Translations under genes and position numbers: made by a program
Shown: in pieces, positions 1 through 64,000 of the stretch
Position numbering within the stretch: position 1 is the first letter of the stretch
Layout of the letters: each line of letters starts with the position of its first letter
Notes under the pieces: generated by a model
The model's input: the letters and a program-made list of their open reading frames with translations, nothing else
What the model was told of the DNA's origin: nothing
Database searches by the model: none
Assembly: GCF_019797765.1 (NCBI RefSeq)
Contig: NZ_CP081862.1
Location: forward strand, 2,542,001-2,606,000
Source: Cellulomonas sp. C5510
GTDB lineage: Bacteria > Actinomycetota > Actinomycetes > Actinomycetales > Cellulomonadaceae
Length of the DNA: 64,000 nt
Direction of reading: 5' to 3'

Positions 1-855
1 CCGCGGCACCGCCTCATGGTGGCGAACGGTCGCCTTCAGGCGGTCCGCAGCGCCTCCTACGCCTCAGGTCCGGCCCTCGGCGGCATCCTCGTCCAGAGCC
101 TGGGGGCGGGCTCCACGCTGCTCGCCGCCGCGACGGCGCAGTCCCTCGCGGCGCTGGGCACCGGCCGCATCCGCCACGACCGGCCCCGCACGACCCACCG
201 GGACGAGCGTGATCTCCTGCGGGAGGTCCTGACCGGGATGCGGGTCGTCACGGCAAGCAGGGTGCTGCGGCAGGTCCTGCTCGCCTCGGCGCTCCTCGGC
301 TTCTTCATCGGGCTCGGGATGCCGATGACGACGGTGCTGCTCGTCCGCGATCTCGGACTGCCCAGCAGCACCGTCGGCCTGGTGCTGGCCGCGAGCGGCG
401 TCGGCGGTGTCGTCGGGAACCTGGTCGTCGGGTCGGTCGCGAGGCGGCACGGGACCACGCGGACCGTCGTCGGAGGAGCGGCGCTGCTCGCGTTCCCGGC
501 TGCGCTCGTCCCCCTGGCGGGACCAGGCCCCTGGCTCGCCGCACCGGTCCTCGGGCTGCTGCTCGGGGCCGTGGGGCGCGGGATCTACAACGTCGCGGTG
601 CTGACCGTGCGGCAGAGGCTCACCCCGCACCACATGCTCGGACGCGTGAACGCCAGCATCCAGGTCGTCCTCGGCGGGATGCTGCCGATGAGCAGCGCTG
701 CGAGCGGCGGCCTTGCGACCATCGTCGGCGCACGTGGCGTGCTGTGGGTCTCGGCGGCCGGTGCCATCGCCTCCGCTCTCTGGGTGGTCGCATCGCCGGT
801 CGCACGCAACGACCTGGACGAGCACGAGCCGGCACCGACCGACGCGTCACCCTAG
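1..855 (+). CDS. MFS transporter, C-terminal part (5' end outside window)
   Basis: The frame is open to the first base of the window, so the true start lies upstream and only the last 284 residues are visible. They contain several hydrophobic segments (around GFFIGLGMPMTTVLLV, LVLAASGVGGVVGNLVVG, LLLGAVGRGIYNVAVL and the last helix ending in WVVAS) with short basic loops such as RRHGTT. This is the pattern of the second six-helix half of a major facilitator transporter. The phrase RVNASIQVVLGGMLP resembles drug/enterobactin-exporter-type MFS proteins. Substrate cannot be told. The gene converges on the AraC-type gene with a 4-bp overlap of the two stop codons and no terminator between them. 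Confidence 0.8.
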   Translation, partial: PRHRLMVANGRLQAVRSASYASGPALGGILVQSLGAGSTLLAAATAQSLAALGTGRIRHDRPRTTHRDERDLLREVLTGMRVVTASRVLRQVLLASALLGFFIGLGMPMTTVLLVRDLGLPSSTVGLVLAASGVGGVVGNLVVGSVARRHGTTRTVVGGAALLAFPAALVPLAGPGPWLAAPVLGLLLGAVGRGIYNVAVLTVRQRLTPHHMLGRVNASIQVVLGGMLPMSSAASGGLATIVGARGVLWVSAAGAIASALWVVASPVARNDLDEHEPAPTDASP

Positions 856-1688
856 ACGGTCCCCAGGACCTCCTCCATGCCGCGCACGGAGCGCCGCAGC
901 TCCAGCGGGCTGAGCCCGGTGAACCGCTCGACCTCGCGCTGCGGGTAGCCGGCGTCGGCGTAGCTGCGCAGCACCTCGACCACCCGGCGGGCGTCGCCGC
1001 GGTCGTCGACGCCGAGCTCGCGCACGGCGCAGGACATGCGCACGCCGGCGAGGAAGGCCGACGGGGTCAGCCCGACCCGCTCCGCGAAGAGCGCGTGCAG
1101 CGATGCGAGCGAGCGGTCGACCGAGCGCGCCAGGTCGATCGCGCGGACGAGCCCGCGCTCCTCGTCGGCGAGCTGCACCACCCGCTCGAGGTCGGCGCGG
1201 TCGCCCGCGGGGACCGGACGGCGGACCGCCCCGACGAGCAGGTCCTCCAGGGCCCGCGCCGTCGCCTCCTCGTCGTGCCCGTCGCCCAGGCGCCCGGCGA
1301 GCTCGGCGGGGTCGAGCCCCAGCGCGGCGGCCAGGCCCCGGTGGTCGTCCACCAGCAGCCCGCCGTCGGGGGCGAGCGCGGACAGCGCCCACGGGGCGAG
1401 CCGGGCCCCGACCTCGTACGACGGCACCGCGGGGTCGGCGGCGAGCACGACCTGGGGCGCGGTACGGGGTCCGCGCAGCACCGACCCGATGACCTCGGCG
1501 TCCCGGGTCAGCGGGTCGATCCAGCGCACGGGGCCGCCGAGCCGCACCACCGCGGCCGGTCGCCCGTCCGGGAGGGCGACGCGCGGCGGCGCGCCGTGGG
1601 GACCGCGCGCCACCCAGAGCGCCTCGACGAGACCGGAGGGTCCCGGCGCGAGCGACAGGGAGTGGCGGGCGGACGTGGCGGCGACCAT
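852..1688 (-). CDS. AraC-type helix-turn-helix transcriptional regulator
   Basis: A 278-residue protein with a variable N-terminal domain and a C-terminal AraC-like DNA-binding domain of about 100 residues. The first HTH is around AIDLARSVDRSLASLHALFA followed by GLTPSAFLAGVRM; the second around DAGYPQREVERFTGLSPLELRR. The N-terminal part is not a recognisable cupin, so the ligand is unknown. I chose ATG 1688 (MVAATS): the upstream open frame is interrupted by the strong terminator of the M16 gene (1757-1794), so a longer protein is unlikely, and GATCAT stands 6 nt before this ATG. Together with the convergent MFS gene it may form a regulator/exporter pair, which is inference from position only. 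Confidence 0.75.
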   Translation of the reverse strand: MVAATSARHSLSLAPGPSGLVEALWVARGPHGAPPRVALPDGRPAAVVRLGGPVRWIDPLTRDAEVIGSVLRGPRTAPQVVLAADPAVPSYEVGARLAPWALSALAPDGGLLVDDHRGLAAALGLDPAELAGRLGDGHDEEATARALEDLLVGAVRRPVPAGDRADLERVVQLADEERGLVRAIDLARSVDRSLASLHALFAERVGLTPSAFLAGVRMSCAVRELGVDDRGDARRVVEVLRSYADAGYPQREVERFTGLSPLELRRSVRGMEEVLGTV

Positions 1689-1756
1689 GTCCCCATGATC
1701 GCCCGGGGACGCCGCCAGGGGAACGGGACCTCGGACCCGGTGCGTCCCCGGGACGC

Positions 1757-1794
1757 GCGACGGGCCCGGCACCGCGTGGTGCCGGGCCCGTCGC
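1757..1794 (-). terminator. Hairpin terminator after the pnp-M16 transcription unit
   Basis: Perfect 17-bp inverted repeat (1757-1773 and 1778-1794) with a 4-nt loop, 8 bp beyond the M16 protease stop codon. It lacks a U-tract, as is usual for hairpin terminators of GC-rich actinobacteria. Confidence 0.75.
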
Positions 1795-1802
1795 GAGGGC
1801 CG

Positions 1803-3170
1803 TCAGTCGCCGAACGGGCCGACCCGGACCACGGAGCGCGGGCGGGACGCGAGGTCCGCGGCCAGCTCCTGCACGTCCGTGGCCGTGACCGCGCGCACGC
1901 GGTCGAGCGACTCCTGGGTGGACAGCAGCTCGCCGTGCACCAGCTCGGACTTCCCGAGCCGGCTCATGCGCGACCCCGAGTCCTCGAGACCGAGCACCAG
2001 GCCGCCGGACAGCTGGCCCACCGAGCGTCGCAGCTCGGCGTCGGTGATGCCCCCGTCCGCGAGCCGCTCCAGCTCGGCCACCAGCAGGTCGGTCACCTCG
2101 TCGACGCGCCCGGGGGTGCATCCGGCGTAGAGCCCGAAGACGCCGGTGTCGGCGTGCCCGGAGGCGAACGAGTAGGTGGAGTACGCCAGGCCCCGCTTCT
2201 CGCGGATCTCCTGGAACAGCCGCGACGACATGCCGCCGCCGAGCACCGCGTTGAGCACGGACAGCGTGAAGCGCCGGGGGTCCGTGGCCGTCAGACCGGT
2301 GCCGCCGACGATGACGTTCGCCTGCTCGGTGGCGCGCCGCACCGTGACCCGGGACGGCCCGGCGGTGACGGGCAGCGCCTCGGACGGGCCCCGGCGGGCG
2401 GCGGGCGCCTCGCCGTCGGCGAGCGACCAGCCGCCGTCGTGCAGGGCGCGGACGACCTGCTCGGTCAGCGCGTCGTGGTCGACGTTCCCGGCCGCGGTGA
2501 CGACCAGGGTCGCCGGGCGGTAGTGCTGCCGGTAGTGCGCCCACACGGCGTCCCGCGGGACCGCGCGGATGGTGTCCGGCGTGCCGCCGATCGGGCGCCC
2601 GAGGGGGTGGTCGCCGAGCACGACGGTGGCGAAGCGCTCGTGGACGACGTCGCTCGGGTCGTCGTCGTTCATGGCGAGCTCCTCGAGGATCACGCCGCGC
2701 TCGGTCTCGAGCTCGTCGCGGTCCAGGCGGGCGGACGTCACCATGTCGGCGATGACGTCGACCGCCATCGGGAGGTCCTCGTCGAGCACCCGGGCGTAGT
2801 AGCAGGTGTGCTCCTTGCCCGTGGCGGCGTTCGCCTCGCCGCCGACCTCGTCGAACGCCTCGGCGATGTCCATCGCCGTGCGCCGCGCGGTGCCCTTGAA
2901 CAGCAGGTGCTCGAGGAAGTGCGTCGACCCGTGGTGGCCGTCGGACTCGTCGCGCGAGCCGACGCCCACCCACGCCCCGACGGACGCGGACCGCATCCCG
3001 GGGACGTGCTCGGTGAGCAGGCGCACCCCGCCGGGCAGGACGGAGCGACGGAGCTCGCCGTCACCCGCCTGCCCGGCGGTCAGGTCGCTGCCCGGCTGCC
3101 CGGGCGCGACCAGAGGGAGGTGCAGGGGCACGTCAGGCGTCGGCCGGCTCGGCCGCTGCGGAGTCGGCAC
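1803..3170 (-). CDS. M16 family zinc metallopeptidase (mitochondrial processing peptidase-like)
   Basis: A 455-residue pitrilysin-family peptidase. The inverted zinc motif HxxEH is intact (HFLEH at residues 84-88), followed some 30 residues later by the Glu-containing segment [14 protein letters not shown] expected to hold the third ligand. The C-terminal half ([14 protein letters not shown] onward) is the second, non-catalytic M16 domain. It lies directly behind pnp, an arrangement common in actinobacteria. GTG 3170 overlaps the end of pnp by 38 bp; GTG 3131, one base after the pnp stop (TGACGTG), is an equally good start and would give 442 residues. Substrate is unknown; a role in peptide degradation or processing is inferred from family. 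Confidence 0.9.
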
Positions 3171-5367
3171 CCTCGGCGGGCGCCTCGTCCTCGACCACCG
3201 CGTGGAGCGACAGCTTGCCGCGCGGGTCGATCTCGCCGATCTCGACCTGGACCTTCTGGCCCACGCCGAGGACGTCCTCGACCTTCTCGACGCGCTTGCC
3301 GCCCACCAGGCGACGGATCTGCGAGATGTGCAGCAGGCCGTCCTTGCCCGGGGAGAGCGAGATGAACGCGCCGAAGGTGGTCGTCTTGACGACCGTGCCC
3401 ACGAAGCGCTCGCCGATCTCCGGCATGTGCGGGTTGGCGATCGCGTTGATCGCGGCCCGCGCCGCCTCGGCCGAGGGGCCGTCGGTCGCGCCGATGTAGA
3501 CGGTGCCGTCGTCCTCGATGGAGATGTCCGCGCCGGTCTCCTCCTGGATCTGGTTGATCATCTTGCCCTTCGGGCCGATGACCTCGCCGATCTTGTCGAC
3601 CGGCACCTTCACCGTGATGACGCGCGGGGCGTTCGGGGACATCTCGTCGGGGACGTCGATGGCCTCGTTCAGCACGTCGAGGATCGCGAGGCGCGCCTCC
3701 TTGGCCTGGGTCAGCGCGTCGGCCAGCACGGAGGCGGGGATGCCGTCGAGCTTGGTGTCGAGCTGGATGGCCGTGACGAACTCGCGGGTGCCGGCGACCT
3801 TGAAGTCCATGTCGCCGAACGCGTCCTCGGCGCCCAGGATGTCGGTCAGCGCCGCGTAGCGGGTCTGGCCGTCGACCGTGTCGGACACCAGGCCCATGGC
3901 GATGCCGGCGACGGGCGCGCGCAGCGGCACACCCGCGTTCAGCAGCGACAGGGTCGAGGCGCAGACGGACCCCATGGAGGTCGAGCCGTTGGAGCCCAGC
4001 GCCTCGGAGACCTGGCGGATCGCGTAGGGGAACTCCTCGCGCGACGGCAGCACGGGCAGGATCGCCCGCTCGGCGAGCGCGCCGTGGCCGATCTCGCGCC
4101 GCTTCGGCGAGCCCACGCGGCCCGTCTCACCGGTCGAGTACGGCGGGAAGTTGTAGTTGTGCATGTAGCGCTTGCGCGTCTCGGGCGACAGCGTGTCGAG
4201 CTGCTGCTCCATGCGGAGCATGTTCAGCGTGGTGACACCCATGATCTGGGTCTCGCCGCGCTCGAACAGCGCCGAGCCGTGCACGCGGGGCAGCACCTCG
4301 ACCTCGGCGGACAGCGTGCGGATGTCCCGCAGGCCGCGGCCGTCGATGCGGAAGCCGTCGGTGAGGATGCGCTGGCGGATGACCTTCTTGGTCACGGAGC
4401 GCACAGCGGCGGACAGCTCCTTCTCGCGCCCCTCGAACGAGGCGGCCAGGGCGTCGAGCGTCTCGGCCTTGATCTCGTCCAGGCGGCCCTCGCGGGTCTG
4501 CTTGTCGGCGATCTGCATGGCCTCGCGGATCTTGCCCTCCGCGGCGCCCTCGACGGCCTCGTACGCGTCCGGCTGGTAGTCCGGGAACGTCGGGAACTCG
4601 CGGGTCTCCTTGGAGGCCTGCGCGGCGAGCTCCTGCTGCGCCACGACGAGCGAGCGGATGAACGGCTTCGCGGCCTCGAGGCCCTCGGCCACGACGGCCT
4701 CGGTCGGGGCGACGCCGCCGGCGTCCTTGATGAGGTTCCAGGACTTCTCGGGCGCCTCGGCCTCGATCATCGCGATCGCGACGTCGTCGCCGACCACGCG
4801 ACCCGCGACGACGATCTCGAACGTCGCGCGCTCGCGCTCGGTGTACCGCGGGAACGCGACCCACTGGCCGTCGATCAGCGCGATGCGCACGGCGCCGACC
4901 GGGCCGGAGAACGGCAGGCCGGAGATCTGGGTGGAGATGGACGCGGCGTTGATCGCGAGCACGTCGTACGCGTCGTCCGGGTGGATCGCCAGGACGGTGA
5001 CGACGACCTGGACCTCGTTGCGCAGGCCCTTGACGAACAGGGGGCGCAGCGGGCGGTCGATCAGCCGGCAGGCGAGGATCGCGTCCGTCGAGGGGCGACC
5101 CTCGCGACGGAAGAACGAGCCGGGGATCTTGCCGGCGGCGTACTGCCGCTCCTCGACGTCCACCGTGAGGGGGAAGAAGTCGAACTGGTCCTTGGGGTGC
5201 TTGCCCGCCGTCGTGGCGGACAGCAGGGCCGTCTCGCCGTCGAGGTAGGCCATCGCGGAGCCGGCGGCCTGCTTGGCGAGGCGGCCGGTCTCGAAGCGGA
5301 CGGTGCGCGTGCCGAAGCGGCCGTTGTCGATCACGGCCTCGGCGAACTGGATCTCGGGACCCTCCAC
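3133..5367 (-). CDS. pnp: Polyribonucleotide nucleotidyltransferase (PNPase)
   Basis: A 744-residue 3'-to-5' phosphorolytic exoribonuclease that degrades mRNA and can add heteropolymeric tails. Domain order is the standard one: first RNase PH domain (from [16 protein letters not shown]), helical domain, second RNase PH domain (RFDGRG-like segment [14 protein letters not shown], catalytic core around [17 protein letters not shown]), KH domain ([26 protein letters not shown] is split by the GPKGK loop) and S1 domain ([15 protein letters not shown]). The open frame extends far upstream, but GTG 5367 is preceded by AAGGAGG with 7-nt spacing, which fixes the start at VEGPEIQF. It follows rpsO behind a terminator-like hairpin, the classic rpsO-pnp pair. 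Confidence 0.97.
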
Positions 5368-5539
5368 GGGTGCCCTCCTTCGTCTTGAGGGCGCCGGACC
5401 GGTCACGGCGGTCTTCGATCGAGGAGCCCGGACACGCGTTCCGGGAACCACTACCGAGGACCGGACGCGTCGACCGGCACCCGTCGTTGCTGGTGTCTTG
5501 CTGGGTGGGACGTGTGCGCCGGGCCGGGGCCCGACGCGC

Positions 5540-5575
5540 GACCAGCCCGGACCCCGCACGGGGTCCGGGCCGGTC
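5540..5575 (-). terminator. Hairpin between rpsO and pnp
   Basis: An 11-bp perfect stem (5545-5555 with 5560-5570, 4-nt loop), extended by GACC/GGTC after one mismatch. It begins 7 bp after the rpsO stop. In this gene order it may be both an rpsO terminator/attenuator and a processing site of the rpsO-pnp transcript. Confidence 0.65.
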
Positions 5576-5581
5576 AGGCGG

Positions 5582-5851
5582 TCACCGGCGCAGGCCGAGC
5601 CGCTGGATCAGGCTGCGGTAGCGGTCGATGTCGACCTTCTGCAGGTAGCCCTGGAGGCGACGACGCTGGCCGACCAGCAGCAGCAGCCCACGACGGCTGT
5701 GGTGGTCGTGCTTGTGCGTCTTGAGGTGCTCGTTCAGGTCGTTGATGCGCTGCGTCAGCAGGGCGATCTGGACCTCCGGCGAGCCGGTGTCACCCTCGTG
5801 GGTGGCGTACTCGGCCATGATGGACTTCTTGGTGGCGCTGTCGAGGGGCAC
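5582..5851 (-). CDS. rpsO: 30S ribosomal protein S15
   Basis: Exactly 89 residues, the usual S15 length. The sequence is canonical ([47 protein letters not shown], ending RLGLRR). S15 binds 16S rRNA in the central domain and nucleates platform assembly. The start is GTG 5851 ([10 protein letters not shown]) with GGAG four bases upstream; the open frame continues further but runs into ribF-facing non-coding sequence. Located between ribF and pnp as in many bacteria. Confidence 0.97.
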
Positions 5852-5937
5852 GGCTCTCCAGTTTGTCTCGTTGCGCGGTGCTCCGGGGCAGGTCCACCCG
5901 GGCGCTCTCGGTCCGCGGCCGTTCTGACGGCTGTGCG

Positions 5938-5943
5938 AGTCTA
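5938..5943 (-). promoter_or_regulatory. Putative -10 element (TAGACT) for rpsO
   Basis: TAGACT on the minus strand lies next to the ribF stop codon and about 87 nt before the rpsO start. The same hexamer occurs before rpsB and before ylxR. No convincing -35 is visible, so this is a sequence-pattern call only. Confidence 0.3.
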
Positions 5944-6948
5944 TCAGCCGGCGGCGCCGGCGAGCACGCCCCGGACACCCTCGACGTCCTGGTGCATGCG
6001 CGCGACCAGCGCGTCCACGGAGTCGAAGCGCAGCGTCGGCCGCAGCCGCTCGACGAACTCGACCACCACCTGCTCGCCGTACAGGTCCAGGTCCGTGCGG
6101 TCGAGCACGTACGCCTCGACGCTGCGCCGCGCACCGTCGAACGTCGGGTTGGTGCCCACGGAGACCGCGGCGGGCAGCACGGCGTCCGGCGACCCCGGCG
6201 CCACGGCGGGCCGGCGCAGCCAGCCGGCGTACACCCCGTCCGCGGGGACCATCCCGTCGGAGCCGGGTGCCAGGTTGGCCGTCGGGAACCCGAGCTCCCG
6301 GCCCCGCTTCGCGCCGTGCACCACCGTCCCGCGCATCCGGTGCGGGCGACCGAGCACGCGCGCGGCCTGCCGGACGTCGCCCGCCTCGAGCAGCTCCCGC
6401 ACCCACGTCGAGGACCACCGGCGACGCAGCGGGTCGGCCAGGGCGTCGCCGAGCTCGCGCACCTCGGACCCGTCCGGGACGACGTCCTCGATCACCTCGA
6501 CGCCGAAGCCGAACCGCTCCCCGAGCTCGGTCATCGTGGCGAGGTCCCCGGCGTTGCCGCGTCCGAACCGCACGTCGCGCCCGACGACGACCGTCCGCGC
6601 GTGCAGCCCGTCCACGAGGTAGCGGCGCACGAACTCCTCGGCGGTCTGCTGGGCGAACTCCAGCGTGTACGTCAGCAGCAGCACCGCGTCCAGGCCGGTC
6701 TGCCCGAGCAGCTCCAGGCGGTCCTCGTCGCCCGTGAGCAGCGGCGGGGCGGTCTCGGGGCGGTGCACCTGCTGCGGGTGGGGCGTGAACGTCACCGCGA
6801 CGGACCGGGCGCCCGCGGCACGCGCATCGGCGACCATGCGCGTCAGCACGCCGACGTGACCGCGGTGGACGCCGTCGAAGTTGCCGATCGTCACCACCGA
6901 CGGCCCGAAGTCCGCGGGGACCTGCGCCAGGTCCGTCCAGCGCTGCAC
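5944..6948 (-). CDS. ribF: Bifunctional riboflavin kinase / FAD synthetase
   Basis: About 334 residues. The N-terminal nucleotidyltransferase domain begins [13 protein letters not shown] (HxGH-type motif) and makes FAD from FMN and ATP. The C-terminal flavokinase domain carries [21 protein letters not shown] (substrate/ATP loop) and PxNPTFDG-like sequence [24 protein letters not shown] 6948 is preferred because GGGAG lies 5 nt upstream; GTG 6954 is an alternative. It follows truB in the infB-rbfA-truB-ribF-rpsO order. No FMN riboswitch is visible upstream. Confidence 0.95.
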
Positions 6949-7114
6949 ACGCACTCCCGTCCGTCGGCGCCGCGTGGCGCGTGTCGAGCGCGCCGGCGGT
7001 CGCGGCGCGGGGACAAGCCTGCCACGGCGCGACGGGTGCCTCCGCCGCCGGCGCACCGACCGGCGCGGCAGGAGCGAGCGGCCGGCCCGGCCGGGGACGC
7101 CCGCGGCGCCGGGG

Positions 7115-8071
7115 TCAGGACGCGGCGGCGAACACGAGCACCGGGCGGGCGTGCGGCCCGCGGTCCTCGAGCAGCGCCGCCAGCTCCCCGTCGGGCGTCA
7201 CGGCCGCGACCGTGACGCCCGCCCCCGAGCCCGACGCGGGGATCCGCTGCCCGAACGACAGGGCACGCGCCTCGTCCCCGGTGAGCTCGCGGACGGGGAA
7301 CGTCGCGCGGGCGGCGTCCGCCAGGGGCAGCGTGTCCAGCGGGACGTCCGCCGGCCACGCGTCCAACTGCTCGAGCGTCCGGGCGTCCGCCACCGGGTAG
7401 CCGCCGACGCGGGTGCGCCGCAGCGCGGTCAGGTGGCCGCCGACGCCGAGCGCGCGGCCGAGGTCACGGGCCAGGGCGCGGATGTAGGTCCCGGAGGAGC
7501 ACACCACGGTGACGTCCACGTCGACCGCCGGCACACCCGCGTCGACGGCGGGCCGCACCGTGTGCACGTCGAACCGGTGGATCGTCACGGACCGGGCGGC
7601 GAGCTCGACGTCCTCCCCGGCGCGGACCCGGGCGTAGGCGCGCTGCCCGTCCACCTTGATCGCGCTGACGGCGCTCGGGACCTGCTGGATCGGGCCGGTG
7701 AGCGCGGCGACGCCCGCCTCCACGGCGGCTCGCGTCACGCCGGAGGCGTCCGCGCGGGTCAGCACCTCGCCCTCGGCGTCGTCCGTCGTGGTCGCGACGC
7801 CGAGGCGCACGGTGGCGGTGTACTCCTTGTCGGCGCCCACCACGTAGGTCAGCAGCCGGGTGGCCCGGCCGACGCCCAGCACGAGCACGCCGGTGGCCAT
7901 GGGGTCGAGCGTCCCCGCGTGCCCGACCTTGCGGGTGCCGGCGAGCCCGCGGACCTTCGCGACCACGTCGTGGCTGGTCCAGCCCTGCGGCTTGTCGACG
8001 ACGAGCAGGCCGTCCGGGGCGGTGGGGCGGCGGGGGCGGTCGGGGCGGCGCTGCTCACGCGCGGGGCTCAT
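7115..8071 (-). CDS. truB: tRNA pseudouridine(55) synthase
   Basis: A 318-residue TruB. The catalytic aspartate is D56 in the signature GTLDPMATG, preceded by DGLLVVDKPQGWTSHDVV. It makes the universal pseudouridine 55 in the T-loop of tRNAs. Its C-terminus (RTRVGGYPVADARTLEQL and after) includes the expected PUA-like extension. The ATG overlaps the stop of the upstream TetR gene (ATGA), so truB is translationally coupled to that regulator instead of directly to rbfA as in the usual order. Confidence 0.96.
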   Translation of the reverse strand: MSPAREQRRPDRPRRPTAPDGLLVVDKPQGWTSHDVVAKVRGLAGTRKVGHAGTLDPMATGVLVLGVGRATRLLTYVVGADKEYTATVRLGVATTTDDAEGEVLTRADASGVTRAAVEAGVAALTGPIQQVPSAVSAIKVDGQRAYARVRAGEDVELAARSVTIHRFDVHTVRPAVDAGVPAVDVDVTVVCSSGTYIRALARDLGRALGVGGHLTALRRTRVGGYPVADARTLEQLDAWPADVPLDTLPLADAARATFPVRELTGDEARALSFGQRIPASGSGAGVTVAAVTPDGELAALLEDRGPHARPVLVFAAAS

Positions 8072-8703
8072 GCGCGCTCCCCCGCCGCGGCACCGGCGGC
8101 CGGCACCTCCCCGGCGGCCGCGGCCACCACCTCGGGGGCGAAGCAGCGCAGCAGGGCGTCGAGGCCGGCGTCCTCGCCGGCGTGCGCGAAGCCGTCCGAG
8201 CTGAGCAGCACGTTGAAGAGCATGCCGTCGGCCACGAACCGGCGGGCGGTCTCGTCGGCGTCGGGGACGTCGGCCCCGACGCGCGCCCGGAACAGCCGGA
8301 AGACCTCGCCGAGGGTGTGCCGCGCGAGCTGCCCGACCTCGGCGTCGTCCGACGTGAAGCCGTGCATGAGCACCCGGAGCAGGTCGCGGTCGGCCATGAG
8401 CTCCATGGACGCGCGGCCGGTGCGCTCGACGGCGTCCGGGCCCGGGGCCACCGCGGCCATCGCCTCCAGGACGCGGCCGGTGGCGGACCGGTAGAGCTCG
8501 AGGAACAGGCGCTGCTTGGATCCGAACAGCCGGACGACGTACGGCTGCGAGACGCCGGCGGCCCGCGCGACCTGGTCGGTGGTGGTCCCGGCGTAGCCGC
8601 CCTCGGCGAACACGGTCATCGCGGCGGCCAGGATCTGCTCGCGGCGCCGCTCGCCCGACATCCGGGGCGCGCGGGCGACGGTGCTCCGGGCGTCGACATC
8701 CAT
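8068..8703 (-). CDS. TetR family transcriptional regulator
   Basis: A 211-residue TetR-type repressor. The N-terminal HTH is clear (REQILAAAMTVFAEGGYAGTTTDQVARAAGVSQPYVVRLFGSKQRLF is the domain; key pieces are AGTTTDQVARAAGVS and the recognition segment QPYVVRLFGSK). The C-terminal ligand domain is unrelated to the other TetR in this window. The gene lies between rbfA and truB, divergent from an efflux-pump remnant, and overlaps truB by 4 bp. Paired palindromes 10-67 bp upstream are likely autoregulatory operators. ATG 8703 was used; ATG at residue 15 is possible. Confidence 0.9.
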   Translation of the reverse strand: MDVDARSTVARAPRMSGERRREQILAAAMTVFAEGGYAGTTTDQVARAAGVSQPYVVRLFGSKQRLFLELYRSATGRVLEAMAAVAPGPDAVERTGRASMELMADRDLLRVLMHGFTSDDAEVGQLARHTLGEVFRLFRARVGADVPDADETARRFVADGMLFNVLLSSDGFAHAGEDAGLDALLRCFAPEVVAAAAGEVPAAGAAAGERA

Positions 8704-8712
8704 GCGCGACAG

Positions 8713-8770
8713 GTTATCAGTCGATAACTAGCGACCCTGTCCGGTCACAGTGATCAGTCGATGCTCACTG
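8713..8770. promoter_or_regulatory. Twin TetR operator candidates sharing an ATCAGTCGAT core
   Basis: Site 1 (8713-8728) is a perfect palindrome, GTTATC-AGTC-GATAAC. Site 2 (8748-8770) has arms CAGTGA and TCACTG around an 11-nt centre. Both contain ATCAGTCGAT (8716-8725 and 8753-8762), 37 bp apart. They occupy the intergenic space between the TetR gene and the divergent transporter remnant, the expected place for TetR operators. Confidence 0.6.
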
Positions 8771-8775
8771 GAGGC

Positions 8776-9057
8776 GGATGTCGGCGCAGGCCCGCACCCC
8801 CACGCCCGCTCGGCGCGTTCGGCGCGGTGTTCCTGCTCGCGCAGTACCTGCAGGTCGCCCAGGGCTGCTCCCCGCTGGAGGCGGGCCTGCGCACCCTGTC
8901 GTGGACGGCGGCGCCGATGGTGGTCGCACCGCTCGCCGGCCTGGTCGCGCCGCGCATCGGCGCACGGGTGCTGCTCCCCGCGGGCCCGACGGCGCTGGCC
9001 GCCGGGCCGGCGTGGCTGGCGCTCGCCGCGGAGGGCAGCGGGTACGCCGCGCCCTGA
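8776..9057 (+). pseudogene. Remnant of a DHA2-type MFS efflux pump
   Basis: About 80 codons (from GAFGAVFLLAQYLQVAQG through SPLEAGLRTLSWTAAPMVV to APRIGARVLL) match the middle of 14-helix EmrB/QacA-type drug transporters, where the phrase QGYSPLEAGLRTLPWT is typical. A full pump is about 480-560 residues, so both ends are missing; the frame stops at 9057. It faces the TetR gene across paired operators, which suggests that the regulator's former target has been deleted. Confidence 0.7.
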
Positions 9058-9111
9058 GCACCCGGGACGACCGGAGCCGGGCCGCAGCCGGGGCCGGGAC
9101 GTGACCCGGGG

Positions 9112-9564
9112 TCAGCGCGCGGCGTCCGCCTCGTCCTCGTCCTCGTCCGCCGGGCGGCGGTACGGGTCCTCGTCGCCGGCGTACCGCGCCCCCTGCGCGA
9201 GCTGCGACACCTCGGCGTCGCGCCGGGCCGCCTCGAGCAGCGCCGCGTCCAGGTGGGCCGCCGTCTCGGGGACGGCGTCCAGGTGGAACTCCAGCGTCGG
9301 CGTCAGCCGCACACCGGTCTGCTTGCCGACCTCCGAGCGGATCAGGCCCTTCGCGCTCTCCAGTGCCGCGGCCGTGCCCTCGCGGGCCTCGTCGTCGCCC
9401 AGCACCGTGTAGAACACGCTCGCGTGCTGCAGGTCACCGGTCACGCGGACGTCGGTCACCGTCACGAAACCCAGGCGCGGGTCCTTGACGCGGGTGTCGA
9501 GCATCTGCGCGACGACCTGCTGGATGCGGTCCGCGAGCTTGCGGGCCCGGGGGTGGTCCACCAT
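9112..9564 (-). CDS. rbfA: Ribosome-binding factor A
   Basis: A 150-residue RbfA with the single KH-like domain: [17 protein letters not shown] at the start, [21 protein letters not shown] and the strand VFYTVLG, then the conserved [10 protein letters not shown]. It binds the 30S subunit during 16S 5'-end maturation and cold adaptation. The C-terminal 40 residues are an acidic, disordered tail ([12 protein letters not shown]), longer than in most RbfA. GAGAGGAG precedes the ATG. A perfect hairpin separates it from infB. Confidence 0.95.
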
Positions 9565-9604
9565 GTCGAACTCCTCTCACCGCCCGCGTCGCGGACGGAC
9601 GACC

Positions 9605-9645
9605 GCGGGTCTGCCCCCACGCTCCGTGCGTGGGGGCAGACCCGC
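9605..9645 (-). terminator. Perfect hairpin between infB and rbfA
   Basis: An 18-bp perfect inverted repeat (9605-9622 and 9628-9645) with a 5-nt loop, 12 bp after the infB stop and 40 bp before rbfA. It is one of the strongest stems in the window and could end or attenuate transcription inside the conserved nusA-infB-rbfA operon. Confidence 0.7.
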
Positions 9646-9657
9646 AAGCGGGACCTG

Positions 9658-12507
9658 TCAGGAACGCGGCTTCTCGCGCAGCTCCCAGGTCTCGATGACG
9701 TCACCCTCGGTGATGTCGTTGTACGACCCGAGGCCGATACCGCACTCGTAGCCCTCGCGGACCTCGGTGGCGTCGTCCTTGAACCGCTTGAGCGACTCGA
9801 TGGTGAGGTTGTCACCGATGACGTTGCCGTTCCGGAGCACCCGCGCCTTGGAGTTGCGGCGGATCTCCCCGGACCGGACCAGCGAACCGGCGATGTTGCC
9901 GAACTTGGAGGAGCGGAACACCTCGCGCACCTCGGCGGTACCGAGCTGCACCTCCTCGTACTCCGGCTTGAGCATGCCCTTGAGGGCGGCCTCGACGTCG
10001 TCGATCGCCTGGTAGATGACCGAGTAGAACCGGACGTCCACGCCCTCGCGCTCGGCGAGCTCCTCCACCCGCTCCGCGTACTTGACGTTGAAGCCGATGA
10101 TGATCGCGTTGTCGACCGTCGCGAGGTTGACGTCGTTCTGCGTGATCGCACCGACACCGCGGTGGATGACCCGCAGGTCGACCTCGTCGCCCACGTCGAT
10201 CTTGAGCAGCGCGTCCTCCAGCGCCTCGACGGCACCGGACACGTCGCCCTTGAGGACCAGGTTGAGGGTCTCGACCTTGCCCTGCTGGAGCGCCTGCGTG
10301 AAGTCCTCGAGGCTGATGCGCTTGCGGCGCTTGGCCAGGAGGGCGGCACGCTCGGCGGCCTCGCGCTTCTCGGCGATCTGCCGCGCGGTCCGCTCGTCGG
10401 GCGCCACCAGGAAGGTGTCGCCGGCGCTCGGCACCGACGCCAGGCCGAGGACCAGCACCGGACGGGCCGGGCCCGCCTCGGTGACGTTGTCCCCGTGCTC
10501 GTCGAACATCGCCCGGACGCGGCCGTGGGCCGTGCCCGCGACGATCGCGTCACCGACGTGCAGCGTGCCGGACTGGACCAGCACGGTCGCGACGGCGCCG
10601 CGGCCCTTGTCGAGGTTCGCCTCGATGGCGACACCGCGGGCGTCCTTGTCGGGGTTGGCCCGCAGGTCGAGCGCGGCGTCCGCGGTCAGCAGCACGGCCT
10701 CGAGGAGGTCGTCGATGCCCATCCGCTGCTTGGCGGAGACGTCGACGAACATCGTGTCGCCGCCGTACTCCTCGGCCACCAGGTTGTACTCGGTGAGCTG
10801 CTGGCGGATCTTGGCGGGGTTGGCCCCCTCCTTGTCCACCTTGTTGACCGCGACCACGATCGGCACGTTCGCCGCCTGGGCGTGGTTGAGCGCCTCGATG
10901 GTCTGGGGCATCACGCCGTCGTCCGCCGCGACCACGAGGATCGCGATGTCCGTCACCTGCGCACCACGGGCACGCATGGCGGTGAACGCCTCGTGACCCG
11001 GGGTGTCGATGAACGTGATGGCCCGGTCCTGGCCCTCGTGCTCCGTGCGGACCTGGTAGGCACCGATGTGCTGCGTGATCCCGCCGGCCTCGCCCGCGAC
11101 GACGTCCGTGGAGCGGATCGCGTCGAGGAGCTTGGTCTTTCCGTGGTCGACGTGACCCATGACCGTGACGACCGGCGGGCGAGGGAACAGGTCCTCGTCG
11201 GACTCCCCCTCGAGCTCGGCGTCCAGGTCGATGTCGAAGGCCCCGAGCAGCTCGCGGTCCTCCTCCTCGGCCGAGACCATCTCCACGACGTAGCCGAGCT
11301 CGGTGGCCAGCGTGCCGAAGGTGTCCTCGTCGAGGGACTGCGTCGCCGTGGCCATCTCACCGAGGTGGAACAGCACCGTGACCAGCGAGGCCGGGTTGGC
11401 GTCGATCTTGTCGGCGAAGTCGTTCAGCGACGAGCCGTGGCGCAGGCGGATGACGGTCGAGCCGTTCCCGCGCGGCACCTGCACGCCGCCGAGCGACGGC
11501 GCCTGCATCTGCTCGAACTCCTGGCGCTTCGCCCGCTTCGACTTCCGTCCGCGGACGGGACGGCCGCCGGCGCGCCCGAAGGCACCCTGCGTCGAGCCGC
11601 GGCCACCGGCACCCGGACGGCCACCGCCGCCGGGACGGCCGCCGAAGCCGCCGCCACCACCGGGACGGCCACCGCCACCGCCGTAGCCGCCGCCACCGCC
11701 GGGACGGCCACCGCCACCGCCCGCGCGGGCGGGACGGTCACCGGGACGGCCGACGCCGCTGGTGCTGCGGCCGGGCATCATGCCGGGGTTCGGCCGCGGG
11801 GCACCGGGACGCGGCGCCGCGGGACGCGGGCCACCCGGGCGGTCGCCGGCACCCGCGGACGCAGCAGGCGCCTCGGAGCGGCGCTCGCCGGGACGGGGCA
11901 TGCCCTGCGAGGGCGCGAACGGGTTGTTGCCCGGACGCGGGCCACCGGGACGCGGGCCACCGGAGCGCGGCATGCCCTGCGAGGGCGCGAACGGGTTGTT
12001 GCCCGGACGCGGCCCACCGGGACGCGGGGCGCCACCGGGACGACCGGAGCGGCCGTCACCGCCCTCGGTCGGGCGCGACGGCGCCGCGGGACGCGGCGAC
12101 GGGGCGGCCGGACGCGGGGCGGCCGGACGGGCCGCCGGAGCCGCCTGCTCGGCGGGGGCGGCCGGGGCCGTGGGCTCCGCCGGTGCGGACGCGGCCGGGG
12201 CCTCGGGGGCCGGGCGCTGCGCCGGGCCGGGGGTCGCCGCCGGGGCGGACGCCGCGGGGCGGGCCGCCGGGGCCGGCGAGGGTGCCGGGGCGGACGCCGC
12301 GGGGGCGGCGGCCGGGGCCGGGCGGGCGGGGGCGGGCTTGGCGCCGCCACCGGCCGGGTAGGTGTCCCGCAGCTTGCGGACCACCGGCGGCTCGATCGTC
12401 GAGGACGCCGAGCGCACGAACTCACCGAGCTCGTTCAGCTTGGTCATGAGGGTCTTGCTGTCGACTCCGAGCTCCTTGGCGAGCTCGTAGACGCGGACCT
12501 TGGCCAC
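9658..12507 (-). CDS. infB: Translation initiation factor IF-2
   Basis: A 949-residue IF-2 GTPase that brings fMet-tRNA to the 30S subunit and drives subunit joining. The N-terminus has the IF2-N fold ([22 protein letters not shown]). Residues about 50-340 are a disordered Pro/Ala/Gly/Arg region with a 24-residue direct repeat and a glycine-rich stretch, typical for actinobacteria. G1 is GHVDHGKT at 451-458; later GTPase motifs include DTPGH and NKVD. Domains II-IV follow to the end. The start is GTG 12507 with GGGAGAG six bases upstream, in a leader with unusual mini-ORFs and a hairpin. Confidence 0.97.
11898..12041 (-). repeat. Two 72-bp direct repeats in the infB disordered region
   Basis: Two adjacent 72-bp copies (11898-11969, 11970-12041) encode a 24-residue unit that begins [13 protein letters not shown] and continues with GGPRPG. 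Copies differ at few bases, indicating recent duplication or homogenisation. Confidence 0.8.
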
Positions 12508-12513
12508 ATCTCT

Positions 12514-12540
12514 CCCTGTCTCGGCCCGCCCAGGACAGGG
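12514..12540 (-). promoter_or_regulatory. Hairpin overlapping the infB ribosome-binding site
   Basis: Arms CCCTGTC and GACAGGG (7 bp, 13-nt loop) in the infB leader. The downstream arm ends in AGGG, the first part of the AGGGAGAG ribosome-binding sequence just before GTG 12507, so folding would partly hide the site. Confidence 0.45.
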
Positions 12541-12550
12541 TGGACCGTCG

Positions 12551-12607
12551 TTAGTGCTGGGTACTCATCGCTGGGTACTCATCGGTGCGTGCTCATCGGG
12601 CAGCCAT
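12551..12607 (-). other. Chain of four ATGA-overlapping mini-ORFs in the infB leader
   Basis: Four tiny ORFs run one into the next: 12607-12593 (MAAR), 12596-12579 (MSTHR), 12582-12565 (MSTQR) and 12568-12551 (MSTQH, stop TAA). The first three stop codons each overlap the next ATG as ATGA. The chain ends 43 nt before the infB start codon. Whether it is translated is unknown. Confidence 0.5.
12556..12597 (-). repeat. 14-bp tandem repeat, three copies
   Basis: Copies at 12556-12569 and 12570-12583 are identical (minus strand GATGAGTACCCAGC); the third at 12584-12597 is diverged (GATGAGCACGCACC). The repeat creates the start and stop codons of the mini-ORF chain. Confidence 0.85.
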
Positions 12608-12681
12608 CGGCTCTTCGACCCGCTTTCCTGTTCGACGGTGCACATGCCACCGGGCAGGCGCCCGGCGGCGACGGTCGTGCC

Positions 12682-13053
12682 TCACCCCGCCCCGAGGTGC
12701 TCCCCGACCGCGGACGTGTCCAGCGGCCCCGCGAGTCGCAGGGCCCGCGGGAACGCACGTCGGCGCTCGGCGAGCTCGAGGCAGTGAGGATCGGGGTGCA
12801 GCCACGCCCCCCGGCCCGGCAGCGCGCGACGCACGTCGACGACGAGCACGGTCTCACCCGTGTCCGACGCCGCCGCGACCACGCGCAGCAGAGCCGACCT
12901 CGGTCCGGCAGTCCGGCACCCCACGCACGTGCGCACCGGGCCCACGACCACCGGCGCGGCGACGTGCGCTGCGGGGTGTCGGGGGTGGCGCCTGCTCGGC
13001 GAGGAGAGCCGGGCGTCCGGCCCAGCCGCGTCCAGTCTAGCGCGCGAGGTCAC
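12682..13053 (-). CDS. ylxR: YlxR family RNA-binding protein (DUF448)
   Basis: The signature [10 protein letters not shown], then ALLRVV and the motif [13 protein letters not shown], identify YlxR, a small protein always found between nusA and infB. Its exact role is unsettled; nucleoid/RNA binding and transcription effects are described for relatives. The start is uncertain. GTG 13053 overlaps the nusA stop (GTGA) and gives 123 residues, but the first 35 codons have unusual codons (AGA, GCT) and contain a TAGACT promoter-like hexamer, so GTG 12951 (89 residues) is a serious alternative. Confidence 0.85.
13034..13039 (-). promoter_or_regulatory. Putative -10 element (TAGACT) at the nusA/ylxR boundary
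   Basis: TAGACT on the minus strand just after the nusA stop could drive ylxR-infB separately from the rimP-nusA transcript. It would require ylxR to start downstream of it. Confidence 0.25.
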
Positions 13054-14174
13054 TCTGCTCGACCGGCGGCACGCGGGGCCGGGCCCGCGGAGCCCTCCGG
13101 CGCGCCGTCGTCGGCCCTGGCGGGCGCCCCCGCGCCCTCGGCCGGCTCCTGCGCGTCGGACCGGATGTCGATCCGCCACCCGGTCAGCTTCGCCGCCAGC
13201 CGCGCGTTCTGGCCCTCCTTGCCGATCGCCAGCGAGAGCTGGTAGTCCGGCACCACCACGCGGGCGGCACGTGCAGCGGGGTCGACGACCGTGACCGACA
13301 GCACCCGCGCCGGCGACAGGGCGTTCGCGACCATGCGGGCCGGGTCGTCCGAGTGGTCGACGATGTCGATCTTCTCGCCGTGCAGCTCGGCCATCACGGC
13401 GCGCACCCGGGCCCCGAGCGGGCCGATGCACGCGCCCTTCGCCCCGAGCCCGGGGACGGTCGAGCGCACGGCCATCTTGGTGCGGTGGCCGGCCTCGCGC
13501 GCCAGCGCCGTGATCTCGACGTGGCCGTCGGCGATCTCCGGGACCTCCAGCTCGAACAGCTTGCGGACGAGGTTCGGGTGGGTGCGCGACAGCGTGATCT
13601 GCGGCCCCTTCGCCCCGCGGGAGACGTCCAGCACCAGCGCGCGGATGCGCTCGCCGTGCACGTACTGCTCCGTGGGCACCTGCTCGTGCGCGGGCAGCAC
13701 CGCCTCCGTGCCGCCGACGTCGACGAGCACCACGCGCGGGTCACGACCCTGCTGGATCACGCCCCCGAGGACCTCGCCCTCCTTGCCGCGGAACTGCCCG
13801 AGCACCTGGTCGTCCTCGGCGTCGCGCAGCCGCTGGACGATCACCTGGCGGGCCGTGGCCGTCGCGATGCGCCCGAACCCCGCCGGCGTGTGGTCGAACT
13901 CCGGGCCCGTCACCGTCGTGGTCGGCGGCACGGCCGTCGCGGCGGCGTCGGCGTCCACGTCGGAGGCGTCGGGCGCGGGCACCACCGTGCGCTCCCGCGC
14001 CCACACCGTCACGTGCCCGGACCGGCGGTCGAGCTCGACGCGGGCGTCCGGGTAGGCGTCCGGCGTCCGGTGGTAGGCCGAGAGCAGCGCCTGCTCGATG
14101 GCCGAGACCAGCACGTCCAGGCTGATGTCGCGCTCGCGCTCGATGAGCCGCAGCGCCTGCATGTCGATGTCCAC
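13050..14174 (-). CDS. nusA: Transcription termination/antitermination factor NusA
   Basis: A 374-residue NusA of the actinobacterial type. The N-terminal RNA polymerase-binding domain ([23 protein letters not shown]), S1 domain (from about [21 protein letters not shown]), KH1 and KH2 ([45 protein letters not shown], and [25 protein letters not shown]) are all present. It lacks the C-terminal acidic repeats of E. coli, as expected for this phylum. GTG 14174 is one base after the rimP stop (TGACGTG); ATG 14162 is an in-frame alternative. Confidence 0.96.
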
Positions 14175-14175
14175 G

Positions 14176-14793
14176 TCAGTCCTCCCGGCCCGTCGGCCCG
14201 TCCGCCGCGCCGTCGCCGGCGCCGTCCTCGCCGCGCCCGCCGTCCTTGACGAGCTCGACCTCCACCCGGCCCTCGCGCACCCGCTCGAGCGGGACCCGCA
14301 CCGGGTCGCCGACCTTCGCGGGCCGGCCCTTGAGTCCCGGGGTCACGGGGGTGACGACCACCGTGTCACCGTCGGCCCCGTCGGCCCCGTCAGCCCCGTC
14401 GGCCCCGTCAGCCCCGCCGGCGACGACGTCCACGAGGCGGCCGGCCAGCACCGTCCCGTCGGCCAGACCGAGGACGACCAGCCGCCCGAGGGCGCGGGCG
14501 TAGTGCCGGCGCGCGGTGAGCGGGGCGTCGGCCCCGCGGGTCGACACCTCGAGGGTGTACCGGTCCGGCAGGCCGTCGAGCGCGTCGAGCGCGTCGGACA
14601 CGGTGCGCGACACCGCGGCGACGCCGTCCAGGTCGACGGCCTCCTCGGCGTCCTCCACCGCGTCGACCACGACGCGCACCACCGGCTGGCCGGCGTCGCG
14701 CGCGAGCTCGACGTCCTCCAGCCACAGCCCGGCGGCGGCCACCACCGGCTCGATGGTCTCCCGGATGCGCTGCGCGCTGACGGGCGCGGGCAT
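14176..14793 (-). CDS. rimP: Ribosome maturation factor RimP
   Basis: A 205-residue RimP, needed for 30S maturation. The N-terminal domain ([28 protein letters not shown]) and the motif [15 protein letters not shown] are typical. The C-terminal Sm-like domain is interrupted by (GAD)5, encoded by five 9-bp tandem repeats, and the protein ends in an acidic Gly/Asp tail. AGGAGG six bases before ATG 14793 fixes the start and trims 66 residues from the open frame. It is the first gene of rimP-nusA-ylxR-infB. Confidence 0.95.
14371..14415 (-). repeat. Five tandem 9-bp repeats inside rimP
   Basis: Units of gtcggcccc (third and fifth gtcagcccc) encode Gly-Ala-Asp five times. The run is a likely slippage site that keeps frame in 9-bp steps. 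Confidence 0.85.
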
Positions 14794-15053
14794 GTTGACC
14801 TCCTGTGTCGGTCCTCGGCGGGGTGCGGCCTCGTCGCGCGCACGCCGACACCGGGGACGTCGACGCTGTGTGGTTGTCGGTCCTGCACGGTGGAGCGGCG
14901 CGCGGCGGACCGCGTGCTGCGCCCAGCGTACTGACTCCGGGGCGCCGCACCCTCCCGACGGAGCCGCGCACGGGTGCGACGTGCGCGACACCGGCCCCCG
15001 CCGGGACCTCGGGTCCGGCCGCGTGGCGGGCCGCCGTGGCAGGATCGCCCGCG

Positions 15054-16238
15054 ATGCCCCGCACCGCCCCGCGCCTGCTGACGCGCCCCGTCCCGCGCCC
15101 CGCCGCGCGCCCCGGACCTGCCCGGTCCCGGCGCGTCCGCGCCCTGGCGGGCGTGCTGGCGCTCGGCACCGCCGCGCTGCTGTCGGGCTGCGGCCTGCGC
15201 CTCGAGACCGACCCGCCCGCCGAGCCCGCGCCGGACGCCGCGGAGCAGGTCCGGCGGGACGCCGTCGACGACGCCCTGGCCCTGGTCGACGCGGCCGGCG
15301 CCGCCACCTCGGGCGCCGACGAGGCCGTCGCCGTCGTCCTGGGCCTGGTCTCCTCGACGGCCGCGGACCAGGTGGCGGCCCTCGGCGGGGTGTACGAGTC
15401 GGGCCTCCCGGAGCCCGGGGGCGCGACGCAGCCGCCCACGCCGACGGCCACCGGCCCGGCCGCCGGCCCCGCCGACGTCCTGGCGCTGCTCGGCGACGCG
15501 GCCTCCGAGGCGCGCGCCGGAGCCCGGACGGCGGACGACCCGGGCCTGGCCCGGCTGCTCGCCGCTGTCGCCGCGTCCCGCGCCCAGCTGACGGACCGGC
15601 TCGCGGCCGCGCTCGGCACGGAGCCGCCCGTGGTCGACGCCGAACCTGAGGACGGCTTCACGACCGGCGGCGACGCGGACGGGTCGGGCTCGGGTGACGG
15701 GTCGGCGGCGCTGCCGTCGGCGTCCACGTCGGCCGGTGCGTCGGCCTCCCCGGAGCCGCCTGCGACGGGATCCTCCGACGCGCTCGGCGCGGACCTGGAC
15801 CGCACCGACGCCCTCGCCCTCGTGCTCGCCGAGGACCAAGCCGGCTACGGGTTCGAGGTCGCCGCCGCCCGGCTCGCCGACGACGAGCGGGCGCGTGCCC
15901 GGTCCGCCGCCGAGGCCCACCGCGCCGCCGCGGCCGCCTGGGCGGAGGCCGTCGGCGTCGCGGGCACCGCCGAGGACCCCCGCCGCGTCGCCTACGAGCT
16001 GGACGGCGACGTGTCGACCGCCGAGGCCGTGCGGACCTTCGCGGCCGGGCTGCTGACCGACCTGGCTGCCGTCCACGCCGACGCGATGCTCGGCACGGGC
16101 GCGTCGACGGCCGACCGCACCGCCGCGGTCGACGGCCTGCGCACCTCGGCGGTCGCGGCGCTGGCGTGGGGTGCGACGCCCACCGCCCTGCCGGGCCTGC
16201 CGCCCACCGCCCCGACGCCGACGCCGACCGCGGGCTGA
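15054..16238 (+). CDS. Putative lipoprotein with ferritin-like DUF4439 domain
   Basis: A 394-residue protein with a basic N-terminus, a hydrophobic segment (VLALGTAALL) and a lipobox LLSGC around residue 45, so it is probably a diacylglyceryl-anchored exported protein. Two helical regions rich in Ala and Glu follow, separated by a Pro/Ser/Gly/Thr-rich linker (about residues 200-240). The C-terminal region (LALVLAEDQAGYGFEVAAARL, then ADDERARARSAAEAHRAAAAAW) resembles the ferritin-like DUF4439 domain often encoded beside rimP/proS in actinobacteria. Metal-binding residues cannot be assigned. ATG 15054 fits the signal sequence. Function unknown. Confidence 0.8.
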   Translation: MPRTAPRLLTRPVPRPAARPGPARSRRVRALAGVLALGTAALLSGCGLRLETDPPAEPAPDAAEQVRRDAVDDALALVDAAGAATSGADEAVAVVLGLVSSTAADQVAALGGVYESGLPEPGGATQPPTPTATGPAAGPADVLALLGDAASEARAGARTADDPGLARLLAAVAASRAQLTDRLAAALGTEPPVVDAEPEDGFTTGGDADGSGSGDGSAALPSASTSAGASASPEPPATGSSDALGADLDRTDALALVLAEDQAGYGFEVAAARLADDERARARSAAEAHRAAAAAWAEAVGVAGTAEDPRRVAYELDGDVSTAEAVRTFAAGLLTDLAAVHADAMLGTGASTADRTAAVDGLRTSAVAALAWGATPTALPGLPPTAPTPTPTAG

Positions 16239-16397
16239 CCCGCGCGCGGGTCGGCCGCACGCCTCCCCCGCAGTCGGGGTTGCCCTCGCCGCGGGGTCCG
16301 GCGGAACGCCGCGACGCGTGCGGCCCCGCCGGCGTCGAGGGGCGGGGCCGGTCGGGTCGGGTCCGCGCTCGCCCGGGACGGAGCGGGCCGGCCCGGG

Positions 16398-18209
16398 TCA
16401 GCGCGCCAGGAGCGCGTCCACCAGCTCCGCGACGCGGTCCGCCGCGTCCGCGACCGGCACCTGCTCGGCCTGCGGGCCGTCGGGGGTCGCGACGCGGGGC
16501 CGCACCTCCACGACCCCGTCCGCCAGGCCCCGTCCGACCACGACGGTGAGCGGCACCCCGAGCAGCTCGGCGTCGGCGAACTTCACGCCGGGCGAGACCT
16601 TGGGGCGGTCGTCGTACAGCACCTCGATGCCGCGCGAGTCGAGCGTGCGGGCGAGCGACTCCGCGGCCTCGAACACCGTGGCGTCCTTGCCGGTCGCGAC
16701 GACGTGCACCAGCGCGGGCGCCACCTGGGCCGGCCACGCGAGGCCGCGGTCGTCGTGGTTGGCCTCCGCCAGCGCGGCGAGCACGCGGCTCACGCCGATG
16801 CCGTAGGAGCCCATCGTGACGACCTGGGACTTGCCGTTCTGGTCGAGCACGGTCAGCCCGAGCGCCTGGGCGTACTTGCGGCCCAGCGCGAAGATGTGGC
16901 CGATCTCGATGCCGCGGGCGAGCTCCAGCGGGCCGGAGCCGTCCGGGGCCGGGTCGCCGGCGCGGACCTCGGCGGCCTCCACCGTGCCGTCGGCCGTGAA
17001 GTCCCGCCCCGCGACGAGGTCGAACACGTGGCGACCCTGCTCGTTCGCGCCGGTGATCCACCGGGTGCCGGGCACGACACGCGGGTCGAGCAGGTACCGC
17101 ACGGCGGTGCGGCCCTCGGCGTCGGCCGCCAGGCCCTCACGGTTCGGGCCGAGCACGGCCGGGCCGATGTAGCCCTTGACGAGCTCGGGGTGCGCGGCGA
17201 AGTCGGCCTCGACGGCCGGCTCGACCTCGGCCGGTGCGACCGCGGCCTCCAGGCGCTTGAGGTCGACCTCGCGGTCCCCGGGGAGCCCGACGACCAGCAG
17301 CTCGCGCTCCCCGGTCGGGTGCACGAGCGCGAGAACGACGTTCTTCAGCGTGTCCGCCCCGGTCCACGGCCGGTCCGGGCGGGGGAAGCGGGCGTTCGCG
17401 AGGGCGACGAGCGAGTCGATCGTCGGGGTGTCGGGGGTGTCCTCGACGTGCGCGGCGGGCGCGTCGTCCCACGGCACGGCGTCGGGCACGACGGTCGTGA
17501 CGGCCTCGACGTTCGCCGCGTAGCCTCCGGGGGACCGCACGAAGGTGTCCTCGCCGATCGCCGTCGGGGTGAGGAACTCCTCGGAGCGGGAGCCACCCAT
17601 CGCGCCCGATGTCGCGGCCACGGCCACGTACTCGAGGCCGAGGCGCGTGAAGACCCGCTCGTACGCGTCGCGCTGCGCCTGGTAGGACGCCTCGAGCCCG
17701 GCGTCGTCGACGTCGAACGAGTACGCGTCCTTCATGACGAACTCGCGCCCGCGGATCAGCCCGGCGCGCGGGCGGGCCTCGTCGCGGTACTTCGTCTGGA
17801 TCTGGAACAGCGTGAGCGGCAGGTCCTTGTACGAGGAGTACAGGTCCTTGACCAGGAGCGTGAACATCTCCTCGTGCGTGGGCGCCAGCAGGTAGTCGGC
17901 CTCACGCCGGTCCTTCAGGCGGAAGATGTTCGGCCCGTACTCCGCCCACCGGCCCGTCGCCTCGTAGGGCTCCTTGGGCAGCAGCGCCGGGAAGTGCACC
18001 TCCTGCGCGCCGGCGGCGGCCATCTCCTCGCGCACGACCTGCTCGACCTTGCCCAGCACCCGCAGGCCCAGCGGCAGCCACGTGTAGATGCCGGGGGCGG
18101 CGCGGCGGATGTAGCCCGCGCGGACGAGCAGCCGGTGGCTGGCCACCTCCGCGTCGGCCGGGTCCTCGCGCAGGGTGCGGACGAAGAGCGTGGAGAGGCG
18201 AAGCAGCAT
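16398..18209 (-). CDS. proS: Prolyl-tRNA synthetase
   Basis: A 603-residue bacterial-type class II synthetase. It has the N-terminal catalytic core ([32 protein letters not shown]; motif 2 region with [20 protein letters not shown]), an inserted editing domain in the middle (about residues 230-400), motif 3 ([16 protein letters not shown]) and the C-terminal anticodon-binding domain ([10 protein letters not shown] to the end). ATG 18209 is chosen over the longer frame. It is preceded by TAGGCT and 7 nt, the layout of a leaderless mRNA. No paired class-specific neighbours are needed. Confidence 0.97.
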
Positions 18210-18216
18210 GGGCCGC

Positions 18217-18222
18217 AGCCTA
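18217..18222 (-). promoter_or_regulatory. Leaderless-type -10 element of proS
   Basis: TAGGCT ends 7 nt before ATG 18209, so transcription would start at or next to the start codon. The 20-nt stretch CCACTAGGCTGC plus GGCCC plus ATG differs at two positions from that before smc. Confidence 0.5.
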
Positions 18223-18264
18223 GTGGGAGCGGCAGGTGTCGGACGTCTGCGCCACCATGGGGTC

Positions 18265-19158
18265 ATGCCGGAGCTCCCCGAGGTCGAGTCGCTGGCCGCG
18301 TTCCTGCGCGAGCGCGCCGTCGGGCGCACCGTCGCGGGCGTCGAGGTGGGGGCGATCAGCGCGCTGAAGACGTTCCGCCCCGCCCCGCAGGACCTCACGG
18401 GCGGGGAGGTCGTCTCCGCGGGGCGCCACGGCAAGTGGCTGGACCTCGGGATCCGCCCGCCCGCCGGCGGGGACGCGCTGCACCTGGTCTTCCACCTGGC
18501 CCGGGCGGGGTGGCTGCGCTGGTCCGAGTCGCTGCCGGCGACGCCGGTGCGCCCCGGGCGGTCGCCGCTCGCGCTGCGGGTGCGGCTGGACGACGGCTCG
18601 GGGTTCGACCTGACGGAGGCCGGCACCCGCAAGCGGCTCGCCGTGTCCGTGGTGACCGACCCGGCCGACGTCCCGCAGGTCGCCACGCTCGGGGTGGAGC
18701 CGCTGTCGCCGGAGTTCACGCCGGAGCGGCTCGCGGAGCTCATGGCCGCCCGCAACCAGCAGGTCAAGGGCCTCCTGCGCGACCAGGGCACGATCGCGGG
18801 GATCGGCAACGCCTACTCCGACGAGATCCTGCTGGTGGCGCGCACCAGCCCGTTCGCGCTGACGCGGTCGTTCGACACCGAGCGGGTCGCCCGGCTGCAC
18901 GCCGCCACGGTCGGGGTGCTGCGGGAGGCCGTCGCCGCGTCCGCGGGCCGGCCGGCCGCGGAGCTCAAGGACGCCAAGCGCCGGGGCATGCGCGTGCACG
19001 GGCGCACGGGACTGCCCTGCCCCGGCTGGGACGGCGTGCCGTGCGGGGACACGGTCCACGAGGTGTCGTTCGCGGACTCCTCGCTCCAGTACTGCCCGAC
19101 GTGCCAGACCGGCGGCACGCCGCTGGCCGACCGGCGGATGTCGCGGCTGCTGCGCTGA
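18265..19158 (+). CDS. Fpg/Nei family DNA glycosylase/AP lyase
   Basis: A 297-residue base-excision repair enzyme. After the initiator Met come the catalytic Pro-Glu of [13 protein letters not shown] provides the conserved lysine, and the helix-two-turn-helix region includes [26 protein letters not shown] (read as two parts, KGLLRDQG and [11 protein letters not shown]). The C-terminal zinc finger has four cysteines (CPGWDGVPC and CPTC). Compared with Fpg the sequence is closer to actinobacterial Fpg/Nei paralogues, so the substrate preference (8-oxoG or oxidised pyrimidine) is open. It is divergent from proS with only 55 bp between them. Confidence 0.9.
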
Positions 19159-19325
19159 GCGGGCCGCTGACCCGGGCGCACCGCTGAGCCGGGCGGGCCC
19201 TCCGATCCGGGCGGGCCGCGGCGCCGCGAGGGCCGCCGCGCCGCCGTCGGTGGTCTTCACGCCTCGCGCACAGGATCCTGGCGGGGGCTGCACCCCGTGA
19301 CCCACCGGTGCGCGCGCGGCGTCCC

Positions 19326-19331
19326 TAGCCT
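19326..19331 (+). promoter_or_regulatory. Leaderless-type -10 element of the LCP gene
   Basis: TAGCCT ends 6 nt before ATG 19338. The intervening CGGAGG could instead be a ribosome-binding site, but it touches the start codon, which is too close for normal initiation. Confidence 0.45.
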
Positions 19332-19337
19332 CGGAGG

Positions 19338-20504
19338 ATGACCGCTGCCAGCCGCCGTACCGCCCGGCACACCCGTGCCGCCGCCCGGTCCGTCCGCCAC
19401 GCCCGGCCGCCCCGCACCCGCGGGAGGGTCGCCCGCGTCGCCGGCGCGACCGCAGCGGCGGTCGCGCTCTCGGGCGTCTCCGGCGCCGCCGCGCTGTACG
19501 CCTCGGTGGACGCGGGGATCGAGCACGCGGACGTGGACGCGTTCCTGGCGGACGACCGGGCGGTCGAGGAGCCGCCGCCCGCCGACGGGTACGCCGGCCG
19601 GCCGCTCAGCATCCTCGTCATGGGCACCGACAGCCGGGACGGCGAGAACGCGGAGCTGGCGGGCGAGGTCGAGGGCATGAGGTCGGACACGACGATCCTC
19701 GTGCACCTCTCCGCCGACCGGACGCGGGTCGACCTGGTGTCCGTGCCCCGGGACTCGCTCGTCCGCATCCCGGCGTGCACGCTCGAGGACGGCAGCACGA
19801 GCAGACCGCGCGAGTCCGCGATGTTCAACGACGCGTTCATGATCGGGGCCGGCAGCACGGGCAACCTCGCCGCGGCCGCCGCGTGCACCCGCCGCACGTT
19901 CGAGGAGAACTCGGGCGTCCGCACCGACGAGAGCATCGTCGTGAAGATGGACGGCGTCCGGGACGTCGTGGACGCCCTCGGCGGGGTACCGATGGACCTG
20001 CCCGAGGCGATGGACTCCCCCAAGGCGGGCCTGCACGTCCCCGCCGGCCCGCAGACGTTCGACGGCACCACGACCCTGGCGTTCCTGCGCGCCCGTACGG
20101 GTACCGGCAACGGCCTGGAGCTCGGCTCCGACCTGGCACGCATCGAGCGGCAGCAGCAGCTCATCGACGCCCTGGCCGCCCAGGTGCAGTCCACCGACCT
20201 GCTGACCGACCCGGGCACGCTCATGCCGGTGCTCACCGCGGTGAGCCGGTCCCTGTCCGTGAGCGACGGCCTCGGTCTGCGGTCGCTCGCGGGCATCGCG
20301 CTGACGCTGCGCGACGTGGACCCCGCGACTCTCGCGCCGGTGACCGTGCCGGTCGCGGAGGCGCCGTCCGACCCCGACCGCGTGGTGTGGACGTCGGACG
20401 CCGACGCCCTCTGGGAGCGGCTGAACGCGGATCAGCCGCTCGCGGGCGAGCCGACCGGCGACGGGACCGACCCGGCGGGCGCGGCGGTCACGACGGCGCC
20501 CTGA
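19338..20504 (+). CDS. LytR-CpsA-Psr (LCP) family cell-wall ligase
   Basis: A 388-residue membrane-anchored LCP protein that attaches glycopolymers such as teichoic-acid-like polymers or arabinogalactan to peptidoglycan. A basic cytoplasmic segment and one transmembrane helix (AGATAAAVALSGVSGAAALY) precede the LCP domain, which starts ILVMGTDSRDGE, then MRSDTTILVHLSADRTRVDLVSVPRD (split as RSDTTILVHL and VSVPRD, key Arg and Asp residues), DGVRDVVDALGGVPMDLPE and FLRARTGTGNGLELGSDLARIERQQQLI (key pieces FLRAR and DLARIERQQ). The gene stands alone on the plus strand between the glycosylase and the GNAT gene. Confidence 0.93.
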   Translation: MTAASRRTARHTRAAARSVRHARPPRTRGRVARVAGATAAAVALSGVSGAAALYASVDAGIEHADVDAFLADDRAVEEPPPADGYAGRPLSILVMGTDSRDGENAELAGEVEGMRSDTTILVHLSADRTRVDLVSVPRDSLVRIPACTLEDGSTSRPRESAMFNDAFMIGAGSTGNLAAAAACTRRTFEENSGVRTDESIVVKMDGVRDVVDALGGVPMDLPEAMDSPKAGLHVPAGPQTFDGTTTLAFLRARTGTGNGLELGSDLARIERQQQLIDALAAQVQSTDLLTDPGTLMPVLTAVSRSLSVSDGLGLRSLAGIALTLRDVDPATLAPVTVPVAEAPSDPDRVVWTSDADALWERLNADQPLAGEPTGDGTDPAGAAVTTAP

Positions 20505-20534
20505 CGCCCCGCCGGCCCACGCCGGGCAGGCGCC

Positions 20535-21443
20535 TCAGAACAGCACCGTCGCGTACGTGCCGACCTGGCGGAAGCCGACGGCGCGGTACGCCGCGAGGGC
20601 TCGCTCGTTGTAGTGGTTCGCGTAGAGCGACACGGTGGGCGCCACGGCGCGGCGCGTCAGCGTGACCACGGCCGCCATGCCCGCCTCCGAGAGCCCCTCG
20701 CCGCGCCGCGCCGGGTCGACCCACACGCCCTGCACCTGCGCGACCCCGCCCGCGACCGCCCCGAGCTCCGCCTTGAACACCACCTGGGGACCGGACGCCC
20801 CGGACTCGATCCTCACGAACGACCGCCCCTCGCGGACCAGCGACCGCACCCGCGCCTCGTAGGCGCCGCCGGTGCCCGCGACCGGCGAGTACCCGACCTC
20901 CTCGGTGAACATCCGCACGCAGGCGGGCAGGACCAGGTCGTACTCCCCGGGCGTCGAGCGCCGCACCGCCGGATCGGGATCGACGGCGGGCGCGTGGTCG
21001 ATGACCATCGACGGCTGGTCCGACCGGACCTCCCGGACGGCACCCCACGACGGCGCCAGCCGGTCCCAGAGCCCGAGCACGGCCGCCGCGTCCCCGACGA
21101 CGGAGGAGCACCGCCGGCCCTGCGCACGCCCGAACGCCGCGAAGCCGTCGAGCGCGTCCTCCCGCACGGCCGCGTCCGGGACGACGGGCACGAGGTTCGC
21201 CCCCGCCCAGCACACGGCCGCGAGCCTCCCTCCGGCGTCGTAGCCCCAGAGCTGCCCGCCGACGCGCCGCAGCCCGTGCAGCGCGGCCTGCTCCAACCGC
21301 GTCGTGGCGAGCACCGCGGCGACCGGGTCCTGCGCGCAGACCGCGAGCGCCGCGGGTACGTCGGTGTCGTCGAGCAGGCGTGGCTCCCCCGCGTGGGCGG
21401 GCCCACCGCCGGCGGCCAGGTCCTCCTCGACGCCGCGCACCAC
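20535..21443 (-). CDS. GNAT family N-acetyltransferase with N-terminal DUF4081 domain
   Basis: A 302-residue protein. Residues about 20-110 form the DUF4081 domain (PAALAVCAQDPVAAVLA, GQLWGYDAGGRLAAVCWAG), and the C-terminal half is a GNAT acetyltransferase with the acetyl-CoA loop (VQGVWVDPARRGEGLSEAGM) and the last motif SLYANHYNERALAAYRAVGF. This architecture is the one found next to ispG in actinobacteria. Substrate unknown. GTG 21443 starts 4 bp after the ispG stop, so the two are almost certainly co-transcribed. Confidence 0.88.
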   Translation of the reverse strand: MVRGVEEDLAAGGGPAHAGEPRLLDDTDVPAALAVCAQDPVAAVLATTRLEQAALHGLRRVGGQLWGYDAGGRLAAVCWAGANLVPVVPDAAVREDALDGFAAFGRAQGRRCSSVVGDAAAVLGLWDRLAPSWGAVREVRSDQPSMVIDHAPAVDPDPAVRRSTPGEYDLVLPACVRMFTEEVGYSPVAGTGGAYEARVRSLVREGRSFVRIESGASGPQVVFKAELGAVAGGVAQVQGVWVDPARRGEGLSEAGMAAVVTLTRRAVAPTVSLYANHYNERALAAYRAVGFRQVGTYATVLF

Positions 21444-21446
21444 GGA

Positions 21447-22607
21447 TCAGCCGACCGTGACGACGGGCCCGCCGCTGCCGTCCTGCGCCGCGTCCATGCT
21501 CTCGGCGATCCGCATGGCCTCGTCGATGAGCGTCTCGACGATGGCGGACTCCGGCACGGTGCGCACCACCTCTCCGCGCACGAAGATCTGGCCCTTGCCG
21601 TTGCCCGACGCGACGCCGAGGTCCGCCTCGCGCGCCTCGCCCGGGCCGTTCACCACGCAGCCCATCACGGCGACGCGCAGCGGCACCTCCAGCCCCTCGA
21701 GCCCGGCGGTGACGCGCTCCGCGAGCGTGTACACGTCCACCTGCGCCCGCCCGCACGACGGGCACGAGACGATCTCCAGCTTGCGGGGCCGCAGGTTGAG
21801 CGACTGGAGGATCTGGATGCCGACCTTGACCTCCTCGACCGGCGGCGCGGACAGGGAGACGCGGATGGTGTCGCCGATGCCCTTGCTGAGCAGCGCCCCG
21901 AACGCCGTCGCCGACTTGATGGTGCCCTGGAACGCCGGGCCCGCCTCCGTGACCCCGAGGTGCAGCGGCCAGTCGCCGCGCTCGGAGAGCAGCTCGTAGG
22001 CGCGCACCATCACGACCGGGTCGTTGTGCTTCACCGAGATCTTGAAGTCGTGGAAGTCGTGCTCCTCGAACAGCGACGCCTCCCACACGGCCGACTCCAC
22101 GAGGGCCTCCGGCGTCGCCTTGCCGTACTTCGCGAGCAGCCGCGGGTCGAGCGAGCCGGCGTTGACGCCGATGCGCAGGGAGACTCCGGCGTCCTGCGCG
22201 GCCCGGGCGATCTCCTTGACCTGGTCGTCGAACTTGCGGATGTTGCCCGGGTTGACGCGGACGGCGGCGCAGCCTGCGTCGATGGCCGCGAACACGTACC
22301 GCGGCTGGAAGTGGATGTCCGCGACCACGGGGATCTGCGACTTGCGGGCGATGGCCGGCAGGGCGTCGGCGTCGTCCTGGCTCGGCACCGCGACCCGCAC
22401 GATGTCGCACCCGGCGGCGGTCAGCTCGGCGATCTGCTGGAGGGTGGCGTTGACGTCGGACGTCAGGGTCGTCGTCATCGACTGCACGCTGACGGGCGCG
22501 TCGCCGCCGACCTCGACCTTGCCGACGCGGATCTTCCGGGTGGGCCGCCGCGGGGCCAGCACGGGGGCGGGGGCCTCCGGCATGCCCAGGCTGATGGGGG
22601 TGCTCAC
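21447..22607 (-). CDS. ispG: 4-hydroxy-3-methylbut-2-en-1-yl diphosphate synthase (flavodoxin)
   Basis: A 386-residue IspG/GcpE, the [4Fe-4S] enzyme that converts MEcPP to HMBPP in the MEP isoprenoid pathway. The TIM-barrel part starts [20 protein letters not shown]; iron-sulfur ligands lie in SCPSCGR and the later [10 protein letters not shown]. The start is GTG 22607 with GAGG close upstream. It lies behind the rip protease gene, and dxr of the same pathway is in the same gene string, though two unrelated genes now separate them. Confidence 0.96.
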
Positions 22608-22677
22608 CGCCTCATCATCGCACCGCGAGCCGTGCGTGCACCCGTACCGCGCCGGGGCGGCGACGCGCGTCAGCGCG

Positions 22678-23994
22678 TCAGCCCAGGGAGGCGGGGGCGA
22701 CGACGTCGGCGTACGCGAGGAGCAGGCCCATGCCCCCGAGCAGGACGAAGACGGCGAGCGCGACCGGCTGCAGGCGCGCGGCGTCGGCGGGACGCGGGCG
22801 GGGCAGGTCCCGCACCCGGGCGACGGTGCGCTTGGTGCCCTCCCAGAGGGCGGCGGCCACGTGCCCGCCGTCGAGCGGGACCAGCGGGATGAGGTTGAAG
22901 ACGAACAGCGCGATGTTGAGCGACGCGAGCAGGCTGAGCATCGCCGACACGCGCTCGGCCACGCCCACGCCCGGGGCGTCGCTCGACGCGACCTCGCCGG
23001 CGAGCCGGGCGATGCCCACGGGACCGAGCACCCCGCCGGAGTCGCGCTCCGCGCCGCCGAACGCGCTCTGCGCGATGCCCGCGAGGCTCACGGGGAGCGT
23101 CACGACGGCCTTGCCGGTCTGCCACACGGCGTCGGCGGTCAGGGTCACGACCTCGGACGCCGGCTGGCGCTGCAGCTCGGTGCCGGGGCTGACGCCGAGG
23201 AACCCGACGCTGCGGGTCACGGGCTCGCCGTCGTCGCCGGTGACCACCCGGCCGTCGTCCCCGACCACCGGGCGCTCGGCCACCACCGGCGTGACGGACA
23301 GCGTCACCCGCTCGCCGTCCCGCTCGACGACGACGGGCACCGCCTCGTCACCGGTGCCGCGGATGAGGCCGGACAGCTGGTCCCAGCTCGTGATGTCCAC
23401 GCCGTCGTACGCGACGACCGTGTCCCCGGGGCGCAGGCCCGCGGCGGCGCCCGGCGCGGCGGGGTCGGACGGCGAGCACTCCGTGGCCGTCGAGTCGGCG
23501 GGGAGCACGCACTGGCTGACGGACGCCAGCGTGGTGCTCGCCCCGGACGTGCCGATGCCGATGAGCACCACCGCGAGCAGCACCACCGCGATGACGAGGT
23601 TCATCACGGGGCCGCCGAGCATGACGACGAGCTTCTTCGGGGTCGAGAGCCGGTAGAACGCGCGGTGGTCCTCCCCCGGCCGGATCTCCTCCGCACTGGC
23701 CTCGCGGGCGTCGGCGGCCATCCTGCTGAAGAACCCGCGCACCGGCGGGTTCCCCACGGCCTCGGGCGTCGGGTACATGCCGATCAGCCGGACGTAGCCG
23801 CCCAGCGGGACCGCCTTGACGCCGTACTCCGTCTCGCCCCGCGTGCGGGACCACAGCGTCGGGCCGAAGCCGACCATGTACTGGCTCACCCGCACGCCGA
23901 AGCGCTTGGCGGGCACCATGTGACCGACCTCGTGCAGGGCGATGGACACCAGGATGCCCACGACGAGCACGAGCACGCCGATCACGTAGGCCAT
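22678..23994 (-). CDS. M50 family site-2 intramembrane protease (RseP/Rip1-like)
   Basis: A 438-residue membrane protease. The zinc motif HEVGH is at residues 21-25 in the first helix, and the third ligand motif PLVPLDGGH is near the C-terminus. A PDZ domain lies between ([22 protein letters not shown]), with a long insert after it. Relatives cut membrane-bound anti-sigma factors to release extracytoplasmic sigma factors. Position between dxr and ispG is conserved in actinobacteria; here the diguanylate cyclase gene sits directly upstream with 15 bp between them. Confidence 0.94.
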
Positions 23995-24009
23995 GCGGCA
24001 CGCTCCCGT

Positions 24010-25227
24010 TCAGCGGTGGTCGGTCGCCGGTCGGCGACGGTCGGACGACCCCACATCCTGCCCCCTCGACCTGGGTGCCGGCTGGACGTCGGTGGTGCTG
24101 CCTGCGGTGTCGTCGGCGGCGACCCGGTCCCGCCCCGAGCGCTTGGCGCGGTACATGAGGGCGTCCACGCGCTCGATGGCGGTCGAGGGATCCTCGCCCG
24201 GGCGCAGGGACGTCACGCCGAGGCTCGCCGTGACGTGCACGTCGGCGGCGCGCTGCACCGCCCCGGGGAGCAGCCCGCGCAGCCGCTCGGCCATCTCGCG
24301 GGCGTCCCCGAGGCCCATGCCGGGGGCGACGACGACGAACTCCTCGCCCCCGAGCCGGGCGACGAGGTCCCCCGACCGGACCTGCTGCTCGAGGGTGTGG
24401 GCCACGGCGACGAGCACCCGGTCGCCCACGGCGTGGCCCAGGGTGTCGTTGATGAGCTTGAACCGGTCGAGGTCCAGGTACACCAGGGCGACGTCCAGCC
24501 CGGACCCGACGACCCGTGCCTGGTACGCCAGCTCCTCCTCGAGCCGGCGGCGGTTCGCCGCGCCGGTCAGCGCGTCCCGGTACGCCATCTCGCGCATGCT
24601 CGCCGCCTCCGCGCTGGCGTGCTCCGCGACGAGGAACGCCCGGGTCGCGTGCTCCTTGGTGCGGGACAGCACCCAGACCATGGCCGCGAGCACCGCGAGG
24701 TACATCGCGTACCGCAGCAGGTCCACGCCGTGGGCGCCGCGCCGGCCGTCGTCGGGCCCGACGGCGAGCGCCACGATCCCCACCGCCGGCGTGGCGACCA
24801 CCAGGACGCCGGCGTGCAGCACCGCGAACCGCGTCGGGTAGACGAGGAAGCCGATGACCACGAACAGCGCCAGCCCCATGAACGTGGTGGGGAACAACGC
24901 GTCCCACCCGCCGTGGTCCGCGCCGAGGCGGGCGGCCAGGACGCCGAGCCACAGCCCGTCGAAGGCGGACAGCACGAGCCGGGCGACGGGGATCGTCGTC
25001 CGCGGGCGGCGGAGCAGCACCCAGCCGAACGCGAGCACCACGACGAACAGCACCGGGGAGACCACCCGCAGCAGCGGGTCGTCCCACCGGGCCACGGCGA
25101 CCGAGGCGATCGCGACCGCACCCGCGCCCAGGCACACCAGCAGCACGCGGCGGATCAGCCCGAGCGTCGGGTCGCCGGACCGGCGTGCCACGGGCAGGTC
25201 CCGCGGGGCGGGCGACGGTGCGGACAT
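24010..25227 (-). CDS. Membrane diguanylate cyclase (GGDEF domain)
   Basis: A 405-residue protein with about six transmembrane helices (residues roughly 24-190, no named sensory domain) and a C-terminal GGDEF domain. The active-site motif is GGEEF at 293-297, which is competent, and an intact inhibitory site RxxD (RSGD, 284-287) lies five residues before it. It should make cyclic di-GMP from GTP with product inhibition. No EAL or PilZ gene is nearby. GGAGAG precedes ATG 25227. It sits inside the normally continuous dxr-rip-ispG order, so it is a later insertion there. Confidence 0.92.
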   Translation of the reverse strand: MSAPSPAPRDLPVARRSGDPTLGLIRRVLLVCLGAGAVAIASVAVARWDDPLLRVVSPVLFVVVLAFGWVLLRRPRTTIPVARLVLSAFDGLWLGVLAARLGADHGGWDALFPTTFMGLALFVVIGFLVYPTRFAVLHAGVLVVATPAVGIVALAVGPDDGRRGAHGVDLLRYAMYLAVLAAMVWVLSRTKEHATRAFLVAEHASAEAASMREMAYRDALTGAANRRRLEEELAYQARVVGSGLDVALVYLDLDRFKLINDTLGHAVGDRVLVAVAHTLEQQVRSGDLVARLGGEEFVVVAPGMGLGDAREMAERLRGLLPGAVQRAADVHVTASLGVTSLRPGEDPSTAIERVDALMYRAKRSGRDRVAADDTAGSTTDVQPAPRSRGQDVGSSDRRRPATDHR

Positions 25228-25535
25228 AGCGCTCTCCGGGGTGGTCAGGGTCGAGGCACGGTACCTCGCCCGCCCGCCCCGCGCCGGTGCCGCAGGGCGG
25301 GTTCACCCGCGGATCACCCGCCCGGCGATTCCGGCGCGTCGCGACCGGGCCGGCAGGAGGCGTCGCCGCGGGACGGGCGGAGCGCTTGCGCGGACCGTTC
25401 CCCGCGGGTGACCATCGGCGCCGTGACTCCCGGATCGCAGCCCGGGGCGGTGCCGCGGGGCACGTCCCGCCGGGCCCGCTCGACCCAGCCCGACCGGAGA
25501 CCGCCGCACGACGGTGGCCGCCCGGCGGCGGTCCT
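25228..25535. other. Intergenic region between divergent GGDEF and FAD oxidoreductase genes
   Basis: About 308 bp that should hold both promoters. I see only a short inverted repeat CGAGG/CCTCG at 25252-25268. No clear -10/-35 pair, operator or RNA element was recognised. The open frame of the oxidoreductase continues back into this region but the protein there has no family resemblance. Confidence 0.5.
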
Positions 25536-26954
25536 GTGACGGGCGGCGGGCCCGAGGGCGGGGCGTCGCTCGCGTGGACGGCGGGGCGGGACCTCGCCGG
25601 GCTGTCGCTGTGGTTCGACCAGGTGTCCGCGGACGGGCCGCTGGACCAGCGCGACCCGCTCGACGGGGACACCACCGCCGACGTGGTCGTGGTCGGTGCG
25701 GGCCTGACGGGCCTGTGGACCGCGTACTACCTGCTGGAGGCCGACCCCGCGCTGGACGTCCTCGTGGTCGAGCAGGCCGTGGCGGGCTACGGCGCCAGCG
25801 GCCGCCACGGCGGCTGGTGCTCGGCGCGCTTCCCCGTACCCGCCGGCGTGATCGCCCGCCGGCACGGGGAGGACGCCGCGCGGTCCATGCGGTCGGCGAT
25901 GCGGGACACCGTCGTCGAAGTGGGGGGCGTGGCCGCCGCCGAGGAGATCGACTGCGACTTCGCCTACGGGGGGGCGGTCACCCTGGCCCGCACCCCGGCG
26001 CAGCTCGAGCGTCTCACCGCCGGGGCCGACGACGCCGGCCGCTGGGGCGACGAGGTGGAGCTGCTCGGCCCGGCGGAGGTCGCCGAGCACGTCCGCGCCG
26101 ACGACGTGCTCGGCGGCACGTGGACGCCGGACTGCGCGCGGGTGCAGCCAGCGCGGCTGGTCCGCGGCCTCGCGGACGTCGTGGCCGCCCGCGGCGCACG
26201 CCTCGTGGAGGGCACCCGCGCGCTGCGGATCTCCCCCCGCGCCGTCGTCACCGACCAGGGGACCGTCCGGGCGCGCCAGGTCGTGCGCGCCGTCGAGGCG
26301 TGGACGGCGACGCTGCCCGGCACGCGCCGCGTGCTCGCACCGCTGTACTCGCTCATGATCGCCACCGAGCCCCTGCCGACGAGCACGTGGGACCTCATGG
26401 GGCTGGAGCGCGGGCAGACGTTCGCCGACGCCCGGCACCTGCTCGTCCACGGGCAGCGCACGGCGGACGACCGGCTCGCGTTCGGGGGCCGCGGGGCCCC
26501 CTACCACTGGGGTTCGGCCGTCGACCCGGCGTTCGACCAGGACCCGCGGGTCACGCGGAGTCTCCGCGGCGCCCTGGTGGAGCTGTTCCCCGCCGTACGG
26601 GACGCGCGGACCACGCACGCCTGGGGCGGACCCCTCGGCGTGTCCCGCGACGGGCACCCGTCCGTCGGGCTCGCGGACGACGGCCTCGCCTGGGCGGGCG
26701 GCTACGGCGGCGACGGCGTCGCGACCGCCAACCTCGCCGGCCGGACCCTCGCGGACCTGCTCACCGGCACGGACTCGGCGCTGACCCGGCTGCCGTGGGT
26801 CGGGCACCGGTCACCGCCCTGGGGGCCGGAACCGGTGCGGTGGGCGGGCATCGCCGCCGGCCGGCGCGGGGCGGCAGTGGCGGACGCGGAGGAACGGCTC
26901 ACCGGCCGGCCGAGCCGTCTGGCGCGCGCGCTGGTCCCGCTGCCGGGGGCCTGA
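25536..26954 (+). CDS. FAD-dependent oxidoreductase (DAO / PuuB-like family)
   Basis: About 472 residues. The FAD-binding Rossmann motif is ADVVVVGAGLTGLWTAYYLL, preceded by the SLWFDQ segment typical of this actinobacterial subgroup; YGASGRHGGWCSARFP follows, as in gamma-glutamylputrescine oxidase and related D-amino-acid-oxidase-fold enzymes. The C-terminal FAD-contact segment is WAGGYGGDGVATANLAGRTLADLL (key piece GGYGGDGV). The substrate is probably an amine or amino acid, by family only. GTG 25536 (VTGGGPEGG) is the most likely start; no good ribosome-binding site supports it. Convergent with dxr. Confidence 0.85.
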   Translation: MTGGGPEGGASLAWTAGRDLAGLSLWFDQVSADGPLDQRDPLDGDTTADVVVVGAGLTGLWTAYYLLEADPALDVLVVEQAVAGYGASGRHGGWCSARFPVPAGVIARRHGEDAARSMRSAMRDTVVEVGGVAAAEEIDCDFAYGGAVTLARTPAQLERLTAGADDAGRWGDEVELLGPAEVAEHVRADDVLGGTWTPDCARVQPARLVRGLADVVAARGARLVEGTRALRISPRAVVTDQGTVRARQVVRAVEAWTATLPGTRRVLAPLYSLMIATEPLPTSTWDLMGLERGQTFADARHLLVHGQRTADDRLAFGGRGAPYHWGSAVDPAFDQDPRVTRSLRGALVELFPAVRDARTTHAWGGPLGVSRDGHPSVGLADDGLAWAGGYGGDGVATANLAGRTLADLLTGTDSALTRLPWVGHRSPPWGPEPVRWAGIAAGRRGAAVADAEERLTGRPSRLARALVPLPGA

Positions 26955-26984
26955 GCGTCGCGCCGGGCGGTCCGGGCGCCACCG

Positions 26985-28169
26985 TCAGGCGGCTGCGACG
27001 CGCTCCCGGGCCCGGGCGCGCGCCCACGCCTCCGCCGCGTGCACGTCCGCGACCGAACCGGCAGGACCGCCCCCGTAGGCCGCGAGCACCTCCTCGACCA
27101 CGGCGACCACGCCGAGGAACGGCAGCCTGCCGTCGAGGAACGCCGCGACGGCCTCCTCGTTCGCCGCGTTGTACACCGCCGGGTGCGTCCCTGACGCCGC
27201 GACCGCGCCCCGGGCGAGCGCCACCGCGCCGAACACGTCCTCGTCGAGCGGCTCGAACGTCCACGACCCCGCCCGGGTCCAGTCGCACGGCGTGGCGACG
27301 TCCGGCACGCGGTCCGGCCACGACAGGCCGAGGGCGATCGGCAGCCGCATGTCCGGCGGCGACGCCTGCGCGATCGTCGACCCGTCGGCGAACTCCACCA
27401 TCGAGTGCACGACGGACTGCGGGTGCACCACCACCTGGATGTCCGCCACCGGGACGTCGAACAGCAGGTGCGCCTCGATCAGCTCCAGCCCCTTGTTGAC
27501 CATGGTCGCGGAGTTGACCGTGACCACCGGCCCCATCGACCAGGTGGGGTGGGCCAGGGCGTCCGCCGGCGTCACGTCCGCGAGCTCCGCGCGGGACCGG
27601 CCGCGGAACGGTCCCCCGGAGGCGGTCAGCACCAGGCGCCGCACCTCGGACCGGGCGCCTCCCCGCAGGCACTGCGCGATCGCCGAGTGCTCGGAGTCGA
27701 CCGGCACGACCTGCCCGGGGCGCTGCACCGCGGCGCGTACCAGCGGCCCGCCGGCCACCAGGGACTCCTTGTTCGCCAGCGCCAGCGTGCTGCCGGCCTC
27801 CAGGGCGGCGAGCGTCGGACCCAGGCCGACCGAGCCGGTGATCCCGTTGAGCACCACGTCCGCGCCACGGGCCGCGAGCTGCGTCGCCGCGTCCGGGCCG
27901 GTGAGCACCTCGACGCCCATCTGCCGCAGCCCCGCGTCGGCGGACGCGCGGACGAGCTCGGCGAACACCGCGCCCGCGGCGTCGGGGTCCGCCACCGCGA
28001 CCGTCTGCGCCCCGAGCGCCACCGCCTGCCGGGCCAGCGCCACGGGGTCCGCCCCGCCGGCGCTGAGACCGGTCACCCGGAACCGGTCGGGGTTCCGGGT
28101 CACGACGTCGACGGCCTGGGTGCCGATCGAACCGGTGGAGCCGAGCAGGACGACGGTGCGCGCGTTCAT
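26985..28169 (-). CDS. dxr: 1-deoxy-D-xylulose-5-phosphate reductoisomerase
   Basis: About 394 residues. The NADPH motif is [14 protein letters not shown] near the N-terminus; [10 protein letters not shown] and the metal/substrate region [13 protein letters not shown] are conserved, as is [10 protein letters not shown]. It catalyses the first committed MEP-pathway step, DXP to MEP. ATG 28169 is preferred because AGGA lies 8-9 nt upstream; ATG 28178 would add three residues. In many actinobacteria rip and ispG follow directly; here the FAD oxidoreductase and GGDEF genes intervene. Confidence 0.95.
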
Positions 28170-28194
28170 CCGCACCATCCTGCCCGAGGCCGGG

Positions 28195-28752
28195 CTACTC
28201 CGCGGCGAGCAGCACGTCGACGGCGCGTTCGAAGAACGCGTCCACGGGTCCCTCGGCGTACGCCCTGCCGCCCTTCGCGCGCCGGAACACCGCCGAGCGC
28301 ACCTCCTGCGCCGCCAGCGGGGTGTTGGTGTCGAAGTACGCGACCAGCCGGTGGCACAGCGCGTCGACGTCCTCGGCGAGGTACCCCGGCTGCCGGCCCT
28401 TCGGCGGGGAGAACCGCTCGCCGTCCGGCCGCGTGAGCCGGCCGTACAGCGTGCGCGCCTGCTCGGCGAGCTGCTCCAGCCACGCCTGCCGGCCGCGCTC
28501 CGCGATGAAGTCCGCGCGGGCGCGGGCGACGAACGCCGCCTCCAGCCGGTCGAGCGCCGCGTCGACCGCCGTCGTGGAGTAGCCGTGGCGCACCAGGTCG
28601 AACGCGACGGTGCGGACGTCCGTGCTGGACAGCGCGCCGGACGGCCCCTGCTCGTAGACGCTGCGGGCGTGCGCGAAGAAGTCGTCGACCTCCTCCGGGT
28701 GGTACCCGGTGCGCACGCCCGTCACCCGCCGGAACATGGTGCCGCCGCTCAT
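28195..28752 (-). CDS. DivIVA-like domain protein with two copies of the motif
   Basis: A 185-residue soluble protein with two DivIVA-type N-terminal motifs: [20 protein letters not shown] (about residues 6-25) and [20 protein letters not shown] (about 113-132). True DivIVA/Wag31 has one such motif followed by a long coiled coil; here the two motifs are joined by a short helical segment and no long coiled coil is present. The gene overlaps rlmN by one base (TGATG). A role in polar or septal localisation is only suggested by the motif. Confidence 0.8.
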
Positions 28753-29876
28753 CAGTCCTCCTCAGCCGCCAGCTGCCCGCACGCACCGTCGATGTCGGAC
28801 CCGCGGGTGTCGCGGACGGTGGTGGGGATGCCGTGTGCGCGCAAGCGTGCCACGAACTCCTGCTCGACGGCAGGATCGCTCGCCGTCCACTTCGACCCCG
28901 GCGTGGGGTTCAGCGGGATCGGGTTGCAGTGCACCCAGCCGCGTCCCCGGCGGTTCAGCTCCGTGCCGAGCAGGTCCGCGCGCCACGCCTGGTCGTTGAT
29001 GTCGCGCATGAGCGCGTACTCGATGGACACCCGCCGGCCCGTCGCCTGGAAGTACTCGAACGCGGCGTCGATGGTCTCCTTGACGCTCCACCGGGTGTTG
29101 ATCGGCACCAGCTCGTTGCGCAGCTCGTCGTCCGGGGCGTGGAGCGACAGCGCCAGCGTCACCGGGATGCCCTCGCCCGCGAGCTTCCGCATCGCCGGCA
29201 CGAGGCCGACCGTGGAGACCGTGATGTTGCGGGCCGACATGCCGAGGCCCTGCGGGACCGGCGCGGTCAGCCGGCGCACGGTCTCCATCACCGTCTTGTA
29301 GTTCGCGAGCGGCTCGCCCATGCCCATGAACACGACGTTCGACAGCCGCGTCGGGCCGCCCGGGACCTCCCCGGCCGCCAACGCCGCGGCGGCGTGCCGG
29401 ACCTGCTCGACGACCTCGGCGGTCGACAGGTTGCGGGTGAGCCCGAGCTGACCGGTCGCGCAGAACGGGCACGCCATGCCGCAGCCCGCCTGGCTCGACA
29501 CGCACAGCGTCGACCGGTGGGCGTACCGCATGAGCACCGACTCGACCTTCGCACCGTCGAACAGGTGCCACAGCGTCTTGACGGTCGTGCCGCCGTCGGC
29601 CTGCATGGTGCGCGCCGCGGTCAGCAGCGGCGGGAACAGCGCCTCGACCAGCTTGTCGCGGCTGGCGGCGGGCAGGTCCGTCATCGCCGCCGGGTCGGCC
29701 GTCAGGTGGCTGAAGTAGTGCGTCGCGAGCTGCTTGGCGCGCAGCGGCTTCTCCCCCAGCTCCGTCACGGCCGCGACCCGCTCCTCGGGCGTGAGGTCCA
29801 CGAAGTGCTTCGGCGGCTTCCCGCGGGCGCCGCGCGTGGGCGCGGACAGGTTCAGTGCGACGGGTGTGGCGTTCAT
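28752..29876 (-). CDS. rlmN: Dual-specificity 23S rRNA A2503 / tRNA A37 methyltransferase
   Basis: A 374-residue radical-SAM methyltransferase. The cluster motif CxxxCxxC is at C132, C136 and C139 (CGMACPFC). The catalytic mechanism also uses a C-terminal Cys, visible near the end in [20 protein letters not shown] is the conserved glycine-rich loop. It follows cdsA and is coupled to the DivIVA-like gene. GGGG precedes the ATG. Confidence 0.96.
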
Positions 29877-29889
29877 GGGTCCCCCCGGA

Positions 29890-30744
29890 TCAGGCTGCGA
29901 CGGGCTGGAGCGCCTCGAGCAGCAGGTACACGACGGGCGCCGCGAGCAGCATGGAGTCGATGCGGTCGAGGACGCCGCCGTGCCCCGGCAGCAGCGTCCC
30001 CATGTCCTTGAGCTCGAGGTCCCGCTTGATCATCGACTCGCCCAGGTCCCCGAGCGTGGCCACGGCGACCGTCGCCAGGCCCAGGAGCGCGCCCACGGCC
30101 GGATCGCCGTCGAACATCAGGTGCACGCCCAGCACGCCGACGACGCACGCCAGCACCACCGAGCCGAGCAGGCCCTCCCAGGTCTTCTTCGGGCTCACCG
30201 ACGGCGCCAGCGGGTGCCGCCCGATCAGGACGCCGACGACGTACCCGCCGGTGTCGTTCGCGACGCACAGCAGGATGAACAGCGCGACCCGCAGGGGCCC
30301 GTCGTCCGCCGCGAGCATCAGCACGACGAAACCCGCCATGAGCGGCAGGTACGCCGCCGCGAACACGCCGGCTGTCGCGTCACGCACGGCCGCGGCGCCG
30401 CTGCCGTCCAGCACCCGCCAGACCACCAGCCCGCCGACGGTCAGCACGAACGCGACGAAGAGCGCCTCCATGCCCGCGACGTACGCCGACACGAGCACAC
30501 CGACGTCACCGACCAGCAGCGGGAGCACCGGGATGTGCACGCCCCGCCGCGCGAACGCCTGCGCCAGCTCCCACAGCCCCGCCCCGACGGCGAGGACCGC
30601 GACGACGCCGAACACCTCCTTGCGGAGGAACAGCGACGCCGCGACGGCGACCAGCAGACCGAGGCCGACGGCGATGGCGACGGGCAGGTCCCGCCCGGCA
30701 CGCGAGGTGCCGGGGGCGGGGGCGACGGCGGGTGGAGCGGACAT
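29890..30744 (-). CDS. cdsA: Phosphatidate cytidylyltransferase
   Basis: A 284-residue integral membrane enzyme that makes CDP-diacylglycerol from phosphatidate and CTP. About eight hydrophobic segments are visible. The CDS signature is near the C-terminus: [12 protein letters not shown], then [18 protein letters not shown] and [16 protein letters not shown] 30744 overlaps the frr stop by one base (TGATG); the open frame upstream belongs to the frr shadow. Confidence 0.95.
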
Positions 30745-31301
30745 CAGACCTCGAGCAGCTCCGACTCCTTGGAGGACAGGAGCTGGTCGACCAGGTCGAC
30801 GTGCCGCCTCGTGACGGCCTCCAGCTCCTTCTCGGCGCGGACCACCTCGTCCTCGCCGGCCTCGCCGTCCTTCACCAGGCGGTCGAGCTCGTCCTTCGCG
30901 CGGCGGCGCACGTTGCGCACCGACACGCGGGCGTCCTCCGCCTTCGCCTTCGCGAGCTTCACGAACTCCTTGCGGCGCTCCTGCGTGAGCGCCGGCAGGG
31001 TCACCCGGATGACGTTGCCGTCGTTCGTCGGGTTGACGCCCAGGTCCGAGTCGCGCAGCGCCTTCTCGATCCCCTGCATCGACGACTTGTCGAACGGGGA
31101 GATGAGGATGGTGCGGGCCTCGGTCACGTTGAACGACGCCAGCTGCTGCAGCGGCGTCGGGCTGCCGTAGTAGTCGACGGTGATCTTGTTGAACATCGCC
31201 GCGTTCGCGCGCCCCGTGCGGATCGCGGCGAAGTCCTCCTTCGCGACCTCGACGGCCTTGTCCATCTTCTCCTCGGCCTCGAGGAGGATCTCGTCGATCA
31301 C
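30744..31301 (-). CDS. frr: Ribosome recycling factor
   Basis: Exactly 185 residues, the usual RRF length. The three-helix-bundle signature is clear ([48 protein letters not shown] in two parts). It splits post-termination ribosomes together with EF-G. GTG 31301 has AAGGAG five bases upstream. It follows pyrH in the standard rpsB-tsf-pyrH-frr order. Confidence 0.97.
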
Positions 31302-31387
31302 GGTTGCTCCTTCGGTTCAGGTCCTGCTGGCGGTGCGGGCGTGCGGGCGGCGTCCCGGGCTGCGGCCGGGTGGTCGCGCCGGCGCGG

Positions 31388-32110
31388 TCAGTCCTCGGTG
31401 ACCAGGGTCCCGATCTTCTCACCCCGGAGCACGCGGGTGACGTTCCCCGGCGTCTCCAGCCCGAAGACGCGCATGCGCACGCCGTTGTCGCGGCACATCG
31501 ACAGGGCGGTGGAGTCCATGACCCCGAGCTCCTGGACGATCGCCTCGGTGTAGGTCAGGTGGTCCAGGCGGACCGCGTCCGGGTCCGTGCGCGGGTCGGC
31601 CGAGTACACGCCGTCGACCCCGTTCTTGCCCATGAGCACCTCGTCGCAGTGCGTCTCGAGAGCCCGCTGCACGGAGACGGTGTCGGTGGAGAAGTACGGC
31701 ATGCCGGCGCCGGCGCCGAAGATCACGACGCGCCCCTTCTCGAGGTGCCGGATGGCGCGCAGCGGGATGTACGGCTCGGCGACCTGGCCCATCGTGATGG
31801 CGGTCTGCACGCGCGTGTCGACGCCGGCCTGCTCCAAGAAGTCCTGCAGCGCCAGGCAGTTCATGACCGTGCCCAGCATGCCCATGTAGTCGGCGCGCGC
31901 CCGGTCCAGGCCGTTCTGGGCCAGCTCGGCGCCGCGGAAGAAGTTGCCGCCGCCGACGACGATCGCGACCTGGACGCCCTCGCGGACGGCCTCGGCGATC
32001 TCGGCCGCGATGCGGCGGACGACGCCGGCGTGCAGGCCGACGGACCCACCGCCGAAGGCCTCCCCCGACAGCTTGAGCAGGACCCGTCGGGCGTCGGTCT
32101 CGTTGGTCAC
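31388..32110 (-). CDS. pyrH: UMP kinase
   Basis: A 240-residue hexameric bacterial UMP kinase. [11 protein letters not shown] begins the amino-acid-kinase fold; [10 protein letters not shown], the acidic [27 protein letters not shown] and [20 protein letters not shown] (ATP site) follow. It phosphorylates UMP to UDP for RNA and cell-wall precursor synthesis. GTG start with GGAGG upstream. A strong terminator precedes it after tsf. Confidence 0.96.
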
Positions 32111-32166
32111 GGGGAACCTCCAGTGTCTTCGACCGCGGTCGACGGGTGCGTCGGGTGGTGCTCGCG

Positions 32167-32202
32167 CCGGTGGCCCCGGCCCTGCCGGGCCGGGGCCACC
32201 GG
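32167..32202 (-). terminator. Hairpin terminator after tsf
   Basis: Perfect 16-bp stem (32167-32182 and 32187-32202) with a TGCC loop, 11 bp after the tsf stop. It separates rpsB-tsf from pyrH-frr-cdsA. Confidence 0.8.
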
Positions 32203-32213
32203 GTGGTGCGTCG

Positions 32214-33059
32214 TCAGGCGCCGACGCGGAACCGCACGAAGCCGGTCACCGTGCCGCCGACCTCGGCGAGCACCTGGGCGACGGACTTCTTCGCGTCCTT
32301 CGCGAACGCCTGGTCCAGCAGGACGACGTCCTTGAAGTAGCCGTTCAGGCGGCCCTCGACGATCTTCGGCAGCGCGGCCTCGGGCTTGCCCTCGTTGCGG
32401 GCGGTCTCCTCGGCGATGCGGCGCTCGTTCTCGACCGTCTCGGCCGGGACCTCGTCGCGGGTCAGGTACGACGGCGAGAACGCGGCGATGTGCGTCGCGA
32501 TGTCGCGCGCCACCTCGGCGCCCTTGGCGTCGGTCGCGACGAGCACGCCGACCTGCGGGGGGAGGTCCTTGTTCACCTTGTGCAGGTAGACCGTGACCTT
32601 CTCGCCGGCGACGCGGGCGACGCGGCGCACCACGACCTTCTCGCCGAGCACGGCGGCCGTCTCGTCGACGACCTCCTGCAGCGCCTTGCCCTCGGCGTCC
32701 GCCGCGAGCAGGGCGTCCGCGTCGCGCGCACCGGAGGCGACGGCGGTCGCGAGGACCTTCTCCGCCAGGGTGATGAACGTGGCGTTCTTCGCGACGAAGT
32801 CCGTCTCGGAGTTCACCTCGACGATCACGCCGACCTCGTCCTCGCCGTCACCGGCGGTGACGACCTGGGCGGCCACCAGGCCGTCGGAGGCCGAGCGGCC
32901 CTCGCGCTTGCTGACGCCCTTGAGGCCCTTGACGCGGATGATCTCGAGCGCCTTGTCGGCGTCGCCCTCCGCCTCCTCCAGGGCCTTCTTGACGTCCATC
33001 ATGCCCGCGCCGGTCTTCTCGCGGAGCGCCTTGATGTCGGCCATCGAGTAGTTGGCCAT
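32214..33059 (-). CDS. tsf: Elongation factor Ts
   Basis: A 281-residue EF-Ts, the guanine-nucleotide exchange factor for EF-Tu. The N-terminal UBA-like motif [19 protein letters not shown] and the following [13 protein letters not shown] are canonical, as is [10 protein letters not shown]. Length is typical for actinobacteria. The ATG is preceded by AAGGACGGGAA. Co-transcribed with rpsB (45 bp gap). Confidence 0.97.
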
Positions 33060-33104
33060 GAGTTTCCCGTCCTTCTCGTCAGTACGTGTCGTCGGGCAGC
33101 CGGG

Positions 33105-34061
33105 TCACTCGGACTCGGCAGCGCCCTCGGACTCGGCAGCGGCGGTCTCGGTCGCGGCGGCCTCGGCGGCGGCCTCGACGGCCGGAGCGGCGTCCTGGCC
33201 CGGCGTGGCAGCGCCCTCGGCGGCACCGGCCTCGCCCGCGGGGGCCTCGTCGGCGGTCGCCTGCGTGGCGGCCAGCGACTCCTCGGCACCGGCCAGGAGC
33301 TCGCGCTCCCACTCGGCCAGCGGCTCGGCGTCGGCCGGGGCGGCCTCGGCGCCGCCGCCCTGACGGGCGGAGTGGCGCTGCAGCGTGCCCTCGGCGGCGG
33401 CGTCCGCGATCACGCGGGTGAGCAGCTGCACGGCGCGGATGGCGTCGTCGTTGCCCGGGATCGGGTAGTCGACGACGTCCGGGTCGCAGTTGGTGTCGAG
33501 GATCGCGACGATCGGGATGCCCAGCTTGCGGGCCTCGTCGACGGCCAGGTGCTCCTTGTTGGTGTCGACGATCCACACGGCGGACGGGGTCCGGGCCATG
33601 TCGCGGATGCCGCCCAGCGTCTTCGCGAGCTTGTCCTTCTCGCGACGCATGATGAGCAGCTCCTTCTTCGTGTACGCGCTGCCCGCGACGTCGTCGAAGT
33701 CGATGAGCTCGAGCTCCTTGAGGCGCTGCAGGCGCTTGTTCACCGTCTGGAAGTTGGTGAGCATGCCACCGAGCCAGCGCTGGTTCACGTACGGCATGCC
33801 GACGCGGGCGGCCTGCTCCGCGACCGGCTCCTGCGCCTGCTTCTTCGTGCCGACGAACAGGATGGTGCCGCCGTGCGCGACGGTCTCCTTGACGAAGTCG
33901 TACGCGCGGTCGATGTAGGACAGCGACTGCTGCAGGTCGACGATGTAGATGCCGTTGCGCTCGGTGAAGATGAAGCGCTTCATCTTGGGGTTCCAGCGGC
34001 GGGTCTGGTGCCCGAAGTGGACACCGCTCTCGAGCAGCTGGCGCATGGTCACGACGGCCAT
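33105..34061 (-). CDS. rpsB: 30S ribosomal protein S2
   Basis: A 318-residue S2. The signature starts [28 protein letters not shown], read as [20 protein letters not shown], with later TNFQTVNKR and [19 protein letters not shown]. Compared with E. coli S2 (241 residues) there is an Ala/Glu-rich C-terminal tail of about 70 residues, as in other actinobacteria. ATG 34061 with GAAGGA upstream is the start; the longer open frame is leader sequence. Confidence 0.97.
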
Positions 34062-34325
34062 GACAGGTCCTTCCGACGCGCCCACGTCGGGGGCGCGCAC
34101 ACTGATCGCGGGCCAGCCGCGTGGCCGACCCGCTCGTCCGGTTGTCGACGCCTCCCGGGCGGGCGGCGTCCCTGGCGCCACGCCCACGCCGACGCCGGGA
34201 CGAACCCGGACCGCTGCCGGCGTCGGCCCGCCGCACCCACCCGGGACCGTCGGACGGTCCGGGTGCGAGCGCCGGTGGTGACGCGCGATGTCGACCGGCA
34301 CGCACCGGTCGCAGGAGGCAGTCTA
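34062..34325 (-). promoter_or_regulatory. Long structured leader of rpsB
   Basis: From a TAGACT hexamer (34320-34325) to the rpsB start is about 260 nt with no gene. It holds several stems: CGACCGG/CCGGTCG (34292-34311), ACCCGGGACCGTC pairing with GACGGTCCGGGT (about 34238-34264), GGCCA/TGGCC near 34110, and CGCGCCC/GGGCGCG (34077-34097) just before the ribosome-binding site. This may be an autoregulatory r-protein leader; no known motif was recognised. Confidence 0.4.
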
Positions 34326-34509
34326 CCGGACGGGGGCGAGCCACCGGGACAGTCCGCGGCACGGCCGAGGTGCGCCCGTCGTGACGCGGTGGGACGGCCC
34401 GGCCGGCACCGGGGCACCGGCTCCTCCCCAGCACCGCGGCACGCGGCGCGTCCCCAGGTGAGCGGTCTCGACCGCGACGACGGCCCCGCGCGCACGGCAC
34501 CGTCTCGGC
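34326..34509. other. Intergenic region upstream of rpsB and the M23 gene
   Basis: Divergent promoter region of rpsB (minus) and the M23 peptidase gene (plus). Very GC-rich; I could not identify a -35 for TAGACT or a promoter for the M23 gene. Confidence 0.4.
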
Positions 34510-35084
34510 ATGCCGATGCGACTCCCGCCCCCCGGGCCACCCGCCGCCCTGCTCGCGCTGCTCGTGGCCGCCGCCACGCTCGCGACGACCGCGGTCGCCT
34601 CCCTGACGCCGGCTCCCGGCGAGCCGCCCCGCGGTCCGGGCGGGTGGTCGCCCCCCGTCGACCCGTTCGTCGTCCTCGAGGCGTTCGACGGCCCACCGCA
34701 ACCGTGGGCCGCGGGACACCGGGGGGTCGACCTCCGGGCACCCGCCGGGACGCCGGTGCGCGCCCCGCGGGCGGGGACGGTCACGCACGCAGGGCTCGTC
34801 GTCGACCGGCCGGTGGTGACCGTCCGCCACGACGACGGCCTGCGCAGCTCGGTCGAGCCGGTCGCACCCGCGGTCGCGGCAGGGGCGCGCGTCGCCGCCG
34901 GCGAGGTGCTCGGGACCGTCGTCGACGGCGTCCGCTCGCACTGCGCCCCCGCGAGCTGCCTGCACTGGGGAGTCCGGGACGGTGAGACCTACCTGGACCC
35001 GCAGGCCCTGCTCACGGGCGGTCCTGTCGTCCTGCTCGCCGCTGCCCCCCGGCCGCCCGGGTCAGCCGCGGTCGGCCTCCGTGA
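34510..35084 (+). CDS. M23 family peptidoglycan peptidase, apparent frameshift near its 3' end
   Basis: A secreted LytM-type peptidase. A signal peptide ([17 protein letters not shown]) is followed by the M23 domain with zinc ligands in GHRGVDL (H70, D74) and the C-terminal LHWGV motif near residue 156. The domain is complete by about residue 175 ([12 protein letters not shown]). After that the reading frame has no stop and runs 1 kb antisense over the whiG gene to 36084, giving shadow-like sequence. One extra base in the C6 run at 35045-35050 would give a stop at 35082-35084, the end given here. The position before rpsB is conserved in actinobacteria. Confidence 0.75.
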
Positions 35085-36087
35085 GGCGGGCACGGAGACG
35101 CAGCATCGCCGCGGTGTGCATCTGCGAGATGCGCGACTCGGTCACGCCGAGCACCCGCCCGATCTCCGCGAGCGTCATGCCCTCGTAGTAGTACAGGACG
35201 AGGACGAGCTTCTCCCGCTCGCCGAGCTGGTCGATCGCGCGGGCCAGCAGGAACCTCGTCTCCTGCGCCTCGAACGAGCTCTCAGGGTCCGGCGTGCTGT
35301 CGTCACCGAGCGTGTCCAGCAGCGACAGCCGGTCACCCCGCTCCTCACCGGCACCCAGCAGCTCGTCGAGCGCCGCGACGTTCACCGTCGAGAGCTGCGT
35401 GAACAGGGCCCGCAGGTCCCGGATGTCCATGCCGAGACGAGCCGCGACCTCGCCCTCGGTGGGCACGCGGTGCAGCTCGCTCTCCAGCTCCGCGTAGGCG
35501 CGGTCGACAGCGCGGGCCTTCGTCCGGACCGACCGCGGGATCCAGTCCATGGCCCGCAGCTCGTCGATGATCGCGCCGCGGATCCGCGCGCCGGCGTACG
35601 TCTCGAACTTCACCGACCGGCCCGGCTCGTACTTCTCGATGGCGTCGATGAGCCCGAACATCCCGTAGGACACGAGGTCCGCGTGCTCGACCATCGCCGG
35701 CAGCCGCATCCCGACGCGCCCCGCCACGGCGGTCACGAGCGGCGCGTAGTGCAGGATGAGCCGCTCCCGCACGAGCCGGTCGCCGCCCGCCTTGAACAGG
35801 AGCCAGTCCTCCGCCACCGGGTCGACCGCCGGGGCGTCGAGGTCCTCGGGCGCAGCCGGGTCGTCCACCGCGGCGAGGCGCACCACGGCGACGTCGAGAT
35901 CGGCGTCCAGGACGTCCGTGCTCCCGAGCACGTCGACCGCGTCCACGTCGGCGGGGGCGAGCACGAGCTCGCTCTCCACGCCGAGGCACTCCTCCAGCGC
36001 GTGCTGACGCGGGATGACGCCCAGCGGCGCCCAGGCGGCGCGGTCGGGCACCGCCACGGGGGCGGTGACCTCAGCAGGGACTGACAT
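35062..36087 (-). CDS. whiG: Sigma-28 type RNA polymerase sigma factor (WhiG/FliA family)
   Basis: About 341 residues. Region 2 starts near residue 94 ([20 protein letters not shown]), with [49 protein letters not shown] in regions 2-3 (key piece [12 protein letters not shown] is diagnostic of the FliA/WhiG branch), and region 4 ends in [22 protein letters not shown]. The synteny dprA-xerC-whiG-M23-rpsB matches Streptomyces whiG. The first 93 residues are an acidic, Val/Ala/Asp-rich extension not seen in typical members. ATG 36087 has GGAG six bases upstream; ATG 36111 overlaps the xerC stop (ATGA) as an alternative. Confidence 0.9.
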
Positions 36088-36107
36088 GCCTGTCTCCATC
36101 TCGGACG

Positions 36108-37097
36108 TCATGCGCGGGGGTGAGCCTGCTCGTACGACGCGCGGAGGCGGTCCGCGGTCACGTGGGTGTAGCGCTGCGTGGTCGCGAGGCTGGCGTGACC
36201 CAGCACCTCCTGGACGCTCCGGAGATCCGAACCGCCCTCCAGGAGGTGCGTCGCGACGGAGTGCCGGAGCGCGTGCGGGGCCACGTCGTCGACCTCCGCG
36301 AGTCGGGACACCGTGTGCACGGCCTGCCTGAGCTGTCGCTGGTCCGCCCGACCCCCGCGGCGTCCGAGCAGCAGCGCCGCGCCCGAGCCGTCGGTGGCGA
36401 GCGCCGGGCGACCCCGCGCGAGCCACGCCTCGGTGGCCTCGACCGCGGGCTCGCCGACAGGGACGACCCGCTGGCGGTCCCCCTTGCCGGTCACCCGCAG
36501 CGTCCGGGCCCCGAGGTCGAGGTCGTCGACGTCCGCTCGGCACAGCTCGCCCACCCGGGCGCCGGTCGCGTACATCAGCTCGAGCGCCGCCCAGTCCCGC
36601 AGGTGCACCGGGTCGCCGTCGTCCGCCCGCAGGCGCGCCGTGTCGAGCAGCGCCGCCGCGGCCCCCTGGTCCAGGACCGTCGGCAGGTGCGCCGCGGGGC
36701 GCGCGCTCGCCAGCCGCAGCGCGGGATCCGCGTCCACACGCCCGGTCCGCGCGGCCCACGCGAAGAACGTGCGCGCCGCTGCTCCTCGCCGTGCCAGCGT
36801 CGCGCGGCTGCGCCGGCTCGCGGCCATCGAGGCGAGCCAGCCACGGAGCACCGCGATGTCGACACCCGTCAGGCTGTCGGCGCCGTGCCGGCGGGCGTAT
36901 CCGTCGAGGTCGGTCAGGTCGCCCAGGTACGCCCGCACCGTGTTCTCGGACAGACCACGCTGCGCCCGCAGATGCAGGGCGAATGCGTCGGCCACGGAGT
37001 CCTCGCTCCGCACCTCCACCACCCCGGCCCCCGTCTGCACGGGACTACGGTCGCCTGTCACACCTCCGGGCGACAAGCGGTCTGTGGTGCGATTCAC
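36108..37097 (-). CDS. xerC: Tyrosine recombinase XerC
   Basis: Up to 329 residues. The N-terminal SAM-like DNA-binding domain ([23 protein letters not shown] in two parts) precedes the catalytic domain with Arg in [11 protein letters not shown], Lys in VTGKGDRQR, HxxR in [13 protein letters not shown], the second His in [14 protein letters not shown], and the nucleophile Tyr in TTQRYTH. It resolves chromosome dimers at dif with XerD. Core position between dprA and whiG argues against a mobile element. The start is uncertain; GTG 37097 and several GTGs up to residue 27 are possible. Confidence 0.92.
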
Positions 37098-37336
37098 CCA
37101 CCCTTGTACGAATCACGGGCAAATGTCCGATTCTTCTTGTCGATCACCCCTCTGCCGCCGGGTCCGCTGCACGCGTGCGGTTCACCCGCTGATCCCCCTG
37201 ACGGCCGAAGGCGACCACATCCACCACCCGTCGGGATGAAGCGCTTTCCACCCGGCGTGCGGGCGGCCCCGACCTCTCGCCGCCGCAGCCGCAGCCGCAG
37301 GCCGCGTCCACGGTGCCGACGTCGGTGACGCCCTGG

Positions 37337-39025
37337 TCACGCGGGCGCGGCCGGCCCGCCGAGCTCTCCTCCCGGACCGGCCGCGCGTCGCCGTGCTGCG
37401 GGCGCACGCCGCCAGCCCCCGGACGCCCGCTCGACGAGCCCGCGCAGCTCCAGCAGGCCGAGGGCCGACTGCACCTCCCTCACCGACAGACCCGAGCGGC
37501 GCGCGAGGTCCGGGATCTCGGTCCCTGTGCGCGGGACGGCGTCGAGCACCCGCGACTCCACGCTGTCCGCCCGGTCGACCGCGGGCGAGACGCCCGGGCC
37601 TCTCGCCGTCCCGGTCCGCGCATCGGCAGCCCGTCCGGGGCTGCGACCGGCCGACGGCTCCGCGGGGCGAGGTCCGGCCGACGACGGCACGATCAGCTCC
37701 AGCACGTCGTCGACACCTGTGACGCAGATCGCGGACCCGTCGCGCAGGAGCCGGTGGCAGCCGGCGGACGCCATGGACGTCACCGGGCCCGGGACGGCGC
37801 CCACGGGGCGCAGCAGCTCGGCAGCGCGGGCTGCCGTGCTGAGGGCACCGGAGCGCCACGCGGCTTCCACGACCACGGTGGCGCGGGTCCCGGCCGCGAT
37901 GAGGCGGTTGCGCTGCAGGAAGCGCGAGCGCGTCGGTGCGCTGCCCGGCGGGCTCTCCGCGACCAGCGCTCCGCCGCGCGACGCGAGCACCTCCAGGACG
38001 TCGAGGTTGCCGGCTGGCGATGGCCTGTCGACACCACCGGCGAGGAGCGCGACGGTGGTACCGCCCGCCGCCAGGACGGCACGGTGCGCGGCGACGTCGA
38101 CCCCGAAGGCGCCCCCGGACACCACCGTGATCCCGTGCGCGGCGAGCCCTCCCGCGAGGTCGGAGGCGACCCGGCGCCCGTAGACGGTGGCAGCACGCGC
38201 GCCGACGACGGCGACCGACGAGGTGAGGAGCCCTGCCAGGTCGCCGGGTCCTCGGACCCACAGCGCCAGTGGCGCCGCGGGCCCGAGGTCGTCGAGTCCT
38301 CCGGGCCACCCGGGATCGCCCGGGACCACGACCACCGCGCCGACAGCCTCTGCCGCGTGGAGCGCCCGCGCCGGGTCGAGGTCCTCGAACCGGGGCGCCC
38401 ACCGCTCCAGGGCGCGGCCGACGACGCGGACCCACTGCTCGTCGGACCGGTCGGGCACGGCGCCCGCGGGCTGGGCCGCTCCGGGGCCGGTCGGAGCCTC
38501 CGAGCCGACCATCCCGATCGCGCCGACCTCGCCGGCCGCGCCTACCCGACCGCCAGGACCGTCCGAACCGACCCGACCTCCCGAACCGGGACGACCGGCC
38601 GCGCCGTCACGCGCGGTCTCCGACCGGTCCCCCGGACCCGCACCACCCCCGCGGGGCGTCGTCGGGCCGCCACCACCGGCAGGGCCCGCCGACGAGCCGG
38701 AGCCGGGCGGAGGTGCGTCCCGGACGAGCTGCCGCAGCCGGCGCACGGCGTCCACGGGTGACCCCCGGACTGCTCGGGCGGCCCATGCGAGAGCCGTCCG
38801 CGCGCCCACGGCGCGCACGACCGCGCCGGCCGTCGCGTCGCCGGGTTCGGCCACGATGCTCCACGCGACGCGTGCGAGCAGCTCCTCCTCGCACGGGGCC
38901 GGCAGACGTCCGGGTGCACGCCCGGACGCGGTCGCGCCACGGGCCGTGCCGTCCCCCAGACCTGCGCCCACCCGCCCGCCGCCGCGCCGGGCGGCGACAG
39001 CACGCGCGGTGTCGCCGCCGGTCAC
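37337..39025 (-). CDS. dprA: DNA-processing protein DprA
   Basis: A 562-residue DprA/Smf, which loads RecA on incoming single-stranded DNA. The N-terminal helical part ends near residue 103; a low-complexity Gly/Pro/Ser linker spans about 104-192; the Rossmann DprA domain follows (VAVVGARAATVYGRRVASDLA, VVSGGAFGVDVAAHRAVL, LLAGGVDRPSPAGN, RFLQRNRLIAAGTRATVVVEA in part) and a C-terminal winged helix (SLSVREVQSALGLLELRGLVER in part). The usual length is 370-420. GTG 39025 overlaps the comM stop (GTGA). Confidence 0.93.
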   Translation of the reverse strand: MTGGDTARAVAARRGGGRVGAGLGDGTARGATASGRAPGRLPAPCEEELLARVAWSIVAEPGDATAGAVVRAVGARTALAWAARAVRGSPVDAVRRLRQLVRDAPPPGSGSSAGPAGGGGPTTPRGGGAGPGDRSETARDGAAGRPGSGGRVGSDGPGGRVGAAGEVGAIGMVGSEAPTGPGAAQPAGAVPDRSDEQWVRVVGRALERWAPRFEDLDPARALHAAEAVGAVVVVPGDPGWPGGLDDLGPAAPLALWVRGPGDLAGLLTSSVAVVGARAATVYGRRVASDLAGGLAAHGITVVSGGAFGVDVAAHRAVLAAGGTTVALLAGGVDRPSPAGNLDVLEVLASRGGALVAESPPGSAPTRSRFLQRNRLIAAGTRATVVVEAAWRSGALSTAARAAELLRPVGAVPGPVTSMASAGCHRLLRDGSAICVTGVDDVLELIVPSSAGPRPAEPSAGRSPGRAADARTGTARGPGVSPAVDRADSVESRVLDAVPRTGTEIPDLARRSGLSVREVQSALGLLELRGLVERASGGWRRAPAARRRAAGPGGELGGPAAPA

Positions 39026-40554
39026 GTCCCCGCCTGCCCGCGGGTCCGCAGCGCCATCGCGAGGCCGACCTCGGCGCGCGTCGGGGCGTCGATCCCCGCC
39101 AGGTCCGCCACCGTCCACGCCACCCGGAGCACACGGTCCGCACCGCGGAGCGTCAACCAGCCCGCGTCGACGGCGTCGTCCACGTCGGTCAGCAGCCGCG
39201 GCCGCGCGCGGAGCCGGTCGCGCAGCTCACGTCCGGGCACCTCGGCGTTGGCCCTCCAGGGTGTGCCGGCCCACCGCGCCGTCTGCGCCACGCGCGCCGC
39301 GGCCACCCGGGCGGCCACGGTCGCGGTGCTCTCGCCGGGCGCCGCGAGGTGCGCGCGCCCGACCGGCGGGACCTCGACCTGCACGTCCACCCGGTCCAGC
39401 AGCGGGCCGGAGATCCGGCCGAAGTACCGCCGCCGCTCCAGCGACGTGCAGTCGCACCCGAGACCGGCCCCCGTGGCGCGGCCGCAGGGGCACGGGTTCG
39501 CGGCGAGCACGAGCTGGAACCGGGCCGGGTAGCGGGCGGCACCACCCGAACGGTGGATGACGAGCTCGCCGTGCTCGAGCGGTTGCCGCAGCGTCTGGAG
39601 CACAGCGGCGGGGAACTCCGGCGCCTCGTCCATGAACAGGACCCCGCGGTGCGCCCGCGACGCCGCTCCCGGCCGCGGCGTGCCCGAGCCGCCGCCGATG
39701 ATGCTGGCCGGCGTCGCCGTGTGGTGAGGGTCCTCGAACGGCGGTCGACGCAGCAGCCCGCCGGAGGGGTCGAACGTCCCGGCGACGGAGTGCACGGCGG
39801 TCACCTCGACCGCGTCCGCCTCGCCGAGGTCGGGGAGCAGGCCGGGCAGGCGGGACGCGAGCATCGTCTTGCCCGCACCGGGCGGCCCGACCAGCAGCAG
39901 GTGGTGGGCTCCGGCGGCGGCGACCTCCACCGCGGTGCGCGCCTCCGGCTGGCCGAGCACGTCCGCGAGGTCGCCGACCGGCTCCCGCCTGCGGGCAGCT
40001 CCCCGGTCGGGTGACACGGCGACCACCTCGGGCACCTCGACCGCACCGCCGTGCCGCCGCACGACCTCCGCGAGGCTCCGGCAGCCGGTGACCCGCGCAC
40101 CCGGTACCAGCGCGGCCTCGGCGGCGTCCGCGACCGGCACGACGACATCCGGCTGCCCGGCCGCGACAGCGGCCGCCACTGCCGGCAGGACGCCCCGCAC
40201 CGGACGGAGCCGCCCGTCGAGGCCGAGCTCGCCCAGGTGGACGGCGCGGGCCGCGGCCTCCGCGTCCACCATCCCGGCAGCCGCGAGCACCGACACGGCG
40301 ACGGCCAGGTCGAAGCCCGGGCCGGACTTCGGCAGCGCGGCCGGGGACAGGTTCACGGTGATGCGACGGTTCGGCCACGTCAGCCCCGTGGAACCGACCG
40401 CGGCGCGTACCCGGTCCCGCGCCTCGGTCAGCGAGGCGTCCGGCAACCCGACGAGCGCGAACGCCGGCAGCGCGGAGGCCAGGTGCGCCTCGACGTCGAC
40501 GACGTGCCCGCGGAGCCCCACGAGGGCGACGGCGCGGGTGCGCCCCAGCACCAT
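39022..40554 (-). CDS. comM: YifB/ComM family Mg chelatase-like AAA+ ATPase
   Basis: A 510-residue protein: N-terminal Lon-protease-like domain (ALVGLRGHVVDVEAHLASAL, NLSPAALPKSGPGFDLAVA), AAA+ domain with Walker A GPPGAGKT at 223-230 and Walker B GVLFMDEAPEF, and a C-terminal Mg-chelatase-like domain (LDRVDVQVEVP). Homologues (ComM) are hexameric helicases that promote branch migration in natural transformation. Together with dprA and yraN it forms the conserved DNA-uptake-related trio. ATG 40554 overlaps the yraN stop (TGATG). Confidence 0.93.
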   Translation of the reverse strand: MVLGRTRAVALVGLRGHVVDVEAHLASALPAFALVGLPDASLTEARDRVRAAVGSTGLTWPNRRITVNLSPAALPKSGPGFDLAVAVSVLAAAGMVDAEAAARAVHLGELGLDGRLRPVRGVLPAVAAAVAAGQPDVVVPVADAAEAALVPGARVTGCRSLAEVVRRHGGAVEVPEVVAVSPDRGAARRREPVGDLADVLGQPEARTAVEVAAAGAHHLLLVGPPGAGKTMLASRLPGLLPDLGEADAVEVTAVHSVAGTFDPSGGLLRRPPFEDPHHTATPASIIGGGSGTPRPGAASRAHRGVLFMDEAPEFPAAVLQTLRQPLEHGELVIHRSGGAARYPARFQLVLAANPCPCGRATGAGLGCDCTSLERRRYFGRISGPLLDRVDVQVEVPPVGRAHLAAPGESTATVAARVAAARVAQTARWAGTPWRANAEVPGRELRDRLRARPRLLTDVDDAVDAGWLTLRGADRVLRVAWTVADLAGIDAPTRAEVGLAMALRTRGQAGT

Positions 40555-40916
40555 CAGCAGATCCCCCGCACGTGCTCCAGCTGGGGTTGCTCGGTACGCC
40601 GCAGCTCCACGGCCACCACGTCCAGGCGCACTCCGCCCGCACGGACGTCGTGCGTCGCGAGCCAGTGCGCGAGCAGCCGCCGCAGCCGCCGGACCTTCGC
40701 GGGCGTGACCGCCTCGGCAGGCGTCCCGAAAGCCCGCGACGTGCGGGTCTTGACCTCGACGCCGACGACCTCGTCGGCGTCGGGGTCGAACGCGACGATG
40801 TCGAGCTCGCCCCCCGGACCGAACCAGTTCCGGTCCAGGACCTCGAACCCCTCGCCCCGCAGGGCGTCCGCCGCCAGGCCCTCGCCGAGCCGGCCCGTCT
40901 CGTTCCTCGTGCGCAT
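40554..40916 (-). CDS. YraN family endonuclease-like protein (UPF0102)
   Basis: A 120-residue protein with the restriction-endonuclease-like core: G(R/E)xGEGLAADAL, then NWFGPGGELDIVAFD, and VVGVEVKTRTSRAFG, with the catalytic-type residues Glu, Asp and EVK all in place. The biological role is unknown; linkage to comM and dprA suggests DNA processing. ATG 40916 was chosen because GGAGG lies 8 nt before it; GTG 40925 would sit directly on that site. Confidence 0.9.
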   Translation of the reverse strand: MRTRNETGRLGEGLAADALRGEGFEVLDRNWFGPGGELDIVAFDPDADEVVGVEVKTRTSRAFGTPAEAVTPAKVRRLRRLLAHWLATHDVRAGGVRLDVVAVELRRTEQPQLEHVRGIC

Positions 40917-41055
40917 CAGCGTCACCTCCGGGCACGAGCGTGGCCCGGGAGCAGCGCCTCCGTCCGGCTCGGACGGCCGGGCCTGGGGACGACGCGGACC
41001 CCGTCACCCTGTGGAGGAGCGGGCACCCGTCCCGTGCGTGGCAGGCCGGCGCGGG

Positions 41056-41379
41056 TCAGCGCGTGAAGCCGGAGCCTCCGCCGAGGTCGAGGTCCGCCTT
41101 GACGAGCTCTTCGACGTTGACGTCCTTGAACGTCACCACCCGCACCGACTTCACGAACCGGGCCGACCGGTAGACGTCCCACACCCACGCGTCGGCGAGC
41201 GTCACCTCGAAGTAGACCTCGCCGGCCGCGGACCGCACCTGCAGGTCGACGTGGTTGGCGAGGTAGAACCGGCGCTCGGTCTCCACGACGTACGAGAACA
41301 GCCCGACCGCGTCCCGGTACTCGCGGTAGAGCGCGAGCTCCATGTCGGTCTCGTAGTTCTCCAGGTCCTCCGCACTCAC
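41056..41379 (-). CDS. DUF2469 family conserved actinobacterial protein
   Basis: A 107-residue acidic protein (SAEDLENYETDMELALYREY, FYLANHVDLQVRSA, VYFEVTLADAWVWDVYR) found in most actinobacteria between rnhB and yraN. Function unknown. GTG 41379 is chosen since the conserved protein begins at SAEDLENYE and GATGAT lies 6 nt before; ATG 41397 would add six residues. Confidence 0.88.
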   Translation of the reverse strand: MSAEDLENYETDMELALYREYRDAVGLFSYVVETERRFYLANHVDLQVRSAAGEVYFEVTLADAWVWDVYRSARFVKSVRVVTFKDVNVEELVKADLDLGGGSGFTR

Positions 41380-41433
41380 CGGTCCATCATCCCCCATCCG
41401 GGCGCGGGCGCCCGCACCGGGAGGCCGCCGTGC

Positions 41434-42330
41434 TCATCCGGCGACGTCGAGCCGCGGGTCGAGCAGCGCACCGAGGGGCAGCACGCCGGGGGCGGAACCG
41501 CTCTCGACGCGGACGGGCTCCCCCGCCGCCGCCAGCCCCTCGGCCTCCCGCTGCGGCAGCCGCCAGGACGTGCGGTGGTGCGGCGTCGGCCCCAGCCGGC
41601 GCAGGGCCGCCAGGTGCTCGGGTGCCGAGTAGCCCTTGTTCTCCGCCCAGCCGTACTCCGGGTGGTCCTGGGCGAGCCGCACCATGATCGCGTCCCGCTC
41701 GGTCTTGGCGAGGATGCTCGCGGCGGCCACGGCGGCGCACCGCAGGTCCGCCTTGACCATCGTCCGCACCGGGGGCACCACGTCCAGCACCGGCGGCACC
41801 ACGTCCAGCACCGGCGGCGGGCCGAGCAGGGCGTCCTGGAGGGGCGCCGTGACGTAGTCGTGGTTGCCGTCGAGCAGCAGCGTGGCGGGCGGCACCGTCA
41901 GGGCCGCGATCGCTCGGTGGGCCGCGAGGCGCAGCGCCGCGATGATGCCGTACCGGTCGATCTCGGAGGGCTCGGCGTGGCCGACCGACCAGCACGCCGC
42001 CCAGCGACGGATCAGCGGCGCCAGCCGCTCCCGGGCGTCCGGCGTGAGGAGCTTGCTGTCGCGGACCCCCTGCGGGGCGGAGCGGGTCTCGGCCGTGACG
42101 ACGACGACGCCGACGGTCACCGGACCGCTCAGGCTCCCGCGCCCGACCTCGTCGACGCACGCGAGCGCCGGCACGCCGTCGCGCAGGATCTGCCGTTCGA
42201 CACGCAGCGTGGGCGCCCCGGACCGGCCGGCCGCACCCGCCCGCGCACGCGCCGCACCCGCCCGCGCGCGCGCCGCACCACCCCCGCCACCGACGGGCCC
42301 GCGGTCCCCCGGGCTCACGGACGTGCTCAC
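41434..42330 (-). CDS. rnhB: Ribonuclease HII
   Basis: A 298-residue RNase HII that cuts RNA-DNA hybrids and single ribonucleotides in DNA. The first catalytic motif is [15 protein letters not shown], with [10 protein letters not shown] and [22 protein letters not shown] (pieces [17 protein letters not shown]) supplying other acidic residues. Two oddities: an N-terminal extension with ARARAGA repeats (about 20-36) and a doubled PPVLDVV insert from a 21-bp tandem repeat before VRTMVKAD. The usual length is 200-260. GTG 42330 overlaps the lepB stop (GTGA). Confidence 0.94.
41774..41815 (-). repeat. Two exact 21-bp tandem repeats inside rnhB
   Basis: Copies at 41774-41794 and 41795-41815 are identical and encode VLDVVPP twice. 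They keep the reading frame. Confidence 0.9.
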
Positions 42331-43061
42331 GACGCGTCCGGCACGGCCTCGAAGACCTCGCCGGGGTTCCGCAGCAGGCTGATGCGGTCGAGCGGCCAGA
42401 GCGTCACGAACGCGGTGCCGACGACGTCGGAGACGGGCACGGCACCTCCCCCGGGGTCACCCAGGTGCCAGCGCGAGTCCGCGGAGTGCTGGCGGTTGTC
42501 GCCCATCACCCACAGCGAGCCCTCGGGCACGGTCACGTCGAAGGCGATCTCGCTGGGCCCGGCTCCCGGCGCGAGGTACGCGGACTCGTCCACCGGGACG
42601 CCGTTGACGGTCACCGGCGAGCCGTCACCGGCCGAGGCCACCCGGTCGCCGGGCAGGCCGATCACGCGCTTGATGAGGTGGTCCTCGGACTGCTGGGGCA
42701 TGAGCCCGATCGCGATGAGCACGTCCTGCAGGGCGTTGGTCTCGGGCACGTCCTGCTCGGTCAGCCAGCCGCCGGGGTCGGCGAACACCACGACGTCCCC
42801 GCGGTGCAGGTCGAACGGGCCGGGCGCGAGCTTGTTCACCAGCACGCGGTCGCCCTCGAGCAGCGTGTCGTGCATGGACGCGCTCGGGATGAAGAACGCC
42901 TGCACCAGGAACGTCTTGACGACCCACGACAGCACCACGGCGCTGACCAGGATGATGGCGGTCTCCCGCAGGAACGACGCGACCGGTCCCCTCCGGCGGC
43001 TCCCGGGTGCTGCGGCCCGCTGCTCGGCGTGGCCGGCGCGGGCCTCGTGCTGATCCGTCAC
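42327..43061 (-). CDS. lepB: Signal peptidase I
   Basis: A 244-residue membrane protease with one N-terminal helix ([19 protein letters not shown]). The catalytic Ser is S62 in [19 protein letters not shown] and the Lys is K131 in [14 protein letters not shown]; box E is [12 protein letters not shown]. It removes signal peptides from Sec/Tat substrates. GTG 43061 has GGGAGAG upstream; a longer frame overlaps the rplS terminator and is unlikely. Follows rplS. Confidence 0.95.
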
Positions 43062-43144
43062 CGGGTCACTCTCCCACGTCGCACGGGCCCGGACCGCCCC
43101 GGCTCCCGGTGTCCACGGAATCTCCCCGGTCGCGGCGGGACGAC

Positions 43145-43179
43145 GGACGGGCGGCACCCCGTGGGGGTACCGCCCGTCC
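43145..43179 (-). terminator. Hairpin terminator after rplS
   Basis: GGACGGGCGG and ACCCC pair with GGGGT and CCGCCCGTCC (one C/A mismatch, 3-nt loop), 15 bp after the rplS stop and before lepB. Confidence 0.75.
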
Positions 43180-43194
43180 GCGTGCTGCGGGGTC

Positions 43195-43563
43195 TCAGGC
43201 CTTCTTGGCCGGGACCGACTCGCGCTTCTCCTTGATCTTGGCCTTCTTGCCGCGGAGGTTGCGCAGGTAGTAGAGCTTCGCGCGACGCACGTCACCGCGG
43301 GTGACGACCTCGACGGAGTCCAGCGTCGGGGAGTGCACCGGGAAGGTGCGCTCGACGCCCACGCCGAACGAGACCTTGCGGACCGTGAAGGTCTCCCGCA
43401 CGCCGTCGCCCTGGCGGGCGATCACGACGCCCTGGAACACCTGGACGCGGGAGCGGTTGCCCTCCACGACCTTGACGTTGACCTTCAGGGTGTCACCGGG
43501 GCGGAAGTCCGGGACGTCGGTGCGGAGGGAGGCCGCATCGAGCTGGTCGAGGATGTGGGACAT
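43195..43563 (-). CDS. rplS: 50S ribosomal protein L19
   Basis: A 122-residue L19, located at the 30S-50S interface. The pattern [51 protein letters not shown] and [16 protein letters not shown] is canonical. ATG 43563; the upstream open frame is leader. It has its own upstream region of 210 bp with a TGGCACA-type promoter motif, and a terminator behind it, so it is probably a single-gene unit within the rpsP-trmD-rplS order. Confidence 0.97.
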
Positions 43564-43716
43564 GGGTCGTCGCTTTCCCGCCGTGCCACAGGTCACGCGC
43601 GTCGTCGTCGGCGCCCTGCGGCGCCGGGATGGCAGTGAGCGGTGTGCGGCCGATCGCTCGGCAGGTCGTGGGTCGTCTCCCCTGTGGCAGAGACGCGGCC
43701 GTCGCGCACCGACCGA

Positions 43717-43727
43717 CCAGTGTGCCA
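43717..43727 (-). promoter_or_regulatory. TGGCACACTGG motif upstream of rplS
   Basis: On the minus strand TGGCACACTGG lies about 154 nt before the rplS start. Ten of eleven bases match the motif before rpsP. CACACT may be the -10 element. Confidence 0.4.
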
Positions 43728-43773
43728 CACCCGCCTGGGACGGGAGAAACCGGCGGCCGGGCGCCGGAGCGCG

Positions 43774-44550
43774 TCAGGCCCGGGACACGCCCTCGTCGCC
43801 GACCTCCCAGCCGAGCCCGGACAGCAGGTCACGGTCGGCCCGGTCGAGCGCCGCCGGGTCGACGCGCTCCAGGAGGTCGGGACGCCGTTCGGCGGTCCGC
43901 TCCAGGGCCTGGTCGCGCCGCCAGCGCCCGACCCGCCCGTGGTGCCCCGACAGCAGCACCTCCGGGACGTCCAGCTCTCGCCACGTCGGCGGCTTCGTGT
44001 AGACGGGGTACTCGAGCAGGCCGGCGCTGCCGTGCGACTCCTCGACGAGCGACGCGGGGTTGCCCACGACGCCGGGCAGCAGCCGCACGACGGCCTCGAC
44101 GAGCACCAGCGCGGCCGCCTCGCCGCCGTTGAGCACGTAGTCGCCGAGCGAGTACTCGCTGACGCGGACGCCGGGCCGGGCCGCGTAGTGCTCGGCGACC
44201 CGGGCGTCGATGCCCTCGTAGCGCCCGCACGCGACGACGAGGTGATCGTCGGCCGCCCACTGCTCGGCGTGCCGCTGCGTGAACGGCGCCCCGGACGGCG
44301 TCGGGAGCAGCAGGTGCGTCCCCTCGCCGACGAGCTCGTCGAGCGCCGTCCCCCACACGTCGGGCTTCATGACCATGCCGGCTCCGCCGCCGAAGGGCGT
44401 GTCGTCCACGGTGCGGTGCCGGTCGGTCGTCCAGTCCCGCAGGTCGTGGACGCGCAGGTCGACGAGCCCGGCCGCCCGCGCCTTGCCCACCAGGGACAGC
44501 CCGAGCGGGCTCAGGTAGTCCGGGAAGATCGTGACGATGTCGATGCGCAC
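43774..44550 (-). CDS. trmD: tRNA (guanine37-N1)-methyltransferase
   Basis: A 258-residue TrmD with the deep-trefoil-knot SAM site: [14 protein letters not shown] at the start, [28 protein letters not shown], and [20 protein letters not shown]. It makes m1G37, which prevents frameshifting. GTG 44550 is one base after the rimM stop (TGACGTG). No terminator separates it from rplS but the 210-bp gap suggests separate transcription. Confidence 0.96.
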
Positions 44551-44551
44551 G

Positions 44552-45115
44552 TCAGTCGTCGTCCCCCGCGGAGGTCCCCGAGGTCTCGTCGCTGACCACC
44601 AGGTTCGCCGCGTCGGACGCCAGCAGCCCGCCGGGCGGGTCCAGCACCACGCGGCCGCCCGGGACGTCCACGACGGGCACGATGGCCCGGACGAACGGCA
44701 CCAGGGTCCGCGCGCCGTCGGGCTCGCGGAGCACCAGCGCGTCGTGGGCCGGCAGGTGCTCCAGCCCGACGACCTCCCCCAGCACCCGGCCGTCGACGTG
44801 CTCGGCACGCAGCCCGGCGAGCTCGTGCGGGTACCACGCGTCCTCGTCGTCGCCCTCGTCGGCCACGTCCACCAGCAGGTCGACGCCGCGCAGCGCCTCC
44901 GCAGCCGTCCGGTCCCCCGCCTCGGCGAACGTGACGTACCAGCGGCCCTGCTGGACCCGCGTGCCCGCCACGGTCAGCGGTCCGCTCGCCGGCGGGTCGG
45001 TGGGCAGCACGGTCCCGGTGGCGAGCCGGGCCTCCGGCTCGTCGGTGCGCAGGTCGAGGGCGACCTCGCCCCGCAGTCCGTGGGCGCGGCCGATGCGGGC
45101 GACCGTCAGCAGCAT
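44552..45115 (-). CDS. rimM: Ribosome maturation factor RimM
   Basis: A 187-residue RimM: N-terminal domain [19 protein letters not shown], and the PRC-barrel C-terminal domain ([41 protein letters not shown] in parts). It works on the 30S head with S19. ATG 45115 with AGAGGAA upstream. A strong terminator lies between khpA and this gene, so rimM-trmD forms its own unit. Confidence 0.95.
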
Positions 45116-45206
45116 GGGGTTCCTCTCGGGGCGTCCGGCTGTCGGACCAGGGTAGGGCCCCGGTCCACGCCGGGCGGAGCAGGGCAGGGCAGGGCAGCGT
45201 GGGCAC

Positions 45207-45244
45207 GGCACAGGCCCGGTCCCTGCTGGGACCGGGCCTGTGCC
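45207..45244 (-). terminator. Hairpin terminator after rpsP-khpA
   Basis: Perfect 17-bp stem (45207-45223 and 45228-45244) with a TGCT loop, 41 bp after the khpA stop. Just upstream of rimM, a short agggc pentamer repeat (about 45180-45196) follows. Confidence 0.8.
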
Positions 45245-45285
45245 GGTGTCTCACCGCGCCGCGCGGAGCGGCACGGGTGCGCGGC

Positions 45286-45525
45286 TCACCGCCGGGCGAC
45301 GTCCACGACGTCCACGCGCACGGGACCGTCGGCCGACAGCGCGCCGACGACGGTCCGCAGGGCGCGGGCGGTCCGGCCGCCGCGGCCGATGACCCGCCCG
45401 AGGTCGTCCGGGTGGACCCGGACCTCGAGCAGGTCGCCGCGGCGGAGCGTGCGGGCGTCCACCTGCACGTCGTCCGGGTGGTCGACGATGCCCCGGACCA
45501 GGTGCTCCAGCGCGTCGGCGAGCAT
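45286..45525 (-). CDS. khpA: KH-domain RNA-binding protein KhpA
   Basis: A 79-residue single KH-domain protein with the GxxG loop in DDLGRVIGRGGRTARALRTVV (piece VIGRGGRTA). KhpA forms complexes with KhpB in Gram-positive bacteria and affects cell division and small RNAs. It follows rpsP with a one-base TGATG overlap. Confidence 0.93.
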   Translation of the reverse strand: MLADALEHLVRGIVDHPDDVQVDARTLRRGDLLEVRVHPDDLGRVIGRGGRTARALRTVVGALSADGPVRVDVVDVARR

Positions 45526-45956
45526 CAGGCCTGCTCGTCCTCGGCCGGCGCCTCGTCAGCGGCCGGGGCCTCGGCGGCGGCGGCCTTCTTCTCGGACGCC
45601 TTGGCCTTGGCCTTCTCGGCGTCGGCGGCGACCGCGTCGACCGTGGCCTGGACGTCGGCCGGGGCGGCCTTGGTCCGCAGCGTGCCCTCGGCGCCCGGCA
45701 GGCCCTTGAACTTCTGCCAGTCACCGGTGACCTTGAGGAGCGCGAGGACCTGCTCGGACGGCTGCGCGCCGACGCCGAGCCAGTACTGCGCCCGCTCCGA
45801 GGAGATCTCGATGAGCGAGGGCTCCTCGGTGGGGTGGTACTTGCCGATCTCCTCGATGACGCGGCCGTCACGCTTGGTGCGGGAGTCCGCGACGACGACG
45901 CGGTAGTACGGCGCCCGGATCTTGCCGAGGCGCTTCAGGCGGATCTTGGTGGCCAC
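45525..45956 (-). CDS. rpsP: 30S ribosomal protein S16
   Basis: A 143-residue S16. The first 80 residues are canonical ([54 protein letters not shown] in part). The remaining 60 are an Ala/Glu/Lys-rich tail usual in actinobacteria. AGGAGAG precedes the GTG/ATG start. It is the first gene of the long block and has a promoter motif upstream. Confidence 0.96.
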
Positions 45957-46084
45957 TGTGTGGTCTCTCCTGGGTGTCTACGGGGCGGTCGTCGCGTCCT
46001 GCACGTGGGGCATGCGGGACGGGTCCGACCTGGAGGACACGGCATCGCGCGGGTAGAGGGGCCGGGCGCGCCGAGTACAGCAGG

Positions 46085-46095
46085 CCATTGTGCCA
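46085..46095 (-). promoter_or_regulatory. TGGCACAATGG motif upstream of rpsP
   Basis: On the minus strand TGGCACAATGG lies about 129 nt before the rpsP start. It matches the motif before rplS at ten of eleven bases; CACAAT may be the -10 element. Confidence 0.45.
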
Positions 46096-46141
46096 GACGC
46101 GGGCGGCGGTCCCCAACCACCCGGGCGACGGGACGCGGGCG

Positions 46142-47233
46142 TCACGCCACGCGCACGCCCCGCAGCACGACCGCGCGCGGGGCGGCGAGCACGCGCACGT
46201 CCTCCCGCGGGTCGGCGTCGTACACGACGAGGTCGGCGCTCTCCCCCTCCGCGAGCCCCGGGACGCCGAGCCACGCCCGGGTGCGCCAGGACGCGGCCGC
46301 CACCACGTCGCGGGCCGGCAGCCCCGCCGCCACGAGTTCGGCCGCCTCGTCGGCGAGGCGTCCGTGCGCGAGGGTGCCGCCGGCGTCGGTGCCGACGAGG
46401 ACCGGGACGCCCGCGTCGTGCAGGTCGCGGACGTGGGCGTACCGGCGGGCGTGCATGCGCCGCATCCGCGCGGCGTACACGGGGTACCTCCCGGCACGCT
46501 CCGCGATGGCCCCGAACTGCGCGACCTGGAGCAGCGTCGCCGTGACCGGGATGCCGGCGGCGGCGATCCGCGCGATGTGCCGGTCCTGCGCCCCGGTGGC
46601 GTGCTCCAGGCAGTCCACGCCCGCGTCGAGCAGGTCGTCCAGCGCCTCCTCCGCGAACGTGTGCGCCGTGACCCGTGCGCCCGCCGCGTGGGCGACCCGC
46701 ACGGCCTCGGCCAGCACCTCCGCGGGCCACAGCGGCCGCAGGTCCCCGTCGGCCCCGAGGTCGCGGTCGATCCAGTCCGCGACGAGCTTCACCCAGCCGT
46801 CGCCGCGCGCGGCCTCCTCGGCCACGGCGGTCGGCAGCGCGTCCGGCGAGGCGAGCTCGCGGCCGTAGTGCCGCAGGTAGCGCTTCGGCAGCGCGAGGTG
46901 CCGCCCGGCCCGCAGCAGGCGCGGCAGGTCCGGCCGGTCGTGCACCCACGCCGTGTCGGCGGGCGACCCCGCGTCGCGGACCAGCAGCACGCCGGAGTCA
47001 CGGTCGGCGAGGGCCTGCGCCTGCGCGGTCGCGCGGTCGACGGCGCCCTCCGCGGCGAGGCCGATGTGGCAGTGCACGTCGACCAGCCCGGGCACGACCC
47101 ACCCGTCGACCCGCGTCGCCGCACCGCCCGCCGGACGCGCGAACGTGAGCCGCCCGCCGACGACCCACGCCTCGCCCACGACCCGGTCGTCGTCGAGGAC
47201 GACCGGACCGGTCAGGTGCAGCACGTCGGCCAC
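46142..47233 (-). CDS. Metal-dependent amidohydrolase family protein
   Basis: A 363-residue cyclic-amidohydrolase-fold protein. Metal ligands are in VDVHCHIGL (HxH), VKLV (Lys region), VTAHTFAEEAL, CLEHATG and LVGTDAGG. The C-terminal strand AEGESADLVVYDADP is the typical composite domain end. Related proteins act on cyclic amides, imidazolonepropionate-like or prolidase-type substrates; the reaction here is unknown. It follows ffh with 34 bp between, and GGAGG precedes the GTG. Confidence 0.88.
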   Translation of the reverse strand: MADVLHLTGPVVLDDDRVVGEAWVVGGRLTFARPAGGAATRVDGWVVPGLVDVHCHIGLAAEGAVDRATAQAQALADRDSGVLLVRDAGSPADTAWVHDRPDLPRLLRAGRHLALPKRYLRHYGRELASPDALPTAVAEEAARGDGWVKLVADWIDRDLGADGDLRPLWPAEVLAEAVRVAHAAGARVTAHTFAEEALDDLLDAGVDCLEHATGAQDRHIARIAAAGIPVTATLLQVAQFGAIAERAGRYPVYAARMRRMHARRYAHVRDLHDAGVPVLVGTDAGGTLAHGRLADEAAELVAAGLPARDVVAAASWRTRAWLGVPGLAEGESADLVVYDADPREDVRVLAAPRAVVLRGVRVA

Positions 47234-47267
47234 GGCGCCTCCCCCGGCGATCCGCCCGCCCGTCCGG

Positions 47268-48866
47268 TCAGCGCCCGAGGAACTTCTGCAGGTCCTCGAT
47301 GCTCGACGGGTCGAACGCGTCCTGCTGCGGGGCCGGCCCGCCGATGCCGAACGCCGAGCCCTTCGCCGCCGGCGCCGCGGGCGCGATCCCCGCCGCGCGG
47401 TCGGCCGCCGCCCGCTCCTGCGCGGCGCGCTTGGCCGGGTTGCCGGACTTGCCCTTGACCTTCTTCGCCGGTGCCGTCCGGCCGCGGCCCTTGCGGCCCG
47501 TCCCCGGGAGGTTCCCCATGCCGGGCACGGGCATGCCGCCGCCGCGCGCCATCTGCTGCATCATCTTCTGCGCCGCGGCGAACCGCTCGAGCAGACCGTT
47601 GACGTCCGACACCTGCATGCCGGAGCCCGCGGCGATGCGGGCGCGCCGGGAGCCGTTGATGATCTTCGGGTTGTCGCGCTCCGCCGGGGTCATCGAGCGG
47701 ATCATCGCCTCGACCCGGTCGACCTCGCGCTCGTCGAAGCTCTCGATGGCCTCGCGCATCTGCCCCATCCCGGGGAGCATGCCGAGCATCTTCTTCATCG
47801 AGCCCATGTTCTTGAGCTGCTGCATCTGCTGCAGGAAGTCCGCGAGCGTGAAGCCCTCGCCGGAGGCGAGCTTGCCGGCCATCTGCTCGGCCTGCTCGGC
47901 GTCGAACGCGCGCTCGGCCTGCTCGATGAGGGTGAGCACATCGCCCATGTCGAGGATGCGCGACGCCATGCGGTCGGGGTGGAACACCTCGAAGTCGGTG
48001 AGCTTCTCGCCCGTCGACGCGAACAGGATCGGCCGGCCTGTGACGGACGCGACCGACAGGGCGGCGCCGCCGCGCGCGTCGCCGTCGAGCTTCGACAGCA
48101 CGACGCCGGTGAAGCCGACACCCTCCTGGAACGCGGTGGCCGTCGCGACCGCGTCCTGGCCGATCATCGCGTCGATCACGAACAGGATCTCGTCCGGCTC
48201 GACGGCGTCGCGGATGTCGGCGGCCTGCCGCATGAGCTCCGCGTCGACGCCGAGACGGCCCGCGGTGTCGACGATGAGCACGTCGTGCTGGCGGGCCTTC
48301 GCGGTCGCGAGGCCCTCGCGCGCCACGGCCACCGGGTCGGCGCCCACGACGACGTCCTGCTCGGAGCCCTGGTTGCCGGGGTGGGGCGCGAACACCGGCA
48401 CGCCGGCGCGCTCCCCCACCACCTGCAGCTGCGTGACCGCGTTCGGGCGCTGCAGGTCGGCGGCGACCAGCATCGGGGTGTGGCCCTGGTCCTTGAGGTG
48501 CAGGGCGAGCTTGCCGGCGAGCGTCGTCTTGCCGGCTCCCTGGAGGCCGGCGAGCAGGATGACCGTCGGCGGGTTCTTGGCGAGCGTCAGCGGCCGGTTC
48601 GCGCCGCCGAGGATCGCCACCAGCTCGTCGTTGACGATCTTGACGACCTGCTGGGCGGGGTTCAGCGCGCCCGACACCTCGGCCGACAGCGCCCGCTCGC
48701 GCACCGCGCCGGTGAACTGCCGCACGACGGGGACGGCGACGTCCGCGTCGAGCAGCGCCCGGCGGATCTCGCGCACGGTGGCGTCGATGTCCGCCTCGGA
48801 CAGCCGCCCCTTGGAGCGCAGGTTCTTGAAGGTCGACGTCAGTCGGTCGGACAGGGTGGCGAACAC
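47268..48866 (-). CDS. ffh: Signal recognition particle protein Ffh
   Basis: A 532-residue SRP54 GTPase. N domain (LSDRLTSTFKNLRSKG), G domain with G1 GLQGAGKTT, G3 DTAGRLGVD and G4 SKLDGD, and a methionine-rich M domain (MQQLKNMGSMKKMLGMLPGM) that binds signal peptides and 4.5S RNA. A basic, glycine-rich C-terminal tail of about 90 residues is typical for actinobacteria. GTG 48866 with AGGA eight bases upstream. FtsY, its receptor, is 3.7 kb upstream. No SRP RNA gene is visible. Confidence 0.97.
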   Translation of the reverse strand: MFATLSDRLTSTFKNLRSKGRLSEADIDATVREIRRALLDADVAVPVVRQFTGAVRERALSAEVSGALNPAQQVVKIVNDELVAILGGANRPLTLAKNPPTVILLAGLQGAGKTTLAGKLALHLKDQGHTPMLVAADLQRPNAVTQLQVVGERAGVPVFAPHPGNQGSEQDVVVGADPVAVAREGLATAKARQHDVLIVDTAGRLGVDAELMRQAADIRDAVEPDEILFVIDAMIGQDAVATATAFQEGVGFTGVVLSKLDGDARGGAALSVASVTGRPILFASTGEKLTDFEVFHPDRMASRILDMGDVLTLIEQAERAFDAEQAEQMAGKLASGEGFTLADFLQQMQQLKNMGSMKKMLGMLPGMGQMREAIESFDEREVDRVEAMIRSMTPAERDNPKIINGSRRARIAAGSGMQVSDVNGLLERFAAAQKMMQQMARGGGMPVPGMGNLPGTGRKGRGRTAPAKKVKGKSGNPAKRAAQERAAADRAAGIAPAAPAAKGSAFGIGGPAPQQDAFDPSSIEDLQKFLGR

Positions 48867-48893
48867 CGCGCGATCCTCACGCTCTCTCGGCGG

Positions 48894-50660
48894 TCAGGGA
48901 CGTCCCAGCGTACCCGCCAGCCGCGCGGTCGCCCGCGCCACGAGGTCGTCCACGAGCTGCGCCCGCCACGCGGTCCACGCGGTGGGGCCGGCGGACGACG
49001 CGTCCGCCTCGGTCAGCGCGCGCAGCAGCGCCAGCAGGTCCGGCCGGTGGTCGACGGCCGCCAGGAGCGCCTCGACGGTGGCCGGGTCGTCGGGGTCCGC
49101 GCCGGTCGCCAGGTCCGCGAGCGTGAGGTGGTGCCGCACCAGCAGCTCGACGTCGGCCACGTCCGCCGGCGGGAAGCCCATGCGCTGCACGACGGGCCCG
49201 ACCAGCCGCGCACCCTCGACGGAGTGGTCCGCGGCGCCGGCGCGCTTGCCGATGTCGTGCAGGAGCGCGGCGACCAGCAGCACGTCCGGGCGGTCGACGG
49301 TGCGGCGCAGCCCGGCCGCGCGGGCGGCGGCCTCCACGAGGTGGCGGTCGACGGTGTGGCGGTGGATCGGCGAGCGCTGCGGGCGGTTGCGGACGCCGGC
49401 CCACTCCGGGATCCACGTGGTCACGACCCCGGCCAGGTCCAGCGCCTCCCACACCGGCACCTGCGCGGGTCCGGTGGTGAGGAGCTGCACGAGCAGGGTG
49501 CGGGCGGCCTTCGGCCACGGGGTCGGCAGCGGCGGCGTCCGCTCGAGGCTCGCGACGGTGATCGGCGACAGCGTCAGCCCCGTCCGGGCGGCGGTCGCGG
49601 CCGCGCGCAGGGACAGCAGCGGGTCGTCGGCGGGCCGGGCGTCGGCGGCCAGCACCAGCTCGCCGTCGTGCTCCACGAGGCCCTCCGCGACGGCGCGCAG
49701 CCGCGGCGGGGTGCGGCGCCCCCGCACCAGGACCGGTCGGCGCGCGGGCCGGGCGAGCGCCTGCCGGGCGTTGCGGGCGGTGGTGTCCAGGGCGTAGGAG
49801 ATGACCCGGCCGGCCTCCGCGAGGCTCGCGAGCAGGTCGTCCCGGTCCCCCACGCCCAGCAGCTCGGCGACCTCGTCCTGGTCGGCCAGCAGCAGCCGGT
49901 TCGTGTGCCGGCGGGTGACGGTCTGCACCGCGTCGCGGACGTCGAGCAGGTGCGCGTGCGCGCGGTCGACGGCGCCGTGCGGCCGGTCGGTCAGCCACGT
50001 CGCGGCGAGCGCGGACAGCACGACCGCGTCCCGGATGCCCCCGCGGGCCTCCTTGAGGTCCGGCTCGATGAGGTACGCGAGCTCGCCGTGCCGCTCGGCC
50101 CGCTGCCGCGTGGAGGCCAGCAGCTCGGGCAGCCGGCGGCGGGCCGCGGACCGCCAGTCGGCCAGCAGGGCGGACTGCGCCCGGTGCACGATGCCCGGGT
50201 CGCCCGCCACGGGGCGCAGGTCCAGCAGGCCGACCGCCGCCGGGAGGTCGCGGGAGGCCACCTGCCGGCACTGCGCGAGGGACCGCACGGAGTGGTCCAG
50301 GTCGAGACCCGCGTCCCACACCGGGTACCAGAGCCGGTCGGCCAGGCCCGCGAGCTCCTCGGCGGCGTGGCCCCGGCCGTCGTGCACGAGCAGGAGGTCG
50401 AGGTCGCTCGCCGGGCTGGCGTCGCCGCGGCCGACGGACCCCACGGCGCCGAGGCCGATGCCGGGGGTCTCCCGGCCCCCGGTCGCGGTGTCCCACAGCT
50501 CCGCCAGGCGCCGCAGCACCAGGTCGGACACGGCGCGGCGCCGCGCCCCGCCGTCGGCGTCCGGGCCGGACAACCGCGCGGCGAGCACGAGCCGCTCAGA
50601 GCGGAGGTCCCGCACCCCCGGGAGCTCCGGGGAGTGCGGGACCTCGGTCGGGTCGGCCAT
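48894..50660 (-). CDS. glnD: [Protein-PII] nucleotidylyltransferase/HD hydrolase without ACT domains
   Basis: A 588-residue GlnD. The nucleotidyltransferase motif is [17 protein letters not shown] (74-90); the middle domain includes [16 protein letters not shown]; the HD domain has ...[12 protein letters not shown] and LLHDIGKR (H468, D469). GlnD normally continues about 300 residues past the HD motif with two ACT domains that sense glutamine. Here only 119 residues remain before the stop, and ffh begins 28 bp later, so there is no room for them. Last gene of amtB-glnK-glnD. Confidence 0.92.
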
Positions 50661-50698
50661 CCGTCAGCCGGTCCGGCCGGCCGTCGTCGTGCCGGTCG

Positions 50699-52344
<1,646 letters not shown>

Positions 52345-52428
52345 GTGGAACGCCTCTCCCCTCGCCAGCCGAGCGGCCGGATCGGGGTCCAGCGTCCTGA
52401 ACAGGAGTTTCGAGGCGACGCCACCCGC

Positions 52429-52475
52429 GTTACAGGGATGTGACGAGGCCCCGGGTGGCGTCAACATTGTGTTAC
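52429..52475 (-). promoter_or_regulatory. Paired GlnR-like operator boxes upstream of amtB
   Basis: Minus strand: GTAAC-ACAATG-TTGAC (52475-52460) and GTCAC-ATCCCT-GTAAC (52444-52429). Both keep the AC-n9-AC layout known for actinobacterial GlnR sites and are 31 bp apart, three helix turns. They precede the nitrogen operon amtB-glnK-glnD, where GlnR control is established in relatives. Confidence 0.6.
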
Positions 52476-52524
52476 GCCGGGGGGTTCGTCTCAGTCGGCG
52501 GGCGTCCGGCGGGCCCCGGCGGCC

Positions 52525-53709
52525 TCAGCCGAGGATGCCGTCCACGAACTCCTCCGCGTCGAACGGCGCCAGGTCGTCCGGCCCCTCGCCCAGCCCGACG
52601 AGCTTGACGGGCACCCCGAGCTCGCGCTGGACCGCGATCACGATGCCGCCCTTGGCCGTGCCGTCGAGCTTGGTGAGCACGATGCCCGTCACCCCGGCGA
52701 CCTCCGCGAAGACGCGGGCCTGGTTCATGCCGTTCTGGCCGGTCGTCGCGTCGAGCACCAGGAGCACCTCGGACAGCGGCGCGGTGCGCGTCACGACGCG
52801 GGTGATCTTGCCGAGCTCGTCCATGAGCCCCGCCTTGTTCTGCAGGCGCCCGGCGGTGTCGACCAGCACCACGTCGGCCCCGTCGCGCACGCCGTCCCGG
52901 ACCGCCTCGAACGCGACGGACGCGGGGTCGGCGCCGTCGCGGTCGGCACGGACGGTCCGGACGCCGACGCGGGAGCCCCACGTCTCCAGCTGGTCGGCGG
53001 CGGCGGCACGGAACGTGTCGGCCGCACCCAGCAGCACCGATCGGCCCTCGGCGACGAGCACGCGCGCGAGCTTGCCGACGGTCGTCGTCTTGCCGGTGCC
53101 GTTGACGCCGACCACGAGCACCACCGCGGGCAGCGCCGTGCCGTCCTCGCCGGTCCGCGGGGAGGTCGCCAGCGACCGGTCGAGGCCCGGGTCCACGAGG
53201 GCGAGCAGCTGCTCCCGCAGCAGCGCGCGCACCTGGGCCGGGTCCTTGAGCCCCTGCACGCGCGCCTGGGTGCGCAGCGCGTCGACGAGGTCCGCGGAGG
53301 GGCCCGCGCCGACATCCGCCAGCAGCAGGGTCTCCTCGAGCTCGTCCCAGTCGTCCTCGCCGAGGTGGTCGCGGGACAGCACCTGGAGCATGCGCGCGCC
53401 CAACGGCGACCCGGAGCGGGCGAGGCGGTCGCGCAGCCGGGCGAGCCGACCGGCGGCGGGAGCGGGCACCTCGATCGCGGGCGGCGCCGCCGCGTCCTCG
53501 GGGGCCGGAGCCGCGGGGGCGGGCGCCTCTGCCTCGGGCGCCGCCGTGCCGGCGGGGGCGGCGGGGCGGTCCTCGACGGTCGTCGGGCCGGCGGCGTCCC
53601 GCGTCCCCCCGGGCCGGCGGCCACGGGTCAGCACCGCGGCACCGCCGCCCAGGACGGCGAGCGCCGGCACGCCGACGAGGAGCAGGGTCAGGAGGTCGTT
53701 CGAGTCCAC
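52525..53709 (-). CDS. ftsY: Signal recognition particle receptor FtsY
   Basis: A 394-residue SRP receptor GTPase. An N-terminal hydrophobic segment (LLTLLLVGVPALAVLGGGAAVL) anchors it, then an Ala/Pro/Glu-rich linker to about residue 85, and the NG domain with GVNGTGKTTTVGKLA, DTAGRLQNKAGLMDEL and TKLDGTAKGG. GTG 53709 has no ribosome-binding site but CAGACT lies 6 nt upstream, so it may be read from a leaderless mRNA. Follows smc and a small membrane protein. Confidence 0.96.
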   Translation of the reverse strand: MDSNDLLTLLLVGVPALAVLGGGAAVLTRGRRPGGTRDAAGPTTVEDRPAAPAGTAAPEAEAPAPAAPAPEDAAAPPAIEVPAPAAGRLARLRDRLARSGSPLGARMLQVLSRDHLGEDDWDELEETLLLADVGAGPSADLVDALRTQARVQGLKDPAQVRALLREQLLALVDPGLDRSLATSPRTGEDGTALPAVVLVVGVNGTGKTTTVGKLARVLVAEGRSVLLGAADTFRAAAADQLETWGSRVGVRTVRADRDGADPASVAFEAVRDGVRDGADVVLVDTAGRLQNKAGLMDELGKITRVVTRTAPLSEVLLVLDATTGQNGMNQARVFAEVAGVTGIVLTKLDGTAKGGIVIAVQRELGVPVKLVGLGEGPDDLAPFDAEEFVDGILG

Positions 53710-53715
53710 CGGGAC

Positions 53716-53721
53716 AGTCTG
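53716..53721 (-). promoter_or_regulatory. Leaderless-type -10 element of ftsY
   Basis: CAGACT ends 6 nt before GTG 53709 and no Shine-Dalgarno sequence is present. Confidence 0.35.
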
Positions 53722-53737
53722 TCAGCCGTCGCGGGTG

Positions 53738-54265
53738 TCAGCCGTCCGTGCCGTCGCGCGGGCGCGGCGGCACGGTGGGCGGCCGCTCGTCCGCGGCGAC
53801 GCCGGCCGGCGCGTGGCCGGAACGCCGTGCGGCGGTCGGCACGTGCACCGGGCGCGGGATCCGCGGGTGCCGGTCGTGCTGCCGGGGCGCCGCAGGACGG
53901 TCGGCCGGAACGGACGGCACCGGGCGGGCGGCGTCGCGGTCGTGGCCCCGGGCTCCGGCACGGCCGGGCAGCAGGCGTCCGGCCCGCTCCCCCGTCCGCT
54001 CGAGCATGTCCGCGAGCTCGTCCAGCTGCAGGTACCCGTCGTCCGGCTGGGACGCCTCCGCGAAGAGCTGCGCGAACGGCACGTCCACCGGCTCGGCGTC
54101 GGCCGCCTCGGCGGGCTGGTCCTCCGCGTCCCGGCGCAGCCCGCCCCGCAGGTCCTGCCAGAACGTGCGCAGCCCCGTGCGCCCGCCCTCGGCGGCGTTC
54201 GCCGCCACGATCACGCCCACCGCCGCCAGCAGAGCCAGCCCGATCCCCCATGCGTACGCGCCCAT
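53738..54265 (-). CDS. Small single-span membrane protein of unknown function
   Basis: A 175-residue protein with one N-terminal transmembrane helix (YAWGIGLALLAAVGVIVAAN) followed by a soluble, proline- and arginine-rich, probably disordered tail (after about residue 95). I do not recognise a family. It lies between smc and ftsY and may be co-transcribed with ftsY (28 bp gap). ATG 54265 has GACAAT 7 nt upstream and no ribosome-binding site. Confidence 0.65.
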   Translation of the reverse strand: MGAYAWGIGLALLAAVGVIVAANAAEGGRTGLRTFWQDLRGGLRRDAEDQPAEAADAEPVDVPFAQLFAEASQPDDGYLQLDELADMLERTGERAGRLLPGRAGARGHDRDAARPVPSVPADRPAAPRQHDRHPRIPRPVHVPTAARRSGHAPAGVAADERPPTVPPRPRDGTDG

Positions 54266-54272
54266 GGGATCA

Positions 54273-54278
54273 ATTGTC
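54273..54278 (-). promoter_or_regulatory. Leaderless-type -10 element of the small membrane protein gene
   Basis: GACAAT ends exactly 7 nt before ATG 54265 in the 92-bp gap after smc. Confidence 0.35.
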
Positions 54279-54357
54279 GGACGGGTTCCTGGGAACTGCC
54301 CCGTCCCGTGCCGGACCCGGGGCGAACCGGCACGAGATCTTCACGTCGCCCCGCGGC

Positions 54358-57300
54358 TCACACCGGCGCGGCGGCCTCGTCCCGCAGCCGCTGGCTGATC
54401 ACCGTGGTCACCCCGTCGCCGCGCATCGTCACGCCGTACAGCGCGTCGGCGATCTCCATGGTGCGCTTCTGGTGCGTGACGACGATGAGCTGGGAGTCCT
54501 CCCGCAGCTCGCGGAAGACCTCCAGCAGCCGGCCGAGGTTCGCGTCGTCGAGCGCGGCCTCCACCTCGTCCATGACGTAGAACGGGCTGGGCCGGGCCTT
54601 GAAGATCGACACCAGCAGCGCGACCGCCGTCAGCGACCGCTCGCCGCCGGACAGCAGCGACAGCCGCTTGACCTTCTTGCCCGCCGGCCGCGCCTCCACC
54701 TCGATGCCGGTGGTGAGCATGTCGGAGGGGTCGGTGAGCACCAGCCGACCCTCGCCCCCGGGGAACAGCCGCGGGAACACCCGGTCGAACTGCGCCGCGG
54801 TGTCCCGGTACGCCTCGGCGAACACCTGCTCCACGCGCTCGTCGATCTCCTGGACGATCTCCAGCAGGTCGGCGCGCGACTTCTTGAGGTCGGCGAGCTG
54901 CTCCACGAGGAACTTGTGCCGCTCCTCGAGCGCCGCGAACTCCTCCAGCGCCAGCGGGTTGACCCGGCCGAGCTGGGCGAGCGCGCGCTCGGCGGCCCGC
55001 AGCCGCTTCTCCTGCTCCGCCCGGACGTACGGCACCTCGGCCGGTGCGTCCCCGTTCGCCTCGGCGCCCGGGGGCGTGAGCACGGGCACCGCCCGGTGGG
55101 GCCCGAACTCCTCGACGAGCACGGCCGGGTCGATGCCGAGGTCCTCGACGGAGCGCGCCTGCAGCTGCTCGACGCGCAGCCGCTGCTCGGCGCGCGCGAC
55201 CTCGTCGCGGTGCGCGGCGTCCGTGAGCTGGGCGACCTCGCGCTGTCGCTCGTCCACCTGCGTCCGCACGGCGGCCAGGGCCGTGTCCCGCTCGGCGCGT
55301 GCGGACTCCGCGGCGGCGCGCTCGTCAGCGGCCCGGGCGAGGGCGTGCTCGACGACGCGCAGCGCCTGGGCGGCGCCCTGCGCGACCGCCGTCGCGACCG
55401 CGGCGTGCCGGGCGCGCGTCCGCTCGCGCTCGGCGGCCCGCTCGCGGGCGGCGCGCTCCGTGCGGGCGGCGCGGTCCAGCGACTCCGCGCGGCCCGCGAG
55501 CGCACGGGCGCGCTCCTCCGACGTCCGCAGGGTCAGCCGGGCCTCCGTCTCCCGGCCCCGCGCGGCCGACGCGGCCTCGGCCCGGGCGTCGCGCTCCACC
55601 GTGCGCTCCTCGATCGCGGCGTCGGTGTCGACGGGCTCGGCCTCGGCGGCCGCGAGCCGCTCGGTGAGCTCGGCCAGCTCCGCGGCCTCCGCGGCGAGCG
55701 CCTGCTCGGCCGCGGCGAGGGACGCCTGGACCCGCTCGGCCTCGGCGCGGGCCGCCCGTGCGGTCGCACCCAGGTGCCCGAGTTGCTCGGCGACCGCCGC
55801 GAGCGCCGCGTCGGACTCGTTCAGCCGTTCCAGCGTGTCCTGGTAGGCCGCGCGGGCGGACTCCTGGGCCTCGCGCGCCCCGACCAGGGCGAACCGGGCC
55901 TGCTCGGCGCGCGAGGTGGCGTCCTGGACGCCCTGCCGGGCCTCGTCCAGCGCGGCCTGCAGGTGCAACGCGCTCGGCGCTGTCGCCGAGCCGCCCGACG
56001 CCCGGTGCGCCGCCAGCACGTCGCCACCCCGTGTCGCGACGACGAGGTCCGGCCGCTCCCGCAGCACCCCGCGCGCGGCGACCAGGTCGTCCACCACCAC
56101 CACGTCGCTGAGGAGCCGGCGCACCGCGGGCAGCACGGCGGGCGGCGCCTGGACCAGGTCGAGCGCCCACGCGGCCCCGGCAGGCGAGGCTCCCACCCCG
56201 GCCGCCGCGGTCGTCCCGGCGTCACCCGCCGCGACGACCAGCCCCGCACGCCCGGCGTCCTGCCCCCGCAGGTACCGGATCGCGTCGACGGCGGCCTCCA
56301 CGGACTCGACGGCGACCGCGTCCGCCGACGCACCCAGGGCCGCCACGATCGCGTCCTCGTCGCCTGCGGCGACCGCGATGAGCGCGGCGAGCGACCCGAC
56401 GACGCCCGCCAGTCCGTCGGAGGCGAGCAGCGCGCCGGCGCCGTCCTTGCGGGTCAGGGACAGCTCGAGCGTCTCGATGCGCGACTCCAGCGCCGCTCGC
56501 TCGCGCTCGGCCTCGTCCAGCGCCTGCTCCAGCTCGGCGACCCGCGCGGCGGTCGTCTCGACGGCGTCCGCCGCGGCCTCGTGGGCGGCGTCCAGGCCCT
56601 CCTCGCCCTCCTCGACGCCGGCGACCTGCGTCTCCAGGGCGGCGAACTCGACGGTCGCCTCGTGCCCGCGCCGCTCCGCCTCCGTGAGCGTCGCACGCAA
56701 CCGTCCGATCTCCGCCTCGGTGGCCTCCAGGCGGCTGCGCCGGGCGCCCACCTGGCCGGCGAGCCGGGCGAGCCCCTCGCGCCGGTCGGCGGCCCCCCGC
56801 AGCACGGTGGCCAGGGCCTTCTCCGCGGCGACGGCCTCCTCCTCCGCCTGCTGCCGGGCGGCCTGGGCGGCCTCCAGCGCGGCGCGCGCGGTGTCGACCT
56901 CCGCGGTCAGCTCCGCCTCGGCGGCGCGCACCCGCTCGGCCTGGCGCTCGAGGTCCTCGGGGTCCTGCCCGCGGGCCGGCTCCGGCGTCGCGCTGCCGAG
57001 CAGCCGCGCCCGGTCCGCCGCGAGGGACCCCGTGCCGCGCAGCCGCTCCTGCAGCGCGGACAACCGGTACCAGAGGTCCGACGCCTCGCCCAGGGCGGGA
57101 GCCGCCTCGGCGGCCTCGCGCTCGAGGGCCGCGAGCCGGGCGCGAGCGGCGTCGAGCGCGGCCTCCGCCTCGGTGCGCCGGGCCCGCAGCGCCGTGTCGT
57201 CGGCGATCTCCTGCTCGAGGGTCGCGGTGAGCTGCGCCAGGTCGTCGGCGAGCAGCCGCGCCCGGGCGTCGCGCAGGTCCGCCTGGACGGTCTGCGCCTT

Positions 57301-57939
57301 GCGCGCGACCTCCGCCTGCCGGCCCAGCGGCCCGAGCTGGCGCCGCAGCTCCCCGGTCAGGTCGGTGAGGCGCGTGAGGTTCGCCTGCATCGCGTCGAGC
57401 TTGCGGAGCGCCTTCTCCTTGCGCTTGCGGTGCTTGAGGACGCCCGCGGCCTCCTCGATGAAGCCGCGCCGCTCCTCCGGCGTCGCGCGCAGCACCGCGT
57501 CGAGCTGACCCTGCCCGACGATGACGTGCATCTCCCGGCCCAGGCCCGAGTCGGACAGCAGGTCCTGGATGTCGAGCAGCCGGCACGGCCGCCCGTTGAT
57601 CGCGTACTCCGAGCCGCCGTTGCGGAACAGCGTCCGCGAGATCGTCACCTCGGTGTACTCGATCGGCAGGGCGCCGTCCGTGTTGTCGATGGTCAGCGAC
57701 ACCTCGGCACGCCCCAGGGGCGGGCGGCCGGAGGTGCCCGCGAAGATGACGTCCTCCATCTTGCCGCCGCGCAGCGACTTGGCGCCCTGCTCGCCCATCA
57801 CCCACGCGAGCGCGTCGACGACGTTCGACTTGCCGGACCCGTTGGGGCCCACGACGCAGGTCACCCCGGGCTCGAGGTGCAGCGTCGTCGCCGAGGCGAA
57901 CGACTTGAACCCCCGCAGGGTGAGCGTCTTCAGGTGCAC
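54358..57939 (-). CDS. smc: Chromosome segregation protein SMC
   Basis: A 1193-residue SMC ATPase. Walker A is GPNGSGKSN (31-39); long Ala/Glu/Arg-rich coiled coils flank a hinge near residues 500-650; the ABC signature LSGGERSL starts at 1096 and Walker B is YVMDE at 1121-1125, followed by VVTHQKRTME. It organises and segregates the chromosome with ScpA and ScpB, which are not in this window. GTG 57939 follows TAGGCT by 7 nt. Confidence 0.97.
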   Translation of the reverse strand: MHLKTLTLRGFKSFASATTLHLEPGVTCVVGPNGSGKSNVVDALAWVMGEQGAKSLRGGKMEDVIFAGTSGRPPLGRAEVSLTIDNTDGALPIEYTEVTISRTLFRNGGSEYAINGRPCRLLDIQDLLSDSGLGREMHVIVGQGQLDAVLRATPEERRGFIEEAAGVLKHRKRKEKALRKLDAMQANLTRLTDLTGELRRQLGPLGRQAEVARKAQTVQADLRDARARLLADDLAQLTATLEQEIADDTALRARRTEAEAALDAARARLAALEREAAEAAPALGEASDLWYRLSALQERLRGTGSLAADRARLLGSATPEPARGQDPEDLERQAERVRAAEAELTAEVDTARAALEAAQAARQQAEEEAVAAEKALATVLRGAADRREGLARLAGQVGARRSRLEATEAEIGRLRATLTEAERRGHEATVEFAALETQVAGVEEGEEGLDAAHEAAADAVETTAARVAELEQALDEAERERAALESRIETLELSLTRKDGAGALLASDGLAGVVGSLAALIAVAAGDEDAIVAALGASADAVAVESVEAAVDAIRYLRGQDAGRAGLVVAAGDAGTTAAAGVGASPAGAAWALDLVQAPPAVLPAVRRLLSDVVVVDDLVAARGVLRERPDLVVATRGGDVLAAHRASGGSATAPSALHLQAALDEARQGVQDATSRAEQARFALVGAREAQESARAAYQDTLERLNESDAALAAVAEQLGHLGATARAARAEAERVQASLAAAEQALAAEAAELAELTERLAAAEAEPVDTDAAIEERTVERDARAEAASAARGRETEARLTLRTSEERARALAGRAESLDRAARTERAARERAAERERTRARHAAVATAVAQGAAQALRVVEHALARAADERAAAESARAERDTALAAVRTQVDERQREVAQLTDAAHRDEVARAEQRLRVEQLQARSVEDLGIDPAVLVEEFGPHRAVPVLTPPGAEANGDAPAEVPYVRAEQEKRLRAAERALAQLGRVNPLALEEFAALEERHKFLVEQLADLKKSRADLLEIVQEIDERVEQVFAEAYRDTAAQFDRVFPRLFPGGEGRLVLTDPSDMLTTGIEVEARPAGKKVKRLSLLSGGERSLTAVALLVSIFKARPSPFYVMDEVEAALDDANLGRLLEVFRELREDSQLIVVTHQKRTMEIADALYGVTMRGDGVTTVISQRLRDEAAAPV

Positions 57940-57946
57940 GGGCGGC

Positions 57947-57952
57947 AGCCTA
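57947..57952 (-). promoter_or_regulatory. Leaderless-type -10 element of smc
   Basis: TAGGCT ends 7 nt before GTG 57939. The surrounding 20 nt match the proS start region at 18 positions, including spacing. Confidence 0.5.
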
Positions 57953-57958
57953 GTGGCG

Positions 57959-57994
57959 GCACCGGCCCGGGACCCGGAGGCCCCGGGCCGGTGC
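57959..57994 (-). terminator. Hairpin terminator after ndk
   Basis: Perfect 13-bp stem (57959-57971 and 57982-57994) with a 10-nt loop, 6 bp after the ndk stop and just ahead of the smc promoter element. Confidence 0.75.
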
Positions 57995-58000
57995 GCGGGC

Positions 58001-58432
58001 TCAGCGGGCCAGCGCGGGGAACCAGAGCCCGATCTCGCGGGCGGCCGACTCCGGGGAGTCCGAGCCGTGCACGAGGTTCTGCGTGACCTTCAGGCCCCAC
58101 TCGCGGCCGAGGTCGCCGCGGATGGTGCCCGGGGCTGCGACCGTCGGGTCCGTGGCGCCCGCCAGCGAGCGGAAACCCTCGATGACGCGGTGGCCCTCGA
58201 CGACGACCGCCAGGACGGGACCGGACTTCATGAACTCCACGAGCGGGCCGAAGAACGGCTTGCCCTCGTGCTCGGCGTAGTGGGCGTGCAGCAGGTCGTC
58301 GTCGGCGGTGCGGAGCTCGACGGCCACGAGGGTGTAGCCCTTGGCCTCGATGCGGCGGAGCACCTCGCCCGCCAGCCCCCGGCTCACGCCGTCGGGCTTG
58401 ACCAGGACGAGGGTGCGCTGGATGTCGCTCAT
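58001..58432 (-). CDS. ndk: Nucleoside diphosphate kinase
   Basis: A 143-residue [17 protein letters not shown] starts the fold; the catalytic histidine is in [14 protein letters not shown] and [14 protein letters not shown] are conserved. It equilibrates nucleoside di- and triphosphates. ATG 58432 is favoured over GTG 58441 because TAGGGT ends exactly 7 nt before it. Usually found behind folC and a DUF4233 gene; here DUF4233 is present but folC is not. Confidence 0.96.
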
Positions 58433-58439
58433 GGGCGTC

Positions 58440-58445
58440 ACCCTA
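58440..58445 (-). promoter_or_regulatory. Leaderless-type -10 element of ndk, overlapping the DUF4233 stop codon
   Basis: TAGGGT ends 7 nt before ATG 58432. Its TAG is the stop codon of the upstream DUF4233 gene. Confidence 0.5.
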
Positions 58446-58862
58446 ACCGGCGGCGCCGGACTCCTCGGGGTGGGCCGCGTCGTACGCCGCGCGCTCCCGG
58501 TCGATCCGGGCGCCGAGCCGCAGCGACACCGCCCACAGCACGGCGAACAGCACGCCGAGGGCGAACATCAGCGGCACGACGAACCCGCACGCGAGCACCA
58601 GCACCTGCGCCACCGAGCCGGCGAGGTACCCGCCCGGGACCGTCACGAGGCGCGACAGCACGACGAGGACGACGAACACCAGCCCGGCGACCGGCCAGAG
58701 CACCCCCGGCGGGGTGCCGAGGACGCCTGCCGCCGCGAGGCCGTGCGCCGTGAGCGCCGCGAACAGCACCAGCACGCCCTCCAGGACCAGGATGGTCGAG
58801 GCGAACTGGGGCTTGGCGGGACGCTTCGGGCGCGCGGGCCGCGCGGCGTGCGGGGAGGTCAC
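58443..58862 (-). CDS. DUF4233 membrane protein
   Basis: A 139-residue protein with a basic N-terminus ([15 protein letters not shown]) and four transmembrane helices ([70 protein letters not shown]). It belongs to DUF4233, a family normally between folC and ndk in actinobacteria. Function unknown. GTG 58862 has TAGCCT 6 nt upstream and no ribosome-binding site. Confidence 0.88.
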
Positions 58863-58871
58863 GTCGGCAGG

Positions 58872-60725
<1,854 letters not shown>

Positions 60726-61370
60726 TCAGCCGGGAGGTGCGGCCGCCGGGTGGGCGGTCGCGGCGATCGCGGCGAGGTCCGCGACGACGGACGGCAGCTG
60801 GTCGTGCACGTCGCCCCGGCGTCCGGCGGCGTCCCACCGGACGAAGGTTGCGTGCGAGATCACCATGAGCAGCGCGCCGACCAGCAGGACGACCGCCTCG
60901 TCCGCCCCGTCGCCGAGGCGGCGGCGGACGAGCTGCTCGATCTCGTCGTGCAGGCCGCGGACGTGCGCGTAGGCCCGCACGAGCAGGTCGGGGTGGCCGC
61001 GCGCGACCTCGAACGCCCGCTCCATGCGCTCCTTGCCGAGCGGCGGGTGGTCGAGCACGTGGGCCACGAGGGCCTGCAGGTCGGGCAGCAGGTCGCCGCT
61101 CGGCCCGCCGTCGGCGAACGTCCCGGCGGCGGCCGGGTCGATCCGCCAGTGGGCGAGGCCCAGCACCGCGTCGTCCTTCGACTCGAAGTAGTTGAAGAAC
61201 GTGCGGACCGAGACGCCGACCTCCGCGCAGACCGCCTCGACCGTCACCTGGTCGAGGCCGTGCTCCGCCGCCAGCCGGTGCGTGGCGTCGACGAGCGCCT
61301 CGAGACGGGCGCGCTTCTTGCGGGCGCGCAGCCCCTCGGGCTCGGCGGCGGATTCTTGCATGGCATGCAT
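60726..61370 (-). CDS. TetR family transcriptional regulator
   Basis: A 214-residue TetR repressor with HTH region RLEALVDATHRLAAEHGLDQ then VTVEAVCAEVGVSVRTFFNY; the FFNYFESKDDAV segment is typical of the TetR subgroup that controls DHA2 pumps. The likely target is the MFS pump downstream and itself. Two tandem palindromic repeats cover the start region, so ATG 61370 or ATG 61361 would both lie inside the operator. Confidence 0.92.
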   Translation of the reverse strand: MHAMQESAAEPEGLRARKKRARLEALVDATHRLAAEHGLDQVTVEAVCAEVGVSVRTFFNYFESKDDAVLGLAHWRIDPAAAGTFADGGPSGDLLPDLQALVAHVLDHPPLGKERMERAFEVARGHPDLLVRAYAHVRGLHDEIEQLVRRRLGDGADEAVVLLVGALLMVISHATFVRWDAAGRRGDVHDQLPSVVADLAAIAATAHPAAAPPG

Positions 61371-61386
61371 TCTTGCACGGCATGCA
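61352..61386. promoter_or_regulatory. Tandem operator of the TetR gene
   Basis: Two copies of ATTCTTGCA(T/C)GGCATGCA at 61352-61369 and 61369-61386, a 17-bp period. Each centre is palindromic: TGCATGGCATGCA (perfect) and TGCACGGCATGCA. They overlap the TetR start codon. Confidence 0.6.
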
Positions 61387-61419
61387 GAGTTGCGTCAGGC
61401 AGCGGACCGGTGAACCGGC

Positions 61420-62181
61420 TCACACCTCGCCGAAGCCCTCCTCGACGGCACCGACGAAGGCGTCGACCGCCACCCGCGCCTGCGGTCCGGTCGCGGACAC
61501 CTCCAGCGTGCGGCCCTGCGTCGCCCCCAGCTGCATGAGCTCGAGCACGCTCGCGGCGTTCACGCCGTCCACCCGCACCGCGGCGTCGAAGCCGGCCATC
61601 ATGCGCGCCAGCACCGCAGCCGGGCGGGCGTGCAGGCCCATCGGGTTGCGCACGACCACCTGGGCGGTGATCGGGTTCTCCTCCCCCGGCGCGCCGGACC
61701 CGGCAGGCGGCGCGGGCGCCGGCTCCCCGGCCGCGTCGGGTCCGCCGGTGCCGACCGGCGGCGCCTCCCCGGCCCCGACCGCGTGCGGGAAGCCCGCCCC
61801 TGCCGCCACGGCCGCACCGAGCACCTCGCCGACGGGCGCACCGCCCGCGGCGGTGACCGCAGCCGCGACGGCGGCCTCGACCAGCGGGGCGTCCGCGAGG
61901 TGCACCCGCGCGGCGACGTCCTCGTCGAGGAACTCGAGCACGGACTCCGTCGTGAGCACCGCCGAGCCGAGGTCGGTCAGCACCACGGCGGACCGGCCGT
62001 CGGCCGTCGCCTCGGTCAGCGCGTCCTGCACCAGGTCGAAGCTGGTGCCGAGCCCGCCGTCGCCGTCACCGCCGGCGGCCACGATCAGCACGTCCGGCGC
62101 CATCTGCCCCGCCAGCTCCCGCAGCCCCGCGGCGAGCCGCTCGGAGTGCGAGACCAGCACCAGGGCGACGGGGGCGCTCAT
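61420..62181 (-). CDS. dhaM: Dihydroxyacetone kinase phosphoryl donor subunit DhaM (EIIA-HPr)
   Basis: A 253-residue fusion. Residues 1-125 are the DhaM EIIA domain of the mannose-type PTS, with the phospho-His H12 in LVLVSHSERLAAGL. A Pro/Ala/Gly linker follows (about 130-160), then a complete HPr domain with H184 in NPMGLHARPAAVL. E. coli DhaM additionally has part of enzyme I; that is absent here. It passes phosphate to DhaL-ADP. Overlaps the dhaL stop by 4 bp (ATGA). Confidence 0.93.
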   Translation of the reverse strand: MSAPVALVLVSHSERLAAGLRELAGQMAPDVLIVAAGGDGDGGLGTSFDLVQDALTEATADGRSAVVLTDLGSAVLTTESVLEFLDEDVAARVHLADAPLVEAAVAAAVTAAGGAPVGEVLGAAVAAGAGFPHAVGAGEAPPVGTGGPDAAGEPAPAPPAGSGAPGEENPITAQVVVRNPMGLHARPAAVLARMMAGFDAAVRVDGVNAASVLELMQLGATQGRTLEVSATGPQARVAVDAFVGAVEEGFGEV

Positions 62182-62822
62182 GCCGCCGCCGCCGTGGCCG
62201 CAGCGGCCTCGAGGATCAGCGCGCTCGACGTCGCGCCCGGGTCCTGGTGCCCGGCGGAGCGCTCGCCGAGGTACGACGCCCGGCCCTTCGTGGCGACGAG
62301 CGGGATGGTCGCGAGCGCCCCCGCCCGCGCGGCCTCGGCCGCCGCCGCGAGGACCGCCGCCGGCGACGCCCCCGCGTCCGCGGCCTGCACGGCGGCCTCG
62401 ACCGCGGGGGTCCAGGCGTCGACCATCGTCTTCTCCCCGGTGGTGGCCTTCCCGCGGACCACGATGCCCTCGAGCCCGGCCTCCAGCATCGCCACGACGG
62501 CGTGGGCGTCCAGCCCCGGGACGCCCGTGACCTTCGCCGCCCGCAGGTACGCGGTCCCGTAGAGCGGGCCGGCCGCCCCGCCCACCGTCGACATCAGCGT
62601 GGTCGCGACGAGCTTGAGCACCGCACCCACGTCGCCCGGCGGCGCCTCCAGCGCGTCGAGCTTGGCCAGCACGGCGGTGAAGCCCCGGCTGAGGTTCTCG
62701 CCGTGGTCGCCGTCGCCGATCTGCCGGTCGAGCTCGATGAGCTCCTCCCGGTTCTCGGCGACCACCTGCGCCGTCCGGCGCACCCAGGCCTCCGCCCACG
62801 TCGCACCCAGGGAATCCGTCAT
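62178..62822 (-). CDS. dhaL: Dihydroxyacetone kinase ADP-binding subunit DhaL
   Basis: A 214-residue all-helical subunit with the Mg-ADP motif IGDGDHGENLSRG (residues 35-47) and VGGAAGPLYGTAYL. The tail SYLGERSAGHQDPGATSSALI is the conserved C-terminal lid. ADP stays bound and is re-phosphorylated by DhaM, then phosphorylates dihydroxyacetone on DhaK. Middle gene of dhaK-dhaL-dhaM. Confidence 0.95.
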   Translation of the reverse strand: MTDSLGATWAEAWVRRTAQVVAENREELIELDRQIGDGDHGENLSRGFTAVLAKLDALEAPPGDVGAVLKLVATTLMSTVGGAAGPLYGTAYLRAAKVTGVPGLDAHAVVAMLEAGLEGIVVRGKATTGEKTMVDAWTPAVEAAVQAADAGASPAAVLAAAAEAARAGALATIPLVATKGRASYLGERSAGHQDPGATSSALILEAAAATAAAA

Positions 62823-62907
62823 GCTCCGCTCCCACCTCCGCCGTCGTGCCGGCGGCCACGCGTCCCGGAGGACGGCGGGCCCGACGCCCCCGGCAGCCGT
62901 CTCGCGG

Positions 62908-63903
<996 letters not shown>

Positions 63904-64000
63904 GTCGGTGGTTCCCTTCCGCGCGGCCGGTCGCGGCGCCGTCGTCGCGACAGCACTCACACTCGCCGCGCTGGTGGCGGGCGTCAAGGGGCAGGCGTGC

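Follow-up and report, generated by a model that had tools for sequence, protein, structure and literature searches.

A conserved chain of stop-start-linked mini-ORFs precedes infB in Actinomycetes: a candidate translational attenuator of initiation factor IF2

The intergenic region between ylxR and infB of Cellulomonas sp. C5510 contains a chain of linked mini-ORFs which is not a chance product. The chain is almost certainly a real cis-regulatory leader of infB, the gene of translation initiation factor IF2, and it is kept across the class Actinomycetes. Judged from conservation, translation of the mini-ORFs and their coupling through re-initiation are highly probable. For the function of the leader we propose a cis-acting translational attenuator of infB across Actinomycetes, which would exert negative feedback on IF2; we hold this proposal to be close to evenly balanced, and its sign is one that we infer. 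A search of open-licence PMC articles, mostly of their titles and abstracts, retrieved no description of this leader, nor of a re-initiation-reading leader that sets IF2.

Methods

"Class" denotes Actinomycetes in the NCBI taxonomy. "Order" denotes the group of all loci L001-L110 plus the same-order handles; named loci were assigned by title, and L090 (uncultured actinobacterium) may not belong to this group. The leaders of relatives were anchored on the conserved IF2 start, and the upstream DNA was read. Among 239 loci, the infB start was placed in 207, which are 187 loci of the class (all with at least 150 nt upstream) and 20 out of class; 32 loci of L001-L139 were left out because the start motif was absent from the match or beyond the sequence read. 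The best-scoring class matches make up L111-L139; for L140-L219, 80 matches were picked manually so as to cover a wide spread, and L220-L239 comprise 20 among the out-of-class matches listed, from other classes of the phylum. For most counts, 97 representatives with pairwise scores below 75% were used; depending on tail length, folding tests were performed on 94 or 95 of them. Alignment A1 (34 rows) omits L052, L090, and L205, which are without a good stem S2 (see Table 1), so that it is biased towards S2; it also omits tails outside 38-52 nt. Alignment A2 (33 rows) consists of leaders with three or four mini-ORFs only and so leans to typical leaders. A covariance model was built from 33 class leaders. 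Note that the leaders share descent; all counts and statistics given below therefore overstate independence.

Results

The infB leader of Cellulomonas sp. C5510

The window, i.e. the whole stretch of 64,000 nucleotides that was analysed, carries on its minus strand the gene order rimP - nusA - ylxR - infB - rbfA. An earlier note on this DNA had named IF-2 as the product of the downstream gene, in agreement with the NCBIfam model TIGR00487, which scores 762.7 bits at a cut-off of 424.4. NusA and RbfA are matched above the cut-offs of their NCBIfam models, RimP and YlxR/RnpM below. The features of the leader are collected in Table 1. When the sequence was re-read, the four minus-strand mini-ORFs of the earlier note were found as described, including the overlap of the first three stops with the next ATG as ATGA; the 4-nt stop/start overlap on the same strand thus holds for three of three links. 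The TAA which ends the chain is likewise separated from infB by the 43 nt given there (gap 12550-12508, GTG at 12507), so infB is neither overlapped nor closely abutted by the chain. The 14-bp tandem repeat seen behind the last three mini-ORFs was recovered by Tandem Repeats Finder and is common to mini-ORFs 2-4. Considering both strands of the whole window, there is a single chain of at least two ORFs that start with ATG, are linked by ATGA, and do not exceed 8 codons, and this is the chain in the infB leader.

Table 1. Features of the infB leader; positions refer to the window.
Feature	Position	Strand	Basis
ylxR stop codon	12684-12682	-	upstream border of the chain-bearing intergenic region
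GGGT, SD-like block 10 nt upstream of mini-ORF 1	12618..12621	-	presumed SD function
Mini-ORF 1, MAAR*	12593..12607	-	read from sequence
Mini-ORF 2, MSTHR*	12579..12596	-	start overlaps stop of mini-ORF 1 (ATGA)
Mini-ORF 3, MSTQR*	12565..12582	-	ATGA overlap with mini-ORF 2
Mini-ORF 4, MSTQH*, stop TAA	12551..12568	-	ATGA overlap with mini-ORF 3
14-bp tandem repeat, source of the extra mini-ORF	12556..12598	-	Tandem Repeats Finder: period 14, 3.1 copies, 89% matches
Hairpin S1: 12547-12542 with 12527-12522, extended by 12540-12538 with 12531-12529	12522..12547	-	tail MFE
Stem S2: 12540-12534 with 12520-12514, 7 bp, hides part of the SD	12514..12540	-	duplex versus shuffles; covariation
SD-like AGGGAGA of infB	12511..12517	-	read from sequence
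Pairing S3: 12528-12523 with infB nt 12499-12494 (end of codon 3 to codon 5)	12494..12528	-	read from sequence
infB, translation initiation factor IF2, GTG start	9658..12507	-	ORF list; TIGR00487

In many other class leaders, the peptide of the first ORF is MSTR, MSAR, MGTR, MATR or similar. The 5' GGT block varies little or not at all among 33 aligned leaders. A fixed distance of 10 nt between RGGT and a mini-ORF start was rejected: RGGT stands 10 nt before such a start in only 22 of the 97 representatives and 9 nt before one in 20. In an Rfam scan, the leader matched no curated family at gathering score. The sole gathering-score match in the window is an Actino-pnp RNA (RF01688, 50.9 bits) at 5407-5465 on the minus strand. 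We also observed a TetR-type regulator between rbfA and truB (8068-8703, minus strand; matched at sub-cut-off scores by several NCBIfam models of the TetR family), a 9-bp repeat at 14369-14421, which gives rise to a GAD-rich stretch in the RimP-like ORF, and 39-bp repeats at 11639-11721, where the N-terminal part of infB is rich in glycine and proline.

Conservation and frame linkage of the chain

In the last 220 nt before infB, at least three linked mini-ORFs were found in 172 of the 187 class leaders and two in the other 15. Dinucleotide shuffles of the 220-nt class leaders (n = 5,610) contained at least three linked ORFs in 6.8% of cases and at least four (ATG, GTG or TTG starts) in 1.1%. 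Outside the class, none of the 20 leaders, which stem from other classes of the phylum, had three or more; two were found in 4 of these 20. Named genera with the chain include Cellulomonas, Flavimobilis, Promicromonospora, Ruania, Luteimicrobium, Kineococcus, Terrabacter, Arthrobacter, and Micrococcus; the Sinomonas leader has two linked ORFs, and some other class leaders presumably resemble those of Streptomyces and Mycobacterium. The number of mini-ORFs per representative is three in 72 of 97 cases, four in 10, two in 13, and one and five in one case each. The earlier note had advised comparing the ylxR-infB gaps of related genomes, and this comparison showed that the ATGA chain is kept; among 29 Cellulomonas-type leaders, counting that of this genome, 28 have four units, and the remaining one, L027, parses as five. 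The Cellulomonas tandem repeat thus adds one unit to a chain which has three in most class members.

The arrangement of the reading frames is conserved as well. For consecutive ATGAs at most 30 nt apart in the 97 representatives, the spacing is 2 mod 3 in 145 of 161 cases: 83 times 14 nt, 51 times 11 nt, 7 times 17 nt, and 4 times 8, 20 or 29 nt. Such distances are required if every ORF is to terminate on the start codon of its successor, which suggests selection on the reading frames as such. The 191 links of the representatives are formed by 175 ATGA, 13 GTGA, and 3 TTGA (the parser counts these starts only), and the same-genus leader L007 has one GTGA link in place of ATGA. All linked stops are TGA, and the last sense codon before TGA is CGA in 127 of 191 links; a slow codon in this place could prolong each stop. 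The final stop of the chain varies (47 TAA, 32 TAG, 18 TGA). Between the last mini-ORF and infB, the gap measures 35-66 nt in 94 of 97 representatives and at least 35 nt in 96; the outliers are 0 nt (L203), 81 nt (L168), and 119 nt (L038, where the parse ends before its longer last ORF). In Arthrobacter and relatives, Sinomonas among them, the last ORF is 66-81 nt long, in frame, and ends just before hairpin S1 (L038, L045, L054, and others); it is open up to the stop preceding S1 in 28 of 28 leaders with this S1 motif. Selection at the level of the peptide was rejected for this long ORF, which has 14, 17, and 13 variable sites at codon positions 1, 2, and 3. The frame linkage, the open last ORF of Arthrobacter, and the missing wobble bias suggest selection for translation and restart and not for a peptide; for the attenuator proposed below, the missing wobble bias is nevertheless a point against. 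No conserved arrest peptide was found in the leaders compared, as the peptides of the last mini-ORF differ in sequence and length. In many Arthrobacter-type leaders, the start of the last mini-ORF lies by eye within a possible hairpin GCGCAAC/GTTGCGC.

Two explanations which do without translation in the leader were weighed against these data. The earlier note had suggested that the chain could be a chance result of repeat expansion, and the last three units are in fact tandem copies here; however, the chain also occurs in lineages with diverged units and is mostly absent from shuffles. Repeat expansion accounts for the extra fourth unit of Cellulomonas; beyond that, these comparisons already contradict it, and its probability is next to nil. 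The leader could also be an untranslated protein- or RNA-binding repeat motif that merely contains ATGA, as CGATGAG is strongly conserved at the nucleotide level in 33 aligned leaders. This is very improbable, since the spacing differs by lineage (8, 11, 14, 17, 20 nt) and nevertheless keeps the frame in most cases; the variable final stop and the open Arthrobacter-type last ORFs argue in the same direction. The 16 GTG or TTG links and the GTG link of L007 also speak against a binding motif, a weak point because the parser counts start codons only.

Restriction of the chain to infB

The covariance model gave one strong match in this genome, at infB (E 2.7e-27); the next match has an E-value of 0.02. 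In a search of 149 genomes of the phylum with stricter filters, a strong match was obtained in 13 of 13 class members (E 2e-35 to 5e-8), 11 of which were outside the training leaders of the model. In 12 of the 13 the strong match adjoins the infB start as placed by protein search; in the remaining genome, G040, infB was not found by this search. Weak second matches occur in some class members, with a best E-value of 0.003. The 136 genomes outside the class contained no strong match, and 58 of them have weak matches only (E 1.8e-4 to 0.1). These searches support a chain that is specific to infB. In G105, G126, G267, G296, G302, and G308, another open frame (244 to 1382 aa) also matches the IF2 N-terminal query, though less strongly.

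Alternative pairings around the infB start site

The earlier note had described the 7-bp stem (S2) and its overlap with part of the infB SD, both of which were found on re-reading. A competing hairpin that the note did not mention, S1, pairs 12547-12538 with 12531-12522 and begins 3 nt past the last stop codon. Of 95 representatives, 70 have an S1 that outperforms shuffles (p<0.05). The alignment of 33 class leaders shows 87.3% of the S1 cells paired, with a covariation score that is reached by 1 of 500 shuffles; the count of doubly changed pairs in this alignment is matched by 125 of 500. On the order alignment, S1 covariation is weak (39 of 500 shuffles as high). In 36 order tails, the tail MFE begins pairing at nt 1-6 after the last stop.

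The S2 duplex surpasses its shuffles in 28 of the 41 representatives from the order, versus 3 of the 54 others. Both sides change in four of its seven pairs, and its covariation score exceeds that of all 500 shuffles and of all slid controls. An unrestricted search of 36 order tails for the best SD-side duplex placed its beginning at nt 9-17 past the last stop in 31 of them; in the other five it begins at nt 7 (L207) or at nt 2-5 (four leaders). S2 is thus largely specific to the order, whereas the class-wide hairpin is S1, right after the last stop. In this genome and in the order, S1 and S2 overlap and are mutually exclusive in nested folding, with S2 hiding the SD. Folding of the growing RNA of this leader gave S1 as the MFE structure at 28-42 nt (-17.8 at 30-42 nt), and forms with S2 win at 44 nt (-18.1) and at 48-58 nt; over 73 nt, S1 (-31.8) and S2 (-29.7) are about 2 kcal/mol apart. 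According to these calculations, S1 can form first during RNA synthesis in this leader.

In other orders, the 3' strand of S1 can pair with early infB codons (S3), typically with GGTCCG from codon 3 to 5. With 10 nt masked, the pairing of this strand with infB nt 4-30 in 54 other-order leaders has a mean of 0.71 versus 0.47 for GC3-weighted synonymous controls; it is above the control mean in 42 of the 54, with p<=0.1 in 23. When lineages were permuted, none of 2000 trials in these orders equalled the own-lineage duplexes. Within the order, pairing is low (0.26 versus 0.13 for the control; above control in 14 of 41), which is expected if S2 wins but lends no support. In this genome S3 encloses the SD and the start codon, contains one G-U pair, and is not the favoured fold. 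In the region of infB codons 3-6 of class leaders, the first valine codon of the KVRV motif is GTC 61 times, GTT 5 times, and never GTA or GTG (n=66); GTA is found 13 times at the second valine. The fixed GTC/GTT at the first valine fits pairing with the 3' strand of S1.

Two further candidates were rejected. The 5' strand of S1 might be a copy of infB codons, as the shared word has a mean of 5.24 nt versus 4.03 nt for shuffles in 54 other-order leaders; lineage permutations matched it 116 of 2000 times in other orders and 910 of 2000 times in the order, and the idea is kept as a lead. In L162, the S1 5' strand and the infB codons have CGCGTTTA in common, unlike the usual GGTCCG. A hairpin round mini-ORF 1 (CGGGT/ACCCG or TCGAG/CTCGA, by eye) is not claimed, as its register shifts among lineages; alignment folding paired the 5' GGTC block with the 3' strand of S1 instead (4 pairs, -0.94 kcal/mol).

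A proposed attenuator

A ribosome would start on mini-ORF 1 and would then stop and restart at every ATGA, of which there are usually two and here three, until it reaches the last stop. IF2 takes part in every initiation round, and each restart would use IF2 and initiator tRNA. The fraction of ribosomes arriving at the last stop would be approximately the re-initiation efficiency to the power of the link number, i.e. a steep gauge of initiation capacity. Because restart would depend on IF2, the chain would measure IF2 steeply, and IF2 would be the limiting factor. As long as the last stop is free of ribosomes, S1 would fold first and the infB start site would stay open. A ribosome at a stop covers about 10 nt downstream; at the last stop, these are the 5' strand of S1. 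The position of the SD-side duplex in 31 of 36 order tails, with its beginning at nt 9-17, fits this geometry. The 3' region of S1 would be freed, and the start site would be closed by S2 over the SD in this genome and in most of the order. In many leaders of other orders, closure would be brought about by S3 with the early infB codons, which makes S3 a putative inhibitor of infB initiation. At high IF2, the translation of infB would be lower. This differs from the suggestion in the earlier note that reinitiation along the chain sets how often ribosomes open the 7-bp stem: the geometry suggests that a ribosome at the last stop removes S1 and lets the closed S2 or S3 appear.

The effect of the masked nucleotides on the SD was calculated. 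At equilibrium, masking of the 10 nt after the stop caused no fall of the mean SD access in 94 leaders (0.446 free versus 0.456 masked); changes of more than 0.3 were a fall in two and a rise in three leaders. When the masked state was compared with a state in which S1 was enforced, SD access in the order went from 0.50 (S1 enforced) to 0.31 (masked), with a drop of more than 0.2 in 21 of 41 leaders and a rise in 4. For the other orders, the values were 0.59 and 0.57, with a drop in 8 and a rise in 6 of 54. As the drop is seen against S1-enforced folding only, and in the order only, any state maintained by S1 would need to be kinetic, at least in part. The sign of the regulation is argued from geometry and kinetics; equilibrium folding by itself does not yield it.

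Discussion

The mechanism of the proposed attenuator can be tied more closely to the number of links: the leader might be a re-initiation counter, in which IF2 activity to the power of the link number determines a ribosome position that is read by an RNA switch. This reading is tentative, and we incline to doubt it as a whole; it includes an anti-sequestor resembling infB codons, a class-wide counterpart of GCN4 which regulates an initiation factor, and a link number tunable by repeat copies. In yeast GCN4 and mammalian ATF4, several uORFs precede one gene, and re-initiation reads the supply of the initiator-tRNA complex. The infB leader is similar in having several uORFs before one gene and a proposed re-initiation read-out of the initiator-tRNA complex. 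In contrast to these systems, it involves no scanning; restarts would occur at overlapping codons, and the output is proposed to proceed via RNA pairing. In the erm leader-peptide attenuators, the position of a ribosome on the leader ORF selects hairpins which hide or expose the SD, and an analogous choice between hairpins, one of them hiding the SD, is proposed here. However, the infB leader shows no sign of an arrest peptide and has several linked ORFs, and the ribosome at its last stop is predicted to close the start site, not to open it. The autoregulation of the E. coli nusA-infB operon is reportedly the subject of a paper from 1985.

The elements of the leader have further counterparts in the literature. 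Termination-reinitiation coupling at ATGA, as presented in PMC6728339 and PMC10666635, likewise consists of a 4-nt stop/start overlap and a restart by the terminating ribosome; the known cases link two genes, whereas the infB leader links several ORFs of mostly 4-6 codons without evident product, the last of which is not overlap-coupled to the gene. IF3 is described as autoregulating via the non-canonical start codon of infC (PMC5472188), so that both would be cases of an initiation factor acting back on its own mRNA by way of the step under its control. A non-canonical start codon of this type was not found for infB, which has an ordinary GTG here and in the class leaders shown; the sensor would be the re-initiation chain. 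According to PMC2965389, rimP-nusA-infB operons have a transcription attenuator in the rimP leader. This is cis control in the same operon as well, but by a transcription terminator at the operon start and not by a chain between ylxR and infB. With respect to other inputs to the gene, infB is among the named SigR targets in Streptomyces (PMC5472188), and a WhiB7 binding peak upstream of infB is reported for Mycobacterium abscessus (PMC10727445). In E. coli, re-initiation is stated to be raised by IF2 and lowered by IF3, and its demand for IF2 may exceed that of ordinary initiation (PMC2268962). The earlier note had considered an autoregulatory sensor of initiation to be plausible; this effect of IF2 and the conserved, frame-linked, and infB-specific chain, with a structured ribosome-binding site at its end, speak for such a sensor, whereas its sign and wiring we infer.

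Among the rival explanations that accept a translated chain, the opposite sign has to be considered. Ribosomes finishing the chain might melt S1 and aid infB initiation, or reach infB by scanning, which would constitute a positive, feed-forward coupling. S1 lies directly upstream of the SD and would be melted by a ribosome at the last stop, the gap leaves room for both ribosomes in nearly all representatives, and the equilibrium calculations do not favour a negative sign. However, in six pairs of genes from Haloferax and E. coli, intergenic gaps of about 20 nt are reported almost to abolish coupling (PMC10666635), so that with the longer gaps found here direct re-initiation onto infB is unlikely; moreover, S2 covaries and can hide the SD once S1 is gone. 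Taken together, we regard positive coupling as unlikely, though deserving attention. The same switch could also respond to another input, namely the supply of formyl-Met-tRNA or one-carbon units, the action of ppGpp on IF2, IF3, release factor 2, recycling, or the decoding of CGA. The uniform TGA at the links and the frequent CGA before it are compatible with this, and initiator tRNA formylation and IF3 are reported to govern re-initiation, too (PMC2268962); but the association of the leader with infB alone points to the infB product, and we judge a different input to be quite unlikely. Finally, control might act on transcription, with translation of the chain shielding the leader from Rho, or with S1 as a pause or termination hairpin. 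S1 would again be set by ribosome position, and the rimP leader of these operons provides a precedent; yet in this leader S1 is not followed by a T-run but by the SD and coding sequence, and S2 covers the SD, which makes this explanation decidedly improbable.

A leader that is kept class-wide suggests that the level of IF2 is tightly set. The leader also provides a natural assay by which re-initiation can be counted in living cells, and the alignment and the covariance model offer concrete targets for study in ordinary laboratory actinobacteria. If the switch operates as proposed, the copy number of the 14-bp repeat would set the steepness of the feedback loop, and Cellulomonas would run this loop with an extra unit.
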